Positions 1-64,000 of a stretch of DNA of 64,000 nucleotides are shown here, one piece after another. The stretch spans positions 1 to 64,000 of the forward strand of contig JAJFHE010000025.1 of the NCBI GenBank assembly GCA_021775755.1, written 5' to 3'. The stretch comes from Hyphomicrobiales bacterium (GTDB taxonomy: Bacteria > Pseudomonadota > Alphaproteobacteria > Rhizobiales > JAJFHB01). Below the pieces are notes generated by a model, which had not been told where the DNA came from, did no database searches, and saw nothing but the letters and a program-made list of their open reading frames with translations. Position numbers and translations under genes: made by a program. Position 1 is the first letter of the stretch, and each line of letters starts with the position of its first letter.

Positions 1-98
1 GGCCGCATTCCGCCCTCGACGGCGCAACACCCGGTGAGGCATACATGATGCAATCAATCAACGAGAAGCTGGCGGCATAGACGAAACCCCAATCCACC

Positions 99-965
99 TT
101 AGCAAAGCCGCCAAGCTGTCTCATGAATGGGGTCCACCTCTGGTATCGGTGCTGTCGCTACAATTAATGTGAGGAGGAAACGCCACAAGTGAAACTGCCT
201 GCTTAAACCGCAGAGTGCCGCGATACCGCCACCGCCGCCAAGCACCGAATTCCCCGGCAGGTTCAAACACACCGCCACGGTGAGGTAACGGTGCGAAAGG
301 AGAAAATTCCCGAGTCGAGCACCGACACTTTGGGTGGCATTTCCGCCAAAAACCATGGCATCGATAGCGTCTTTGGGATTGTTTGCCGCGTCGGACAACC
401 CCCACTTGTTCATCCATTGTAACGAAAGCCTATTTGGCACGGTCTGCGCTACTACATATGCAAAGCTTAACCCGACGATAGTCGCCACATACGCGACGAT
501 CACACCTTCACGTCCAAAAAGAATCATGAGCAACAATCCTAGTTCCACACCTGGGACGAAAGGAAGTGCAAGCATCAGAACATAGACAAAGGCTGCGAGC
601 CAAAGACCGTAAATGCCAATTTCACCGCTCGCGGGCGCTAAAACGTCCCGCAATTGATGAAAACCTTCATGGGAAAGCTGATGGCCCAAGACCAATATGA
701 TGGACCAGATAGCGAGAACGCAGACCCCGCGAACGCCGAGGTTCGGCAGAAATGGCAAGCTCAACATGATGAAGTAAACAAGGGCACTCAGGACCACGAC
801 CTGGGCGATCACTTGAGCCGCTTTTGATCCCAGTGCCGACCTGAGCTCGCCGAGATATGTATGACTCAAGTGGTGAGCATAAATGATGAATATGACCCAT
901 GCGACCACCGTCAAAACTACGCGAAGTAGTAAGAACAAGTTCGCCCGGTGGAACCGTTTGCACAA
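99..965 (-). CDS. VTT/TVP38-like integral membrane protein
   Basis: A 288-residue polytopic membrane protein. Hydrophobic segments lie near residues 9-30, 46-72, 78-95, 117-148 and 150-172, with further ones near 225-240 and 255-275. The stretches around FVPGVELGLLLMILFG and the Gly-rich NLPGNSVLGGGGGIAAL resemble the VTT (TVP38/TMEM64/DedA-related) family, proposed to act in membrane lipid or small-solute traffic. The first in-frame start is TTG with no clear Shine-Dalgarno site, so the N-terminus is uncertain. The C-terminus ends abruptly after the last hydrophobic stretch, so slight truncation is possible. It lies downstream of, and on the same strand as, azlCD, separated by about 220 bases in which I see no gene. 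Family assignment is moderate; the substrate is unknown. Confidence 0.6.
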   Translation of the reverse strand: MCKRFHRANLFLLLRVVLTVVAWVIFIIYAHHLSHTYLGELRSALGSKAAQVIAQVVVLSALVYFIMLSLPFLPNLGVRGVCVLAIWSIILVLGHQLSHEGFHQLRDVLAPASGEIGIYGLWLAAFVYVLMLALPFVPGVELGLLLMILFGREGVIVAYVATIVGLSFAYVVAQTVPNRLSLQWMNKWGLSDAANNPKDAIDAMVFGGNATQSVGARLGNFLLSHRYLTVAVCLNLPGNSVLGGGGGIAALCGLSRQFHLWRFLLTLIVATAPIPEVDPIHETAWRLC

Positions 966-1186
966 TTCTTTCTCGCATTCGCATGCATTTTCCTGATTGA
1001 CGATGTTCGGTTTTCATCCCCATCGATCACTCGAACTCGAGGAACTGTGAACGCAGGAGACACAAACTACAATCGCCTTGCATTTGCTCTCACAGAGAGC
1101 CAGCGAGAAGACGTCGAACGCCGCGACCGCCAGAGGATACGGTGAAGGTAAATAACGGGAGATCAATTCGCCGTGAGGGCGAAGGC

Positions 1187-1522
1187 TCACGCAACGAACC
1201 ACGCAGCAGCAAACAGCGCGACGACCGAGGCGGCGACGCCGGCACCCGTGTTGCACCGAAAAATGTAGAAGCATGCCACACCCGCGGCCATGGCGATGAT
1301 GCGTGCGTCAAGGCTGGTAACAGCCAGAATTCTGTTGGGCGACAACACGATTCCGGCGCAAAGGGCGGCAACGATCGAGGTGGCGACACAACGCACCCAC
1401 AGCAACAGCTCGCCTTCAGGGTCGATGCGCTCCGCCAGCATGACACCGAGCACTCGCCAGACGTAAGTCGTGAGCGCTCCCGCCACGACAATGAACCCTA
1501 TCGAACCTAGATCGCCGCTCAT
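1187..1522 (-). CDS. azlD: AzlD-family branched-chain amino acid exporter small subunit
   Basis: A 111-residue protein with about four hydrophobic segments, beginning IGFIVVAGALTTYVWRVLGV and carrying the typical AzlD pattern of a short four-helix membrane protein. AzlD partners with AzlC to export branched-chain amino acids or analogues in the inner membrane. Its start overlaps the azlC stop by four bases (ATGA), which shows translational coupling and supports the pairing. Length fits the family (about 100-115 residues). The real cargo cannot be read from the sequence. Confidence 0.8.
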   Translation of the reverse strand: MSGDLGSIGFIVVAGALTTYVWRVLGVMLAERIDPEGELLLWVRCVATSIVAALCAGIVLSPNRILAVTSLDARIIAMAAGVACFYIFRCNTGAGVAASVVALFAAAWFVA

Positions 1523-2247
1523 CGCCCGCGGTTCCGTGCAATTCGCCCAATGACGTAGGCGATGGTTCCCCCACCAAGACCCGCCGCGAGCAGATCAAGT
1601 TGCGGATAATAGCGGTGGCAGAGCGGGCCAATGACCACACCGGCGGCAATCGCCAAATAATCCATCGAAATTCGGGCGTTGGCGAACAGCGAGATGAAGA
1701 AAAACGAGGGTGTGAGAAACACCAGACAGGCGGCAAGCAGCGGCGGCGCCAGCTGGGCGAGGTGATATCCAACTGCCGTCATCACAATCATGGTGCTCAT
1801 GAGTGCGAGCCCAAGGCCGGTAAGCCAGGGCAGACGCTTCGCTCTCTCAACGGCTTCGATTTCATCCTCGGCGATACGCCAGATCGTCACCGCCACAAAG
1901 TGGCACAGGAAATAGAGCGGCCAACGGTTGGCACCTTCGACCCGCACCTTCGACATGACCAGCACCACCATCGGCAACAGCCGCACGGCGGTCAGCGTGA
2001 CCGCAAGTGCGGCGGCGGCAACGCCCGTGCCGCGCGCCAGCATATCGAGCGTCACCACCTGGCCCGGCAACGCCCAAACGGTGACCGTTGTCGCGATGCC
2101 GGAATGCAGACCTACGCCGAAGTCGCGGACAAGCGCGCCAAAGCCCAGGAAAGAGGCCGCCATGACGAGGCCTGCAACACCAACTGCCGAGCGCGCGCCC
2201 TGCGGCAGCGCCGACCAGTCGTAGGCTGCTGTATCCCCTGCCCGCAC
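1519..2247 (-). CDS. azlC: AzlC-family branched-chain amino acid exporter large subunit
   Basis: A 242-residue membrane protein with the AzlC hallmarks: an early segment GLVMAASFLGFGALVRDFG, the WALPGQVVTLDML stretch and a long hydrophobic C-terminal half. AzlC forms the larger part of the AzlCD exporter of branched-chain amino acids and toxic analogues. The start is GTG, three bases after the stop of the upstream secreted-protein gene, so it sits in the same transcription unit as that pair and perhaps clpSA. The downstream stop overlaps the azlD start. Confidence 0.85.
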   Translation of the reverse strand: MRAGDTAAYDWSALPQGARSAVGVAGLVMAASFLGFGALVRDFGVGLHSGIATTVTVWALPGQVVTLDMLARGTGVAAAALAVTLTAVRLLPMVVLVMSKVRVEGANRWPLYFLCHFVAVTIWRIAEDEIEAVERAKRLPWLTGLGLALMSTMIVMTAVGYHLAQLAPPLLAACLVFLTPSFFFISLFANARISMDYLAIAAGVVIGPLCHRYYPQLDLLAAGLGGGTIAYVIGRIARNRGR

Positions 2248-2250
2248 CGC

Positions 2251-2973
2251 TTACTCAGTGTCCCAGCTATAAATGATCTCGCCATCGGCGCCCGGCGTAA
2301 AAATGACCGGTACCCGCTTCACGCCTTTGCAGGTGTGCACCACCCACTCTTCGCGCCATGAGGTATCGGTCGTACCGGGCCAGCTCTTGTCAACTTCGCC
2401 GGCGAGAATGCGTGCCCGGTCGACCCTGTCGCAGCCCTGGGTCCAGGACCATTCTGATTGCTGCTCGCGCAGCTCGGTGACGGCGCGATGCTGGAGCAGC
2501 GGTTCCGCCTTGCTGTCGCCCGGCAGTCTTGCATGAAACACCGGATTGCCGTCCGAGACCGTTGCATAAACCATGCGCTGATAAGTGCGCTGGCAGCCCT
2601 CGATCTCGACAATCTCGATCCATTGCGGACCGTCGATGCGCTCGGCTCCGGGAAGCGGCACGGGCTCGGTCGCCATCCACGTGCGCACGCGGTTGACAGG
2701 CTCGGCGTCCGTACAGATGCCAATCCATGTCTCGTAGCCCACAAGATAGGTGATCAGCCGCTCCAGATAGTCACTGGAATTGAGGTAGTCCTGAAAGGGC
2801 TTTCCATCGATTTCAGGCGGCTGGGGGACAGGCGGATAGTTCGGCGTTATGGAGCCTGGAAGGCTTTGCTCCTGCGGGGCTCCATCGGTGGGTGCCGCGG
2901 CGTGCGCACCGGCAACAATCAAAGTAAGCGCTGTCGCAATTGTAATTGCCCGCAAGCCGACCGCCCTGCTCAT
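2251..2973 (-). CDS. secreted four-cysteine protein, tandem paralogue 1 (unknown function)
   Basis: A 240-residue protein of unknown role. The ATG at 2973 is chosen because it overlaps the upstream stop by four bases and directly precedes a signal peptide (MSRAVGLRAITIATALTLIV, cleaved near AHA/A). The mature part aligns by eye with the neighbour at 2970-3656: YLERL-x-TY-x-x-GYETWIG, PQWIEIV, a Cys-x5-YQR stretch and a C-terminal W-x-V-x-x-C. Four cysteines occur at equivalent places (WIGIC, EGC, TQGC, HTC), which suggests two disulfides in the periplasm. It is followed after three bases by azlC. I recognise no named family; the function is open. Confidence 0.75.
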   Translation of the reverse strand: MSRAVGLRAITIATALTLIVAGAHAAAPTDGAPQEQSLPGSITPNYPPVPQPPEIDGKPFQDYLNSSDYLERLITYLVGYETWIGICTDAEPVNRVRTWMATEPVPLPGAERIDGPQWIEIVEIEGCQRTYQRMVYATVSDGNPVFHARLPGDSKAEPLLQHRAVTELREQQSEWSWTQGCDRVDRARILAGEVDKSWPGTTDTSWREEWVVHTCKGVKRVPVIFTPGADGEIIYSWDTE

Positions 2974-3656
2974 GGCGCGGCCACGGAGGGTGAAAATGTG
3001 TATGCGGTGCCTCCGGTGTGATCCGGGGCGAAGCGCACCGGCACGTTCCGGACACCGGCGCAATCGACAATCGTCCAGGTCTCCCGCCACCCGGTGCCGT
3101 ACTCGGACTGAAACGAGGACTGAAACGCCGTCGTCAGCACACGGACCGGCGCGGTTGCCTGACAGCCGCGCTTCATGGCGCTTTCACGCTCTTGTTCGAC
3201 AAGGGCCGCCACCGCCTCGGCCTGCACGGCGGGCGAGGTTTTGGTCGATCCCATCAAAACCGCATGGAACAAAGGTTTCTTGCCTTTAACCGACACGAAT
3301 ACGGGCCGCTGATAAGCATTCCGGCAACCGGCCACGCTGACGATCTCGATCCACTGCGGAGCGCCGGGGTCGGGATCGCCCGGCAGGGCAATGGAGCGTT
3401 GCGGGAGCAAAGTCTGCTCGCGGGTAACGGGCTCAGGGTCGGGGCACGGACCAATCCAGGTCTCATAGCCAATGACATAGGTGTGCAGACGTTCCAGATA
3501 CTGCGGCGAAGACACATAGCGGCTGAGCGGCATGCCATCGATCTCGGGCTCGCTCTGCGCTTGTGCCACCCCCCAGGCCATACTTACGGCCGCGGCGGCA
3601 AGCAGCGCTGCCGATAAACGTCGATGACCCCGTGAAACGGGCCGGCAATGCCCCAT
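2970..3656 (-). CDS. secreted four-cysteine protein, tandem paralogue 2 (unknown function)
   Basis: A 228-residue protein with an Arg-rich signal peptide (RRLSAALLAAAAVSMAWG, probable cleavage after AQA). The mature domain is a diverged copy of the downstream gene product, with the same four Cys positions (WIGPC, VAGC, KRGC, VDC), the YETWIG motif and PQWIEIV. It starts 28 bases after the clpA stop and overlaps the next gene by four bases, so the two copies are co-transcribed and probably arose by duplication. No catalytic motif is obvious. A role in the envelope is inferred only from the signal peptide and cysteines. Confidence 0.75.
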   Translation of the reverse strand: MGHCRPVSRGHRRLSAALLAAAAVSMAWGVAQAQSEPEIDGMPLSRYVSSPQYLERLHTYVIGYETWIGPCPDPEPVTREQTLLPQRSIALPGDPDPGAPQWIEIVSVAGCRNAYQRPVFVSVKGKKPLFHAVLMGSTKTSPAVQAEAVAALVEQERESAMKRGCQATAPVRVLTTAFQSSFQSEYGTGWRETWTIVDCAGVRNVPVRFAPDHTGGTAYTFSPSVAAP

Positions 3657-3684
3657 GCCTTACCCCGTGCTCTGGATGGACCGG

Positions 3685-6129
3685 TCAGTCCGCGAGAAGC
3701 GGAACGCGCGGAACGCTGCCTCCTCCGCCGCCTTTCTTACCGCCGCCGCCGCGGCCGCCATTTTTCTTCGGCGCCGGCTTGCGCTTCGCCTTGGCGGGCT
3801 TCTTGGCGGTCGCCTTGCGCGGCGGTTTGGGAAGCTTGAGCGGCGCGCGCGGCACAAGCTCGAAGTCGAGCTTGTCCTCTCCCTCCTCGCCCTTCACAAC
3901 GATCACGCGAACCGTGCCGCCCTTGACGAGATCGCCAAACAGAACTTCATCGGCCAGAGGCTTCTTGATGTATTCCTGAATGACGCGCGACAGCGGGCGG
4001 GCACCGAATCTTTCATCGTAGCCTTTAAGCGCAATCCACTCGTTGGCGTCGGGCGTCAGTTCAAACGTAATGTCGCGATCGGCAAGTTGCGCCTCAAGCT
4101 GCAGGACGAATTTCTCGACAACCAGAGCCACGACTTCCGGCGGCAGCCCGGCAAAACCGATAACCGCATCGAGCCTGTTGCGGAATTCCGGCGTGAACAT
4201 GCGGTTGATGGCTTCCTCGTCATCGCCCTCGCGCTTGGTCCGGTTGAAGCCGATCGGCGGCTTCGCCATGTCGGACGCGCCCGCATTTGTGGTCATGATC
4301 AAGATGACATTGCGGAAATCCACGGACTTGCCGTTGTGATCCGTCAGCTTGCCGTGGTCCATGACCTGCAGCAGGATATTGAACAGGTCGGGATGGGCTT
4401 TCTCGATCTCGTCGAGCAGCAGAACGCAATGGGGATGCTGGTCGATGCCGTCGGTCAGAAGGCCGCCCTGGTCGAAACCGACATAGCCTGGAGGCGCGCC
4501 GATGAGGCGCGAAACCGTATGGCGCTCCATGTATTCCGACATGTCGAAACGCAGGAGTTCCACGCCCATGAGCTCGGCGAGCTGGCGCGCAACCTCCGTC
4601 TTGCCAACGCCGGTCGGTCCGGAGAACAGGTAACTTCCGATCGGTTTTTCAGGTTCGCGCAAACCCGCGCGCGCAAGCTTGATGGCAGAAGACAGCGCAT
4701 CAATGGCTTCGTCCTGCCCAAACACGACGCGTTTGAGGTCGGTCGCAAGATCCTTGAGCAGCGATGTGTCGTCCTTGGAGACGGATTTGGGCGGGATGCG
4801 CGCCATTGTGGCAACGGTCGCCTCGATTTCCTTCACACCGATGGTGCGTTTGCGCCGCGATTCGGGCAGCAGCATCTGCGAAGCGCCGGTCTCGTCGATA
4901 ACGTCGATCGCCTTGTCGGGAAGTTTGCGGTCGCCGATGTATTTCGCCGACAGTTCAACCGCCGTCTTGATGGCGTCGTTTGTGTACTTGATGTCGTGAA
5001 AGTCCTCAAAGTAAGGCTTGAGGCCTTTCAGGATCTTGATGGCGTCGGGAACCGTCGGCTCCTTGATGTCGATCTTCTGGAACCGGCGCACCAGGGCGCG
5101 ATCCTTTTCAAAATGCTGGCGATATTCCTTGTAGGTCGTCGAGCCGATGCAACGCAGCGTCCCGCTTTGCAGCGCGGGTTTCAGGAGGTTGGACGCATCC
5201 ATAGCGCCGCCGCTCGTCGCGCCGGCGCCGATCACGGTATGGATTTCATCGATAAACATGATGGCGCCCGGATACCGCTCGATTTCCTTCATCACCGCCT
5301 TGATGCGCTCTTCAAAGTCGCCGCGGTAGCGCGTTCCAGCCAGAAGCGTTCCCATGTCGAGCTGAAAGATCGTGCAGTCGCTCAGCACATCGGGCACTTC
5401 GTTGTGAATGATCTTGCGCGCCAGCCCTTCGGCAATCGCGGTCTTGCCGACGCCCGGGTCGCCAACGAATAACGGGTTGTTCTTCTGGCGGCGGCACAGC
5501 ACCTGGATGGTGCGGTTGATCTCAAGATCGCGCCCGATCAGCGGGTCGATGCGGCCGTCCTCGGCCTTCTTGTTGAGGTTCACACAGTAGGCTTCAAGCG
5601 CGTCCGTGCCCTCTTTCGCCTCACTGTCGCCCTCTTCCGCCGGCGTCTCCTCGTCGCCGCCGCGCACCGGGCGGGCCTCGGACAGACCGGCGCGTTTGGC
5701 AATGCCATGACTGATGTAATTCACCGCGTCATAGCGCGTCATTTCCTGCTCCTGCAGGAAGTAGGCGGCATGGCTTTCGCGCTCGGCGAATATCGCCACC
5801 AGCACGTTGGCGCCGGTAACTTCTTCGCGGCCCGAAGACTGCACATGAATGACGGCGCGCTGGATAACACGCTGGAAGCCCGCGGTCGGCTTGGAGTCCT
5901 CGCCATCGTCGACGATCAGGCTTGCCAGCTCAGTATCGACGTAATTTTCGAGATTTCGCCGCAGCAAGGACAGATCGACATTGCACGCGCGCATAACGGC
6001 GGCCGCATCGCTGTCGTCGATGAGCGCGAGCAGCAGATGCTCAAGGGTTGCGTATTCGTGCTGGCGTTCGTTGGCCAGCGCGAGCGCGCGGTGCAGCGCG
6101 TTTTCAAGACTGCGGGAAAATGTCGGCAC
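3685..6129 (-). CDS. clpA: ClpA, ATP-dependent Clp protease specificity subunit
   Basis: An 814-residue AAA+ unfoldase that feeds substrates to ClpP. The Clp N domain ([19 protein letters not shown]) starts at a GTG at 6129, preceded by AAGGAG; a longer GTG start at 6159 would overlap clpS with no ribosome binding site. Two nucleotide-binding domains carry Walker A motifs GDPGVGKT and GPTGVGKT, with matching DEIHT and LLDEIEKAH Walker B regions. PPIGFNR contains the IGF loop that docks on ClpP. The C-terminus is a Lys/Gly-rich tail ending [10 protein letters not shown]. The adaptor gene clpS lies directly upstream, eight bases away. Confidence 0.97.
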
Positions 6130-6137
6130 GGTACGTG

Positions 6138-6497
6138 CTACTCCTTTTCCATCGTGCACTGCAATGGGTGCTGATGCTGACGCGCAAAGTCCATTACCTG
6201 TGTCACTTTGGTTTCTGCCACCTCAAATGTGTACACACCGCACACGCCGACACCTTTTTGGTGCACATGCAGCATGATGCGCGTTGCCTCGTCCCTGCTC
6301 TTGCCGAAGAATCGCTCCAAAACGTGGATGACGAATTCCATCGGTGTGTAATCGTCGTTCAGAAGCAGAACCTTATAGAGGCTCGGCTTCTTCGTCTTCT
6401 GCTTTGTGCGCGTGGCGACACCGACATCGTTATCATCATCGCCACCGGGCGGCGGCGGCTGCGTTGCCATCGCGGTGATGATGCGGGTGACTGCCAT
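6138..6497 (-). CDS. clpS: ClpS, ClpA adaptor for N-degron substrates
   Basis: A 119-residue adaptor that binds the ClpA N domain and delivers proteins with destabilising N-terminal residues. The conserved core is clear: [20 protein letters not shown], then [21 protein letters not shown]. The start at 6497 is chosen because AAGGA lies about 11 bases upstream; the inner ATG at 6470 has no such site and longer starts add an unlikely extension. The N-terminal 35 residues, rich in Pro, Gly and Asp, are the usual disordered extension that enters the ClpA pore. It is directly followed by clpA. Confidence 0.96.
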
Positions 6498-6624
6498 CTG
6501 AAACAACGTCCTTCGGAACACGAACACAAGGCTACCGGTTGACCCAATCACAATATAGGGGTTCACGGCAGATTCCCTACACTCTACTTGCAAAATTCAT
6601 AGGACAATCCACGCCCCAATGCAA

Positions 6625-6654
6625 AAGGCCCGGCGTGTTCCCACGCCGGGCCTT
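6625..6654 (-). terminator. Rho-independent terminator of the phasin gene
   Basis: A perfect 13-bp stem (AAGGCCCGGCGTG) with a 4-base loop, followed on the minus strand by TTTT. It lies 31 bases past the phasin stop and between phasin and clpS, so it insulates the two units. Confidence 0.9.
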
Positions 6655-6685
6655 GCACTCTACCGCCTGAGCGGTGCGGTTAGGC

Positions 6686-7036
6686 TTACTTCTTGGGAGT
6701 ATCCTTACCGGCGAACTGTCCGAGCTGGCCTTCGAAGGGCTTGTAGGCTTCCTTCGCGGCGTTCATGTACAGTTCGCCAATCTTGGTAACGCGGCCGACA
6801 TAGGCCTCGTAGGCGGTCTTGGCGAATTCGGACTGGACTTCAAAAGCCTTGTCGATCGACTGGGCGGCAGCGGCCTTTTCGAAAACGGCGGAGCCATCTT
6901 CGAAGGATTTGCGCGAATAGTCGGCAACTTCGGTGGCGATTTCCTGGAAGCCCTTGGTCAGCGCGGATGCGCTAGCAACGGCGGCTTCGAGGTTTTCTTT
7001 GCCTGCGGTCTGAATTTCTTCAAAATTCTTGATCAT
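6686..7036 (-). CDS. phasin family protein (PHA granule-associated)
   Basis: A 116-residue, almost wholly helical, Ala- and Lys/Glu-rich protein: it opens MIKNFEEIQTAGKENLEAAV and carries KGFQEIATEVADYSRKSFEDG, the usual Phasin_2 pattern. Phasins coat polyhydroxyalkanoate granules and control their size and number. GGAG lies eight bases before the chosen ATG; the longer reading back to 7132 is rejected because it runs through the promoter palindromes. A strong terminator follows, so it is monocistronic. Upstream palindromes suggest control by a PhaR-type repressor. No PHA synthase gene is in the window. Confidence 0.92.
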   Translation of the reverse strand: MIKNFEEIQTAGKENLEAAVASASALTKGFQEIATEVADYSRKSFEDGSAVFEKAAAAQSIDKAFEVQSEFAKTAYEAYVGRVTKIGELYMNAAKEAYKPFEGQLGQFAGKDTPKK

Positions 7037-7084
7037 AGTGAAACTCCAAATTCGCTTGCGCGGGGTTGTTCTGTGGTCCTTATA

Positions 7085-7132
7085 TGTGCACTGCACAATG
7101 GAAGTCAAGAGGTATTTTTGTGCATCGCACAA
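7085..7132. promoter_or_regulatory. two PhaR-like operator palindromes upstream of the phasin gene
   Basis: Two related dyads lie 50-100 bases before the phasin start: TGTGCACTGCACA (7085-7097) and TTGTGCATCGCACAA (7118-7132), both of the form TGTGC-N3-GCACA, with centres 34 bases apart. PhaR, the phasin repressor of PHA-making alphaproteobacteria, is known to bind TGC/GCA-rich dyads. The assignment rests on this resemblance and on position. Confidence 0.65.
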
Positions 7133-7356
7133 TTTTCCCTATTAACCAGTTAAAGCAAGGAATCCGGTGGTTTTTACAGTTTGGTAAGGCTGACCGGCAA
7201 GAATACGCCAAGGGACAGGCGTGCGCCGCACGATGCGCGTCAACCGCTGGATGGCGGGGCTCTAAAATCCCTCAAATGCAACGGTTTAGAGGCCGGGGCG
7301 AGGCAGCAGGGATAAAGGCAAACGCCCCAGAAGGGGCATCAGGTGGGACAGGTTTC

Positions 7357-8772
7357 ATGGTGGGATCGACGCGTATCCGTCAATTGCTATCTATTTTCGC
7401 GATTTTATTCATCGCTCTCGCAGCCATTCCAATTGCTGCACCTGCACCCGCCGAGGCGCGCGAACGTTTCGCCGCGGTCACGGTCGATGCACACACCGGA
7501 ACCATTTTGTTTTCACGCAATGCGGACGCACGGCGTTACCCGGCTTCGCTCACCAAGATCATGACCCTTTACGTTCTGTTCGAGGAACTCAAGGCCGGCC
7601 GTCTGACGTTGCAGAGCAAGTTCACCGTGTCGCGGCACGCGGCCAGTATGCAACCCTCCAAGATCGGCCTGCCGGCAGGCGCCACGATCTCCGTTGAAAA
7701 CGCGATCAAGGCGCTTGTGACGAAGTCGGCGAATGACATCGCGGTTGTGGTTGCGGAAGGCGTTTCGGGCACTGAGTCGGCGTTTGCCCGGCGCATGACC
7801 CAGACGGCGCGGCGCATCGGCATGACCCGGTCTCAGTTTCGCAATGCTTCAGGGTTGCCCAACAGCCAGCAGGTGACGACGGCGCGGGACATGGCGACGC
7901 TTGGACTTCGCGTGCAGCGCGACTTTCCGCAGTTCTATCACTATTTCAGCCTGCGCAGCTTCACCTTCCGCGGTCGCACATATCGCACGCATAACCGGCT
8001 GCTCGGACGCTATGAAGGCACCAACGGTATCAAGACAGGCTACACGCGCGCTTCCGGCTACAATCTCACCGCCTCGGTGGTGCGCGGCAGGCGGCACCTT
8101 GTCGGTGTCGTCATGGGCGGACGGTCCGGGCGCTCGCGCAACGCATATATGCGCACCATGCTGACGCGTCAGTTCGGGCGCGCGCCGCAGTCGAGCAGTG
8201 ACACTGTCGCCCGCATGGCCGGCACACCGCCCGGTTTCAGGCAGGTGGCCGAGATCCGTGACAGCTATCCCCTGCCCCTCGATAAGCCCGGCACGGAAAA
8301 CGCCGATGCTCCGGTCGTGATGGCAGGCGTGGTGGCGACACCCCCGGCAATCGAGCCGGCGCCCGCGGCCCCAGCACAGCCCGAAATCGCACCGAATCCC
8401 GAAAGCACGGCAGTTCCCGAAAGCACACCGGCGCCGGAAATCATTATCCCGCAACCCGTTGCGGCCAATGCAGGCAATCCCTTCAACGCCCCGGCCGCCG
8501 AGCCGCCACAACACGACCCAAACTCCTGGGCCATCCAGATCGGTGCGTTTTCATCTGAGAACGATGCGATACGCCGCCTCGACGTCGCACAGGACCTCGG
8601 TCTCTCCGCGCTCAATGGAAGAAGTCCGTTCACGGTGGCGCATTTCGTCGAGGAGCGGGTCGTCTACCGGGCACGTTTCGGCGGGTTCGACCGCGAAGGC
8701 GCGGAAAACGCCTGCAAGCTTCTGGTGCGCAAGGCGATCAACTGCTTCGCGCTGGCGCCCAACGGGCAGTAA
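7357..8772 (+). CDS. D-alanyl-D-alanine carboxypeptidase (S11) with C-terminal SPOR domain
   Basis: A 471-residue periplasmic serine peptidase that trims the terminal D-Ala from peptidoglycan stem peptides. The signal peptide runs over residues 1-35 (cleavage near AEA). The three penicillin-binding motifs are present: S64-L-T-K67, S124-A-N126 and K226-T-G228. A Pro/Ala-rich linker (about 305-380) leads to a SPOR domain (about 385-465, NSWAIQIGAFSSENDA...), which binds denuded glycan at the division septum. The ATG at 7357 directly precedes the signal peptide; an open frame upstream to 7066 runs through promoter sequence and is not used. It is a lone gene between divergent and convergent neighbours. 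Confidence 0.93.
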   Translation: MVGSTRIRQLLSIFAILFIALAAIPIAAPAPAEARERFAAVTVDAHTGTILFSRNADARRYPASLTKIMTLYVLFEELKAGRLTLQSKFTVSRHAASMQPSKIGLPAGATISVENAIKALVTKSANDIAVVVAEGVSGTESAFARRMTQTARRIGMTRSQFRNASGLPNSQQVTTARDMATLGLRVQRDFPQFYHYFSLRSFTFRGRTYRTHNRLLGRYEGTNGIKTGYTRASGYNLTASVVRGRRHLVGVVMGGRSGRSRNAYMRTMLTRQFGRAPQSSSDTVARMAGTPPGFRQVAEIRDSYPLPLDKPGTENADAPVVMAGVVATPPAIEPAPAAPAQPEIAPNPESTAVPESTPAPEIIIPQPVAANAGNPFNAPAAEPPQHDPNSWAIQIGAFSSENDAIRRLDVAQDLGLSALNGRSPFTVAHFVEERVVYRARFGGFDREGAENACKLLVRKAINCFALAPNGQ

Positions 8773-8829
8773 AAACCCGGCACGCCGCCGCAGGCCCTGA
8801 ACACGCGGCCGCGCCCACATCACCTTCCG

Positions 8830-9855
8830 TCATTCGGCGTTTGCTCCAAACTTTCTGCGGTAATCTTGCGGCGATACGCCGGTGTGACGCACAAATGCCC
8901 GACGCAAACGCTGCTCACTTGCCAGGCCCGTTTCTTTGGCAATTCTCTTGAGCGCAATAACGGACTCCAATTCAAGCATGCGCTTGGCCGAATCGACGCG
9001 GATCATTTCAACAGATTTTGCGGGCGTGACCCCTGTGCGCTCCTTGTAACGTCGCGCAAACGAACGCGGGCTCATTCCAGACCGCTGTGCCAAAGCTTCC
9101 ACGCCGAGGTTGGCTTGCAGGTTTTCGGCGATCCACGCATGCAGCTCCGAAAATCTGCCGGCCTCATCCCGCTTTTGTGCATGAAGCACGTTGCTGAACT
9201 GGGACTGTCCGCCGGGGCGTTTGAAGAACACAACGAGCGACTGTGCCACCTGCATGGCAATTTGGTGATCATGATCTTCCTCGACCATGGCGAGTGCAAG
9301 GTCGATCCCCGAAGTCACGCCGGCAGCAGACCACATCTCGCCGTCCCGCACAAAAAGCGGGTCTTTTTCAACGTGGACGTCGGGATAAAGCTTCTGCAAC
9401 TCTTCCGCATACCTCCAATGGGTTGCGACGCTCTTACCATCGAGGAGCCCGGCCCTGGCCGTCACAAACGCACCCATACATGTGGTCGCCATGCGCCGGC
9501 ACTCGCGGTGCCGGGCGGCAACCCACTTGAGGGACCTGTCTTCCGACAGAAGATCGAACACACCTGCACCGCCCGATATGATCACCGTGTCTATCGGATG
9601 TTTCGACGCGGCGCACAGCGAGGCTGTACGAACACAAATGCCGGTATCGGTTTCAATGTCACCGCCGACCGGTGATGCCAGAAGTAGTTCGTATGCCGCC
9701 GGCTTGCCGTCCGACGCGAGCGTTGCGTTCGCGCTTGAAAATACCTGCGCCGGACCGGCGGCATCCAGAAGTGTCACGCCTGGATAGACGACAATCACCA
9801 CGCGTTTGCGTCGTGTCGTACTCGCGTTTGTGTGTTTGGCAGATTTTGAATGCAT
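8830..9855 (-). CDS. GlxA-type transcriptional regulator (DJ-1/PfpI domain plus AraC HTH)
   Basis: A 341-residue regulator. The N-terminal two thirds are a DJ-1/PfpI-like fold (VVIVVYPGVTLLDAAGPAQVF, IISGGAG, TTCMGAFVTARAGLLDGK) with a Cys at the nucleophile-elbow position. The C-terminal third is an AraC double helix-turn-helix (LAQRSGMSPRSFARRYKERTG and RIAKETGLASEQRLRRAF). This is the GlxA layout found in regulators of betaine/carnitine and arginine catabolism. The start at 9855 is chosen because the longer frame overlaps the divergent gene; no strong ribosome site is seen. It is divergent from an MFS transporter 75 bases away, its probable target. The ligand is unknown. Confidence 0.88.
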   Translation of the reverse strand: MHSKSAKHTNASTTRRKRVVIVVYPGVTLLDAAGPAQVFSSANATLASDGKPAAYELLLASPVGGDIETDTGICVRTASLCAASKHPIDTVIISGGAGVFDLLSEDRSLKWVAARHRECRRMATTCMGAFVTARAGLLDGKSVATHWRYAEELQKLYPDVHVEKDPLFVRDGEMWSAAGVTSGIDLALAMVEEDHDHQIAMQVAQSLVVFFKRPGGQSQFSNVLHAQKRDEAGRFSELHAWIAENLQANLGVEALAQRSGMSPRSFARRYKERTGVTPAKSVEMIRVDSAKRMLELESVIALKRIAKETGLASEQRLRRAFVRHTGVSPQDYRRKFGANAE

Positions 9856-9929
9856 ATTGTCATTTATGCCATCTCGACAAAAAGGTAAACCGGCTGCTCT
9901 GTTGACCATGTTTGATGGACGGGACGCAA

Positions 9930-11156
9930 ATGAGCAACGACGCATCGGCAAAATGGCGGCCCTGGATGCTGGTTGGCCTTTCGTTTCTTGCGCTCGCGCT
10001 CGCCTATTCAACGCGCGCCGTGTTCGGTCTCGTCATGCCGCTTCTTGAACAAGACCTTGGATGGTCGCGCAGTTTCACGTCTTCTATCGCGGCAACCGCT
10101 CTCTTGATGACGGCAATTCTGGCACCGCTCGGAGGCAGGCTCGTCGACAAGCAGGGTGCGCGGGCGGTTACTCTTATGGGCATGGGTTTCCTGGCGTCAG
10201 GGTGCTTCCTCGTGGCGCTTACAAGCCATCCGCTTGCCTTCCTTCTAGCGTTCGGTGGTGTCGCGGCGACAGGATTTGGACTGGTGGCAATTCATGTGAT
10301 CTCGACGGCGGTCGAGCAAGAATTCGACTCCAATCAGGGTCTCGCCACCGGCATCGCGACGTCCGGCTCGACCGCGGGGCAATTTGTCATCGTACCGTTG
10401 CTTGCCATACTGCTCGCCGCCTACAGCTGGCGGATGGCGTTCGTGGCACTTGGAATGTCGACGGTGCTTATGATGTTCTTTGTCATGCGGTGGTTTCCAC
10501 GAGGCTCGCGGTTGCACCGGCAAACGGAAAGCACGCACGGCTCGGCCACGAGCTTCGCACACGACATCTGGACAATCGCCAAATTGCCGGCGTTTCAGAT
10601 TCTGTTCTGGAGCTTCTTTCTCTGCGGATACACAACGTCCGGTGTTATAGAAACACACTTCCTGCCATACGCATCGTTCTGCGGATTTGGCCCGGTGTCA
10701 TCCGCCACGGCCTACGGCCTGCTGTCGGCAATCAACCTTGCTGGAATGATAGGGGTTGGCTGGCTGACAGACCGCGTCAACCGTCCCCTGTTGCTCGGCG
10801 GCATCTACATTATACGAGGCTTGACCTTCATCGTTCTTGTCAACGTCGGCGCGGATCTCGAAACTCTCTTTGTCTTCGCCATAATATTCGGGCTTGTCGA
10901 CTACTCAACCAGCCCGGTAACGGCGAGCCTGGTTGCGAGCCACATCGGCGTTCGCGTGATGGGGCTGGCGTTTGGCCTCATATCCGCAGGACATCAGGTT
11001 GGCGGTGCCGCAGGAGCCTACTTTGGCGGCTTACTGTTCGACCTTTATGCTCATTATGACTGGGTATGGTGGTCATCGCTGTGGCTTGCCGTGCTGGCCG
11101 GCGCACTGGTGTTGCTGCTGCGAAATTCGCCCCGGCAAGCGCTCGCCATGTCCTAA
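9930..11156 (+). CDS. MFS transporter
   Basis: A 408-residue, 12-helix major facilitator. The first helix carries LALAYSTRAVFGLVMPLLEQDLGWSR, then GGRLVDKQGARA, which is the MFS loop 2-3 signature; the second half has GVGWLTDRVNRP in the equivalent place. This resembles the monocarboxylate/oxalate-formate branch of MFS. ATG at 9930 follows GGACGGGACGC; TTG at 9912 and ATG at 9915 are alternatives. Divergence from a GlxA-type regulator suggests it takes up or exports that regulator's effector. Its stop shares the CTAA at 11153-11156 with the convergent gene. Substrate not readable. Confidence 0.87.
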   Translation: MSNDASAKWRPWMLVGLSFLALALAYSTRAVFGLVMPLLEQDLGWSRSFTSSIAATALLMTAILAPLGGRLVDKQGARAVTLMGMGFLASGCFLVALTSHPLAFLLAFGGVAATGFGLVAIHVISTAVEQEFDSNQGLATGIATSGSTAGQFVIVPLLAILLAAYSWRMAFVALGMSTVLMMFFVMRWFPRGSRLHRQTESTHGSATSFAHDIWTIAKLPAFQILFWSFFLCGYTTSGVIETHFLPYASFCGFGPVSSATAYGLLSAINLAGMIGVGWLTDRVNRPLLLGGIYIIRGLTFIVLVNVGADLETLFVFAIIFGLVDYSTSPVTASLVASHIGVRVMGLAFGLISAGHQVGGAAGAYFGGLLFDLYAHYDWVWWSSLWLAVLAGALVLLLRNSPRQALAMS

Positions 11157-12052
11157 GGGGCTGAACGCCAGTGCAGGCGCGGTTTGGATGAAAGCAGCCG
11201 GAAGCGGTTTCGGACGGCTTGCGCCCAGGTTTCGCAATACACCATTTTGAGGTTCGGATTGATGAGCCCGACAGCGGTCGCAAGGTTGCTGGTGGCGTGA
11301 ACCAGCGCGCCGCATCTGGCGAGCATCAGGCAATCTATCAGAACCTGTTCGGCAAGCGCTAGCTGTGGCACTACGCTTTTAATATGAACCTGCTCAGATG
11401 CCTCCGCCGCGGCACGCGTAACACCGGGCTGTACGATCACCCTGTCACTACCGAATGCCTGCTGAAACGCACCCACCGCAGGCTCAACGTCCGTGGCAAG
11501 AACCACGGTCCATGGCTGGTTCCGAGGCAGTATCGGGCGGACATTACGTATATATGCTTCGACCGAAGGCAACAGATCGGGGACTTCGATTGAATGGGCC
11601 GGGTGACGGTAATGCACGCCGACGCAGCAACGGCTCGAAGTGGCGGCACCGCAAATCGTCTCTACACGTGTAAGAATTTCAGGCCTGACCCGGATGAACT
11701 TGCGATAGAGCGAGTGATAAATGCCCCGCCAGTTGCGATTGCGCTTGTACATGCCGTAAGCGTTGCCGCCCGTCATGCCGAGATCGGCGAATGACATGGT
11801 CTCGATCTGTGATTCCGGGAATTCATCAAACGCGAGCGGCTCAAACAGGTGCAGCCAAATGTTTCCGTCTTCGGGGGCGCCATAACTGAAATGCGCGAGT
11901 TTGGGATCGATGGCCCAATCGACTATTGCGGCTTCGATGCCATCCTGTCCAAGTCTGAAGTGCAGATTGTTCAGCACACCATTGAAGTTCGAAAACAGCC
12001 CGGCATTCCAGTTGCGGATGACCAGCGTGCGAGTTTCCGCCTCACCTGTCAT
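11153..12052 (-). CDS. NodZ/O-fucosyltransferase-like glycosyltransferase
   Basis: A 299-residue soluble protein with features of the NodZ/alpha-1,6-fucosyltransferase GT family: an N-terminal NWNAGLFSNFNGVLNNL loop, a GVHYRHPAHS motif (residues 145-154; the family has GVHxRxxD/H with the GDP-fucose-contacting Arg), a VVLATDVEPAVGAFQQAFG stretch and the C-terminal DCLMLARCGALVHATSNLATA. NodZ fucosylates rhizobial Nod factors, but no nodulation genes are near. The ATG at 12052 is chosen over GTG at 12064 because GGGGA precedes it. Activity on a cell-surface glycan or lipopolysaccharide is inferred. It is convergent with the MFS gene. Confidence 0.65.
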   Translation of the reverse strand: MTGEAETRTLVIRNWNAGLFSNFNGVLNNLHFRLGQDGIEAAIVDWAIDPKLAHFSYGAPEDGNIWLHLFEPLAFDEFPESQIETMSFADLGMTGGNAYGMYKRNRNWRGIYHSLYRKFIRVRPEILTRVETICGAATSSRCCVGVHYRHPAHSIEVPDLLPSVEAYIRNVRPILPRNQPWTVVLATDVEPAVGAFQQAFGSDRVIVQPGVTRAAAEASEQVHIKSVVPQLALAEQVLIDCLMLARCGALVHATSNLATAVGLINPNLKMVYCETWAQAVRNRFRLLSSKPRLHWRSAP

Positions 12053-12149
12053 AAAATTCCCCACTTCCGCAGTCGCCCCGATTGAGGTGCCGGTCTCTCA
12101 CCACGTGCTTCGGCAGGATTGATAAACCAGGACGCAGTCTTGAGCCAGA

Positions 12150-12809
12150 TCAATTCGCACCTGGCTTTTGCATCAACGCTACATCCTTACACGGAATCTC
12201 GCACGACCAGCCGTGCCGCACTGCAATCCACCGCAACGTCGCCTCGCGATAGAACACGACATGGGTCGGGTCCTTGCGGTAATGCCAGTTGGCGAAGCGG
12301 TCATCGTCGGTCTGAAAACAGGTCATGATCCCAAGCCAGCCGCCGGGCCTCAGCATGGCGTCGAAGCGGGCGAATTCGCGGGCAGGCGCATAAAAGTGTT
12401 CGGCCGTTTCCGTGCACACGATAAAATCATAGACCTTCGACAGAGGCGTCTCGTCGGGAGCGAAATAGGGATCGTACAGCGCGACTTCCATTCCCGCTTC
12501 CCGCAACATAGCGGCAAGGGCGGGTCCTGGACCGCAGCCATAGTCGAGACTGCTCATGCCCGGTGTGAGCTTTTCCATCAGCGGTTCTGAGAGCCGGGCA
12601 AGGAAGCGGCGGTAGGCCGGATCACCGGGATCGTTTTCGTGGTGCAGATACTGGTCACGCTCATCGCCCGGTGCGAGCCTGTCGGCCGGATCGAGGAACC
12701 GTGCCTGACAGACCCCGCAACGCCAGTAGTCGCGCGCGTCGGCATGGGCGAGATGCCGAGGTGACGGTGCAGTGCACACCGGGCACGGCGGGGGCGGACT
12801 ATTCGTCAA
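12150..12809 (-). CDS. class I SAM-dependent methyltransferase with N-terminal zinc ribbon
   Basis: A 219-residue protein. Residues 9-34 hold a CxxC...CxxC pair (CPVC, CGVC) of a zinc ribbon. SAM motif I is LDYGCGPGPALA (88-99), with an acidic strand end (ALYDPYF) and a LRPGGWLGIMT post-motif. It resembles the Methyltransf_23 type often found in sugar- or cofactor-modifying enzymes. It overlaps the end of the DnaJ-domain gene by 11 bases, so it is co-transcribed with that gene and the VWA gene. The substrate is unknown. Confidence 0.82.
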   Translation of the reverse strand: MTNSPPPPCPVCTAPSPRHLAHADARDYWRCGVCQARFLDPADRLAPGDERDQYLHHENDPGDPAYRRFLARLSEPLMEKLTPGMSSLDYGCGPGPALAAMLREAGMEVALYDPYFAPDETPLSKVYDFIVCTETAEHFYAPAREFARFDAMLRPGGWLGIMTCFQTDDDRFANWHYRKDPTHVVFYREATLRWIAVRHGWSCEIPCKDVALMQKPGAN

Positions 12810-13503
12810 GGAGGATTTCCTTGGCGCGATTGATCTTGGTCGCCAGATGGTCGGAGCCGCCGAGGTCAGGATGGAACTTTTTCATCAGGCGCCGGTGCGC
12901 TTTCGAAATCTCGGCGGGCTTGGCATTGCGGTCGAGGCCGAGGATCTCGTAAGCCTCCTCCCGGGTCATCGTGTCGGCCGTATCGGGACGCCCGCCCGTC
13001 CGCGCCTTTTCAGAGGCGCCGTCCGCCTCGCGCCAGCCCGCATGGCCGCGGTCCAGAAACGCCTCGAGCAGGGCGGCGCTCTGATCGGTTTCGTTGAGGC
13101 ATTCCTCGTAGAGTTCGAGAAGTTCATCGAGTGCAAGTTCGGAAAGCCGGCGCTGCTCAAAGGGGCCGGAACGCACTGTGCCGTCCACTTCGCCGCTGTC
13201 GTGGTCGAGTTCCATTTCCAGTTTGCGCGAACGTACCTGCGAGCGGTGCCCCGAACTGCGCTGGCCACCCATACGCGAAAGCGGATTGGCGATGCCAAGC
13301 AGGCCGGCAATGCCGAACGCTATGAGCGGCAACCCGATCAGCATCGATCCGCGCATCAGGAGAACGAGGCCAATCGCAATCATTCCCCATTGCCACAGCT
13401 TCGACAGCACATTCGCGACGCGGGTCGCATCGAGGCGAACGAACCAGCGCGCGGCGAACATCACGCCGATTGCAAGGGCGAAAGCGAGGATTACGTAATG
13501 CAT
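12799..13503 (-). CDS. membrane-anchored DnaJ-domain protein
   Basis: A 234-residue protein. Two hydrophobic segments (about residues 4-20 and 38-66) anchor it in the inner membrane. A charged middle region leads to a C-terminal J domain (about 180-234, MTREEAYEILGLDRNA) with the HPD tripeptide at 211-213 that stimulates DnaK. The ATG at 13503 is preferred to TTG at 13506; AGG lies eight bases upstream. It sits between a VWA-domain gene (9 bases upstream) and a methyltransferase gene that overlaps its end. A DnaK co-chaperone acting at the membrane is the family-based inference. Confidence 0.85.
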   Translation of the reverse strand: MHYVILAFALAIGVMFAARWFVRLDATRVANVLSKLWQWGMIAIGLVLLMRGSMLIGLPLIAFGIAGLLGIANPLSRMGGQRSSGHRSQVRSRKLEMELDHDSGEVDGTVRSGPFEQRRLSELALDELLELYEECLNETDQSAALLEAFLDRGHAGWREADGASEKARTGGRPDTADTMTREEAYEILGLDRNAKPAEISKAHRRLMKKFHPDLGGSDHLATKINRAKEILLDE

Positions 13504-13512
13504 CAATATGAC

Positions 13513-14238
13513 CTAATCGAGCTGTTCCAGGAGCGCCCGTGCGCCCTGCCCGCGGCCGTGCTCGAGCAGCGCCCGGCGGCCGCCCGCGGCATAAACGGCG
13601 ACGGCGGACAACAGCTCGCGCAACTGTTTCGCCGAGCCCATGTCGAAGGGACAATAGGCACCGCCCGTGAGCCGCGCGATCTCACGGAATGCCGCAGCGG
13701 CCACCGGTTCATTCCCCTCGTGAAACATGAACATGGGCGTGCCCTGCAAGGCGACTTTGCCGGCAAGGTCGCAGAGCGTGTCGACATTCTCTTCCATGCA
13801 GTCGCCGACATAAACAACCGCGTTGACCTTCTGCTTTGCCGCTTCCTTGCGCACATGCTTCAGCACCTTGCCGATCTGCGTGTGACCACCGCGGCAATCG
13901 ACCTGGGTCATCAGCCGGGCAAGCTCGTTCGCATCGCTCACCCATTTGCTGGCGAGGCATTCACGAAATCCACGGAAATAGACGAGCTGCACATCGAGCC
14001 CGCCGATGCGCGCGGTTTCAGAAAACATCTCGCCCTGGATTTGCAGGGCATGATCCCAGGTCGGTTGGCGGCTCATAGTAGCGTCCATGGCGAAAACCAG
14101 ACGGCCGCGGCCAGCGCCCGGGTCTTCCGCGGGCGTCGCCTTGAGCTCGGCCAGAAACGCATCGACTTCCGACTGGCTCGACGCCGGAACCGTCGTTTCT
14201 TCCGCCTTTACCGGCGCCTTTTTGTCGTCACCTGCCAT
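13513..14238 (-). CDS. VWA-domain protein
   Basis: A 241-residue protein with a von Willebrand factor A fold. LVFAMDATMSRQPTWD (48-63) is a MIDAS-like D-x-T-x-S metal site, TQVDCRGGHTQIGK gives the following Thr loop, and AVVYVGDCMEE gives the next acidic strand end. There is no signal peptide, so it is cytosolic. GGGAG precedes the ATG at 14238; an ATG at 14295 would add 19 residues. It heads a three-gene unit with the J-domain and methyltransferase genes and is divergent from panC. VWA proteins often pair with AAA+ ATPases, but none is adjacent. Role unknown. Confidence 0.8.
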   Translation of the reverse strand: MAGDDKKAPVKAEETTVPASSQSEVDAFLAELKATPAEDPGAGRGRLVFAMDATMSRQPTWDHALQIQGEMFSETARIGGLDVQLVYFRGFRECLASKWVSDANELARLMTQVDCRGGHTQIGKVLKHVRKEAAKQKVNAVVYVGDCMEENVDTLCDLAGKVALQGTPMFMFHEGNEPVAAAAFREIARLTGGAYCPFDMGSAKQLRELLSAVAVYAAGGRRALLEHGRGQGARALLEQLD

Positions 14239-14430
14239 ATAACCAGCAGCTCCCGGGTTCACACCAATTTCTCGGACAAGGCCTTCCACACCCATTGTGG
14301 CGCATCCCCCTATATATGGCCAGTAGCCGTAGCTGTTTGAAGGGCGGAAATCGGCCTTCGGTATCGCCGCGAGGTGCGCTGGATGCTATACATTCACGTC
14401 GAACTGGCCGAGTGGACCTGACAGGCAACA

Positions 14431-15279
14431 ATGAGCAAAACCCCTCAGATCGTGCGAACCATAACGGCACTTCGCGAGGTTACCTCGCGGTGGCGGGCAG
14501 ATGGCGAGGCAAGTGCACTTGTCCCGACTATGGGAGCGTTGCATGCCGGCCACCTGTCGCTCGTCGACGAGGTGCACAAACATGCAAAACGCTCGGTTGC
14601 CAGCATTTTCGTCAACCCGCGCCAGTTTGCAGAACATGAGGATCTGGGCACATATCCGCGCGACGAAGACGGCGATGTCGCCATGCTCGGCGAACGCGGA
14701 ACCGATCTCGTGTTCATTCCCCCGGTTGAGGAAATGTATCCGCCCGACTTTTCCACCGCCGTTGAAGTCGGCGACGTAACGGAGGGCCTGTGCAGCGCCT
14801 CTCGCCCGCACTTTTTCGGCGGCGTTGCAACCGTGGTTGCCAAGCTCCTGATCCAGGCGCAATGCGACTATGCGATCTTCGGCGAAAAAGACTTCCAGCA
14901 ACTTCTCGTCATCCGCCGCATGGCGCGCGACCTCGATATCCCGACGAAAATCCTCGGCGCGCCGATCATCCGCGAAGACGACGGCCTCGCCATGTCATCG
15001 CGCAATCAGTATCTCGATGACCAGCAGCGCCAGATGGCGCCGCATCTCTACGCCACGCTGTGCACGGTGGCGGATGCCATTCGCGTCGCCGGCGAAGTTG
15101 AAAAGGCGCTTGGCGACGGCACGTCGGTGCTCGCCACCGCCGGGTTCGATGTCGATTATCTGGAGCTCAGAGACGCGGTGACGCTGGAACCGATCACCAC
15201 GGCGCCGCAGACCCCAGCCCGCCTGTTCGCCGGCGCCTATCTCGGCAAAACGCGGCTGATTGATAATATGGCTGTTTAG
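14431..15279 (+). CDS. panC: pantothenate synthetase
   Basis: A 282-residue enzyme that joins pantoate and beta-alanine with ATP in coenzyme A synthesis. The family motifs are present: ALVPTMGALHAGHLSLV (the HxGH nucleotide site), SIFVNPRQF, the YPRD stretch, FGEKDFQQLLVIRRM and the SSRN KMSKS-like loop. Length matches the family. FVNPRQF has Arg where Thr, Ser or Met is usual, a variable position. panB is not adjacent. The stop overlaps the convergent DUF1489 gene by four bases. Confidence 0.96.
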   Translation: MSKTPQIVRTITALREVTSRWRADGEASALVPTMGALHAGHLSLVDEVHKHAKRSVASIFVNPRQFAEHEDLGTYPRDEDGDVAMLGERGTDLVFIPPVEEMYPPDFSTAVEVGDVTEGLCSASRPHFFGGVATVVAKLLIQAQCDYAIFGEKDFQQLLVIRRMARDLDIPTKILGAPIIREDDGLAMSSRNQYLDDQQRQMAPHLYATLCTVADAIRVAGEVEKALGDGTSVLATAGFDVDYLELRDAVTLEPITTAPQTPARLFAGAYLGKTRLIDNMAV

Positions 15280-15692
15280 ATCAACCCCAACTCAACAAGG
15301 TCCGCCCGCATTTTCGGCGGCAGGCCGTCGCTTTCGGCGCCTTTGGCGAGGTCCGGGGGCACGTCTTCGTGAAGAAAGTAGCGCCATCCCTGGAAGGCGC
15401 GGCGCGGCTGAGGACGGGTGGCGACGAGCTCGGGGTCGAACACCAGCTTGCAGCGCCTGATGCCTTCGGCATCGGTGATGGGCACGATGTCCGTAAACCG
15501 CTGGCGCACTTGGATCACGCCCTTGATCACCCAGTAGAGCGAACCGCCGTCGAGCAGTTCGCCGGCGCGGCGCGGGAACATGCGCGTCACATGATAGACC
15601 TCGCCTTCCTGCGCCAGACGGCGATCCTGCCATGCACGCTGGTCTTCAATGTCCTCTGCACCGACGCAGAGTTTGATCATGTTGAGGGCCAT
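15276..15692 (-). CDS. DUF1489 family protein
   Basis: A 138-residue cytosolic protein starting MALNMIKLCVGAEDIEDQRAW and containing EVYHVTRMFPRRAGELLDGGSLYWVIKG and GWRYFLHEDVPPDL. This matches the DUF1489 pattern, widely conserved in alphaproteobacteria with no known function. The start at 15692 is chosen because it begins at the conserved N-terminus; the extension to 15851 runs through a palindromic repeat. It is tail-to-tail with panC. Confidence 0.8.
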   Translation of the reverse strand: MALNMIKLCVGAEDIEDQRAWQDRRLAQEGEVYHVTRMFPRRAGELLDGGSLYWVIKGVIQVRQRFTDIVPITDAEGIRRCKLVFDPELVATRPQPRRAFQGWRYFLHEDVPPDLAKGAESDGLPPKMRADLVELGLI

Positions 15693-15825
15693 GCGTGGAG
15701 TGTAGCGGCCCGGGCCGCGGGACAAAAGAGGGGCGCAGGGTTCGCCGGCGCTTCTCCACAGCTCACGTGCCAACTTGCGAATGAGAGCGGGACTGACCGA
15801 ATAACGCCGAAACGCCACCTCCAGC

Positions 15826-15896
15826 GTCATGCCCGTGCTTGATACGGGCATCTACCGGCGGCGGCCGGAGATGCGCGGATCAAGTCCGCGCATGAC
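15826..15896. repeat. composite palindromic repeat, unit 1
   Basis: A 71-base element bounded by GTCAT and ATGAC. It contains two perfect hairpins: ATGCCCGT/ACGGGCAT (15829-15851) and ATGCGCGGA/TCCGCGCAT with loop TCAAG (15871-15893), in inverted orientation, joined by a GC-rich spacer. The 440-base gap 15693-16132 holds units 1, 2 and a half unit and no gene. Confidence 0.85.
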
Positions 15897-15970
15897 GTAA
15901 ATGAAGGGGAACAGTGGCGCTTTTCCACAGCTCGCGCGCACATCCACCGTCATCACCGCTCCTCTCTATC

Positions 15971-16042
15971 GTCATCACCGGGCTCGACCCGGTGATCTCG
16001 CCGTGCCTGCCCCGAGATACGCGGGTCAAGCCCGCGCATGAC
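15971..16042. repeat. composite palindromic repeat, unit 2
   Basis: A 72-base element with the same layout as unit 1: GTCAT, hairpin ATCACCGGG/CCCGGTGAT with loop CTCGA (15974-15996), ATCTC, spacer, GAGAT, then hairpin ATACGCGGG/CCCGCGCAT with loop TCAAG (16017-16039, one mismatch), then ATGAC. Confidence 0.85.
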
Positions 16043-16082
16043 GTAGATGAAAGGCGTGGAGAGGCGGCGCTCGGAAGGTATT

Positions 16083-16103
16083 CGGATCAAGCCCGCGTAT
16101 GAC
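16083..16103. repeat. half copy of the palindromic repeat
   Basis: A sequence with GGATCAAGCCCGCGTATGAC matches the right half-hairpin and ATGAC border of units 1 and 2. The left side has decayed. It lies just before the mccA stop. Confidence 0.6.
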
Positions 16104-16132
16104 AGGAGGGAGAGTGGCGGCGTCAGTTCAAA

Positions 16133-18148
16133 CTATTCCGCAACTTCAAGCGAAATGAGGGTCTGACCCTCTTCCACCTGGTCGCCGGCGGCAACTGTAA
16201 TGTCGGCAACCGTTCCATCGGCGCCGGCAACGAGCGTGTGCTCCATCTTCATCGCCTCGAGGACGGCAAGCGGATCGCCCTTCTTGACCTTGGCGCCGGG
16301 CTCGGCGTGCAACTTGATGAGCTTTCCGGACATCGGCGCTCGCACCGTGGCGCCGCCGCCCGCCTCATCGGCATCGCGGGCGAGGAGATCCTGGACGCGC
16401 AGCTCGAAATGCTCGCTGCCGCGGGCCAGATAGAGCGCGTTTGGCGCAATCGCTACCGGGCAAAAGACCGCGTCGGAGCCGATGCTTGCGGCAACCTGTT
16501 CACCTTGCATGCGAAAGTCGGAGACATCGGCGCTGATGCTCATGTCCTCGCCCGTCACGCTCACCGTGTCTGCCCGGGCGCCACGGGCGATATCAACCGT
16601 CACATCCTGGCCGTTGGCAACAAGATGCAAGCGATCGGTCCGGTCCGTGCCGAGAGACCAGCCATCGGTCAGCCCGAAGGGAGACGCCGGTTCGTTGGAA
16701 ACCCCAGCGCTCTTGCCGTTTCCGGCCGCCAGCCAGGCATGGCCGGCAAGGGCGAGCAACTCGGACGGGCCGTCCTGCGGCACCAGGCTTTCAAGCTTTT
16801 CGTCAATGAAACCGGTATCGAATGAGCCGGCTACAAAATCGGGGTGACTTACCGCATTGGCAAGAAAACCGATATTGGTCTTGAGGCCCAGAACGGCGGT
16901 CTGCGACAGCGCCTTGTGCAGGCGTGCAAGAGCGCTCTCGCGGGTCTCGCCCCAAGCCACCAGCTTGGCGATCATCGGGTCGTAATAAGGTGTCACGTCC
17001 TTGCCGGTGGCAACGCCCGTATCGATGCGAATGCCGTTCTCATCGTCGGGAAACCGGATGGCGTGCAGATGACCGGTCTGGGGCAGAAAACCATTGGCCG
17101 GGTCTTCGGCGTAAAGCCGCGCCTCCACCGCATGGCCTTGCGCCTCGCCGATCTCCTCCTGCTTAAGGGGCAGTTTTTCGCCCGCCGCGACGCGCAACTG
17201 CCACTCGACGAGATCAAGGCCGGTGATCATTTCCGTCACCGGATGTTCGACCTGCAGGCGCGTGTTCATTTCCATGAAGAAGAAGGCGTCTTCGCGCAGG
17301 CCCTGGCTTGAGTCCGCAATGAATTCGACCGTGCCGGCTCCCTGGTAACCGACCGCCTGCGCCGCCGCGACGGCAGCGGCGCCCATGTGGGCGCGCATTT
17401 CAGGCGACATGCCGGGCGCAGGCGCTTCCTCGATGACCTTCTGATGGCGGCGCTGCAGTGAACAGTCGCGCTCGAACAGGTGCACGCAATTGCCGTGGCC
17501 GTCGGCGAAGACCTGAATTTCCACATGACGCGGCGCGGTGACGAAACGCTCGATCAGAACACGCTCATCGCCAAACGCACTCTTTGCCTCGCGCCGGCAG
17601 GAGGCGAGCGCAGCTTCGAATTCGGATTTCTTCTCGACCCGGCGCATGCCTTTGCCGCCACCGCCCGCAACGGCCTTGATGAGCAGCGGATAGCCGGTCT
17701 TGTCCGCTTCTTCGGCAAGCACCGCATCGTCCTGACTGGCGCCGTGATAGCCCGGCACCACCGGCACATCGGCCTTTTGCATCAGCGCCTTGGCGGCATC
17801 CTTCAACCCCATGGCGCGGATGGCGCCGGCCGGCGGGCCGACAAACGGAATTCCGGCTTTCTCGCAGGCCTCGGCGAATTCGGCGTTCTCGGAGAGAAAT
17901 CCGTAACCCGGGTGAATGCAGTCCGCCCAGGCAAGCCGGGCCACGTCGAGCACTTTTTCAGCATCGAGGTAGCTGCGCGTCGCCGGTGCCGGTCCGATGA
18001 GATGCGCCTCGTCTGCTTCTTCCACATGCAAGGCATGGGCGTCCGCCTCGGAGTAAACCGCGATGGTGCGAAGCCCCATGCGGCGGGCGGTGCGAATGAC
18101 CCGGCAGGCGATTTCGCCACGGTTGGCTATGAGGACGGAACGGAACAT
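16133..18148 (-). CDS. mccA: methylcrotonyl-CoA carboxylase biotin-containing alpha subunit
   Basis: A 671-residue protein with three parts: biotin carboxylase (about 1-450; [28 protein letters not shown], the ATP-grasp glycine loop KAVAGGGGKGMR, EMNTRLQVEHPVTE), a linker (about 450-595) and a biotinyl domain with LEAMKMEH, biotin on K634. It carboxylates biotin, which the beta subunit transfers to 3-methylcrotonyl-CoA in leucine breakdown. The start at 18148 is where the conserved N-terminus begins. The beta subunit (20007-21614) is upstream on the same strand, which favours Mcc over propionyl- or acetyl-CoA carboxylase. Two unrelated genes lie between the subunits. Confidence 0.9.
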   Translation of the reverse strand: MFRSVLIANRGEIACRVIRTARRMGLRTIAVYSEADAHALHVEEADEAHLIGPAPATRSYLDAEKVLDVARLAWADCIHPGYGFLSENAEFAEACEKAGIPFVGPPAGAIRAMGLKDAAKALMQKADVPVVPGYHGASQDDAVLAEEADKTGYPLLIKAVAGGGGKGMRRVEKKSEFEAALASCRREAKSAFGDERVLIERFVTAPRHVEIQVFADGHGNCVHLFERDCSLQRRHQKVIEEAPAPGMSPEMRAHMGAAAVAAAQAVGYQGAGTVEFIADSSQGLREDAFFFMEMNTRLQVEHPVTEMITGLDLVEWQLRVAAGEKLPLKQEEIGEAQGHAVEARLYAEDPANGFLPQTGHLHAIRFPDDENGIRIDTGVATGKDVTPYYDPMIAKLVAWGETRESALARLHKALSQTAVLGLKTNIGFLANAVSHPDFVAGSFDTGFIDEKLESLVPQDGPSELLALAGHAWLAAGNGKSAGVSNEPASPFGLTDGWSLGTDRTDRLHLVANGQDVTVDIARGARADTVSVTGEDMSISADVSDFRMQGEQVAASIGSDAVFCPVAIAPNALYLARGSEHFELRVQDLLARDADEAGGGATVRAPMSGKLIKLHAEPGAKVKKGDPLAVLEAMKMEHTLVAGADGTVADITVAAGDQVEEGQTLISLEVAE

Positions 18149-18197
18149 GGCGCGAGTTATGTCACTGTCGGGAGCGCGGAGCAATGATCATAAGGGC

Positions 18198-19067
18198 TCA
18201 GCCGAAATCGAGGGGGATTTTCAGGTAGCGCACACCGTTTTCTTCCGCCGGCGGCAGATCGCCGGCCCGAATATTGACCTGGATCGAGGGCAGGAGCAGC
18301 AGCGGGACGGACAACTGCGCATCGCGTTCGTTGCGCATCTTGGCGTAATCGTCCGCGCTTACGCCGCCGCGCAGATGAACGTTTTCGCGCTCCTCCGCCA
18401 CTGTTGTTTCCCAGGCATATTCGTCCCGGCCCGGCGCCTTGTAGTCGTGGCACATGAAAAGCCGGGTTTCCGGCGCCAGCGCCAGCAACTTGTGGATAGA
18501 GCGGTAGAGCTCGTGGGCATCGCCGCCTGGAAAGTCGGCCCGCGCGGTACCGAAGTCGGGCATGAACAGCGTGTCGCCGACGAAGCCCGCGCCATCGACC
18601 AGATAGGTGACACAGGCCGGCGTGTGACCCGGCGTGTGCAGAACCCTCACCTCCAGCTCACCGATATTGAAAGTTTCCCCATCGTCAAACAGGCGGTCGA
18701 ATTCGCGGCCATCGTCGGACACATCGTCAAGATTGAACACCGGCCTGAAGATGCGTTGCACGTCGCGCACGCCGCTGCCGATGCCGACTTTCGCACCGGT
18801 CTTTCCCTTGATGTATTTGGAACTCGTCAGGTGGTCGGCGTGAATATGCGATTCCAGCACCCATTCGACAGTGACGCCCGCCGCCTCCGCGTCGGCGAGA
18901 ACGGCATCGACCGACGCCGTCGCCGCCTTGCCTGATGTGTGTTCGAAATCGAGGACGGGATCGACAATCGCCCCGGACAGGGTCGCCCGGTCCCAGATCA
19001 GATAGCTCACCGTGTTGGTCGGTTCGTGAAAGTAGGCCTTTATCTCAAGTCCGCCCGCATCCGGCAT
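18198..19067 (-). CDS. MBL-fold hydrolase, persulfide dioxygenase/Blh-like
   Basis: A 289-residue metallo-beta-lactamase-fold enzyme. H74-x-H76-x-D78-H79 is the metal site; HTPGHTPACVTYLV and GDTLFMPDFGTARADFPGG supply the further ligands in the pattern of ETHE1-like persulfide dioxygenases and rhizobial Blh proteins. These oxidise glutathione persulfide in sulfide detoxification. It has no rhodanese domain. It sits between mccA and the small membrane-protein gene in one minus-strand run, so it is probably co-transcribed with the carboxylase. The precise substrate is inferred only from family likeness. Confidence 0.78.
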   Translation of the reverse strand: MPDAGGLEIKAYFHEPTNTVSYLIWDRATLSGAIVDPVLDFEHTSGKAATASVDAVLADAEAAGVTVEWVLESHIHADHLTSSKYIKGKTGAKVGIGSGVRDVQRIFRPVFNLDDVSDDGREFDRLFDDGETFNIGELEVRVLHTPGHTPACVTYLVDGAGFVGDTLFMPDFGTARADFPGGDAHELYRSIHKLLALAPETRLFMCHDYKAPGRDEYAWETTVAEERENVHLRGGVSADDYAKMRNERDAQLSVPLLLLPSIQVNIRAGDLPPAEENGVRYLKIPLDFG

Positions 19068-19129
19068 CTACCCTCTCCCTGATCGCTTACACGATAGCGT
19101 CGCTCACTCTACTGCGGCCTGCCGGAGCG

Positions 19130-19729
19130 TCAATCGACATCGGCGCGGTCGAACTCACGCAACAATTGGCCGCGCACGATCTGCCACTGGGAAACGATCT
19201 CCTTGCGCACGGCGGATGCGGTGTCGCGGTCGACGGTTTCGCAATAGCCGAAGTCGCGGAAGTGATCGTGCATCCGCGTGATGCCTTCGTATGGGTACTT
19301 GCCGGTGCCCTCCTCGATGGGTCGGCGGCGGCGAAACAGGGCGCGGGCATCGTCGATGCGAGACCTGAGCGCGGTGAGCGTGCGTTCGAACTCGGCTCGG
19401 TCGCCGCTGTCGCGGCGGGTGTACTCGATGGCGCGCTGCACCGCATCGACCAGCCCCGGCCAGAACACGCGAAGATCGTTGACGAAGGCAATGCGGCGCT
19501 GGAAGCAGAACCCCACCCAGGCCACCGGCAGCAGCACGATGACGGGCGAGATTTCCTTATAGAGCTCAAACAACTGATAGGCGTGGATGTGGCCCTGCGC
19601 GGTTGGCACGATCTGCTCATCAAGCCCCAGCCGGTTGTCGAGCAGGAACGAGGCCACGCCAACGATCACCCACAAGCCGTAGATCGCCACGACGAGGACG
19701 ATGTTTCGCCTCAGATCGCTCCGGTTCAT
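19130..19729 (-). CDS. small membrane protein of unknown function
   Basis: A 199-residue protein with two hydrophobic segments (about 9-28, NIVLVVAIYGLWVIVGVASF, and 61-76) separated by a short loop, then a charged cytosolic helical tail with many Arg and Glu and a coiled-coil look (RAEFERTLTALRSRIDDARAL). I do not recognise a family. It lies between the MBL-fold gene and mccB, with a 277-base gap carrying repeat unit 3 on its upstream side. Confidence 0.65.
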   Translation of the reverse strand: MNRSDLRRNIVLVVAIYGLWVIVGVASFLLDNRLGLDEQIVPTAQGHIHAYQLFELYKEISPVIVLLPVAWVGFCFQRRIAFVNDLRVFWPGLVDAVQRAIEYTRRDSGDRAEFERTLTALRSRIDDARALFRRRRPIEEGTGKYPYEGITRMHDHFRDFGYCETVDRDTASAVRKEIVSQWQIVRGQLLREFDRADVD

Positions 19730-19878
19730 GAGGCGGGCCGCTCGAGCGGAGAATCAGTCATGTGCACGATTTTAGCGCAGATCAGTGTCGGACGGCGCTC
19801 CTGGAGTTCGACGGTAGCTCACCACCTTACAAGACGCAGCTCACTACCGTACGAAGTGAGAACGCCGCCCCCACCACC

Positions 19879-19987
19879 GTCATGCGCGGACCTGATCCGC
19901 GCATCTCCTTGCGTTCTCAAAGGCTTGCTTCTCGAGACCTCTCGGCAGCGATGCATGAGATCACCGGGTCTAACGCCCGGTGATGAC
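19879..19987. repeat. composite palindromic repeat, unit 3
   Basis: Same plan as units 1 and 2: GTCAT, hairpin ATGCGCGGA/TCCGCGCAT (19882-19904, loop CCTGA), ATCTC, a longer 55-base spacer ending GAGAT, hairpin ATCACCGGG/CCCGGTGAT (19960-19984), ATGAC. It fills the gap between mccB and the small membrane-protein gene. Confidence 0.8.
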
Positions 19988-20006
19988 GATCTGGAAATTA
20001 CCCCGC

Positions 20007-21614
20007 TCACATCCGGAAGACGCCGAACTTGGTTTCCGGGATCGGGGCGTTGAGGGCTGCCGAAAGCGACAGGCCGAGCACCATGCGGGTTTCGGCGGGG
20101 GCGATGATGCCGTCGTCCCAGACGCGCGCGGTGGCGAAATAGGGATGGCCTTCGCGTTCGAACTGCTCAAGCGTCGGGCGCTTGAAATCTTCTTCTTCTT
20201 CCGCCGACCAGGTGGCGCCGGAGGCCTCGATATTGTCGCGCTTGACGGTGGCGAGGACGGAAGCCGCCTGCGGCCCGCCCATGACGGAGATGCGCGCGTT
20301 CGGCCACATGTAAAGAAAGCGGGGCGAATAGGCGCGGCCGCACATTCCGTAATTGCCGGCGCCGAAGGAGCCGCCCGTAATAACGGTGAATTTCGGCACT
20401 CTGGCGCAGGCGACCGCGGTGACCATCTTGGCGCCGTTGCGGGCGATGCCCTGTGCTTCGTATTTCTTGCCGACCATGAAGCCTGAAATGTTCTGCAGGA
20501 AGAGCAGCGGAACGCGCCGCTGGCAGCAAAGCTCTATGAAGTGGGCGGCCTTCTGGGCGGATTCCGAATAGAGGATACCGTTATTGGCGATGATGCCGAT
20601 GGGGTAGCCCATGATGTGGGCAAAGCCGGTCACGACCGTCGTCGCATAGAGCTTCTTCCATTCATCGAAATCGGAAGCATCGACAAGGCGTGCGATCACT
20701 TCGCGCGCATCGTACTGCACGGAAACGGCGGGCGGGATGACGCCGTTGAGTTCCTCGGGCGCATAACGCGGCGCGATCGGCTCGCGCAACGGGATATCGA
20801 CGACCTTCTTCGTATTGAGCCCACGCACGATGGAGCGCACGATGGCCAGCGCATGGGTGTCGTCCATGGCGTAGTGGTCGGCAACGCCGCTCTCGCGGGC
20901 GTGCACGTCGGCACCGCCAAGCTCTTCGGCCGTGACCTCCTCGCCCGTTGCCGCCTTCACGAGCGGCGGCCCGCCGAGAAAGATCGTGCCCTGCTGGCGC
21001 ACAATGACGGTATCGTCCGACATGGCCGGCACATAGGCGCCGCCCGCGGTGCACGAGCCCATGACGCAGGCGATCTGGGGAATGCCTTCCGACGAGAGCG
21101 TTGCCTGATTGTAGAAAATGCGCCCGAAATGCTCGCGGTCGGGAAAGACTTCCGTGTGGTTCGGCAGATTGGCGCCGCCGGAGTCGACCAGGTAGATGCA
21201 TGGCAGCCGGTTCTCGCGAGCAACCTCCTGGGCGCGAAGGTGCTTCTTCACCGTCATCGGATAGTAAGTGCCGCCCTTGATGGTGGCATCGTTGCAGACG
21301 ATGACGCACTCGCGGCCTTCTATCCGCCCGACGCCGGTAATCACGCCAGCGGACTGGATATCACCGGTATACATATCGAGGGCGGCAAGCTGGGAAAGCT
21401 CAAGGAACGGCGAACCGGGATCGATGAGCTGCATGACACGATCGCGCGGCAGAAGCTTGCCGCGGCTCAAATGCCGCTCGCGAGATTTTTCGCTGCCGCC
21501 CAGTGCAGCATGCGCACGTTTCTCGTTCAGATCGGCGACGAGTGCATCCATTGCCTCGGCATTGGCCTTGAACTCGGCGGAACGGGGGTTAATGCGGGTT
21601 TCAATTTGTGCCAT
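20007..21614 (-). CDS. mccB: methylcrotonyl-CoA carboxylase beta subunit (carboxyltransferase)
   Basis: A 535-residue carboxyltransferase that moves the carboxyl group from biotin to 3-methylcrotonyl-CoA. The N-terminal [29 protein letters not shown], the [28 protein letters not shown] stretch, the oxyanion-hole region [19 protein letters not shown], and the second half [27 protein letters not shown] are typical of Mcc rather than propionyl-CoA carboxylase. It is upstream of mccA with two genes in between. No other leucine-degradation gene (isovaleryl-CoA dehydrogenase, HMG-CoA lyase) lies in the window. Confidence 0.95.
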
Positions 21615-21668
21615 GGGCGCTAGATAGCCCGTAAATCGAACCTTGTCACGAGGCCCGGACTCGACAGC

Positions 21669-22145
21669 TCAAAGCCAGCGTCTGACACGTGCGCAATAGT
21701 CGGCATATTCCCTCGGGAACTTGGCCGCGAGATACACTTCCTCGCGCTGCACAACGCCGAACAGCAGGACGGCAAAGAGGACCGGCAGCACGATCAGGCC
21801 CCACGGCGCGTTAAGCAGCAGGCACAGGCCGCCATAGAACGCCATGAGGGCGATATAGATGGGGTTGCGGCTGAAGCTGTAGGGGCCGGATGAGACGATC
21901 GCGGTGCTGGGCCGGTTGGTCGGCACGTTGGTTCCAGCACGTGTAAAGCTCACAAAACACGCGGCAAGGAGCGCGATGGCGCACAATACGGCAGCCGCAC
22001 CGATGATGAGCGCCTGCGTCGGCGCGTTGAGCAGCCCGCCCCAGAGCGGCGCCACGCCTTCAACGGCGCATGCAATCGCAAGGCCGCCGAGAAACAGGAG
22101 TGGCGGATGAACCGCCACTCCTGCGTTGTCTTTGTTATGCGTCAT
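21669..22145 (-). CDS. isoprenylcysteine/phospholipid methyltransferase-like membrane protein
   Basis: A 158-residue membrane protein with four or five hydrophobic segments. The C-terminal half holds SSGPYSFSRNPIYIALMAFYGG and QREEVYLAAKFPREYADYCARVRRWL, the signature of the ICMT/PEMT-like membrane methyltransferases, which bind SAM between the RNPxY and EExxL motifs. Its start overlaps the stop of the upstream Spy-like gene by four bases, so the two are translated together. The acceptor in bacteria is usually unknown. Confidence 0.83.
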   Translation of the reverse strand: MTHNKDNAGVAVHPPLLFLGGLAIACAVEGVAPLWGGLLNAPTQALIIGAAAVLCAIALLAACFVSFTRAGTNVPTNRPSTAIVSSGPYSFSRNPIYIALMAFYGGLCLLLNAPWGLIVLPVLFAVLLFGVVQREEVYLAAKFPREYADYCARVRRWL

Positions 22146-22669
22146 TGCCAGTTTCTTTGCCCATTTGTTCGATGCTGCGCCAGAGCGCCATCGATCCGGG
22201 CTTTCTGTTCAGAACTCAGCGCACCATAGAACGCTTCAAGTTCAGGCTCAATGTGCCGCAGGACCGAAGCGCCGGCATCGAGCGCCACACGCATCTGCTC
22301 AACGCGCGCGGTCAATGGCGCCTCGTCCTGCATTGAGCAAAGCGGTGAGCGCAGTTCTTCAAGCGTCGTCTCGAATTTCTCCGCCAGAGAACGGAAACGC
22401 ATGCCCTGTTCCTCATCCAATTCAAGTTCGGCTTCGATGAACGGAGCGAATGCCGCAACACTCAAGGCGTGCGAACCGTCGGCGCACCAGGTGCTATAGC
22501 GGCCTTCGCCGCCTCTTGCGCCTTCGCGCGACATGGCGTGCGAGGCCCAGCCACCGGCCCGGGCCTCAACGGCATAGGTATTCCAAACGTAAATGCCACC
22601 GGCAGTGGCCAGGCCCACGACCACGGCGAGGGTTGCGAGAGACGACAGGATTATCTGAGTCCAGTTCAT
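22142..22669 (-). CDS. Spy/LTXXQ-like envelope protein
   Basis: A 175-residue protein with an N-terminal hydrophobic anchor or signal (residues 7-28) followed by a mostly helical domain with FYGALSSEQKARID, close to the Spy/CpxP LTxxQ motif, and the upstream LELDEEQGMRF repeat of that pattern. Spy-like proteins are ATP-independent periplasmic chaperones or metal sensors. GGAGG five bases before the ATG at 22669 fixes the start. The gene leads a two-gene operon with the ICMT-like gene. Its promoter carries two perfect palindromes, and a MarR gene is directly upstream, so MarR control is likely. Confidence 0.72.
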   Translation of the reverse strand: MNWTQIILSSLATLAVVVGLATAGGIYVWNTYAVEARAGGWASHAMSREGARGGEGRYSTWCADGSHALSVAAFAPFIEAELELDEEQGMRFRSLAEKFETTLEELRSPLCSMQDEAPLTARVEQMRVALDAGASVLRHIEPELEAFYGALSSEQKARIDGALAQHRTNGQRNWQ

Positions 22670-22682
22670 AGCGTCCTCCATA

Positions 22683-22727
22683 ATGACAATTGTATTGTCA
22701 TATAAGATTGACAAATAGATTGTCAAT
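22683..22727 (-). promoter_or_regulatory. promoter with two perfect palindromic operators, Spy-like/ICMT operon
   Basis: On the minus strand, TTGACA (22721-22726), 16 bases, then TATATG (22699-22704) make a good sigma-70 promoter. One dyad, ATTGACAA-N5-TTGTCAAT (22707-22727), covers the -35 box; another, ATGACAAT-N3-ATTGTCAT (22683-22701), covers the -10 box and the start region. Both share the TGACAA half-site. Repression by the adjacent MarR protein is inferred. Confidence 0.8.
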
Positions 22728-22807
22728 ATCAGGAAGCCGAAAAAAATGTCTGCTCGGCACCAACCACCCTGCAGGCATCTCGGCTGGCCTCTCCGGCCCG
22801 CACGTCA

Positions 22808-23260
22808 CTATACCTCGATGCGCCGGTCGAGCTCGGCCATGACATGAGCGAGAAGCCGTTCGGCGGCGGCCACATCGCCGGGCTCGGCGCCGTCGGCAAT
22901 GCTGCCGAGCGAGGCCAGCATGTTCTGCTTGATTTCCGCATGGCGCTCCGCGCCCTTGCCGGTGAGGACGAGGAGCTTTGAGCGCTTGTGGGCGGGGTTG
23001 TCCTCGAAGGTGATCAACCCCTCGCCCGCCAGTTCGTTGGCAAGCACCTGAATGTGCTGGCGCGCCACGGGGCGCATTCGCGCGATCTGCGGCACAGTGC
23101 ACGGCCCTTCGCGCACAAGCGTGTGCAGGACACCCCACGTGCCGCCGCCGGACGCGTTCACCGCGCCACTCGAACCACCCACCGCGCGCAGCTTGTGCGC
23201 GGTCCACACCGTGTCGATCAGCACCTGAAGAAGTGCCTCCAATTTTGCGATATCATTCAT
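22808..23260 (-). CDS. MarR-family transcriptional regulator
   Basis: A 150-residue winged-helix protein. GTWGVLHTLVREGPCTVPQIARMRPVARQHIQVLANELAGEGLITFEDNPAHKRSKLLVLTGKG matches the MarR recognition helix and wing, with flanking dimerisation helices. The ATG at 23260 starts at the conserved N-terminal helix. It lies 140 bases upstream of the Spy-like gene on the same strand; the gap holds that operon's promoter and two palindromes, its most probable targets. The inducer is not known. Confidence 0.88.
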   Translation of the reverse strand: MNDIAKLEALLQVLIDTVWTAHKLRAVGGSSGAVNASGGGTWGVLHTLVREGPCTVPQIARMRPVARQHIQVLANELAGEGLITFEDNPAHKRSKLLVLTGKGAERHAEIKQNMLASLGSIADGAEPGDVAAAERLLAHVMAELDRRIEV

Positions 23261-25866
<2,606 letters not shown>

Positions 25867-25941
25867 CCTTTGCACGGAGGCCTTCGCCGGGGAGCCGAGA
25901 TAGAACAACCTCTATCCAAATCCGGGTGAACAGAAATCAGG

Positions 25942-25976
25942 AGCGGCGTTCCAGGGCAACCTGGAGCGCCGCTTTT
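25942..25976 (+). terminator. Rho-independent terminator after katG
   Basis: A 14-bp stem (AGCGGCGTTCCAGG paired with CCTGGAGCGCCGCT, one G-T pair) with loop GCAA, followed by TTTT. It lies 76 bases past the katG stop. Confidence 0.9.
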
Positions 25977-25990
25977 CGTTGCGGTAACCC

Positions 25991-26023
25991 AATGCCTCGG
26001 GATTGAACGTCACGCGAGGCATT
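25991..26023. repeat. inverted repeat upstream of the B12-binding mutase-like gene
   Basis: A perfect 9-bp dyad, AATGCCTCG...CGAGGCATT, with a 15-base loop, about 100 bases before the next gene. It could be an operator or a leader hairpin. I see no cobalamin riboswitch B12-box sequence in the 25867-26124 gap. Confidence 0.5.
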
Positions 26024-26124
26024 ATTGGGAGGGCCGGCGGAGGCCGCGCACGCGACAGCGAGACTTTGTTAACGGTTTCACGCACCGCTTCTTTCTTCTA
26101 TCTTCTGCCGGCCGACTGAACCCG

Positions 26125-27915
26125 ATGAGACAGGCAATGACGCTTGAGCGCAAGACGATCCTGCCAGAGACACAACTGCCGGACGCCGACGAAACGATAC
26201 AGGCCGGGCGGGCACTTGCGCGCGACTGGAACGTTGGCTCGTGTAGCTTTCTCACCGAGTTCGACGTTCGTTGCGAGGCCGAATTCAAGCGCGCGCAAAT
26301 GGCCCGCGGGGAAATCATGCAGCACGCCCAGGTCGGGTTTCGCGACCCTGAGAAATCACGCCGCGCCTGGGCCGAAATATACGAAAAATGTGACAAAGAA
26401 GGCGTTGGCGTCGACCGTTACGGCATCTGCCTCGACTGGTCTATGGGATATCCGCGTGACAGCCGGACCGACAAAATGCGCGGGACGGGTCTTATCCTTG
26501 AGGACATCGAGGAGTTCGTGACGCTCACGCAAGAGGCGCCGGTTGCTCCGCATTTCGGCGATTTCGTGCTCGGTTTCCCAGGTTCGATTGAAACCGCGCA
26601 GGCGGCGCTTGCGGCAGGTTCCACGTCTATCGGCAATCTCGGTCAGTATTTCACCTTCCGCCTGCCCGGCTGGGACGACGACGTCGCAACGACGCGAGCC
26701 ACCCTCACGGCGCTTGCCCTGCTTGCGGCGCAGCCCGTCGAAGTGCTCGTGCACTCCAATCTCGATGACGGTTATGCGGCGCAGTTTACGGACCTTGCCT
26801 CAAGTCTTGGTGCGGTTCTTCTGGAAAAACATATCGTCGAAAAATTGATCGGCGGCTCTATCAGCCATTGTTACGGACATCATTTTTCAGATCCACTGCG
26901 GCGCATGGCGTTTCAGCTTGCGCTGGCGCAGGCTACCGACACACCCGGCACCATGATCTATGGCAACACGACAAGCTACATCGGCGGTGACGCGCAGAAT
27001 TATGCGAGTCTTTCCTCATATTTGCTGAGCGACATTCATACACAGATTCAAGAGCCGACCGGCCATGCCGTGAACCCCGTGCCGGTGCGCGAGAACAGCC
27101 GCATTCCCGACATCGACGAGATCGTCAACGCTCAGCTGTTTGCCGCCAGGCTTACCGAGCACGCGGCACGCTACGGCGCACTGATCGATATGTCCGCGCC
27201 GCGGGAACTTGCGAGCGAGATTGTCAGCGGTGGGCGGGCGTTCTTCTCCGCAACGCTCGACGGCCTTGCGCAGGCGGGCATCGACACAAATGATCCGTTT
27301 GAAATGCTGCTGGCGCTGCGCCGGATTGGTGGCCGCCGGCTCGAACGGGAATTCGGTGCGGGCCGAATCTCCAGCGATGCTTCAGGCGTGCGCGAGCCGG
27401 TTGTCGCCTCGCCCGTTCTTGAAGAAATTGAAGACGTGGCGCGCGCAAGGCTTGAGCATCTGGCACCGCGGGAACGCGCCGCAGCAGTGGCGGCCGGGTT
27501 TAGCGTGCTTGTTGCAACGACGGATGTTCACGAGCACGGCAAGATGGTCGTAGAACGGATTCTCGGCGAAGCAGGCATCACGGCAAGAGACGGGGGTGTT
27601 TCGGTCGACCCCGACGCACTCGTGAACCTTGCGGGAACCAGCGGGGTCGACGCCATTGCCATCAGCACTTACAACGGCGTCGCGCTTGCATTCGTCGAAG
27701 ACGTCTTTGTCGAAATGGCGCAACGGAAACTCGACATTCCGGTTATGGTCGGCGGGCGGTTGAACCAGATACCCGCAGGCTCAAACACCAGTTTGCCGGT
27801 CGATGTTACGCGCGAATTGCGCGAGGCCGGCGCCATTGTCTGCGTGCATGCGGAAGAACTCGTACCCGCGCTCCTGAAAGCGGCGGCCGAAAAGAAAGGG
27901 CCAGACACATCATGA
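26125..27915 (+). CDS. glutamate mutase-like protein fused to a C-terminal B12-binding domain
   Basis: A 596-residue cytosolic protein. Residues about 80-400 resemble the TIM-barrel catalytic (E) subunit of glutamate (methylaspartate) mutase: KEGVGVDRYGICLDWSMGYPRD, GFPGSIETAQAAL and LEKHIVEKLIGGSISHCYGH. Residues about 455-590 form a cobalamin-binding domain with D467-x-H469-x-x-G472 (TTDVHEHGKMVVERILGEAG), a S514-T-Y loop in place of SxL, and GG at 543-544. In known glutamate mutases these are separate subunits with the B12 part as a small protein. ATG at 26125 or 26137 is possible. The stop overlaps the ProC-like gene by four bases. An adenosylcobalamin-dependent isomerase is inferred; the substrate is unknown. 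Confidence 0.72.
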   Translation: MRQAMTLERKTILPETQLPDADETIQAGRALARDWNVGSCSFLTEFDVRCEAEFKRAQMARGEIMQHAQVGFRDPEKSRRAWAEIYEKCDKEGVGVDRYGICLDWSMGYPRDSRTDKMRGTGLILEDIEEFVTLTQEAPVAPHFGDFVLGFPGSIETAQAALAAGSTSIGNLGQYFTFRLPGWDDDVATTRATLTALALLAAQPVEVLVHSNLDDGYAAQFTDLASSLGAVLLEKHIVEKLIGGSISHCYGHHFSDPLRRMAFQLALAQATDTPGTMIYGNTTSYIGGDAQNYASLSSYLLSDIHTQIQEPTGHAVNPVPVRENSRIPDIDEIVNAQLFAARLTEHAARYGALIDMSAPRELASEIVSGGRAFFSATLDGLAQAGIDTNDPFEMLLALRRIGGRRLEREFGAGRISSDASGVREPVVASPVLEEIEDVARARLEHLAPRERAAAVAAGFSVLVATTDVHEHGKMVVERILGEAGITARDGGVSVDPDALVNLAGTSGVDAIAISTYNGVALAFVEDVFVEMAQRKLDIPVMVGGRLNQIPAGSNTSLPVDVTRELREAGAIVCVHAEELVPALLKAAAEKKGPDTS

Positions 27916-28688
27916 GCGGCAAACGCGAACACACAATCGGCATAGTCGGGGTCGGGCATCTCACTGCGCACATGGTGCCCGGGCTGTTACGGGCGGACCC
28001 GGCGCCGAACATCGTGCTTTCGCCTCGGGGCCGCGAGCATGTAGCGCAACTGGAACGCGCTTATGACGTTGAAATTGCGGCATCAAATGAAGAAGTCGTC
28101 GACCGCTGCGCGACCGTTCTCCTCGGTGTCAGGCCGTTTCAGGCACTGCAAGCCGTCGAGGGCCTGCCGTGGCGGAGCGATCACACGCTGGTATCGCTGT
28201 GTGCCGGCGTAACCATCGCGGACCTATCCTCCCATCTCAACGGCGCCAGCGTGGTGCGTGCCATGCCCGTAATTGCTGCCAAGTTCGGCCACAGCCCGAC
28301 ATGCATTCACCCCGCCCATGCGGCAACCGAAAGTCTGCTGGCATCGTGCGGTCCGGTGATCGCGGTCGAACGGGAAATAGACGTCGACAATGCGACTATC
28401 AATGCCTGTTACTCAAGCTGGATGGTTGCACTCGTGGACACGGTACGAGGCTGGAACGAAGCGGCGGGATTCGACGCGCCTACCGCACGGCGACTTGCGG
28501 TACTCATGACCCGTGCCGTTGCGGAGACGTGCGAGGGGCGCGATGACGTCACTCTGGCAGAACTCACAGATGAACTGGCAATCCCCAACAGTGTTACGGG
28601 CGATGGCCTTGAGAAGTTGAGAGACGCCGGCGCCCTGTCTGCCTGGACGGCGTCATTCGACCTGATCTCGGCACAAATTCGCAAGTAG
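27912..28688 (+). CDS. ProC-like (pyrroline-5-carboxylate reductase superfamily) oxidoreductase
   Basis: A 258-residue Rossmann enzyme. IGIVGVGHLTAHM (9-21) is the NAD(P) loop; LLGVRPFQALQAVEGL and LVSLCAGVTIADLSSHLNGASVVRAMP follow the ProC plan. It differs from true ProC at key sites: MPNTPA is MPVIAA, and the SGSGPA segment of the C-terminal domain is missing (YSSWMVALVD instead). So it probably reduces an imine or oxidises an amine other than pyrroline-5-carboxylate. It overlaps the B12-binding mutase-like gene by four bases, which points to a shared pathway. Confidence 0.75.
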   Translation: MSGKREHTIGIVGVGHLTAHMVPGLLRADPAPNIVLSPRGREHVAQLERAYDVEIAASNEEVVDRCATVLLGVRPFQALQAVEGLPWRSDHTLVSLCAGVTIADLSSHLNGASVVRAMPVIAAKFGHSPTCIHPAHAATESLLASCGPVIAVEREIDVDNATINACYSSWMVALVDTVRGWNEAAGFDAPTARRLAVLMTRAVAETCEGRDDVTLAELTDELAIPNSVTGDGLEKLRDAGALSAWTASFDLISAQIRK

Positions 28689-28878
28689 CGCACCCTGCGG
28701 CATACGGCCCGGAAAACCGGCAGCTATTGACAAAAACCACGCGCTCCCACATGTTCCCGCGCATGAAATCGGGCGCGCACGAAGCCGAATCCCGATCCGC
28801 AATCGCTGAGGCCTTACTGGATCGCCGTCAGCGCCGCACCCTGAATGGGTTGAACGATAAAGAAACGATACTCCACTC

Positions 28879-30330
28879 ATGAGCTTTGACGACCTCGGAC
28901 TAAGCGCCAGGGCGCTCGCAGCCGTTACCGCGGCCGGATTCGAAATCCCTACCCCCATTCAGGCCCAAGCCATTCCTGAAGTTCTGGCGGGACGCGATGT
29001 CCTCGGCCTGGCGCAGACCGGCACCGGCAAGACCGCATCCTTCACCCTGCCGATCCTGACGCGCCTTGAAACCGGCCGTGCCCGTGCGCGCATGCCGCGC
29101 ATTTTGATCCTTGAGCCGACCCGCGAACTTGCCGCACAGGTGCACGAAAGTTTCGAACTGCTGGGCGCGAACTACAAGCTGACCATTGCCCTGCTTATCG
29201 GCGGTGTGTCTTTTGCCGACCAGGACCGCAAGCTCAGCAAGGGTGCCGACGTTCTCATCGCAACGCCAGGCCGGCTGCTGGACCACTTCGAGCGCGGCAA
29301 ACTTATGATGAACGGCGTTGAAGTCCTCGTCGTCGATGAAGCGGACCGCATGCTCGACATGGGGTTCATCCCCGATATCGAGCGAATCTGCAAACTCCTG
29401 CCCTTTACACGGCAAACGCTGTTTTTCTCCGCCACCATGCCATCGGAAATTCAGCGCATCACCTCAACGTTCCTCCACAATCCAGTGCGTATCGAGGTCG
29501 CCGCCCGCAGCTCCGTCGTGTCAACGATCCGGCAGCACTGGGTAAAAGCGCCGAGCGTGCCGAAAGAAAAACGCGCCGCCTTGCGCGATCTCATCGCCTC
29601 ACAACCGATCAAGAACGCCATCGTGTTCTGTAACCGCAAGCGCGATGTCGCCGTACTTGAACATTCGTTTCAGCGTCACAAACTCTCTGGAGGCGCGTTG
29701 CATGGCGACATGAACCAGCATGCGCGGCTGGAAACCCTGCAAAGGTTTCGCGACGGGGAGATTACGTTCCTGGTTGCAAGCGATGTCGCAGCACGCGGTC
29801 TCGATATTCCCGAAGTCAGCCATGTCATCAATTACGACATCCCTTCTGCGCCGGAAGACTACGTCCATCGTATCGGGCGCACCGGGCGCGCGGGGCGCGA
29901 AGGTCATGCATTCAGCCTGGTAACACGCGAAGACCGCGGCCGGGCGAAAGATATCGAGAAACTGATCGGACAAGAGCTCGACTGGTTCGGCACTGCGCCG
30001 TCCAAGGACGACGATGGGGACAGGCGGCGGCCCTCAAGAGGCAGTGGCAGGCGCGATGCCGCCAGCCGGCAAAAACAGTCTGCCGGCAAACGCGACGGAC
30101 CAAAGAAATCAGACGACAGCGATGCGGCTGTGGCGGAAGAAAACGTTACAATCGCAGAAGCTGCCGACGCGGAAGCGGCCAGCGAAACAAAATCCGCGCG
30201 CGCACCCCGCGAACGCTCGAGAAAATCGTCAGCGGCGGCCACTCAGGAACAAAAACCTGCCCGCGGGTCCGATGCGACCTGGAACGGCGGACACATTCCG
30301 GCATTTCTGCAGCGCTCCGTCAGGCCCTGA
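28879..30330 (+). CDS. rhlE: DEAD-box ATP-dependent RNA helicase, RhlE type
   Basis: A 483-residue helicase. The order is Q motif (SFDDLGL...GFEIPTPIQ), motif I AQTGTGKTA, Ia PTRELA, Ib TPGRLLD, II DEAD, III SAT, V ASDVAARGLDIP and VI YVHRIGRTGRAGR. The core ends near residue 370; a 110-residue tail is rich in Arg, Lys, Ser and Ala and likely binds RNA. These proteins remodel RNA in ribosome assembly, decay and cold adaptation. The 190-base upstream gap has no gene; a TTGACA at 28733 may be part of a promoter. Confidence 0.95.
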   Translation: MSFDDLGLSARALAAVTAAGFEIPTPIQAQAIPEVLAGRDVLGLAQTGTGKTASFTLPILTRLETGRARARMPRILILEPTRELAAQVHESFELLGANYKLTIALLIGGVSFADQDRKLSKGADVLIATPGRLLDHFERGKLMMNGVEVLVVDEADRMLDMGFIPDIERICKLLPFTRQTLFFSATMPSEIQRITSTFLHNPVRIEVAARSSVVSTIRQHWVKAPSVPKEKRAALRDLIASQPIKNAIVFCNRKRDVAVLEHSFQRHKLSGGALHGDMNQHARLETLQRFRDGEITFLVASDVAARGLDIPEVSHVINYDIPSAPEDYVHRIGRTGRAGREGHAFSLVTREDRGRAKDIEKLIGQELDWFGTAPSKDDDGDRRRPSRGSGRRDAASRQKQSAGKRDGPKKSDDSDAAVAEENVTIAEAADAEAASETKSARAPRERSRKSSAAATQEQKPARGSDATWNGGHIPAFLQRSVRP

Positions 30331-30540
30331 GTCCCGGACCGGTGGCGGCCGGCATTGCAACCCTTCCAGTTAAAACCAGACAATTCCACTTAAAGTGTAT
30401 TTGTGTGCATTCGATATTTGTTTGCGCGCGGTTGAATTAATTTACCAAAACGTAATCCGAAACAACGATATTTGTTCCAGCTTCTCCAGAACGGGGAGCT
30501 GGTAGTTGAGTCAAGAACCCAAGGAAATGGGATCCCCGCC

Positions 30541-31599
30541 GTGAACAATCCAGAAGACTATAATCTATCGATCGCACAGGCTCACCGGGCAATGAGCCTC
30601 ATGGTCGAACGCCGATGCCCGGCGACACCTCAAAATTTCGAACTCTGGTACAACTACGCGGTGGGGCACAACCACGCGCTGAATGCCGAAGTCGACAAGG
30701 CCGTCGGCAATGAGGGAGTGCTGCCGCAAACCCTGGCGAACAAAATTTACGACGACAATCTGTCTCCCACGCGCAATCAGGAAGAGGTCGCGCAACTGTC
30801 GAGCCAGATGAACGGTGAAATGGAGCAGGTTCTTTCAAGCATTGAGTCGGCACTTGGGCAGACAACCGAGTACGGCAAGTCGCTTGGCTCCGTTACCCAG
30901 GAACTCGATGGTGCATCGGACCAGGGCAGCCTGAAACTTATCGTCGAGCGTCTCATGTCCTCGACCCGGGATATGGAAGAAAACAACCGGTTGCTTGAAG
31001 ACAAACTCCATGCGTCTCGCGAGCAGATCGCGGACCTGAACAGCAACCTGGAAAACGCCCGCAACGAGTCACGCACCGATCAGCTGACGGGCATCTCCAA
31101 CCGCAAGGCATTCGATGAAACCATCAAGAGCATGATGGAAGAAGCCGCCGCGGAAAACCTTGATCTGTGCCTCATCATGGGTGACATCGACCACTTCAAG
31201 AAGTTCAACGACACCTACGGACACCAGACCGGCGATCAGGTGCTGCGGCTGGTTTCAGCCTGCATGACATCGGTTCTCAAGGGACGCGATTTCGCCGCCC
31301 GTTACGGTGGAGAAGAATTCGCGATCCTGCTGCCGGAAACGAACCTCCAGGCCGCCAATACCGTGGGCAACCATGTCCGCAAGACCGTTATGTCGAAAAA
31401 ACTCATCAAGAAGTCGACGGGCGAGGACCTGGGCGTCGTAACGATGTCTTTCGGTGCCGCAAAGTTACGGCCCGGCGAGGATGCCGCCGCCTTGATCCAC
31501 CGTGCCGATGCCTGCCTTTACGCCGCCAAACATGCCGGCAGAAACCAGGTAAAGTGCGAAGACGATGCCAACGTGAACATGTCGATCAAGGCAGCATAG
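30541..31599 (+). CDS. diguanylate cyclase (GGDEF domain)
   Basis: A 352-residue cytosolic protein with no membrane segment. The N-terminal region (AHRAMSLMVERRCPATPQNFELWYNYAVGHN) and a central helical coiled-coil stretch precede a GGDEF domain (about 195-340: SRTDQLTGISNRKAFDE, DIDHFKKFNDTYGHQTGDQ, RYGGEEFAILLPE). The GGEEF active site is intact, so it should make c-di-GMP. The inhibitory I-site position reads KGRD instead of RxxD, suggesting weak product inhibition. The GTG at 30541 with AAGGA upstream is chosen; TTG at 30472 is the alternative and lacks a ribosome site. Confidence 0.88.
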   Translation: MNNPEDYNLSIAQAHRAMSLMVERRCPATPQNFELWYNYAVGHNHALNAEVDKAVGNEGVLPQTLANKIYDDNLSPTRNQEEVAQLSSQMNGEMEQVLSSIESALGQTTEYGKSLGSVTQELDGASDQGSLKLIVERLMSSTRDMEENNRLLEDKLHASREQIADLNSNLENARNESRTDQLTGISNRKAFDETIKSMMEEAAAENLDLCLIMGDIDHFKKFNDTYGHQTGDQVLRLVSACMTSVLKGRDFAARYGGEEFAILLPETNLQAANTVGNHVRKTVMSKKLIKKSTGEDLGVVTMSFGAAKLRPGEDAAALIHRADACLYAAKHAGRNQVKCEDDANVNMSIKAA

Positions 31600-31651
31600 A
31601 TATTATAGGCAATCGGCTTCCAGGACACTGGAACCCTGAATGCAGATTTCC

Positions 31652-31677
31652 AGGGCCGCGTCCACCGACGTGGCCCT
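31652..31677 (+). terminator. hairpin terminator between the diguanylate cyclase and TfoX-like genes
   Basis: AGGGCC-g-CGTC, loop CACC, GACG-t-GGCCCT: an 11-bp stem with one mismatch, followed by TTCTCTATT. It lies in the 80-base convergent gap and may serve both strands. Confidence 0.55.
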
Positions 31678-31680
31678 TCT

Positions 31681-32049
31681 CTATTCAGCTGTGTGTTTTC
31701 GGGCCGAGGCGGGTTTGGCGGCATCGGCCCGCATGGCCACCTCGAAAGCTTCGCGGGCCCACTCGATCATCTCATCGGGTTCGTCATAAAGGTGCTCGGG
31801 AGCGCGCCAGTAGGCGAGCGACATCTGCTTGCCCTTTTTAGTGTACTGAAACGGTGTGGCGCCTTCGGCTTCGAAGCGGGCACGGGTCGTATCGTCGACT
31901 TTGAAATATAGCGTCTCGTCGGCGACGAGAGCGAACATCAACCCATTGCGGAAAATTCCAGCGCCGCCGAACATGCGGCGGATCGATACGCCGCCAAGCC
32001 CCTGCAACTGCTCTTTCAGATAATCCTGGAACTGTGAGGCCGACGTCAC
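31681..32049 (-). CDS. TfoX N-terminal domain protein
   Basis: A 122-residue protein: LGGVSIRRMFGGAGIFRNGLMFALVADETLYFKVDDTTRARF is the TfoX N-terminal domain signature. Free-standing TfoX-N proteins are widespread; the full-length Sxy/TfoX is a competence regulator, but here the C-terminal half is lacking. It follows sufA by two bases, so it is at the end of the suf operon. No role in Fe-S assembly is known. Confidence 0.85.
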   Translation of the reverse strand: MTSASQFQDYLKEQLQGLGGVSIRRMFGGAGIFRNGLMFALVADETLYFKVDDTTRARFEAEGATPFQYTKKGKQMSLAYWRAPEHLYDEPDEMIEWAREAFEVAMRADAAKPASARKHTAE

Positions 32050-32051
32050 AT

Positions 32052-32462
32052 TCAGGCCTTGCCGGAGAGTGCCGATCCGTCCACCGTTTCAGCGGGCATA
32101 GCAGCCGGCGTAATCGCAACTGATTCGCCACACCCGCATGCACTTGTCTGGTTCGGATTGTTAAAGACGAAGCCGGAAGAAAGCTTATCCACCGCATAGT
32201 CCATTTCCGTCCCCAGCAAAAACAGAACGGCGGCCGGGTCGATGAGTACCGTCACGCCCTTGTCTTCCACGACTTCGTCAAGCGGATTGGCCTCTTCGGC
32301 ATACTCCATCGTGTAGCTCATGCCGGCGCATCCGCCGTTCTTAACGCCGACACGAATACCGATGACGTTGCCTTCCGAACCGGCCATGATATGGCGCACG
32401 CGCTCGGCCGCGGCATCGCTCAGCGTGACAAGTTTGGGCCTCGGGCGCACTCTTTCAGACAT
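32052..32462 (-). CDS. sufA: SufA/IscA-type Fe-S cluster carrier
   Basis: A 136-residue A-type carrier. The three cluster ligands are visible: the Cys in NGGCAGMSYTMEYA and the C-x-C pair in TSACGCGESVAI. It receives clusters from SufBCD and passes them to target enzymes. The start at 32462 follows a GAAGGCGAAG ribosome site; the extension to 32612 overlaps sufT. The C-terminal tail of about 20 residues after CGCG is longer than in E. coli SufA. Confidence 0.94.
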   Translation of the reverse strand: MSERVRPRPKLVTLSDAAAERVRHIMAGSEGNVIGIRVGVKNGGCAGMSYTMEYAEEANPLDEVVEDKGVTVLIDPAAVLFLLGTEMDYAVDKLSSGFVFNNPNQTSACGCGESVAITPAAMPAETVDGSALSGKA

Positions 32463-32490
32463 TGCTTCGCCTTCTTCGATCTCTTGAACT

Positions 32491-32907
32491 CTACCACATG
32501 TTGAGCGCGACACGCGCCTCATCGGACATGCGGCTGATATCCCATGGCGGATCAAACACCAGATTGACTTTGACCCGGTTAACGCCGGCCACCGTTGACA
32601 CGGCATCCTCAACCCAGATCGGCATTTCGCCCGCCACCGGACACCCCGGTGCCGTCAGCGTCATATCAACGACAACGTTGCGGTCGTCGTCAACGTCTAT
32701 GGTGTAGATAAGACCCAGTTCGTAAATGTCCACCGGAATTTCCGGATCATAGACCGTCTTGATCGCGGCGATCATATCGTCGGTCATGCGGTCAAGTTCA
32801 TCCTGCGGAATTGCGCTTTGCGCCGCGGCATCGGGAACCGCCACCTCTTCCGCTTCCGGCGCCGTCTTCTCCGCGCTGTTCAGGTCAATGATATCGCGTT
32901 CATCCAT
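32491..32907 (-). CDS. sufT: SufT/MIP18 family (DUF59) Fe-S assembly factor
   Basis: A 138-residue protein: an acidic N-terminal part (about 1-40), then the DUF59 domain with AIKTVYDPEIPVDIYELGLIY, MTLTAPGCPVAGEMP (the conserved Cys) and NLVFDPPWDISRMSDEAR. SufT acts in maturation of Fe-S proteins. It lies between sufS (11 bases) and sufA (28 bases) in the suf operon. Confidence 0.93.
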   Translation of the reverse strand: MDERDIIDLNSAEKTAPEAEEVAVPDAAAQSAIPQDELDRMTDDMIAAIKTVYDPEIPVDIYELGLIYTIDVDDDRNVVVDMTLTAPGCPVAGEMPIWVEDAVSTVAGVNRVKVNLVFDPPWDISRMSDEARVALNMW

Positions 32908-32918
32908 CTCACAGTCCC

Positions 32919-34190
32919 TCACGCAAAGAACTTTGCAGCATCGTTGAGCGCTTCAGCCAGCGCATCGACTTCTTCAATCGTGTTGTACATGCCAAACGAG
33001 GCGCGGCATGTTGAGGTCACACCGAAGCGCGCCAGAAGCGGTTCCGCGCAGTGGGTGCCGGCGCGCACGGCAACGCCGGAGCGATCGATTATCGTTGAGA
33101 TATCGTGCGCATGGACGCCCTCCATTTCAAATGACACGATGGCACCTTTGTTGGCGGTGGTTCCAAAGACACGCAGCGAATTCATCGCGGTCAGCCGCTC
33201 GGTGGCATAGTCGACCAGCTTCTTTTCGTGCGCGGAAATGTTTTCGGCCCCGATTTCCATCATGTACTCGACCGCAGCGCCGAGGCCGATTGCCTGGACT
33301 ATTGGCGGCGTGCCGGCTTCGAAGCGGTGAGGCGCTTCGGCATACGTGATGTCGTCCTGGGTTACGTAGCCGATCATCTCGCCACCGCCCTGATAGGGCG
33401 ACATGGCGTTGAGCAGTTCTGGTTTGCCGTACAGCACGCCGATACCGGAAGGCCCATAGACCTTGTGGCCGGTGAAAACGAAAAAATCGCAATCTAGGTC
33501 CTGTACGTCAACGTCAAGATGAACAGCACTCTGGCTGCCGTCGACAAGTACCGGAATGCCACGCGAATGGGCCAGCGCAATGACTTCCTTGAGAGGAACG
33601 ATGGTTCCCAGCGCATTCGACATATGCGTAATGGCAACGATCTTCGTTTTCGGCGTCAGCAGCTTTTCGAACTCTTCAATCAGGAAATCGCCATCGTCGG
33701 CACACGGTGCCCATTTCAGCACGGCGCCATTGCGTTCGCGGTGGAAATGCCAGGGAATGATGTTGGAGTGATGCTCAAGGATCGAGATGACGATCTCATC
33801 GCCCTCCTCGATGTTGTCGAGGCCCCAGCTTGAGGCGACGAGATTTATCGCCTCGGTACTGTTCTTGGTGAAGATAATGGACTCAGCGGAGGGTGCATTG
33901 AGAAACTTGCGGACAGATTCGCGCGCATCTTCAAACCGCCCGGTCGCCGTGTTGCTGAGGTAGTGCAGACCACGGTGCACATTGGCGTACTCGAACTCAT
34001 AGGCGTCGCGCACCGCGTCAATCACACGCTGCGGCTTCTGAGCCGAGGCGGCGTTGTCGAGATAAACCAGCGGCTTGCCGTACACTTCGCGTGCAAGTAT
34101 CGGAAAATCCTTGCGGATTTCCTGTACATCGAACGAACCGCGGCGCGCGCTGCTTTGTGGCCGTTGTTCCAAATCTGCCTCAGACATCAC
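32919..34190 (-). CDS. sufS: SufS cysteine desulfurase
   Basis: A 423-residue PLP enzyme, group II. It frees sulfur from cysteine for cluster assembly. YLDNAASAQKP, the ILEHHSNIIPWHFH stretch, the PLP lysine in FTGHKVYGPSG, and the catalytic Cys in RAGTHCAEPLL on the short loop are present. A second ATG one codon in is equally possible. It follows sufD by 12 bases. No sufE is in the operon; SufT follows. Confidence 0.96.
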   Translation of the reverse strand: MMSEADLEQRPQSSARRGSFDVQEIRKDFPILAREVYGKPLVYLDNAASAQKPQRVIDAVRDAYEFEYANVHRGLHYLSNTATGRFEDARESVRKFLNAPSAESIIFTKNSTEAINLVASSWGLDNIEEGDEIVISILEHHSNIIPWHFHRERNGAVLKWAPCADDGDFLIEEFEKLLTPKTKIVAITHMSNALGTIVPLKEVIALAHSRGIPVLVDGSQSAVHLDVDVQDLDCDFFVFTGHKVYGPSGIGVLYGKPELLNAMSPYQGGGEMIGYVTQDDITYAEAPHRFEAGTPPIVQAIGLGAAVEYMMEIGAENISAHEKKLVDYATERLTAMNSLRVFGTTANKGAIVSFEMEGVHAHDISTIIDRSGVAVRAGTHCAEPLLARFGVTSTCRASFGMYNTIEEVDALAEALNDAAKFFA

Positions 34191-34202
34191 TGATACCTGT
34201 CC

Positions 34203-35513
34203 CTAACTGTTCAGCCGATTCACGGCATAGGCATTCAAGATTTCGCGGACGCCCGCGTTGGACACTTTTTCTATCGCTTCGCCGACAAACGCCGCGATCA
34301 GAAGACCTTTGGCCTCGTTCTCGGGAATGCCGCGGCTACGCAGGTAGAACATCATGTCTTCATCGAGATCGCCGGACGTTGCGCCATGCGTGCAACGCAC
34401 GTCATCGGCAAAGATTTCAAGCTCGGGCTTGGAGTCGAACTCGGCCCGTTCCGACAGCAATAACCCTTGCGACATCTGCATGCCCTCGGTTTTCTGCGCA
34501 TCGGGCCGTACGATGATCTTGCCCTGAAAAATGCCGCGTGCGTCATCGTCCATGACGCATTTGAAAAGCTCATCGCTTGTGCATTCCGCCACCGCGTGAT
34601 CGATCAGGAGAGCGGTATCGCAATGCTGGCGGCCGCCGAGCAGATAGGCGCCGGAAACATCGACATTGCCGCCCTCGCCCGCGAGACAGGCGAAGACCTG
34701 GTTGCGCGCGACCCGTGCCCCGGCAGACAGGGTGAAGCCGCGGTAGTCCGCTTCGCCTTCTATCGTGACATGGACGTTCGACAAATGCACCGCCGCCATG
34801 CTTTCATCTTGCAGGCGGACATGTTGCAGCCGCGCATTGCGGTGCACATGTATCTCGGTCACGGTGTTGGCCACATAGCGCCGGTCGGCCGCGCCGGTGT
34901 GGCTCTCCAGAAGCGTGAGCGCGGCACCCTCCTCCAGAACGACGGCAAAGCGCGTCAGGCTGGTCTGCGGCTGCGATCCGGAATTGAAAAAACGCAGCTC
35001 AATCGGCTTGGCGGGAGTTTCGCCCGCGCCGATGCGCAGGGCCAAACCCTGCGTCACAAATGCGGTATTGAGGGCAACGATCGGCTCGCCTTCCTGGGCG
35101 TAGGCCTGCCCAAGACCGTCACGCAACCAGCCGGGAGGCGCATCGAGCACATCTTCAAGGCTGTGCAATTCGATCCCCCCAGAGCCATCGGGAAGGTCAG
35201 ACAGATCTTTTCGGTAAGCGCCATCGACAAAGGCGACAACCCATCGCTCGACTGACTTGAAGACATCATCGGAGGTGATGTCTTGCTGCGCACCGGCCGG
35301 CTCGGAGGGTGGAAAGCGATCGTCGATGAGGGAGCGCAGATCGGTCCACCGCCAGGCTTCCATGCGCCGGTGTGGCAGGCCGCCATCGGCGATTTGTGCC
35401 CGCGCCGCGGCGCGCTCGGCGCCGAACCACGCATCGCCGGCGGAACGGGGCCCGGCGGCCAGCGCTTCGATATAGGCAGTTTCAGCCGGTGTGTGCCGAA
35501 TTTCGGTTGTCAT
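34203..35513 (-). CDS. sufD: SufD, Fe-S scaffold complex subunit
   Basis: A 436-residue protein of the SufB/SufD beta-helix family. The C-terminal region has the family pattern KIIVRPDAQKTEGMQMSQGLLLS, PELEIFADDVRCTHGATSGDLDEDMMFYLRSRGI, including the CTHGAT motif near the subunit interface. The N-terminal helical part is more variable. It forms the SufBC2D scaffold with its neighbours sufB and sufC. It is 25 bases downstream of sufC. Confidence 0.95.
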   Translation of the reverse strand: MTTEIRHTPAETAYIEALAAGPRSAGDAWFGAERAAARAQIADGGLPHRRMEAWRWTDLRSLIDDRFPPSEPAGAQQDITSDDVFKSVERWVVAFVDGAYRKDLSDLPDGSGGIELHSLEDVLDAPPGWLRDGLGQAYAQEGEPIVALNTAFVTQGLALRIGAGETPAKPIELRFFNSGSQPQTSLTRFAVVLEEGAALTLLESHTGAADRRYVANTVTEIHVHRNARLQHVRLQDESMAAVHLSNVHVTIEGEADYRGFTLSAGARVARNQVFACLAGEGGNVDVSGAYLLGGRQHCDTALLIDHAVAECTSDELFKCVMDDDARGIFQGKIIVRPDAQKTEGMQMSQGLLLSERAEFDSKPELEIFADDVRCTHGATSGDLDEDMMFYLRSRGIPENEAKGLLIAAFVGEAIEKVSNAGVREILNAYAVNRLNS

Positions 35514-35538
35514 ATCCGTTCAAACCCCAGTGACGCGC

Positions 35539-36288
35539 TCAAGCAGCGTCAGCCTCGTATGCCGCGTAACCGCTCTCTTCGAGCTCAAGCGCAAGTTCCT
35601 TGCCGCCCGAGCGCACGATGCGCCCGCCCGACAGCACGTGCACCTTGTCGGGCACGATGTAGTTCAGGAGACGCTGGTAATGCGTGATGACGATCATCCC
35701 GCGTTCCGGCCCGCGCAGTGCGTTAACGCCATCGGCGACGACGCGCAGGGCATCGATATCAAGCCCTGAATCGGTTTCGTCGAGGACACACAGCGATGGG
35801 CCGAGCACCGCCATCTGCAGGACTTCGGCGCGCTTCTTCTCGCCGCCGGAAAAGCCGACATTGACGGAGCGGCGCAGCATGTCCTGCGATATCTTGAGCG
35901 CATCGGACTTCTCGCGCACAAGTTTCATGAATTCCGGTGTCGACAGCTCCCCCTCACCGCGCGTCCGGCGTTGGGCGTTGAGCGCCGTTTTGAGGAATGT
36001 CATGGTGGCGACGCCTGGAATTTCGATTGGATATTGAAACGCCAAGAAGACGCCGGCCGCCGCGCGCTCCTCCGGTTCCATGTCGAAGAGGTCTTCGCCA
36101 TTGAAGAGGATTGACCCTTCGGTCACCTCGTATCCGCCACGGCCCGCGATCACATGCGACAGCGTACTCTTGCCCGACCCGTTCGGCCCCATTATCGCGT
36201 GCACTTCGCCCGCGCCGATCTCAAGGTCGATACCTCGCAGGATCGGCTTTCCCTCAATCTCGACATGAAGGTTTTTGATCTCAAGCAT
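35539..36288 (-). CDS. sufC: SufC, ABC-type ATPase of the Fe-S scaffold
   Basis: A 249-residue ABC ATPase. Walker A is GPNGSGKST, the signature is FSGGEKKR, Walker B leads to LDETDSGLD, followed by the H-loop ITHYQRLL. SufC drives shape changes of SufB-SufD. The ATG at 36288 starts the conserved MLEIKNLHVEI. It sits between sufB and sufD. Confidence 0.96.
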   Translation of the reverse strand: MLEIKNLHVEIEGKPILRGIDLEIGAGEVHAIMGPNGSGKSTLSHVIAGRGGYEVTEGSILFNGEDLFDMEPEERAAAGVFLAFQYPIEIPGVATMTFLKTALNAQRRTRGEGELSTPEFMKLVREKSDALKISQDMLRRSVNVGFSGGEKKRAEVLQMAVLGPSLCVLDETDSGLDIDALRVVADGVNALRGPERGMIVITHYQRLLNYIVPDKVHVLSGGRIVRSGGKELALELEESGYAAYEADAA

Positions 36289-36347
36289 TAAACGTCTCAC
36301 TCATCCCTGTTCGAGCGCGCTCGCGCACGCAATCTGTCTGTCCCGCG

Positions 36348-37817
<1,470 letters not shown>

Positions 37818-37881
37818 GTTTTTCCTTCAACCTCCACTCAACCCTGGTGCACACAGTTCCAGCGCGCACCGGTTATCTCAT

Positions 37882-39027
37882 TCACGCCGCGGCACCTGCC
37901 GGCACCTGCCGTGCGACAAGACGCTCAAACGCGTCCAGAAACTTTTCTTCATCGCCCGCTTCGCTGCCCCACCCAAGGCTGAGACGCAGCGCACATTCCG
38001 CCCGCCGGGCGTCAATTCCCATGGCATCCAGCACCGGCGAACGCGCCACCTTGCCCGAAGAACAGGCAGAACCGGAACTGACCGCAATGCCGTCCAGATC
38101 CAGCGTAATCAACGCAAGCTCGGCCGGCACACCGAGAACGGCAAAACAGCTCGTGTTCGGCAGGCGTTCGACACTTTCGGCAAATACTTCGACGTCCGCA
38201 CCTGACGCCTTCAGGCGGTTTTCAATCCGGTCGCGGCGTTCCGCCAGGGCGCCAAAGGCATCGAGCCCGTCACGGGCGCATTCGATCGCGGTTGCGAGCC
38301 CGGCAATTCCGGCAACATTTTCGGTACCGCCGCGTCGGCGCAGTTCCTGACCGCCACCGGAGATTTGCGCACCGACCGGCAAACCTTCGCGCAGAATTAG
38401 CGCGCCGACACCTTGCGGGCCGCCAAGCTTGTGCGCGGACAGCGACAGCAGATCGACGCCAAGAGCGGCGAAGTCCACGGGGATCTTGCCGACCGCCTGA
38501 ACCGCATCGCAATGGATTAGAGCGCCGTGACGATGAACCGTTTCGGCAGCCCCCGCGACGGGTTGCAAAGCACCTGTTTCATTATTCGCGAGCATCACGC
38601 ACACGAGATCACGGCCATCGCCTTCTGCAAGTGCCGCGTCGAGTGCCGCGAGATCGATGATTCCATCGCGACTGGCATCTATAGATATTACAGCCGCGCC
38701 CGCATCGAGTGCTGCCTGACCAATACTTGGATGCTCCAGACCGGAGAGCAGCACCCTGTCGACTGTGCCCTGCGCGAGAAGCCCCTTGATGGCGAGGTTG
38801 TTCGCTTCCGTGCCACCGCCGGTGAAGATCACCCCTTCGCGTGGCGCATTGAGGGTGTCGGCAACAATGCCGCGCGCATCCTCGATAGCGGCACGGGCAG
38901 CCCTGCCCTCGTTGTGAACCGATGAAGCGTTACCGCACCGCGCCATGACATCGGCCACACGCTCAATCACCGCAGGCCGGATCGGCGCGGTGGCGTTGTA
39001 GTCGAGATAGATGCGCGGAGCGGTCAT
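37882..39027 (-). CDS. group I (IscS/NifS-like) cysteine desulfurase
   Basis: A 381-residue PLP enzyme distinct from the sufS product in the same operon. YLDYNATAPIRP, LEHPSIGQAA, the PLP lysine in SLSAHKLGGPQGVGAL and the long mobile loop SSGSACSSGKVARSPVLDAMG with the catalytic Cys are group I features. Having both an IscS-like and a SufS enzyme in one suf operon is usual in alphaproteobacteria. It follows iscR by 16 bases. Confidence 0.94.
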   Translation of the reverse strand: MTAPRIYLDYNATAPIRPAVIERVADVMARCGNASSVHNEGRAARAAIEDARGIVADTLNAPREGVIFTGGGTEANNLAIKGLLAQGTVDRVLLSGLEHPSIGQAALDAGAAVISIDASRDGIIDLAALDAALAEGDGRDLVCVMLANNETGALQPVAGAAETVHRHGALIHCDAVQAVGKIPVDFAALGVDLLSLSAHKLGGPQGVGALILREGLPVGAQISGGGQELRRRGGTENVAGIAGLATAIECARDGLDAFGALAERRDRIENRLKASGADVEVFAESVERLPNTSCFAVLGVPAELALITLDLDGIAVSSGSACSSGKVARSPVLDAMGIDARRAECALRLSLGWGSEAGDEEKFLDAFERLVARQVPAGAAA

Positions 39028-39043
39028 TGCATCGCGTCCTGAA

Positions 39044-39529
39044 TTACTGAACCCGACCGGCCAACAGGGGCTCGGCCGTCTCGTCCGAACGTTGCGTCAC
39101 CACAGGCGATGCCATGCCGAGGACGCGCTTGTTGACGACGTCACCAAGGGTGACAGCGGCGAGGAACACTTGAATCTGGCGACCAAGCTCTTCCCACAGA
39201 TCGTGTGTCAGGCACCGCGCGCCACCAACACAGCCCAATGGCGAGTGTTCTTCGCACCGGGTTACCGTCAGGTTTTCTTCGACGGCCACGACGATGTCGG
39301 ATATGCGCATTTCTTCGGGATCGCGCGACAACGTATAACCGCCACCCGGGCCACGTGTGCTGTCGACAAGTTCGCCCTTGCGCAACTTGGCGAACAGCTG
39401 CTCAAGATAGGCCAGTGAGATGTTCTGCCGCACGGCAATATCGCTCAGCGAAACCGGTTCGCCGGAGGAATGGGCGGCGATGTCTGCCATCGCCATAACC
39501 GCGTAGCGTCCTCGCGTGCTGAGCTTCAT
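39044..39529 (-). CDS. iscR: IscR-like Rrf2-family Fe-S cluster regulator
   Basis: A 161-residue winged-helix regulator. MKLSTRGRYAVMAMADIA and SDIAVRQNISLAYLEQLFAKLRKGELV form the DNA-binding part. Three cysteines (TRCEEHSPLGC, GARC) lie at the cluster-binding position with spacing C-x7-C-x5-C, followed by LTHDLWEEL. It heads the suf operon, and a promoter overlapped by an IscR/RirA-like dyad lies about 200 bases upstream, so it probably represses its own operon when clusters suffice. AAGGA precedes the ATG. RirA-like function is an alternative. Confidence 0.92.
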   Translation of the reverse strand: MKLSTRGRYAVMAMADIAAHSSGEPVSLSDIAVRQNISLAYLEQLFAKLRKGELVDSTRGPGGGYTLSRDPEEMRISDIVVAVEENLTVTRCEEHSPLGCVGGARCLTHDLWEELGRQIQVFLAAVTLGDVVNKRVLGMASPVVTQRSDETAEPLLAGRVQ

Positions 39530-39730
39530 GTTCCGTCCTTCCCCGAACCGGCGGACCCGCCACCGCGCATCTCGATACCGCTTGAGATTTCAAACACTTG
39601 CAAAACGACCCTACGTTCGTGCTATGAACGCACTGAATGCCACACAACGACCGTTGAGCCGGACCGAAATGTGCCTCAGAGAGCCCCGTTTTTGTCGCCT
39701 CACGGACATTCTTGAATTGTTCTAAGGTGG

Positions 39731-39762
39731 GATATAGAGTACCCGACTACGGGAGTCAAGTA
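39731..39762 (-). promoter_or_regulatory. suf operon promoter overlapped by an IscR/RirA-like dyad
   Basis: Minus strand: TTGACT (39754-39759), 17 bases, TATATC (39731-39736), a strong sigma-70 match. The dyad TACCCGACT-N5-AGTCAAGTA (39740-39762, seven of nine arm positions paired) spans the -35 box and spacer and resembles IscR type 1 sites (CCGACT/AGTC core). Start of transcription near 39724 implies a leader of about 195 bases before iscR. The 39530-39953 gap has no other feature I can support. Confidence 0.78.
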
Positions 39763-39953
39763 ATCAGCAGCCGAAACGTATTATCTCGAAAAATCAGGCA
39801 ATTACGAGACACCTCGGCCGACACGCAGTGGTTGGTTGTTAACCGAACCAAGGGGCTGATACAGACAACCCGAAACGCTGCCGGACAGTGCCGGACACCC
39901 TTTCTGAACGGCCTCTCTACCACCGCTGAAAAACCAACAGGATCGCAATTGTA

Positions 39954-40607
39954 ATGCCGGAAGTCATTTTCAATGGGCCTGCGGGCCGCCTTGAGGGCCG
40001 CTATCACCAGAACAAACAGCCCAATGCACCGGTTGCAATCATATTGCATCCGCACCCGCAATTCGGCGGCACGATGAACAATCCTATCGTGCATGCGCTG
40101 TATTACATGTTCGTGGAGCGGGATTTTTCGGTTTTGCGGTTTAATTTTCGCGGTGTCGGCCGCAGCCAGGGTCTGTTCGACAGCGGCCTGGGTGAGCTTT
40201 CAGATGCCGCGGCGGCGCTTGACTGGCTGCAGACGTTCAACCGGGATGCCCGCACTTGCTGGATCGCCGGCCTGTCCTTCGGTTCGTGGATCTCCATGCA
40301 ACTGTTGATGCGCAGGCCCGAGATCGATGGCTTCATTTCGATCGCGCCCCCGGCCAATCTCTATGATTTTTCGTTTCTCGCACCCTGCCCCTCATCGGGC
40401 CTCATGATCAATGGCGACAACGACGCCGTCACTCCCAACGAGGACGTAGTCAAACTTGTCGAACGTTTGAAGACCCAGAAGGGGATTGTCATCGATCACC
40501 GGGTACTCGCAGGCGCGAACCACTTCTTTGAAAAGAATCAGGAAGAGCTTTTAGCTTACGTCGAATCCTATCTGGACAAACGCCTCAAGGAAGATCAGGC
40601 GGCGTAG
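39954..40607 (+). CDS. alpha/beta hydrolase
   Basis: A 217-residue alpha/beta hydrolase: AIILHPHPQFGGTMNNPIV at the oxyanion region, FNFRGVGRSQG, the nucleophile elbow GLSFGSW (Ser), the acid in INGDNDAVTP and His in GANHFFEK. The catalytic triad is complete. It matches the small hydrolase commonly beside suf in alphaproteobacteria; the substrate is unknown. It is divergent from iscR and overlaps anmK tail-to-tail by 13 bases. Confidence 0.9.
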   Translation: MPEVIFNGPAGRLEGRYHQNKQPNAPVAIILHPHPQFGGTMNNPIVHALYYMFVERDFSVLRFNFRGVGRSQGLFDSGLGELSDAAAALDWLQTFNRDARTCWIAGLSFGSWISMQLLMRRPEIDGFISIAPPANLYDFSFLAPCPSSGLMINGDNDAVTPNEDVVKLVERLKTQKGIVIDHRVLAGANHFFEKNQEELLAYVESYLDKRLKEDQAA

Positions 40608-41698
40608 ACGACGCCGCCGCTCACCGGAGCTGAAACGCCGGTGGTGGTCGGATAGCTCAGCGGCAGCCCGCGCAGAGACCGCACGGCAAGATATGCGAAG
40701 GCTTCCGCCTCCAGACTGTCGCCACGAAACCCGGCCTCTTCGGCGCCCACGACGGGGCCCGGCAACCGCTCCTCCAACGCCCGCATGAGCGTTTCATTGT
40801 GGCGGCCGCCGCCGCAGATGACCCAGAGCTCCGGAGTGTTGGGCAACTGCGAACAGGCGGCGGCAAGTGCGCCGGCGGAAAACGCGGTGAGTGTCGCCGC
40901 CCCGTCTTCCAGGCTCATCCCCTCAAGCACCGCGGCGGAGAACGCGAAGCGGTCGAGCGATTTGGGCGGTGGGCGGCGGAAGTAGGCATTGTCGAGCAAC
41001 TGCGCCAGGACGCCGTCGTCGACGCGGCCGCGTGCCGCACAGGCACCTGCAGCATCGTAATGCTGGCTGGTATGGCGCATCATCCATTCATCGATCATGC
41101 CGTTGCCGGGTCCTGTGTCGAATGCGAGGGGCGCGCCGCGCGCCGGGATACAGGTGACGTTTGCAACACCGCCGACATTCACAAAAACAACCGGGCGCTC
41201 GGCAAGCGATTGCGCAAGCGCTACATGGTAGACGGGCGCGAAGGGCGCGCCCTCGCCCCCGTTTGCCATGTCGTTGGAGCGAAAATCGTTCACAACCGTG
41301 CAGCCACATGCTTGCGCGAGCGCGGCCCCGTTACCCAGCTGCACCGTAAACCCCGCCTCAGGCCGGTGCAGGACGGTCTGTCCGTGGAACCCTATTGCAT
41401 CAATGTCCGACGAGGACGTGCCTGTGCTATCCAGCAGCTCGGATACAACGGCTGCGTGACATCCGGTGACGGCGGCTTCCGCCTCCGAAAGCGCGTCATG
41501 CGCTTCCTCGGCGGAATCGAAGGATTTCGCGGCCTCTATCGCCTCCCACAACAGCGCCTGCGTGGCCGCATCATAAGGTCGTGTCAGCGCCGATATGAAC
41601 CGCACCACCGAATCGCCGTCGGTCTCAACGAGAGCGGCGTCCATGCCGTCCATGGAGGTGCCGCTCATCAGTCCGATGGCCCTTGAAAGTGTGCTCAC
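40595..41698 (-). CDS. anmK: anhydro-N-acetylmuramic acid kinase
   Basis: A 367-residue kinase that converts 1,6-anhydro-MurNAc to MurNAc-6-phosphate in peptidoglycan recycling. Motifs: GLMSGTSMDGMDAALV at the N-terminus, IGFHGQTVLHRP, QLGNGAALA, NVGGVANVT, AFDTGPGNGMID and the C-terminal ICGGGRHN. Length fits. It is divergent from tyrS with a 119-base gap, an arrangement common in rhizobia. murQ is not in the window. Confidence 0.95.
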   Translation of the reverse strand: MSTLSRAIGLMSGTSMDGMDAALVETDGDSVVRFISALTRPYDAATQALLWEAIEAAKSFDSAEEAHDALSEAEAAVTGCHAAVVSELLDSTGTSSSDIDAIGFHGQTVLHRPEAGFTVQLGNGAALAQACGCTVVNDFRSNDMANGGEGAPFAPVYHVALAQSLAERPVVFVNVGGVANVTCIPARGAPLAFDTGPGNGMIDEWMMRHTSQHYDAAGACAARGRVDDGVLAQLLDNAYFRRPPPKSLDRFAFSAAVLEGMSLEDGAATLTAFSAGALAAACSQLPNTPELWVICGGGRHNETLMRALEERLPGPVVGAEEAGFRGDSLEAEAFAYLAVRSLRGLPLSYPTTTGVSAPVSGGVVYAA

Positions 41699-41817
41699 CT
41701 GTTCGACCTGTCCGCTTGCGACCGTCCGAATTTTACATTACCGCGGCGTCGCGTTATTGATCGCGCGAACCGCCGTATGGGCAGTGATACTCCCGCAACA
41801 GCTGGACCGCAAACCGC

Positions 41818-43071
41818 ATGACGACTTATCAATCCGACTTTCTGACCGTTCTCGGCGAGCGGGGCTATATTCACCAGTGCTCGGACGCAGATGCCCTGGA
41901 TGCAGCCGCGAGCGCGGGCCCCGTCACGGCCTATATCGGTTTCGACTGCACGGCGCCGAGCCTCCATGTCGGCAACCTCATCGGCATAATGATGCTGCGC
42001 CGCCTGCAACAGGCCGGCCACCGCCCGATCGTCCTGATCGGCGGCGGCACGACGAAGGTTGGCGACCCCTCGGGCAAGGACGACGCACGCAAGCTTCTCG
42101 GTGCAGACCAGATTGACCGGAATATCGCTACGATCCGCACCGTGTTCGACAAGTTTCTGACCTTCGGCGACGGCCCGACCGACGCCATAATGGTCAACAA
42201 TTCAGACTGGCTTGAGGGTCTCAATTATATCGATTTTCTGCGCGATTTCGGGCGCCACTTTTCCGTCAACCGCATGCTCAGTTTCGATTCGGTCAAACTG
42301 CGGCTTGACCGCGAGCAGCCACTGTCCTTCCTCGAATTCAACTACATGATCCTGCAGGCCTACGATTTCGTCGAGCTGTACAAGCGCCACGGCTGTTCGC
42401 TGCAAATGGGCGGCTCCGACCAGTGGGGCAATATCGTCAATGGCATCGAGCTTGGGCGCCGCGTCGGCGGACACACACTGTTCGGCCTGACAACACCGCT
42501 GCTGACGACGGCATCGGGCGCCAAAATGGGCAAAACTGCGGAGGGCGCCGTGTGGCTCAACGCGGACATGCTCAGCGCCTACGATTACTGGCAGTTCTGG
42601 CGCAATACGGAAGATGGCGATGTCGGCCGTTTCCTGAGGCTGTTCACGGATCTGCCGCTCAGCGATATCGCAGCCCTTGAAAATCTTCAGGGCCAGGAAC
42701 TGAACGATGCCAAGAAGCGCCTTGCGACGGAAGCAACAGCGCTTGCTCATGGGCGCGAGGAGGCCCTGGTGGCGGAAGAAACCGCGCGGCGGACCTTCGA
42801 GCTCGGTGACGCGGCGGAAGGATTGCCGACGATAACGCTTGCCCGAGCCGACGTCGAGCAGGGGATTGCCCTGCCCAAGGCTCTGCAAACCGCGGGACTC
42901 GCCGCTTCGAAAGGCGAGGCACGGCGCCACATTGAAGGCGGCGCCGTGCGGGTCAACGACATTCGCGTCGATGACATACAGGCACAGATCAGGGGCGCCG
43001 ATATCAATGAAGACGGCGCCATAAAGCTTTCAGTGGGAAAGAAGCGTCACGTTCTGCTGCGGCCGGAGTAA
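41818..43071 (+). CDS. tyrS: tyrosyl-tRNA synthetase
   Basis: A 417-residue class I synthetase. [19 protein letters not shown] holds the HIGH-type site (HVGN), [12 protein letters not shown] the tyrosine/ATP pocket, and KMGKT the KMSKS loop. A C-terminal S4 RNA-binding domain ([29 protein letters not shown]) completes it. It is convergent with the AsmA-like gene with only nine bases between stops. Confidence 0.97.
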
Positions 43072-43080
43072 CCGGTAGTC

Positions 43081-46000
43081 TCAGCGCTCGAGCGCCTGGG
43101 GCCGGCGGCTGCGGCGTTCGGTGGGCAGTGCCGGCAGATCGGCGCCACGCTGTGTCGGTGCGTTGCCAAATTCAAATATCCGTTTCAGGAAGCCCGGCGC
43201 CAGCGCCGAGACCGGATTGATGGTGACGCGCGGCTGATCGAACGAGCCGGTGACCGCGAAGGTCACGCCGATGAGCCCCTGCCCCTGACCGCCAAGCAGC
43301 GCCTGGCCGAGTATCGGAACGTTGCCGAGAGCCGCATTCAGCGCATAGGCCGGCGTCAGCGTACCGGCCAGATTAAGCGCACCGTTTCCACGCCCGATGG
43401 TTCCGCGCGCCGTTGCTCCGATCGTCGGCCCGTGCAGGACCACTTCATCGACGATCTGGAATTGATGCTCGTTGACTATGAACGACATGTTCAAACGGTC
43501 AAAGCGTGTCACGCTTATCGGGCTTGAGGCCGTCGTGCCGCTCTGATTTTGCCGTTGCACCGAGCCGCTCAAACTGGCGAGCGCAGGTTCATTGACCACG
43601 TCGAATTGCCGGACCCGCAGACGGCCGTTGCGGATTTCCCCGCTTCCCGGCGCCCCGAGGATCGCCTCGACCTTCAGTTGCCCGCCCTGCACCCTCGAGT
43701 AAAGATCGACAGCGCGGAATAAGGCGCCGGCATTGCCCGACGTCACTCCGAGAACACGCTCGCCGGTACTCGACGGAGTGATCGTCAGATCGAGCGGCCG
43801 GCTGTCAGCGAACAAACCGGACAGGCGCATTTGCTGGATCGCGCCGTTCGCGCTCAGAAGCGCAAAATCCACATTCGAGAGGTGTTCATGATTGTTGAGG
43901 AAGACCGTTTTAATCTGCCCCTGCAACGTCACCGCTGGCCTCGCGCCATCACCGCCGCTGCCGCCGCCTGAGCCGCCGTCTTCTTCGTCATCTCCAAAGA
44001 AGGAGCCGAGAACCGGGCGGGCATCGAATGAATCGCCGGCAATACGCAGATCCAGGCCGCCTTGTGCGGAACGTTGCCCGGCCAGAGCCACCCGGTTGCC
44101 GGGCCCAAGCGCCAGCAGGGGCAAATTGATCACGGCAATCCGCCCGTCATCGGCAACCGTGACTTCGCCCTTCACGGAGAGATGGTCGGGACCTTCTATA
44201 TCGAGATTTGCGACACGGAAACCGCCACCGTCATTAATGACCAGATCGAAGGACGCCTTTGCTCCCTGGCCCGCCGCGCGGCGCCAGTTGATTTCATCGA
44301 GAAATACTTCAGCTTTAGAGAGATCCGCCTCGAAGTGAAGGTGCCCCATGGTACCGCCGCGCTCGACGGCGGTAACGCGCACCGGAAGGCTTCCCCGGAG
44401 GAAGCTCGACAGATCTATGTTGAGCTGGCGCCGGTCTTTTTCAGACAGCGTCGCAGCCGCCGAGATGCTGCGCGATGATCCGGCGTCGGCGACGAAACTT
44501 TCATTCCATTGAACATTGGCGGACACGCCATTGAGCACAACGCGTCCGTTGCCGGTCAGACCCTGCTTGTCGACATCCAGAACAACATTGCCGCCCTGCA
44601 CATCGACACCGTTGAAGACCGAGGCGAGCTGTACATCGGAGAGTTCCGCCTTGGTGGTGATCTCGACCTGATCAAAAGCTATTTCTTCAAGCAGCGGCAG
44701 GTGCAGTTCAATTTGCACATTCGCCTGGCCGCCAAGGCTGTCCGGGGAGATGCCGGCAGCGCTCGCGTAGCTGAGCGGGTCATGATCGATAAGACGCAGG
44801 ATCGCAGATGCGTCCGCGGCGAACTGCCCTGACAGAACGCCCGGCGAGCCTACCGCCGCGAGATCGTCGACAAAAAAGCGGCCGTTCCCGACATTAATGG
44901 TCTGGCCGTTATCGAGTTGCACCTGGGCGCTATCAAGGAGGACTTCAAAATCATTGCCGCGCAATGTGCCGCTGCCCCGTGCGTTTTGAAGAGGCGGCAG
45001 ATCGCGGAAGTAACGCGTGCGTACATCTTGGAGGCGGAACGAGACGTGTAGCTGGTCCTGCGGGATTGGTTGAGCCTGAAGTGCTCCGGCAAGCGCCTGT
45101 GACGTCAGATTGACGCTCAGGTTGGCTTCCGCGACCGTGCCGCCTTCAACGTGTTCGACAATCCACTCCCGCGCGCCGGGTGCGGCGTCCGGCGGCCACA
45201 GTTTCATCAGGATGTGCGCGGGAATGTCTTCCATCCGGCCACGCAGGAAAACGGCAGGCACGTCGGGCCCTTCGAGGAAAGTGCCGCGCATCTGAATGGA
45301 CGCGGCGCCAGCGCGCAGACTCAGGTTGTCGACATCGAGGCGGCCTTCTTCCAGCGCCGCCAGACCGCGCAACTCAAACCTGTCGATGGATAGCTGGTCG
45401 CGCAGTGTGCCTTCGGTATCGAGACTGACGTTTTGAGCCAGAAGTTCGTAGCGCAGCGATACCATGCGACCGCGTTCGTCGCGGACCGGAGACACGCCGC
45501 CGGTAATGGTTGCACGCGAACCTCCCACATGCAGTGCGGAATCTTCCAATACCAGTTCGCCCGTCTCGGGTATGAACGAGAGGTTGAATTCACCCTCGTC
45601 AATCAGAAGCGACTGGGAGATGTATCTGGGGAAGCCGACATGACCGGCTCCGGCCGTAAAGGTTCCTTCGGCACGCAGCATCTTGCCTGTGCCATCGAAT
45701 TCAAGCTCCACCTGCCCGGTCAGGGGCACGTCAACTTGTGCGAGATCGGAGAGCACGAAGATTTCGTCCGCGATGTCGGCGGGGATGAAATCCTCAACCT
45801 TGACGGTCGAGTTGAAATGCTGGGTGTCGCTCACATACTGGGCGGCCAATTGTACCGTCCATGGCGTTTTGCCGCTCGCCACCTGCCCATGTGCAAGCAG
45901 GGAAATTCCGTAAGGAACACGCCGCAGAACGAGGCTTGTCTTCGGCGCATACCAGATGGCGTCGTTGACCTCGTCGTAGATCGAAACGGCGGCGTCGGTG

Positions 46001-46614
46001 ATCGAAATCGACTGCAGCGACGATGCGGTTGTTGGACGGTCGGCAATTTCGGCAACGCGCCTGAACACCGCTTCCAGGATGCTTCCTGGCGCCTCCCGGG
46101 CCGTCTGTTCGCCGGTTTCACCGAGGTTCTGATCCTGTCCGCCGCGCAGTTCGAGATTGGTTTCCTCGGGAACCGCGACTTCGCCGCCCGGCGTCGTTTC
46201 GCCGAACCCGAGTTGAAGGCCTCCATCGATGGTCCGGCGCACCAGAATGCGCGGGCCTATAAATTCAAGGCTTTCCGGTTCGAACTCGCCCGACAAAAGC
46301 GCCGATCCGCTGAGTTCGACGGCGGCGCGCGGCGCCCTTGCGATGAGCTGGCCATCGAGGTCTTCAAGTTGAGCCTCGCGCAGGCGCAAATGGACCGTAT
46401 TTGTTTCGGGATCGCGCTCAATGACTGCGTCGCGGACGCGAATGCGCATGTCGCTAAGGCTGGCATTGATGATGTTCTCAAGCGGCCCGCTCAGAAAGCC
46501 GATGGTAACTGGACCCTGCGAGAGGCGCCAGTATCCAAACCCGGCGGCGACGACAAATATGCCGACGATGCCAAGTAGGCCGAACAGAAGTCCTTTTCTG
46601 GCTTTTGCCCTCAA
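43081..46614 (-). CDS. AsmA-like/DUF3971 large envelope protein
   Basis: A 1177-residue protein with one N-terminal membrane helix (about 9-28, LLFGLLGIVGIFVVAAGFGY) and a long periplasmic part of repeating beta-rich segments. The later region (about 1040-1150) has the AsmA_2-like pattern: RGTIGRGNGALNLAGTLTPAYALNAALGNVPILG, GVTFAVTGSFDQPRVTINPVSALAPGFLKRIF. This is the YhdP/TamB/AsmA superfamily of bridge-like lipid carriers thought to move phospholipids to the outer membrane. A Gly-rich acidic insert (DDEEDGGSGGGSGGDGARP) lies near residue 880. It is monocistronic. Confidence 0.87.
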   Translation of the reverse strand: MRAKARKGLLFGLLGIVGIFVVAAGFGYWRLSQGPVTIGFLSGPLENIINASLSDMRIRVRDAVIERDPETNTVHLRLREAQLEDLDGQLIARAPRAAVELSGSALLSGEFEPESLEFIGPRILVRRTIDGGLQLGFGETTPGGEVAVPEETNLELRGGQDQNLGETGEQTAREAPGSILEAVFRRVAEIADRPTTASSLQSISITDAAVSIYDEVNDAIWYAPKTSLVLRRVPYGISLLAHGQVASGKTPWTVQLAAQYVSDTQHFNSTVKVEDFIPADIADEIFVLSDLAQVDVPLTGQVELEFDGTGKMLRAEGTFTAGAGHVGFPRYISQSLLIDEGEFNLSFIPETGELVLEDSALHVGGSRATITGGVSPVRDERGRMVSLRYELLAQNVSLDTEGTLRDQLSIDRFELRGLAALEEGRLDVDNLSLRAGAASIQMRGTFLEGPDVPAVFLRGRMEDIPAHILMKLWPPDAAPGAREWIVEHVEGGTVAEANLSVNLTSQALAGALQAQPIPQDQLHVSFRLQDVRTRYFRDLPPLQNARGSGTLRGNDFEVLLDSAQVQLDNGQTINVGNGRFFVDDLAAVGSPGVLSGQFAADASAILRLIDHDPLSYASAAGISPDSLGGQANVQIELHLPLLEEIAFDQVEITTKAELSDVQLASVFNGVDVQGGNVVLDVDKQGLTGNGRVVLNGVSANVQWNESFVADAGSSRSISAAATLSEKDRRQLNIDLSSFLRGSLPVRVTAVERGGTMGHLHFEADLSKAEVFLDEINWRRAAGQGAKASFDLVINDGGGFRVANLDIEGPDHLSVKGEVTVADDGRIAVINLPLLALGPGNRVALAGQRSAQGGLDLRIAGDSFDARPVLGSFFGDDEEDGGSGGGSGGDGARPAVTLQGQIKTVFLNNHEHLSNVDFALLSANGAIQQMRLSGLFADSRPLDLTITPSSTGERVLGVTSGNAGALFRAVDLYSRVQGGQLKVEAILGAPGSGEIRNGRLRVRQFDVVNEPALASLSGSVQRQNQSGTTASSPISVTRFDRLNMSFIVNEHQFQIVDEVVLHGPTIGATARGTIGRGNGALNLAGTLTPAYALNAALGNVPILGQALLGGQGQGLIGVTFAVTGSFDQPRVTINPVSALAPGFLKRIFEFGNAPTQRGADLPALPTERRSRRPQALER

Positions 46615-46873
46615 AAGTCCGGTTCCCGCGTCCCTGGCACCGCAAGCTTGCGCCCTGGCGCCGTAATTGGCTCAATCCTGGCTGTTACCGACGCACACAT
46701 GGCGGTTCGGAAATTTCGGATCACCACACAAAAACCGGAGCGGAGGCCGATAGCCCTTCCGCCCCGATCCCAAATCGATCCGGGCCATTATGAATGCAGC
46801 CGTTTTAATATTCCATTTAACAATCCGCCATGGCATTGGATAGAACAAGCAAAAACGTCGAAAGGATGGCCAT

Positions 46874-47350
46874 ATGTGCAAAAGTTGCGAGGCAGGATCC
46901 GACGCACCGGGGTTCACTCTGCCGAGCGATGGCGGCGGCGAGGTGTCGCTGGCGCAGTTTGCCGGGCGAAACGTCATCGTGTTCTTCTATCCAAAGGACG
47001 ATACGCCGGGCTGCACTCAGGAGGCCCTGGCGTTTACCGGACTCCACCAGACGTTGTTCGATCTTGAGACAGAGATCGTCGATATATCCGCTGATTCGCC
47101 CAAAAAACACGACAAATTCAAAGCCAAACACGGACTATCAATGGTACTTGCCTCCGATGAGACGCATGACGTTCTGTCAGCCTACGGCGTCTGGAAGGAA
47201 AAAAGCATGTACGGCCGGAAATTCATGGGCATCGAGCGGTCAACCTTTCTGATCGACCGCGCTGGGCGGATTGCCAGGGTCTGGCGCAAGGTCAAGGTGA
47301 AAGAGCATGACGAAGAGGTCCTGGATGCGGTCCGGCAGCTCTCCGGATGA
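46874..47350 (+). CDS. Bcp/PrxQ-type peroxiredoxin
   Basis: A 158-residue thiol peroxidase. The peroxidatic Cys is in YPKDDTPGCTQEALAF; the PrxQ resolving Cys four residues later in the helix is absent (Ala/Leu there), so it works as a 1-Cys type or uses another thiol. An unusual C-x-x-C lies at residues 2-5 (MCKSC). AAGGA precedes the ATG by eight bases, which confirms this start. The next gene starts in the stop codon region (four-base overlap). Confidence 0.92.
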   Translation: MCKSCEAGSDAPGFTLPSDGGGEVSLAQFAGRNVIVFFYPKDDTPGCTQEALAFTGLHQTLFDLETEIVDISADSPKKHDKFKAKHGLSMVLASDETHDVLSAYGVWKEKSMYGRKFMGIERSTFLIDRAGRIARVWRKVKVKEHDEEVLDAVRQLSG

Positions 47351-48180
47351 GTGGTGACGCACAGCCCGACAGCCTGGCCGGCTACGCGCAGGCAATCGTG
47401 CGCGCGGCCGATCCACAGCGCAAAGTGGCGCTCGCGCATGAAGCCGCACAACTGTGGCAATCGCGCAGTCTGGCACGCGGACATCGGGCGGCAGCGCCGG
47501 CGATGCCGGCTCGTCCGGGGCGCCCTCCGCGCCCTCAACTTCTCATGCCGCGAGACATGCCCAGGCGCACGACATCGGGGCTGAAAGGCCGCATCGCGCT
47601 GTTACACGCAATTGCGCACATTGAGCTCAATGCCATTGATCTGACTTGGGATTTGGTCGGCCGGTTCTTCAATGAACCGATGCCCCGAAGCTTTCTCGAT
47701 GACTGGGTCAAGGTGGGGCAGGAAGAAGCCAGGCACTTTACATTGCTCGATGGACGGCTTTGCGATCTGGGCGTCGCCTACGGCGATTTGCCGGCGCATG
47801 ACGGCTTGTGGCAGGCGGCCCAGGACACGGGCCATGACCTGACCGCACGCGTTGCCATCGTGCCGCTGGTGCTCGAAGCGCGCGGCCTCGATGTGACGCC
47901 GCCGATGATCGAAAAAACGGCGGCCGCCGGCGATCGCGAAACCGCGGAAATCCTCAACACGGTCTACCGCGATGAAATCGGCCACGTCGCCTGCGGCGCC
48001 AAATGGTTCCGATACCTCTGCGCCCGTGATGGGACGCCTGCGGAAGCTCGGTTTCACGAGCTTGTCCGGAAGCATTTTCGCGGTCAAATCAAGCCGCCGT
48101 TTAACGACAAGGCGCGTTCTCAGGCCGGATTATCCCCGGGTTTTTACAAACCTCTTGTTGGGGTCGGCGGTTTCGATTAA
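47347..48180 (+). CDS. DUF455 ferritin-like protein
   Basis: A 277-residue protein of the DUF455 family, a ferritin-like four-helix fold. Metal-ligand patterns are visible: LLHAIAHIELNAIDLTWD, GQEEARHFTLLDGRL, LEARGLDVTP and YRDEIGHVACGAKWF, the E-x-x-H type of a di-iron site. Some homologues act in tRNA or rRNA modification or as di-iron oxidases; the role here is not known. It is translationally coupled to the peroxiredoxin gene. Confidence 0.85.
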   Translation: MSGDAQPDSLAGYAQAIVRAADPQRKVALAHEAAQLWQSRSLARGHRAAAPAMPARPGRPPRPQLLMPRDMPRRTTSGLKGRIALLHAIAHIELNAIDLTWDLVGRFFNEPMPRSFLDDWVKVGQEEARHFTLLDGRLCDLGVAYGDLPAHDGLWQAAQDTGHDLTARVAIVPLVLEARGLDVTPPMIEKTAAAGDRETAEILNTVYRDEIGHVACGAKWFRYLCARDGTPAEARFHELVRKHFRGQIKPPFNDKARSQAGLSPGFYKPLVGVGGFD

Positions 48181-48322
48181 CTTTTTGTGACGGCACACGT
48201 GGCAGAATATGCCGCGAGAATACTGATCGGACGATAATGTAAAGCGCGGCGGCGCCGATCGGTTGAGATGACGTGTGCGGCTGCAATCGGGCGCCGACAG
48301 GGGGCAAAGCGAACTTTCCACC

Positions 48323-49597
48323 ATGATGCTTGGCAACGACAGTTCCGGAAGATCGTTCGGTGAGGCCCTGCGGCATGCGTTCCGCGAGCGCGAACTGTAT
48401 ATCCGCTCCGACACGGGTTTGCGCTACATCACCATTCGCTCCTGGGTCTCCGTCAGCGCAGCCGTCATTGCTACCATCGCAATCGGCTGGACGGCCTTCG
48501 CGACGTCAAACTATCTCTACAAGAAAAGCGCGATCTGGGCCGCCAACGAGCAGACCCAGTCGGTGCGGGCCGCTTATGAGGATCGAATTGCGTCCATGCA
48601 GGAGACGATCGACCGCGCCTCCGACCAGTTGATGCTCGACCAGGACGGCTACATGGGAGGCGTGCACACGCTGAGAGGCGAGTTTGCCGAACTGCTGCGC
48701 CGCCACCACAGGCTCGTCGTTTTCTTTGAACAGGGCTGGCTGCCCGTGCAAAGCGAGGAAGACCCAGAGGCGGAACCTGCCGTGGACGGTGACCGCACTC
48801 CGGAACCGCAGCGCGAAGGTGCGGTCCGGCGGCCTGAAACACCGCGTTTTGCAACGGTCGATGAAGCGCGGCGGCCGCTCCATGAGGTCAGCATCCTGTT
48901 CTCCGACCTGATTGCGCAACAACATTCTCTGCTTGATCAGATCATCGAAATGAGCGAACGCAAGGCCGAGGAGCTGCGCACGGCAACCCGGCGGCTTGGG
49001 CTAGATCCCGCAACTGTTGTGGCCGGGATTGAAAGTGTGCCGGGCGCGCTTGGCGGTCCGTTGCTGCCGGTGCAGGAAAGCGGTGAGGCCGGCGACGCAC
49101 TCGATGAGCGAATTCTTGAAGCGCATCGCCGGTTTTCCGAAGCCGAAAAACTGCTTTACGCGTTTTCGCGCATGCCGATCCGCCTGCCGCTGGCGCGCGG
49201 CTATCGGTTGTCGAGCGGATTCGGGTTTCGGCGAGATCCGTTCAAGAATGTTGTCGCAATGCATGCCGGCGTCGACCTGCGTGCGGAGCTTGGAACGCCG
49301 GTGCGCGCAACCGCGGAAGGCCGGGTCGTGCGTGCCGAGCATGCCGACGCCTACGGCAAGGTCATCGACGTCAAACATGACAACGGCATTACGAGCCGGT
49401 ATGCTCACCTGAATCAGATCAATGTGGCGGTGGGAGATCGCGTAAGCATTGACCAGATTATCGGTCTTGTTGGTTCGACCGGGCGCAGCACTGGCGCACA
49501 CCTGCACTATGAGACACATGTCGAGGGCAGGCCCATTGACCCCTATCAGTTCCTGAGAGTGGCGCAAGATGTTCTTCGGGAAGAAGCAGAACAGTAG
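48323..49597 (+). CDS. M23 family peptidoglycan endopeptidase (LytM domain)
   Basis: A 424-residue bitopic protein. A short cytosolic part is followed by one membrane helix (about 40-62, VSVSAAVIATIAIGWTAF), a periplasmic coiled-coil region (about 80-260) and a C-terminal M23 domain (about 300-410) with the zinc motifs HAGVDLRAELG and HLHYETH. SSGFGFRRDPF matches the start of the domain. It should cleave cross-links between stem peptides. ATG at 48323 is preferred; GTG at 48275 is possible. The bactofilin gene overlaps its end by 29 bases, a pairing known for shape-determining bactofilin-M23 couples. Confidence 0.9.
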   Translation: MMLGNDSSGRSFGEALRHAFRERELYIRSDTGLRYITIRSWVSVSAAVIATIAIGWTAFATSNYLYKKSAIWAANEQTQSVRAAYEDRIASMQETIDRASDQLMLDQDGYMGGVHTLRGEFAELLRRHHRLVVFFEQGWLPVQSEEDPEAEPAVDGDRTPEPQREGAVRRPETPRFATVDEARRPLHEVSILFSDLIAQQHSLLDQIIEMSERKAEELRTATRRLGLDPATVVAGIESVPGALGGPLLPVQESGEAGDALDERILEAHRRFSEAEKLLYAFSRMPIRLPLARGYRLSSGFGFRRDPFKNVVAMHAGVDLRAELGTPVRATAEGRVVRAEHADAYGKVIDVKHDNGITSRYAHLNQINVAVGDRVSIDQIIGLVGSTGRSTGAHLHYETHVEGRPIDPYQFLRVAQDVLREEAEQ

Positions 49598-50090
49598 ACA
49601 GGGATCCGATCCTTCCGGACGTGGCGGACGGGTTGGCCCTTCAATCATCGGTTCGGACGTTGTCATTCAGGGCAACCTGGTGACCGGCGGCGAGTTGCAG
49701 GTCGATGGCACTATCCAAGGCGATGTGCGCGCCGCCGCCATGGTTATTGGACCGCAGGGCGCAATTCATGGCGAGGTGGTTGCGGAAGAAATCATCGTGC
49801 GCGGGCGCGTTATCGGACCGATCCGCGGTGTGCGCGTTCAGGTATTTTCCAGCGCACATGTAGACGGCGACATCGTGCACGATTCGCTAGCGGTCGAAAC
49901 CGGCGCCTTTTGTCAGGGCAACATTCGCCGCTCGGAAGAACCGCTGTCGCAACCGGGACGGGCGATCTTGCCGCCGGATGCACAAGCGCCCGAACACGAA
50001 GGCGATGCCGCAGCGGCTGCGGGCGATGAGGAAGACGGACGGCGCCCGGCGCGACGGCCGATCATGCTGCGCTCACGCACCGCCGAGTAA
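49569..50090 (+). CDS. bactofilin
   Basis: A 173-residue cytoskeletal protein. The core (about 25-120) is a right-handed beta-helix of hydrophobic/Gly repeats: IIGSDVVIQGNLVTGGELQVDGTIQGDVRA, IHGEVVAEEIIVRGRVIGPIRG, SSAHVDGDIVHDSLAVETGAFCQG. The N-terminal MFFGKK is a likely membrane-binding tag; the C-terminal 50 residues are disordered and acidic. It assembles without nucleotide and positions cell-wall enzymes, here probably the overlapping M23 peptidase. Confidence 0.95.
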   Translation: MFFGKKQNSRQGSDPSGRGGRVGPSIIGSDVVIQGNLVTGGELQVDGTIQGDVRAAAMVIGPQGAIHGEVVAEEIIVRGRVIGPIRGVRVQVFSSAHVDGDIVHDSLAVETGAFCQGNIRRSEEPLSQPGRAILPPDAQAPEHEGDAAAAAGDEEDGRRPARRPIMLRSRTAE

Positions 50091-50101
50091 CACTTCCGCG
50101 T

Positions 50102-51233
50102 TTAATCGAGATCTTCGACCTGCGCCTCTCCCGGGCCGTCAAGCTTGTGGGCAAGCGAGGCTTCGAGAAATAGATCGATATCGCCGTCGAGCACCGCTGA
50201 GGGATTACTCGATTCAACGGCTGTACGCAGATCCTTCACCATCTGATAGGGCTGCAGCACATAGGAGCGGATCTGGTGACCCCAGCCTATGTCGGTTTTC
50301 TTTGCCGCTTCGGCTTGCGCCTCTTCCTCACGCCGCTGCAACTCCGCCTCATAGAGACGGGCGCGCAACATCGACCATGCGGTGGCGCGGTTCTTGTGCT
50401 GGGAACGTTCGTTCTGGCACTGCGCGACAATGCCTGACGGGATATGGGTCAGGCGCACGGCGCTGTCGGTCGTGTTGACGTGCTGGCCGCCGGCGCCCGA
50501 GGCCCGGTAAGTGTCGACGCGCACATCGCTTTCATTGATTTCGATTTCGATGGAATCATCGACCACCGGATAAATCCAGACCGATGCAAAGGATGTGTGG
50601 CGGCGGGCGTTGGAGTCGAACGGCGAAATGCGCACCAGCCGATGCACACCCGACTCGCTTTTCAGCCAGCCATAGGCGTTGTGCCCCTTAACCAGGATCG
50701 TCGCCGATTTGTAGCCTGCCTCATCACCCGGCGTGATGCCGATGACTTCGACCTTGTGGCCTTTGGATTCAGCCCAGCGGATATACATCCGCGTCAGCAT
50801 GTGTGCCCAGTCCTGGCTCTCCGTGCCGCCCGCGCCCGAATGTATCTCCACATAGGAGTCGTTGGCATCCGCCTCGCCCGACAGCAGAGCCTGCAGTTGC
50901 GCCTTGGCGACGTCTTTGCCAAGACCGGAAATCACGTTTTCCGCTTCCGTGACGATATCCTGATCGTTTTCCGCCTCGCCCAGTTCGATCAGCTCGACAT
51001 TATCGGTGAGCGTCGTCTCCAGTTGCAGATAGCGGTTGATCTGGTCGTCGAGTTCCTGGCGCGCGCGCATTACCGATTGGGCGCGGTCGGGTTTGTCCCA
51101 GAGATTGGGATCTTCGGCCCTGGCGTTCAGTTCAGCAAGGCGTTCCTGGGCGCTATCCCAGTCAAAGATGCCTCCTCAGCAGTGCAAGTGACCGCTTTAT
51201 TTCATCGACAATATTCTGGACTTCGGCACGCAT
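50102..51233 (-). CDS. prfB: peptide chain release factor 2 (programmed +1 frameshift)
   Basis: RF2 ends translation at UGA and UAA. The 0-frame starts at ATG 51233 and reads 23 codons to an in-frame TGA at 51162-51164; a +1 shift at CTT continues with GAC TGG GAT into the main frame, giving 376 residues. Motifs in the main part: SPF tripeptide for stop recognition ([15 protein letters not shown]) and the catalytic GGQ ([17 protein letters not shown]). Reading from the first ATG of the main frame (51070) would lose about 54 residues. It lies downstream of mrcA, 50 bases away. Confidence 0.95.
51161..51176 (-). promoter_or_regulatory. prfB: prfB programmed frameshift site
   Basis: Minus strand reads AGGAGG-CAT-CTT-TGA-C: an internal Shine-Dalgarno-like AGGAGG three bases before the CTTTGAC slip site. 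This is the classic autoregulatory element: when RF2 is scarce, the ribosome pauses at TGA and slips +1. Confidence 0.95.
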
Positions 51234-51283
51234 GGGCTGAAAGGACTCGCAAAGTGGGGAATGGGAATTACACCGGAAAGGCG

Positions 51284-53761
51284 TTAATAGAGCCCGCCGG
51301 TTCCGGTTGTCAAAGCTTCCGTTTGGCCGGGCGCCGTCGTTGCCGCGGGAAGCTCGATAATCGTGCCGTCCGCGCCGATAACGAAGAACTCGTCATTCGG
51401 GCCCTCACCGGGTTTGAAGGCTTCAAGAATGTACTCCTCATCGCCAAGTGCGGAGCGCTGGCCGGTCGCCGGATTGATCGGAATGAACTGCATGCCCGAG
51501 GGAACGCGGAAAGGAATATTGTTCTGGCTGGCCAGCGCAAGTTTCATGAAATCCCGGAAGATCGGCGCTGCAATCGCGCCACCCGTTGCGCCGTGGCCCA
51601 TGGGCCTTGGCCGGTCGTAGCCAACAAACACTCCAACAGCCAGATCCGGCGAAAAACCCACGAACCAGGCATCGCGTTCATCATTGGTGGTGCCGGTCTT
51701 GCCGCCGAGCGTTCTGCCGACCGCGCGCACGGCGGATCCTGTGCCGCGCTGCACCACTCCCTCAAGCATTGAAACAACCTGGTACGCCGTACGTGTATTG
51801 ATGATCTGCTCGCGCTCGTCGGGAAACGCGGGCTCTTCCTGACCGGCCCATTCCTCGGCAGCGCACTCCTCGCAGGTGCGCTGATCGTGGCGCCAGACAG
51901 TGCGACCGAAACGGTCCTGGACCCGGTCAAGCACCGTTGGAACAACGCGGCGCCCGCCATTCACGAGCATACCGAAAGCTGCCGTCAGGTCGAGAAGCGA
52001 AGTTTCCTCCGCGCCCAGAGACATCGAAAGGAGCGGTGGCGGGCTGTTGTAGATCCCGAAGCGTTCGGCAAACTCCACGACGCGTTCGATGCCCATGTCT
52101 TGGGCAAGCCGCACGGTCATGGCATTGCGCGACTTCTCGATGCCGATACGCAGCGTTGAGGGGCCATAAAACTTGCCGCCGTAGTTCTGCGGCCGCCAGA
52201 TCCCCTGGCCTCCGGGCAACTCGATTTCGATCACGTCGTCCATGATGACGCTGGCGGGCGTGTATCCGCTCTCAAGCGCGGCGGCATATACGAAAGGCTT
52301 GAAGGCGGAGCCCGGCTGGCGCCGCGCCTGGACGGCGCGATTGAACTGGGAACGTCCGTAACTGAAGCCGCCGACCAGTGCATGTACACGGCCCGTATGC
52401 GGATCGAGCGCAACCAGTGCTCCCTCGATTTCGGGGATCTGCACCAGATGCCAGACGCCCTGCTCCTGGGCGGGCGCGACGTAGACGACATCGCCCACAT
52501 TCAGGACATCGCCGACTTTCTTCACTTCAGGACCGAGCGAGCGTCCTTCGCCTGCAAGGCGTGCCCATTTCATGAGCCCCAGAGGCACCTGCCCCGTTTG
52601 CCGCTCCGTCTCGATCGCGCCGCCGGGCACCCTGTTCGGGCGCAGTCCGACACTTGCATGATCGTCCTCGACACCCAGAACCACGGCCAGGCGCCAGACG
52701 GTAAAGTCGCTCGGCACTTCTATTTCCGCCAGAAGCGCGCCCCAATCGCTGTCCGTGGCGATAGTGGCGACGGCGCCGCGCCATCCGCGATCACGATCGA
52801 AGCGCTGCAGCCCCTGCGTCAAGGCATGGCGCGCCCACAGTTGCATCTGCGGATCGAGGGTGGTGCGGATCGACAAACCACCTTCGTAGAGCTGTTCCTC
52901 GCCGCGCTCGCCGTAAAGCTGCAACACGCGCCGGCGCACCTCCTCGGCGAAGGCTTCGGCCTGTTCGATCACCGTCGTGCCAAAGGGCCGTGGCTCGACG
53001 ACCAGCGGTTCGGCTTGCGCTGCCCGTGCTTCTTCCTCGGTAATGTAGCCGTTCTCGAGCATGCGCCCGATGACCCAGTTGCGCCGCTCTATGGCGCGGT
53101 CGTGGTACTTGAAGGGGTCGTAGTTGTTGGGCGCTTTGGGAAGCGCTGCCAGATAGGCCGCTTCCGCAAGTGTCAGTTCGTGCAACGACTTGCCGAAATA
53201 GTTCAAGGACGCGGCGGCCACACCATAAGAGCGCAGCCCGAGATAAATTTCATTGAGGTAAAGCTCAAGGATTTTCGGCTTGGAAAATGCCTGCTCAATG
53301 CGCTGGGCAAGAAGCGCCTCCTTGAGTTTGCGGTCGAGCGTGCGTTCGCTCGTCAGCAGAAAATTCTTCGCAACCTGCTGGGTAATGGTGGAAGCGCCGA
53401 CAAGGCGGCGGCCGCCTTTCATCAACCCGATGACGTTGCTGTAAACCGCGCGCATGACGCCGCGCCAGTCGATGCCATTGTGCGTGAAGAAGTTCTTGTC
53501 TTCAGCTGAAATGAACGCGTTCACGACGAGATCGGGAATTGTATCAACCGGCACGAACAGCCGGCGCTCGTTTGCATATTCGGCGAGCAACTGCCCATCC
53601 GCGGCATGGACGCGCGACATTACCCGAGGCTCGTACTGCGCCAACTGGGTGTATTCCGGCAGGGTTTTTTCGGTTTCCCAAACGATAAATCCGACTGCGC
53701 CTGCCACGCCGATGAAAGCGACGAATCCTATGGCGAACAGAAATCCCAGAAATCTGAACAT
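51284..53761 (-). CDS. mrcA: penicillin-binding protein 1A
   Basis: An 825-residue bifunctional peptidoglycan synthase. A membrane helix (about 4-30) precedes the GT51 glycosyltransferase domain (ISAEDKNFFTHNGIDWRGVMRA, GASTITQQVAKNFLL, KILELYLNEIYLG) and an OB-like insert, then the transpeptidase domain with S-x-x-K in PGSAFKPFVY, S-x-N in KSRNAMTVRLA and GKTGTTNDERDAWFVGF. The ATG at 53761 follows AAAAGGA; a longer frame to 53818 is not used. It lies between amiC and prfB, the usual alphaproteobacterial order. Confidence 0.96.
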   Translation of the reverse strand: MFRFLGFLFAIGFVAFIGVAGAVGFIVWETEKTLPEYTQLAQYEPRVMSRVHAADGQLLAEYANERRLFVPVDTIPDLVVNAFISAEDKNFFTHNGIDWRGVMRAVYSNVIGLMKGGRRLVGASTITQQVAKNFLLTSERTLDRKLKEALLAQRIEQAFSKPKILELYLNEIYLGLRSYGVAAASLNYFGKSLHELTLAEAAYLAALPKAPNNYDPFKYHDRAIERRNWVIGRMLENGYITEEEARAAQAEPLVVEPRPFGTTVIEQAEAFAEEVRRRVLQLYGERGEEQLYEGGLSIRTTLDPQMQLWARHALTQGLQRFDRDRGWRGAVATIATDSDWGALLAEIEVPSDFTVWRLAVVLGVEDDHASVGLRPNRVPGGAIETERQTGQVPLGLMKWARLAGEGRSLGPEVKKVGDVLNVGDVVYVAPAQEQGVWHLVQIPEIEGALVALDPHTGRVHALVGGFSYGRSQFNRAVQARRQPGSAFKPFVYAAALESGYTPASVIMDDVIEIELPGGQGIWRPQNYGGKFYGPSTLRIGIEKSRNAMTVRLAQDMGIERVVEFAERFGIYNSPPPLLSMSLGAEETSLLDLTAAFGMLVNGGRRVVPTVLDRVQDRFGRTVWRHDQRTCEECAAEEWAGQEEPAFPDEREQIINTRTAYQVVSMLEGVVQRGTGSAVRAVGRTLGGKTGTTNDERDAWFVGFSPDLAVGVFVGYDRPRPMGHGATGGAIAAPIFRDFMKLALASQNNIPFRVPSGMQFIPINPATGQRSALGDEEYILEAFKPGEGPNDEFFVIGADGTIIELPAATTAPGQTEALTTGTGGLY

Positions 53762-53931
53762 GCCTGCAGTCGTCCTTTTCAGTCCCGGTTCGCGGTTCGC
53801 GACCGCGTCAATCCGCAATGCTTATACTTGGCTATTGGATAAATGTGGCAACCGTTTGAGTTTGCCGCCGCGCAACGGTGGCCGCAAACTAGGCGACGCC
53901 CGCTCCTGAGTACAGAAAAATTCCGCGAATT

Positions 53932-55287
53932 TCACTGCGCGGCCCCACCTGCAACCTGCGAGCTGAAATACCGGTCGATAGCCCGCACGACGGCGGCGGT
54001 CGTTTTGTTGCGCCATTCTGCCTGCATGAGTAGCGATTCATCCTGACGGTTGGAAATATACCCCAGTTCCAAAAGCACGGACGGAACGTCCGGCGCTTTC
54101 AGGACGCGGAAACCGGCAACGCGATGCGGACGTCGCGTCAGCCGGGTGACGCCGTCAAGCGCGGCGACTATCTTTTTGGCAAAATCGACCGAAAGATTGT
54201 TGGTTTCGCGTTGCGCAAGATCGATCAGTATGCCCGCCACCTCGCTGCTCTCCTCCACCAGATCGACGCCGGCGATCAGGTCCGCCTTGTTCTCGCGTTG
54301 CGCGAGCGCCTCGGCTTCCCGGTCGGAAGCGCGCTCGGACAGGGTGTAGGCGGTGGCGCCGCGCACCGAGCGGGTGCGAAGCGCATCCGCATGGATCGCC
54401 AGGAACAGATCGGCGTTGTTTTCGCGCGCGACGGTTACCCGGTCGCCGAGACGCACGAAGGTGTCGGTCTCCCTGGTCAAAACTACATCGTACCGCCCGG
54501 TTGCCTCAAGACGGTCGCGCAAGGCCTTGGCAAACTCGAACACCACCCGTTTTTCAGCTGTGCCGCGACGGCCAACCGCACCCGGATCGACACCGCCATG
54601 CCCCGGGTCCAAAACGATAGTACGGCGGGCCGGGCGTTGGCCCTCGCTGCGAAACTGCGCGCGTTCTTCCGCCAGACGCTCCGGTGTCAACTCACCGCTG
54701 CGCAATGGGTTGGGCTGGGGCAGCGGTGCGTTTGCCAGATAGTGCTGCTCCCCGACCTCAGGCGGCACTTCGGTCTCGCCGGCCTGTTCGCGGTCGGCAT
54801 CGCTCCTGTCCACAAGTTCATGGATACGGTTGTAGGTTTCCCGGTCGGTGCGCACCAGATCGACGACGAGCCGTGCGGGCTGACCGTTCTCCGGTTTCAG
54901 GACGAAAGATTCCTGGATGAGAACCGGTTCGGGGACATCCAGCACGATGCGGGACTTGCCCGCCTCGAAGAGCCCGTAGCGGTAGGCGGTGACGAGACCC
55001 CTGCCCTGAGACCCAAGGCCCGGCGGCAACTGGAAGTTGACCTCCGGCAGATCAATGATGACGCGAAACGGGTCGGGCAGCACATATACGCTGAACCCCA
55101 CCGGACTGGTCAGGTCAATAACAAATCTGGTGCGTTCGATGTCGCCGCCAAGGCGCGCGGCTGTGGCCGTCGGGATCTGGTCCGCAGACGCTCTGCCGCC
55201 CGTCACATCGAGCGAAACCGCGCCCGTCAACATCGCCGTCAGGGTGGCAATTGCCAGAATCCTGAACCAGCCATGTCGGCGGATCAT
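53932..55287 (-). CDS. amiC: N-acetylmuramoyl-L-alanine amidase (AmiC type)
   Basis: A 451-residue periplasmic amidase that cuts stem peptides from glycan strands during division. The start at 55287 directly precedes a signal peptide (FRILAIATLTAMLTGAVS, cleavage near ASA). An AMIN domain (about 40-150, TRFVIDLTSPVGFSVYVLPDPFRVIIDLP) targets it to the septum. The Amidase_3 domain has zinc ligands in LDPGHGGVDPG, a Glu in AEKRVVFEFAK, LAIHADA and the catalytic Glu in VLLELGYISN. A longer frame begins at 55416. It is divergent from rne and upstream of mrcA. Confidence 0.93.
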   Translation of the reverse strand: MIRRHGWFRILAIATLTAMLTGAVSLDVTGGRASADQIPTATAARLGGDIERTRFVIDLTSPVGFSVYVLPDPFRVIIDLPEVNFQLPPGLGSQGRGLVTAYRYGLFEAGKSRIVLDVPEPVLIQESFVLKPENGQPARLVVDLVRTDRETYNRIHELVDRSDADREQAGETEVPPEVGEQHYLANAPLPQPNPLRSGELTPERLAEERAQFRSEGQRPARRTIVLDPGHGGVDPGAVGRRGTAEKRVVFEFAKALRDRLEATGRYDVVLTRETDTFVRLGDRVTVARENNADLFLAIHADALRTRSVRGATAYTLSERASDREAEALAQRENKADLIAGVDLVEESSEVAGILIDLAQRETNNLSVDFAKKIVAALDGVTRLTRRPHRVAGFRVLKAPDVPSVLLELGYISNRQDESLLMQAEWRNKTTAAVVRAIDRYFSSQVAGGAAQ

Positions 55288-56100
55288 CTGCAGGTGGCTG
55301 TTCAACCGTTCGACCCAGTTTGCGACCGCGGGAGCACTTTCTTTTGATAGCTTAACGGCGGTTAACCATTGGTTGCCATTTGGCGCCGGTTTGACCGCTT
55401 CACACGTTAAGGTCAACCCGCCACTCGTAACATGTTGCGAGAATTACCATATCACAAGTGCGATCGCGAAAGATCCGTGCTTGCAATGATGTGCTTCTGT
55501 TCGTAAGAAGGAACCGTGACAGTTTACAGTCCGTGCCAGCGGCAATCAGAGCCACTGCAACTTCTGCAGAATGGCAAGTTTCGATTGACGCTCGATAGTC
55601 GGAATGCCGGGCGGCCCCAAAAATAATCGCCGCAATGCATCTGGAAGGCCAAAACGCCGACCTTGATCTGCAAGAGCAAACCGAATTGGCATGGAATTGT
55701 TTTGTATCGGAACGGCAATGTTCAAACACGAATGAACGAATCAGCCGATTCCATACACGATACCGGCCCGGTCAAATACCGGCGCCACCGCGCGATCCGG
55801 ACAGTTGGTTTTGATACCGGACGCATAACGAGTTACCGCACGCCAGTGTTCACGCAGCGGCGGTAGAGGAAACGATGTGAAGCGGACCATGGACATGTTT
55901 GTCAGCTCCCAGCCAGGAGACGGCCACGCACGCAGGCGCGTGCGGAAATTGTGCCGATCTCCTCGTGGCCCAGCGGCACGCCTGACCGGCGCTCACGCTT
56001 CTCAATTGTATTTGCACAGACCGATGTCCGATGCGGCCGGCGGCGCGTTATATTCCGCCCCGCCCGCTCCAGCATCGCTTTGTGCCGGAGATTATTTGCC
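55288..56100. other. long divergent gap between amiC and rne (probable rne leader)
   Basis: About 810 bases with no convincing gene. Short frames inside lack ribosome sites and family likeness. The heptamer ATACCGG occurs three times (55760, 55776, 55814). An upstream frame continuous with rne from 55951 is Arg-rich and looks non-coding. RNase E genes in other bacteria have long autoregulated leaders; that role is inferred here. Confidence 0.5.
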
Positions 56101-58752
56101 ATGGGCAGCAAGATGCTTATTGACGCGGCGCACCCGGAAGAGACCCGGGTTGTCGTCGTTCGTGGAAACAACAGGATTGAGGAACTAGACTACGAGTCGG
56201 CGTCGCGAAAGAGACTTCGCGGGAACATTTACCTGGCAAAAGTGACGCGCGTTGAGCCGTCGTTGCAGGCAGCGTTCATCGACTACGGCGGCAATCGCCA
56301 CGGCTTCCTCGCCTTCAACGAAATCCACCCGGACTATGACCAGATCCCGGTTGCCGACCGACAGGCCCTGCTTGAGCAGGAAGCCGAGGAGCAGCACCGC
56401 GACGCTGAAGAAGACGACGCCAAAGGTGCGGAACGGCCGAAACGCCGGCGCCGTTCGAGAAAAGCCGCCGCCGCGGCCAAAGCCGAGACGGAAACCGTTG
56501 TCGAAGAGGTCGAAGCCGCGGAGGATGCCAAAACCGCCGAAGAACCCGAATCGGCAGCGGAAGAACCCGAAGCCGTCGGCGATGAAGCGCTGGATGATGA
56601 AGGCACCGGTGACGAGGATGCTGGTGACAACGACGCCGGCGACGATGAAGATGAAAACGGCGACGACGAAAACGGCGACGACGATAACGTCGAATCCGTC
56701 GGGTCCGAGGATGCACTGGAAGAGGTTCCGCAACGCTCTCACAGCCGCAAGCGCAGCTACAAGATTCAGGAAGTCATCAAACGGCGCCAGATCATCCTGG
56801 TTCAGGTCGTCAAGGAAGAACGCGGCAACAAGGGCGCGGCACTCACGACCTACCTGTCGCTTGCCGGACGCTACTGCGTTCTCATGCCGAATACGGCACG
56901 CGGCGGCGGTATCTCGCGCAAAATTACTGATGTTCAGGACCGCAAGCGGCTCAAGGATGTCACCAAATCGATCAGCGTTCCGGACGGCATGGGCCTGATT
57001 GTCCGCACGGCCGGCGCAAGCCGTACCAAGGCGGAGATCAAGCGGGATTTCGACTATCTCATAAGGCTTTGGGAAAATGTCCGAGACCTTACTCTTAAGT
57101 CAACCGCCCCCTGCCTCGTGTACGAGGAAGGCAGCCTGATCAAGCGCGCCATCCGCGACCTTTACTCAAAGGACATGGACGAAATCCTTGTCGAGGGTGA
57201 AGCGGGCTACAAGGAAGCCAAAGACTTCATGCGTATGCTCACACCGAGCCACGCGCGCCATGTCAAGCTGCACAGCGAAGGTCAGCCGCTGTTCATGCAG
57301 CAGAAGATCGAGAACCAGCTCGACGTTCTCTACAGCCCGCAGGTCACGCTTCCTTCCGGCGGCTACATCGTCATCAACCAGGCAGAAGCGCTGGTTGCGG
57401 TCGACGTCAACTCCGGCAAGTCGACGCGCGAGCACAATATCGAAGACACAGCACTGCGCACCAACCTTGAGGCTGCCGACGAAGTGGCCCGCCAGATGCG
57501 GTTGCGCGACCTTGCCGGACTGCTCGTGATTGACTTCATAGACATGGAAGAGCGCCGCAACAACCGCTCCGTCGAACGGCGGTTGAAGGAACGCCTGAAG
57601 AGCGACAGGGCGCGCATTCAGGTTGGGCGCATCAGTCATTTCGGGCTTCTGGAAATGTCGCGCCAGAGAATGCGTTCAGGTGTGCTGGAATCGAGCACGC
57701 GGACCTGTCCGGCGTGCAACGGTCAAGGCATCGTGCGGTCCGTGCCGTCCGCCTCGCTTCAGGTGTTGCGGGCGATTGAGGAATATCTGCAGCGCAGCAC
57801 CAAGGACAATCTGATCGTTCAAGCGCCTCCTGGGGTGATCCTCTACGTTCTTAACCAGAAACGCGATCACCTGCTCGCCCTTGAGTCGAGCTACGGTGTT
57901 TCGATCTATGCGGAAGCCAACGACGAACTCGGCGATTCGGAATTTGCTATCGATCGCATGTCGGACCGTCCGGAGGGCGGCATGAAGGCCGCGCCCGTTG
58001 TTCAGGTCGATTCGCCGTTCCTGTCCGACGACGAAACGGAAAGCGATACCGCGAGCGAAGACGGCTCAAAGCGAGGCCGCCGACGGCGCCGGCGCGGCCG
58101 CAGAGGCTCGCGCCAGTCGCAAGGTGCGGAGGCATCGGACGACGATACGCCAGATGAAGAAGCCGCTGCGGCGCCTGATGAGGGCGGTGAAGACGGTGAA
58201 GATACCGAGAAGCGTTCGGCCCGGAAGGACGACCGCCCGCGCCGTGGACGGCGCGGTGGGCGCAGACGTTCGCGCTCCAGCGCGGCGACCGCAGACGATG
58301 GCGAAGCAGCCGGCGAAGAGAACGGCGCGGCGACCGACGATCCTGAAGCCTCAGATGCGCCCGATGCAGAGGATGTCCAGGCTCCGGTGACCAGCGAAAT
58401 CGATGCCGAGGCGGCAACCGCGGAAGAAGAAAAGCCGCGCAAGCCACGCCGGAGCCGCAGCCGACGCAAGGCCGCGGACGACGATACTGCAAAAGCTGGA
58501 AGCGAAAAGGAAGCGCAGCAGCCTGAAGCAGTTGAGGAGGCCGACGAAAAAGCCAATGGCGCGGCTGAAAACGGCGCCGGCCAGGCGGAACCGGAAGCCG
58601 AGCCCGAGGCGGCAGAAGCCGATAACGCCGAAGCTGAGGCCGTTGAAGCCGACGGCGAAGCGGAAGCAGCGGATGGCGACGAGTTGGAGGCACCCTGCCC
58701 GCCGGCTCCCGCGCAACCTGCACGGCGGGGATGGTGGCAAAAACGCGTCTAG
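56101..58752 (+). CDS. rne: ribonuclease E
   Basis: An 883-residue endoribonuclease, core of the RNA degradosome. MGSKMLIDAAHPEETRVVVVRG is the alphaproteobacterial N-terminus and fixes the start. The S1 domain is split by an acidic, Ala/Glu/Asp-rich insert (about 87-215). The RNase H-like/DNase I part holds the catalytic AVDVNSGKST region, and CPACNGQG gives the Zn-link Cys pair. From about residue 655 the tail is disordered, with Arg-rich RNA-binding patches and acidic stretches. It ends RRGWWQKRV; the C-terminal GWW motif is known to bind PNPase in Caulobacter. It is convergent with the aminotransferase gene. Confidence 0.96.
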   Translation: MGSKMLIDAAHPEETRVVVVRGNNRIEELDYESASRKRLRGNIYLAKVTRVEPSLQAAFIDYGGNRHGFLAFNEIHPDYDQIPVADRQALLEQEAEEQHRDAEEDDAKGAERPKRRRRSRKAAAAAKAETETVVEEVEAAEDAKTAEEPESAAEEPEAVGDEALDDEGTGDEDAGDNDAGDDEDENGDDENGDDDNVESVGSEDALEEVPQRSHSRKRSYKIQEVIKRRQIILVQVVKEERGNKGAALTTYLSLAGRYCVLMPNTARGGGISRKITDVQDRKRLKDVTKSISVPDGMGLIVRTAGASRTKAEIKRDFDYLIRLWENVRDLTLKSTAPCLVYEEGSLIKRAIRDLYSKDMDEILVEGEAGYKEAKDFMRMLTPSHARHVKLHSEGQPLFMQQKIENQLDVLYSPQVTLPSGGYIVINQAEALVAVDVNSGKSTREHNIEDTALRTNLEAADEVARQMRLRDLAGLLVIDFIDMEERRNNRSVERRLKERLKSDRARIQVGRISHFGLLEMSRQRMRSGVLESSTRTCPACNGQGIVRSVPSASLQVLRAIEEYLQRSTKDNLIVQAPPGVILYVLNQKRDHLLALESSYGVSIYAEANDELGDSEFAIDRMSDRPEGGMKAAPVVQVDSPFLSDDETESDTASEDGSKRGRRRRRRGRRGSRQSQGAEASDDDTPDEEAAAAPDEGGEDGEDTEKRSARKDDRPRRGRRGGRRRSRSSAATADDGEAAGEENGAATDDPEASDAPDAEDVQAPVTSEIDAEAATAEEEKPRKPRRSRSRRKAADDDTAKAGSEKEAQQPEAVEEADEKANGAAENGAGQAEPEAEPEAAEADNAEAEAVEADGEAEAADGDELEAPCPPAPAQPARRGWWQKRV

Positions 58753-58753
58753 G

Positions 58754-59917
58754 TCACCGTCCCTGAAGCCAACCGCGCAGGCGTCGCACACCGTCCACCA
58801 TCGTCTCGTGCGATCCGGCAAAGGACAGGCGCAGATAGTGCGCGCCATTGCGGGTGTCGAAATCGGCTCCCGGGGTTGCCGCGACACCTGCTTCGTTCAG
58901 CATCTTCTGGGCAAAATCCAAGCTGTCATTGGTGAAGCGGCTGACATTGGCATATAGGTAAAACGCGCCGTCGACCGGGGTGAACTCGGAAAACCCGATA
59001 CGCGGCAGCTCTTCCAGCAACAGGTCCCGGTTTCGAGCATAACCATCGCGGCGGGCATCGAGTTCTTCTTCCGCGTCGAAGGCGGCGATGGCGGCGAGTT
59101 GGGAAACCATGGGTGCGGAAATGAACAGGCTCTGCGCCAGACACTCAATGGGGCGCACAAGAACTTCCGGGACGATCATCCAACCGATGCGCCAGCCCGT
59201 CATGCAGTAATATTTCGAGAAACTGTTGATGACGATGGCATTGGCATCGAAGCTCAAGGCGCAGGCCGCTTCACGACCATAGGTCAGCCGGTGATAGATT
59301 TCATCGGAGATGAACCACAATCCATGACGCGAACAGGCTGCGGCGAGGTCACGAAGCGCGTCCGGTTCGATCATCGTTCCGGTCGGGTTGGCGGGGCTTG
59401 CCATCAGCAGTCCGTCGAGTTTTGTCGAGCCGGCAAGCTCGGCGATGCGCTCGCCGGTTGGCACCCACCGGTCGGCAGCCGATAGCGGCACATCGACGAC
59501 ATCAATGCCGAGAGCGCTTAGAATGTTGCGGTAGGCGGGATAGCCGGGCGATGGCAGGGCGACACGTGCGCCGGCTTCGAATGCCGCCAGGAACGCCAGA
59601 ATAAATGCGCCAGACGATCCCGTCGTCACAACCACGCGGTGGACGAGCACATCAATGGCGTAGGCGTCGCGGTAATGGCGGGCAATGCGCTCGCGCAACT
59701 GCGGCAGGCCAAGCGCCTCGGTATAGCCAATGGTGCGCCCGTCAAGTGCCGCACGCGCGGTTTCGAGTACACGCGCCGGCGGCGGGCCTGAAGGTTGCCC
59801 CACTTCCAGGTGCACGACATCGCCGCCGCTTCCCTCGATTTCGTTTGCCGCACTGAGCATGTCCATGGCGAGAAATGGCGCAACCGCACTGCGGGTCGAG
59901 ACTTGTCTGGGGCTCAT
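58754..59917 (-). CDS. pyridoxal phosphate-dependent aminotransferase (class I/II)
   Basis: A 387-residue fold-type I aminotransferase. SGPPPARVLETA, GYTEALGLPQLRERIA, SPANPTGTMIEPD, SDEIYHRLTYG and the PLP-lysine stretch INSFSKYYCMTGWRIGW are present, with the substrate-binding Arg in HYLRLSFAGS. It resembles the aspartate/aromatic aminotransferase group. Specificity cannot be read. One base separates its stop from that of rne. Confidence 0.9.
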   Translation of the reverse strand: MSPRQVSTRSAVAPFLAMDMLSAANEIEGSGGDVVHLEVGQPSGPPPARVLETARAALDGRTIGYTEALGLPQLRERIARHYRDAYAIDVLVHRVVVTTGSSGAFILAFLAAFEAGARVALPSPGYPAYRNILSALGIDVVDVPLSAADRWVPTGERIAELAGSTKLDGLLMASPANPTGTMIEPDALRDLAAACSRHGLWFISDEIYHRLTYGREAACALSFDANAIVINSFSKYYCMTGWRIGWMIVPEVLVRPIECLAQSLFISAPMVSQLAAIAAFDAEEELDARRDGYARNRDLLLEELPRIGFSEFTPVDGAFYLYANVSRFTNDSLDFAQKMLNEAGVAATPGADFDTRNGAHYLRLSFAGSHETMVDGVRRLRGWLQGR

Positions 59918-60210
59918 GGGGTCGAACTTTCACATAAACTTCAATTTCGCGATGCGATTTAGGACTTGGAGTAGCCGCTTTGGGGCTTTAGGAACATACG
60001 GGATCTTGCGATGGTGCCGCCTGACCCGGCCAATTGGCAACCTGCCCCAGTCTCGCCGCAATTGAAAGCGATGGGTTCAGTGTTGGGCAGGGTAATCGCG
60101 CCGCCGTCTTTCGCGTATCTGCAACGCAACCCCGAACATGCAACACCAGGGGCTGCGGAGAGTTTTGCGAGAAGAGTTCCGGTGGCGGAGAGATTGAAAG
60201 AGTACTGACG

Positions 60211-61644
60211 ATGACGAGTTGCAATCGCAGTTGTGCTGAACAGTTTGCCCCAACGGACGAAGCGGTGCGGCCGACACGGCGCCCCCTAAATCGCATTCTG
60301 AGCGTCGTCGCAGCCGCTGCCGTGTTCCTTTCCGCGGTGCTTCCGCAAGTGGCCCAGGCACGCGGTATTTCGCTAATCCGCGATTCAGAGGTCGAAGCGC
60401 TGATGCGCGAATACGCCAACCCGGTGTTCCGCGCCGCGGGCCTCAACCCGACCGACGTCCGCGTCCATCTCGTTGGCGAGAACAGCATCAATGCGTTCGT
60501 TGCCGGCGGCCAGCGGGTTTTCATTCATACCGGCCTGCTGCTGCAGGCGGAGACGCCGAATGTCGTCATCGGGGTGCTTGCGCATGAAGCTGGCCATATT
60601 GCCGGCGGCCACCTTGCCCGCTTGCGGCGCCAGCTCGACAAGGCATCAACCGCTGCCATCGTCGGCATGCTGGTGGGCGCGGCTGCCGTTGTGGGCGGCG
60701 CGGCCAGCGGTGCTTCCGGCGCGGCGCAGGCCGGCCAGGGCGTGCTTCTCGGCGGCTCGGAAGTGGTGCGCCGCTCCGTACTCTCCTACCAGCGCGCCCA
60801 GGAAGCTGCCGCGGACCAGGCGGCCGTGTCATACCTGGAACGCTCAGGCCAGTCGTCGCGCGGCATGCTGGAGCTGTTCCAGACACTTGCCGACCAATCG
60901 CTCGTTTCGCTGCAGTTCGCCGATCCTTATGTGCTTTCGCACCCGATGCCGCGCCAGCGCATCGCGCTGCTTGAACGTCTGGCTCACGGCAGTCCTTTTT
61001 TCAGCAAGACCGATACCGCCGACCTGCTCAAGAGGCACCGCCTGATGCAGGGCAAGTTGCATGGGTATCTACTCGACCCGCGCGAAACACTGAGACGCTA
61101 CCCGCGCACCGACACGTCCCTGCCGGCACGCTATGCGCGCGCTATCGCCTACTACCGATCGGGCGAAATCGGCAACGCACTACCGGAAATCGAGGCGCTG
61201 ATCGCAGCACAGCCAAACAACGGCTACTTCTGGGAGGTGAAAGGTCAGGCGCTGTTTGAATCGGGACGCGCCTCCGATGCCATCGCACCGCTGCGCAAGG
61301 CTGCCGACCTGGAACCGCGCGCGCCTCTAATCCGCATCATGCTGGCGCAGGCGCTTCTGGGAACCAACCGCGACGGCTATATCCAGCCTGCGATCGAACA
61401 CCTGCGCGCTGCACGGCGCATGGAAGGCAGCTCGGTCGCCTTGCACCGTCATCTCGCAATTGCCTACGGCCGACAGGGCAATATCGGTATGGCCGAACTG
61501 GAATCCGCCGAGGCAGCCATCAGGGGCGGTGACCTGGCCCTGGCCAAGCAGTTCGCAACACGCGCCAAAGGCAAGCTCGAACGCGGAACGCCTCAATATG
61601 TTCGTGCCAACGACATCTTGCGGTTGAACCCTCCAGACAGTTAA
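60211..61644 (+). CDS. M48 family metalloprotease with TPR-like C-terminus (BepA-like)
   Basis: A 477-residue periplasmic protease. The signal peptide spans about 24-50 (cleavage at AQA/RG). The zinc site is H125-E-A-G-H129 with the third ligand Glu in RAQEAAADQAAVSYL. The C-terminal half (about 290-460) has TPR-like helices (ARAIAYYRSGEIGNALPEIEALI, LFESGRASDAIAPLRKAADLEP). This is the BepA/YfgC layout: outer-membrane protein quality control and LptD assembly. The start at 60211 avoids a long non-secretory extension. Confidence 0.9.
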   Translation: MTSCNRSCAEQFAPTDEAVRPTRRPLNRILSVVAAAAVFLSAVLPQVAQARGISLIRDSEVEALMREYANPVFRAAGLNPTDVRVHLVGENSINAFVAGGQRVFIHTGLLLQAETPNVVIGVLAHEAGHIAGGHLARLRRQLDKASTAAIVGMLVGAAAVVGGAASGASGAAQAGQGVLLGGSEVVRRSVLSYQRAQEAAADQAAVSYLERSGQSSRGMLELFQTLADQSLVSLQFADPYVLSHPMPRQRIALLERLAHGSPFFSKTDTADLLKRHRLMQGKLHGYLLDPRETLRRYPRTDTSLPARYARAIAYYRSGEIGNALPEIEALIAAQPNNGYFWEVKGQALFESGRASDAIAPLRKAADLEPRAPLIRIMLAQALLGTNRDGYIQPAIEHLRAARRMEGSSVALHRHLAIAYGRQGNIGMAELESAEAAIRGGDLALAKQFATRAKGKLERGTPQYVRANDILRLNPPDS

Positions 61645-61698
61645 GCTCGTTCCGGCTTTGCCTCAAAAGGCAGAGACGGTCGCTCAGGAGAAATGCAC

Positions 61699-62466
61699 AT
61701 GCTGAAGAAGATCTGCACCGCACTTGCAGGAATTGCACTCGCCGTCACGATTACAACGGGCAGCGGCCTAGCGGAGGAGACGTCGTTCAGTGACGTGCAG
61801 AGGGAGCAGCTGCACCAGATCATCCGAGACTATCTGATTGAAAACCCGGAAATAATTCGCGAAGCCCTGGAAGCGCTGCAGCGCCAGCAGGAAGAACTGG
61901 AACTTGTCGCACTGCGCGACAACGTCCGTAACAACGCGCAACAGCTGTTCCGTTCGCAATCCGATTTCGTCTTCGGTAACCCGAACGGCGGCGTCACCAT
62001 GGTTGAGTTCTTCGACTACAATTGCGGCTATTGCAAACGCTCGCTCGAAGACGTTCTGACCCTGGTTGAGACAGACCCGGATCTGCGTCTCGTGCTAAAG
62101 GAGTTTCCGATCCTCGGCCCCGGGTCCCTCATTGCGTCGCGTGCGGCCATCGCCTCGATGAAGCAGGGCAAGTACTGGGAATTCCACCTCGCAATGATGC
62201 AGGCCCGTGGCACGAATTCCGAAGAACAGGTTATGGCGATTGCCGCAGATGTCGGTCTCGACATCGAGCAACTTGCCAGCGACATGAACGCTCCTGAAGT
62301 CGAACAGACGATCCAGCAAAACTACATGCTGGCGGAGATGATGGGCATTCAGGGCACGCCGGCATTCTTCATCGACGACCGGCTCATCCCCGGCGCGCTG
62401 GGCGTTGAGGGCCTACGCCAGCAGATCAGCGAGGTGCGCGACAGCGGCAATTGCGTCGCCTGCTGA
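61699..62466 (+). CDS. DsbA-family thiol oxidoreductase (ScsC/BdbD-like)
   Basis: A 255-residue secreted thioredoxin-fold protein. Signal peptide about 1-25, then a helical N-terminal region (REQLHQIIRDYLIENPEIIREALEALQRQQEE) seen in ScsC/Com1-type proteins, which may mediate oligomers. Active site C109-G-Y-C112 and cis-Pro in GIQGTPAFFIDD. The last four residues are CVAC, an extra CxxC. AGGAG eight bases before the ATG at 61699 favours it over ATG at 61693. It is 54 bases after the M48 gene, so probably co-transcribed; both serve envelope protein folding. Confidence 0.9.
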   Translation: MLKKICTALAGIALAVTITTGSGLAEETSFSDVQREQLHQIIRDYLIENPEIIREALEALQRQQEELELVALRDNVRNNAQQLFRSQSDFVFGNPNGGVTMVEFFDYNCGYCKRSLEDVLTLVETDPDLRLVLKEFPILGPGSLIASRAAIASMKQGKYWEFHLAMMQARGTNSEEQVMAIAADVGLDIEQLASDMNAPEVEQTIQQNYMLAEMMGIQGTPAFFIDDRLIPGALGVEGLRQQISEVRDSGNCVAC

Positions 62467-62630
62467 GGCTCCCGGTCCGCGGCGCCCGCTTTTTCGCATT
62501 CGTCAGTATCCACAAACAAGCGCTCTGACCGGCGCCCGGCCTTTGACAAATTTGCCGTGCGGGTTAGGTTCGCAGACGCACTCGGCGCGCGGAAACGCCG
62601 ACAATTCAGTATGCCAAAGGCCCTACGGTG

Positions 62631-63077
62631 ATGAGCCAGACAATCTTCATTCTGAACGGCCCGAACCTCAACCTTCTGGGAACCCGCGAGCCGGAAATCT
62701 ATGGCGCGACGACGCTCAAGGATATCGAGGCGGAGTGTGCATCACATTGCAAATCCAACGGTTGGACGTGTGATTTCCGCCAGACGAATTCCGAAGGCGA
62801 GCTTGTTTCCTGGATCCAGGAAGCAGGTGTCGGCGGCGCGGCCCTGTTGATCAATGCAGGTGCCTACACACACACTTCGGTGGCCTTGCTTGACGCCATC
62901 AAATCCTTGGACATTCCCGTCATTGAGGTGCATCTTTCAAACATATTCCGGCGTGAGGAATTCCGCCATCACAGCTATGTTTCCCTTGCTGCGACAGGCG
63001 TGATATGTGGCTTCGGCGCAACCGGATACCGGTTAGCGCTTGATGCTGCGGGTTCTCAGCTCAGCGGTAATGTGTGA
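62631..63077 (+). CDS. aroQ: type II 3-dehydroquinate dehydratase
   Basis: A 148-residue enzyme of the shikimate pathway. [21 protein letters not shown] holds the catalytic Tyr loop, [13 protein letters not shown] the Glu/Arg part, [17 protein letters not shown] the substrate pocket and [20 protein letters not shown] the His. ATG at 62631 or GTG at 62628 is possible. The stop is 14 bases before accB; aroQ-accB-accC is a common order in alphaproteobacteria. Confidence 0.97.
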
Positions 63078-63091
63078 CGGATCGGGAGAGC

Positions 63092-63535
63092 ATGACGAAG
63101 AAGAAGAACACCGTGGACGAGGAACTTATCCGAACGCTCGCGGCACTCCTTGACGAAACAAATCTATCCGAGCTCGAGATCGAACAGGACGACTGGCGCA
63201 TTCGCGTTGCACGCGGCACGCGCATGGAGACCGTCACCGCCGCCGCCGCGCCCGCGGCGCCGCCCGCGGCAGTTCCGGTTGCGGCAGACCCGGTGGAGCA
63301 TCCTGGAAGCGTGAAATCGCCGATGGTCGGCACCGCCTATCTGGCACCGGCCCCTGGCGCCGACGCGTTTGTGGAAATCGGCAGCCAGGTCAGCGAAGGC
63401 CAGACCGTAATGATTGTCGAAGCGATGAAAACCATGAACCACATACCCGCCCCGCACGGCGGCAAGATCACCGCAATCCTCGTCCAGGACGGCCATCCGG
63501 TCGAGTTTGGCGAGCCACTGATGATCATCGAATAG
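63092..63535 (+). CDS. accB: acetyl-CoA carboxylase biotin carboxyl carrier protein
   Basis: A 147-residue carrier. The N-terminal helix region ([32 protein letters not shown]), an Ala/Pro linker (about 55-72) and the biotinyl domain with [10 protein letters not shown], biotin on K113, are all present. It carries CO2 for the first step of fatty acid synthesis. ATG at 63092 follows GGGAG; a GTG at 63074 overlaps the aroQ stop and is an alternative. Confidence 0.96.
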
Positions 63536-63557
63536 AGCGGACCGGACAGCACCCGCC

Positions 63558-64000
63558 ATGTTCGACAAAATCCTCATCGCAAACCGTGGCGAAATCGCGC
63601 TGCGGGTTCAGCGCGCGTGCCGCGAAATGGGCATCGCCACCGTTGCAATTCACTCAACGGCGGACGAAGACGCCATGCATGTGCGTCTCGCCGATGAGAG
63701 TGTGTGCATCGGACCACCGCGGGCGACGGAGAGCTATCTCAACGTTCCGAGCATCCTGGCGGCATGTGAAATCACCGGCGCCGAGGCAGTGCACCCGGGA
63801 TACGGATTTCTCTCCGAAAATGCCAGTTTTGCGGAAATCCTGCGCGAACACGACATCACATTCATCGGGCCGACGCCGGAACATATCCAGCTTATGGGCG
63901 ACAAGATCGCGGCAAAACAGACGGTATCCGACCTCGGCATTCCGGTGGTGCCCGGTTCTGAGGGCGCGATTACCGATGATGCAACGGCCGAGCGGGTCGC
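63558..64000 (+). CDS. accC: biotin carboxylase, 5' part (cut by the window end)
   Basis: The first 147 codons of acc[26 protein letters not shown] is the typical N-terminus, followed by [18 protein letters not shown] and [15 protein letters not shown] of the biotin carboxylase N-terminal domain. It starts 22 bases after accB and carboxylates its biotin. The ATP-grasp region lies beyond the window. A second, longer biotin carboxylase (mccA) is at 16133-18148. Confidence 0.96.

Follow-up and report, generated by a model that had tools for sequence, protein, structure and literature searches.

A putative B12-dependent radical mutase and its ProC-like partner reductase encoded by overlapping genes in a Hyphomicrobiales genome

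Two overlapping genes lie within the 64,000-nucleotide stretch of Hyphomicrobiales DNA analysed here (the window), and they raise the question of what reaction a barrel protein with a cobalamin-binding domain (P1) might carry out together with a divergent relative of pyrroline-5-carboxylate reductase (P2). The answer favoured here, with a probability of roughly 0.6, is that P1 is a putative adenosylcobalamin (AdoCbl)-dependent, PLP-free radical mutase and P2 its dedicated C=N oxidoreductase. A search of open-licence PubMed Central found no relevant paper on the pair or on the P1 family, and to our knowledge only about ten AdoCbl-dependent rearrangements have been described.

Locus and predicted architecture of P1

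Feature positions are collected in Table 1. The four-base overlap of the two genes reported in the preliminary description is present in the sequence, and homologue searches indicate that both open reading frames (ORFs) belong to conserved families and are not chance frames. Inspection of the ORF list by eye places a catalase-peroxidase-like ORF and a helicase-like ORF on the flanks, with no transporter or pathway gene adjoining the pair in the window. No sigma-70-like promoter is matched in positions 25800–29000, and no Rfam family is found in the window at the gathering threshold.

Table 1. Positions of P1, P2 and their predicted features in the window.
Feature	Positions	Strand	Description or basis
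P1	26125-27915	+	596-aa ORF encoding a barrel joined to a C-terminal cobalamin-binding domain; putative radical mutase using AdoCbl
P1 TIM-barrel region, residues about 17-440	26173-27444	+	Predicted-model alignment to 1cb7_B
P1 E323-x3-I327-P328 element	27091-27108	+	Conserved rows; proposed ribose-binding Glu counterpart
P1 cobalamin-binding domain core, residues 462-546	27508-27762	+	PF02310, also recovered in genome search
P1 DxHxxG box (D467, H469, G472)	27523-27540	+	Column counts, 97 rows
P1 stop / P2 start overlap, ATGA	27912-27915	+	Sequence
P2	27912-28688	+	258-aa ORF; predicted partner of P1, an NAD(P)-dependent imine reductase/dehydrogenase with a P5CR fold
P2 Rossmann NAD(P)-binding domain, residues 8-99	27933-28208	+	PF03807, E 2.1e-10
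P2 P5CR dimerisation domain, residues 163-246	28398-28649	+	PF14748, E 5.3e-06

The AF2 model of P1 (pLDDT 92.4, pTM 0.92) contains a TIM barrel of the glutamate mutase/aminomutase class. In VIA-align comparisons the best match is glutamate mutase E (GlmE; Z 28.5, 356 residues, 3.3 Å; for model residues 17–438 against 1cb7_B, Z 28.3, 364 residues, 3.4 Å), followed by lysine 5,6-aminomutase (Z 25.8, 325 residues, 3.3 Å) and ornithine 4,5-aminomutase 3kp0_A (Z 21.9, 329 residues, 3.5 Å), whereas unrelated barrels reach only 16–17 (GcpE, 16.7; ThiC, 16.4). Methylmalonyl-CoA mutase aligns over model residues 57–596 (Z 19.3, 474 residues, 4.6 Å) and ranks first by Foldseek E-value (3.9e-13). Methionine synthase, its barrel included, attains Z 15.3 at best, no better than the unrelated barrels. 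The fold search thus places the P1 barrel inside the B12-mutase class.

Comparisons of sequence give a different result. Pfam assigns no family to P1 residues 1–461 at E up to 1, no CoA-mutase family of Pfam or NCBIfam matches the barrel, and the window's genome contains no match to PF06368 (Met_asp_mut_E) at E 0.001 and none to PF09043. Alignment of P1 with GlmE by hhalign yields probabilities of 0.1 and 2.1, the GlmE alignments being shallow (2 and 3 rows). Because no sequence similarity to GlmE is detected, P1 is, as judged from its predicted model, a separate family with the fold in common, and the resemblance to GlmE originally noted holds for fold but not for sequence. That P1 is a diverged glutamate mutase forming 3-methylaspartate is accordingly hard to credit, even though GlmE is its closest structural match and genes for NadX-type aspartate dehydrogenases occur near P1 in rhizobia; the failed hhalign comparison and the missing PF06368 stand against it.

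The C-terminal part of P1 matches the B12-binding family PF02310 at residues 462–546 (E 1.2e-10, 41.7 bits, cut-off 32.1), and all three residues of the DxHxxG site described earlier are present. In an alignment of 97 P1 rows, which includes near-duplicates (89 distinct at 98%), the Asp and His are found in every row, with the box reading DxHxxG in 92 and DxHxxA in 5. The domain would bind cobalamin via H469. The further statement that in known mutases this domain is a separate small subunit needs correcting: chains that carry their own C-terminal B12 domain are not unusual, as shown by methylmalonyl-CoA mutase, which can be aligned with P1 across both barrel and B12 domain, and by OraE, which has an identical layout. 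Single chains with the opposite order, in which a DxHxxG box, identified by eye, precedes a glutamate mutase E part, also exist (L110 and L111).

Lysine exceeds 90% in only two columns of the P1 alignment, K55 and K473, and the latter, beside the DxHxxG box, is the only conserved lysine in the B12 domain across the 97 rows, leaving no candidate PLP lysine there. This bears on the proposal that P1 is an aminomutase using both PLP and AdoCbl, as lysine 5,6- and ornithine 4,5-aminomutase do, with P2 oxidising the resulting diamine. These two enzymes are the second and third best fold matches, and in locus L035 an acetylornithine deacetylase-like gene (544 bits, over cut-off) lies 21 bases upstream of P1; however, the PLP lysine of both, placed in the Rossmann domain (Lys144 and Lys629; PMC3958899), has no P1 equivalent, and the proposal is very unlikely.

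K473 occupies the position of the Lys in methionine synthase DVHDIGK, which the P1 box DVHEHGK resembles, and in NCBIfam the B12 domain scores best with methionine synthase metH, at 30.5 bits against a cut-off of 1010.85; P1 scores under the cut-off for methionine synthase/corrinoid methyltransferase families, with the match confined to the B12 domain. P1 might then be a methyltransferase using methylcobalamin to remove a methyl group from a betaine or an N-methyl amino acid, a reading for which individual loci offer further hints: in L093 the gene immediately following P1 encodes a GbcA-like Rieske protein (417 bits, cut-off 670), and in L030 P1 is followed by genes for an OYE-type flavoprotein and a DUF3483/CCG Fe-S protein. 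This assignment, already considered in the preliminary description, is disfavoured and appears improbable, given a barrel much closer in fold to glutamate mutase than to methionine synthase, the conserved glutamate element described next, and a MutL neighbour in one locus (below).

The element E323-x3-[IV]-P is found in 97/97 P1 rows (E-x3-I-P in 94, E-x3-V-P in 3), and sequences of known enzymes have the same spacing: E330-x3-I-P in GlmE, E-x3-T-P in lysine 5,6-aminomutase and E-x3-V-P in OraE. The ribose-binding Glu is E330 in GlmE and E338 in ornithine 4,5-aminomutase according to PMC3958899, and we propose from the sequence pattern that E323 may be its counterpart. Among 2000 shuffled barrels, 367 contain an E-x3-[IVT]-P pattern by chance, so that weight comes only from the conservation and place of the element. 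Residue correspondences beyond E-x3-P are not used as evidence, because the sequence alignment of P1 with glutamate mutase E failed.

P2 and its association with P1

P2 matches F420_oxidored (PF03807) and P5CR_dimer (PF14748), both over cut-off, and its AF2 model (pLDDT 95.3) aligns with P5CR 3tri_A at VIA-align Z 27.7 over 253 residues (2.0 Å). NCBIfam scores fall under their cut-offs (PRK06476, 117 vs 254 bits; proC, TIGR00112, 95.2 vs 196.75). The motifs MPNTPA and SGSGPA define pyrroline-5-carboxylate reductases; both are absent from P2, whereas a canonical ProC in the same genome keeps them. P2 is thus a ProC-superfamily protein lacking these motifs, as originally proposed. Its residues 224–230 read IPNSVTG, for which the commonest form in relatives by column counts is TPGGITE, and the Thr of this TPGG-x-T loop is retained in 37 of 42 P2 rows.

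The P1–P2 pair is real and conserved, as a survey of gene neighbourhoods indicates. Loci were collected for the best 80 of 107 P1 relatives found, giving 57 that are non-redundant at 80% identity (L029, in which P1 is split in two frames, is excluded). P2 is in the locus in 31/57 cases and in 0/47 control stretches (p 4.4e-11, uncorrected), the controls being contigs chosen by number, hence non-randomly, in P1-bearing genomes, and some shorter than 18 kb. Among relatives, a P2-family gene is found in 11/11 genomes with P1 and 5/50 others (Fisher 1.0e-8), with the line of 150 bits for P2 chosen after the scores were known (gap 159 to 111 bits). The phylum draw covered three scored candidates per genome. 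P1 and P2 distances co-vary (Mantel r 0.61 for 28 distinct pairs; at most 0.32 in 2000 permutations), and r is 0.71 over 31 pairs when three near-duplicate pairs are included.

In a P2 tree of 80 of 83 rows (the others having fewer than 180 residues or being identical; the window's own P2 is not among the rows), a single 100/100 clade contains 30 of the 34 P1-adjacent rows and 0/5 rows from P1-negative genomes. The remaining four, all upstream of P1, form another clade, suggesting more than one origin of the link; adjacency to P1 requires at least nine gains or losses on this tree. Twelve of 38 P1 genomes lacking P2 in the locus contain no P2-family match above 107 bits (genome completeness is not stated), and P2 is therefore not obligatory. 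The pair is scattered among bacteria, with soil, marine and plant-associated rhizobial hosts, and extends to two Asgard archaeal genomes.

Neighbouring genes and possible substrates

Additional families show only weak enrichment in the 57 P1 loci over the 47 controls: GntR (7 vs 0, p 0.012), PhyH (6 vs 0, p 0.024) and NadX (5 vs 0, p 0.046). Other families tested give p >0.08 (HpbD/MR-type, 0 vs 1; FAD/KSTD type, 1 vs 1), and a helicase used as negative control is found in 6/57 vs 1/47 (p 0.093), ascribed to shared synteny of close relatives. As the neighbour queries were picked with the P1 loci already in view and all p-values are given without correction, only the enrichment of P2 is taken as firm. 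Catabolic neighbours are few per family and differ between loci; these sporadic genes point to proline, hydroxyproline or betaine catabolism. In L154 a MutL/GlmL gene (397.5 bits, over cut-off) immediately precedes a divergent P1 (34% identity), MutL being over cut-off in only 1/61 P1 relatives in the co-occurrence test.

An alternative is that P1 uses AdoCbl to catalyse an elimination from a hydroxylated imino acid, as a B12-based equivalent of glycyl-radical HypD, and that P2 would reduce the resulting pyrroline carboxylate to a proline. HypD, hydroxyproline dehydratase, is paired with P5C reductase in anaerobes, a precedent for such a couple. In Phyllobacterium, P2 and P1 lie beside genes for proline racemase, FAD oxidoreductase, DapA and ALDH, a set that we take to be of the hydroxyproline type; in L157 a cis-3-hydroxyproline dehydratase (701 bits, cut-off 500) is encoded two genes upstream of P1; and pyrroline-2-carboxylate reductase-like genes, under cut-offs, occur near P1 in L030 and L155, with a homologue in L035. 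Nevertheless, diol dehydratase and similar AdoCbl eliminases take up the cofactor in base-on form and lack the DxHxxG box that P1 has, P2 is without the two P5CR motifs in a genome with a normal ProC, and the suggestive neighbours vary from locus to locus, so that this alternative is considered unlikely.

Proposed function and comparison with known systems

Under the favoured reading of a radical mutase with a dedicated oxidoreductase, P1 would bind AdoCbl base-off/His-on as a PLP-free radical enzyme and, by precedent, would be a carbon-skeleton mutase. The barrel may house the substrate and the adenosyl radical, with E323 on the ribose, and the probable substrate is a small amino or imino acid that is not CoA-bound. 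P2, as a dedicated NAD(P)-dependent enzyme, could then form or remove a C=N bond on the intermediate adjoining the P1 step, and in some hosts the pathway may serve cyclic or N-methylated amino acids (proline, hydroxyproline, betaines). The analysis shows the domains, the predicted fold, the conservation and the pairing, whereas the use of AdoCbl over methylcobalamin, the mutase chemistry, the amino-acid substrate and the order of the two steps are all inferred. Judged from the partner and the neighbours, the rearrangement of an amino acid followed by reduction or oxidation of the product at C-N, as initially suggested, is plausible. More tentatively, at somewhat less than even odds, P1 may act on a cyclic or N-methylated amino acid by a previously unrecorded AdoCbl radical reaction, either a skeletal rearrangement or an elimination, and form with P2 an aerobic imino-acid route where anaerobes use glycyl-radical enzymes.

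The pair looks like a seemingly new, uncharacterised family of B12-dependent radical enzymes with a dedicated partner reductase. A separate P1 family with a co-varying partner may well point to a reaction and a pathway not yet described, and the small size of the pair and the confident models make it directly testable.

Among known systems, glutamate mutase GlmE with GlmS (1cb7, 6h9e) has the same barrel fold, DxHxxG cobalamin domain and Glu-x3-Ile-Pro element as P1, but P1 differs in its C-terminally fused cobalamin domain, its P5CR-fold partner, the lack of PF06368 and the lack of detectable sequence similarity. Lysine 5,6-aminomutase alpha and OraE resemble P1 in barrel fold and Glu-x3-Thr/Val-Pro, and OraE also in its C-terminal B12 domain, whereas P1 has no PLP lysine candidate in that domain and PF09043 is unmatched. 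Methylmalonyl-CoA mutase is, like P1, a single chain with a barrel followed by a C-terminal B12 domain; P1 is shorter, aligns with it at a lower Z than with GlmE, and has a barrel without a CoA-mutase family match. P2, although it scores below the NCBIfam cut-offs, has lost MPNTPA and SGSGPA and coexists with a canonical ProC, has in common with ProC (PRK06476 subgroup) the P5CR fold, the NAD(P) and dimer domains and, in most rows, the loop Thr.

The gene pair and its distribution

The paired genes encode a 596-residue protein (P1), in which a barrel precedes a C-terminal cobalamin domain, and a 258-residue partner (P2) having the fold of pyrroline-5-carboxylate reductase (P5CR). Both ORFs agree with the two-gene unit of the preliminary description, and the four-base overlap is confirmed in the sequence as an ATGA common to the P1 stop and the P2 start.

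Positions of the paired genes in the window
Feature	Position	Strand	Type
P1	26125-27915	+	ORF
P2	27912-28688	+	ORF

Pfam matches residues 462–546 of P1 to the B12-binding domain (E 1.2e-10) and, searched up to E 1, lists no family for the first 461 residues; in P2 it finds NAD(P) and P5CR dimer domains. By eye, the flanking ORFs resemble a catalase-peroxidase (5′) and a DEAD-box helicase (3′), so no catabolic gene adjoins the pair in the window.

A scan of genome contigs yielded 107 P1 relatives, and the best 80 of these were kept. By record title, Alphaproteobacteria predominate among the best 80, the other hosts being Gammaproteobacteria, one Ramlibacter, one Acidobacteriota MAG, one Mesoflavibacter-titled record, and two genomes labelled as Asgard archaeal (L037 and L049), whose P1 proteins are 72% identical to each other and whose P2 rows are sisters in the P2 tree. 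P1 is rare in the phylum draw, occurring in 4/398 genomes at E 1e-20, including the window's own. In the alignment of 97 rows (89 distinct at 98%) the invariant columns are E51, K55, R98, D104, D146, N171, D215, D223, E234, E323, R326, P328, D467, and H469. One genome (G460) carries four P1 paralogues in tandem (L048:1379-8400), 45–53% identical to window P1, together with five P2 genes of at least 200 bits; another P1 relative is broken into two frames (L029:8001-9776).

Pairing was counted at 57 non-redundant P1 loci in stretches of up to 8 kb per side, often less, with P2 assigned at 150 bits or more and 47 stretches from P1-bearing genomes as controls. A P2-family ORF lies within the stretch at 31/57 loci and in 0/47 controls; at 26/57 loci the two genes share a strand and are separated by fewer than 300 bases, 25 of them in the order P1-P2. 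Among 61 relatives, full-length P1 is found in 11, and P2 of at least 150 bits is present in 11/11 of these versus 5/50 of the others (Fisher 1.0e-8). The pairing proposed earlier is thus conserved. Of 38 P1 genomes with no P2 detected at the locus, 22 have one of at least 190 bits elsewhere, 4 hold one of 120–149 bits, and 12 have none above 107. P1 and P2 distances are correlated (r 0.61 for 28 distinct pairs, against ≤0.32 in 2000 permutations; r 0.74 for the 26 pairs ordered P1-P2), with common species history contributing part of the correlation. In the P2 tree of 80 rows, whose sampling is biased towards P1 genomes, a fully supported clade of 57 rows contains 30/34 adjacent rows, 13/16 rows within a P1 locus, and 0/5 rows from P1-negative genomes. 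The other four adjacent rows form a separate clade, with P2 upstream of P1 in all four.

The P5CR-fold partner and neighbouring genes

The predicted P2 model (pLDDT 95.3) matches P5CR 3tri_A with Z 27.7 over 253 residues, and P2 scores under the P5CR family cut-offs. Because the window's genome encodes on contig C33 a ProC with MPNTPA, SGSGPA, and SPGGTT all present, P2 is unlikely to serve as its proline enzyme. The substrate-carboxylate-binding loop of P5CR most commonly reads TPGGITE in the P2 family (12/42 rows), with its Thr conserved in 37/42, and reads IPNSVTG in window P2. A second P2-family gene of this genome (L141:9313-10083, G000:C30; 215 bits) adjoins genes that, judged by eye, resemble those for tryptophan dioxygenase, kynureninase, a DapA-like aldolase, and a Rieske protein.

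A rhizobial P1 cluster (L088) encodes an FAD dehydrogenase, a cupin, a NadX-type dehydrogenase, hydrolases, an acetoin-dehydrogenase-like complex, a carnitine-dehydrogenase-like protein, an SDR, and P2; in Neorhizobium the cluster is followed by a branched-chain amino acid transporter, and in Bosea (L121, L122) P2 lies ∼8 kb from P1 in a similar cluster (names by eye). Phyllobacterium has the order P2-P1 adjoining proline racemase, ALDH, FAD oxidoreductase, DapA, and an amino acid transporter. Elsewhere, the second gene upstream of P1 is a cis-3-hydroxy-L-proline dehydratase, over cut-off (L157), PxpA lies 3′ of P2 (L072), and the neighbours are a GbcA-like Rieske protein and a PhyH-type protein (L093) or an OYE-type flavoprotein and a pyrroline-2-carboxylate reductase-like protein (L030). 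A class III aminotransferase-like gene lies directly 5′ of the P2-family gene in five genomes having P1 elsewhere (L127, L135, L136, L140, L149); the one tested is HemL-like, under the hemL cut-off, and the other four look similar by their first residues. Each catabolic neighbour type is sporadic across P1 loci, and jointly these neighbours are suggestive of the catabolism of imino acids and betaines without fixing the substrate. A family of ∼290 residues with no Pfam or NCBIfam match over cut-off (L088:13536-14408, L107:16848-17708) recurs near the P1 and P2 genes of rhizobia and, on visual inspection, of Bosea.

Predicted fold and probable cofactor of P1 in relation to known mutases

The predicted P1 model has a mean pLDDT of 92.4 and pTM of 0.92. 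Its top VIA-align match is glutamate mutase E (GlmE) 6h9e_B (Z 28.5, 356 residues, 3.3 Å), followed by lysine 5,6-aminomutase alpha 8t0v_A (Z 25.8, 325 residues, 3.3 Å). Ornithine 4,5-aminomutase (OraE) 3kp0_A gives Z 21.9 (329 residues, 3.5 Å), and 3kow_B a longer alignment with Z 22.4 but 25.5 Å. Methylmalonyl-CoA mutase 2xiq_A aligns from barrel through B12 domain (Z 19.3, 474 residues, 4.6 Å) and heads the Foldseek E-value ranking (3.9e-13), and the unrelated barrels GcpE and ThiC reach Z 16.7 and 16.4. The fold search therefore places the P1 barrel among B12 mutases. A methyltransferase assignment is disfavoured, the best methionine synthase row spanning its barrel having Z 15.3 (8.2 Å) versus 28.5 for GlmE.

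Profile comparisons from shallow alignments detect no similarity of P1 to two GlmE sequences (probability 0.1), nor of a larger P1 set to three GlmE rows (probability 2.1). Since the fold matches but these comparisons are negative, P1 represents, as far as tested, a separate family with a common fold; the GlmE resemblance noted in the preliminary description holds for fold and not for sequence. The finding itself stands as an observation, and its core interpretation withstands two of the three refuting conditions set in the preliminary description (a fold outside the B12 mutases and a lack of conserved pairing), the third, a methyltransferase assignment, being disfavoured. The new element is a family distinct in sequence that has the glutamate mutase/aminomutase fold and a co-varying P5CR-fold partner.

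DxHxxG denotes base-off/His-on binding in the B12 mutase class. At L154:568-3752 (G002:C403) a divergent P1 (34% identical) begins on the final base of a MutL/GlmL-family gene (397.5 bits), a single case; this MutL type is a companion of glutamate mutase. In two genomes from the window's phylum, a DxHxxG box, recognised visually, precedes the glutamate mutase E part of a single chain (L110:1474-3405, L111:1477-4080).

The P1 element E323-x3-I-P follows the last barrel strand, and E-x3-[IV]-P is kept in 97/97 rows. K473 is the sole conserved P1 lysine in the Rossmann domain by column counts. PMC3958899 reports that a Rossmann-domain lysine holds the PLP of lysine 5,6- and ornithine 4,5-aminomutase, that the conserved Glu E338 of the latter is important in Co-C homolysis, and that a similar E330-ribose interaction had been suggested for glutamate mutase. 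The OraE Glu is by counting residue 335 of the printed chain, which we take to be that E338 with an offset of three. The P1 family is probably AdoCbl-dependent and PLP-free. The stretch proposed to correspond to the E323 element reads K326-T-P-H-E330-A-I-G-I-P in GlmE (numbering of the GlmE sequence used), T-P-D-E-G-R-N-V-P in OraE, and T-E-A-I-H-T-P in lysine 5,6-aminomutase.
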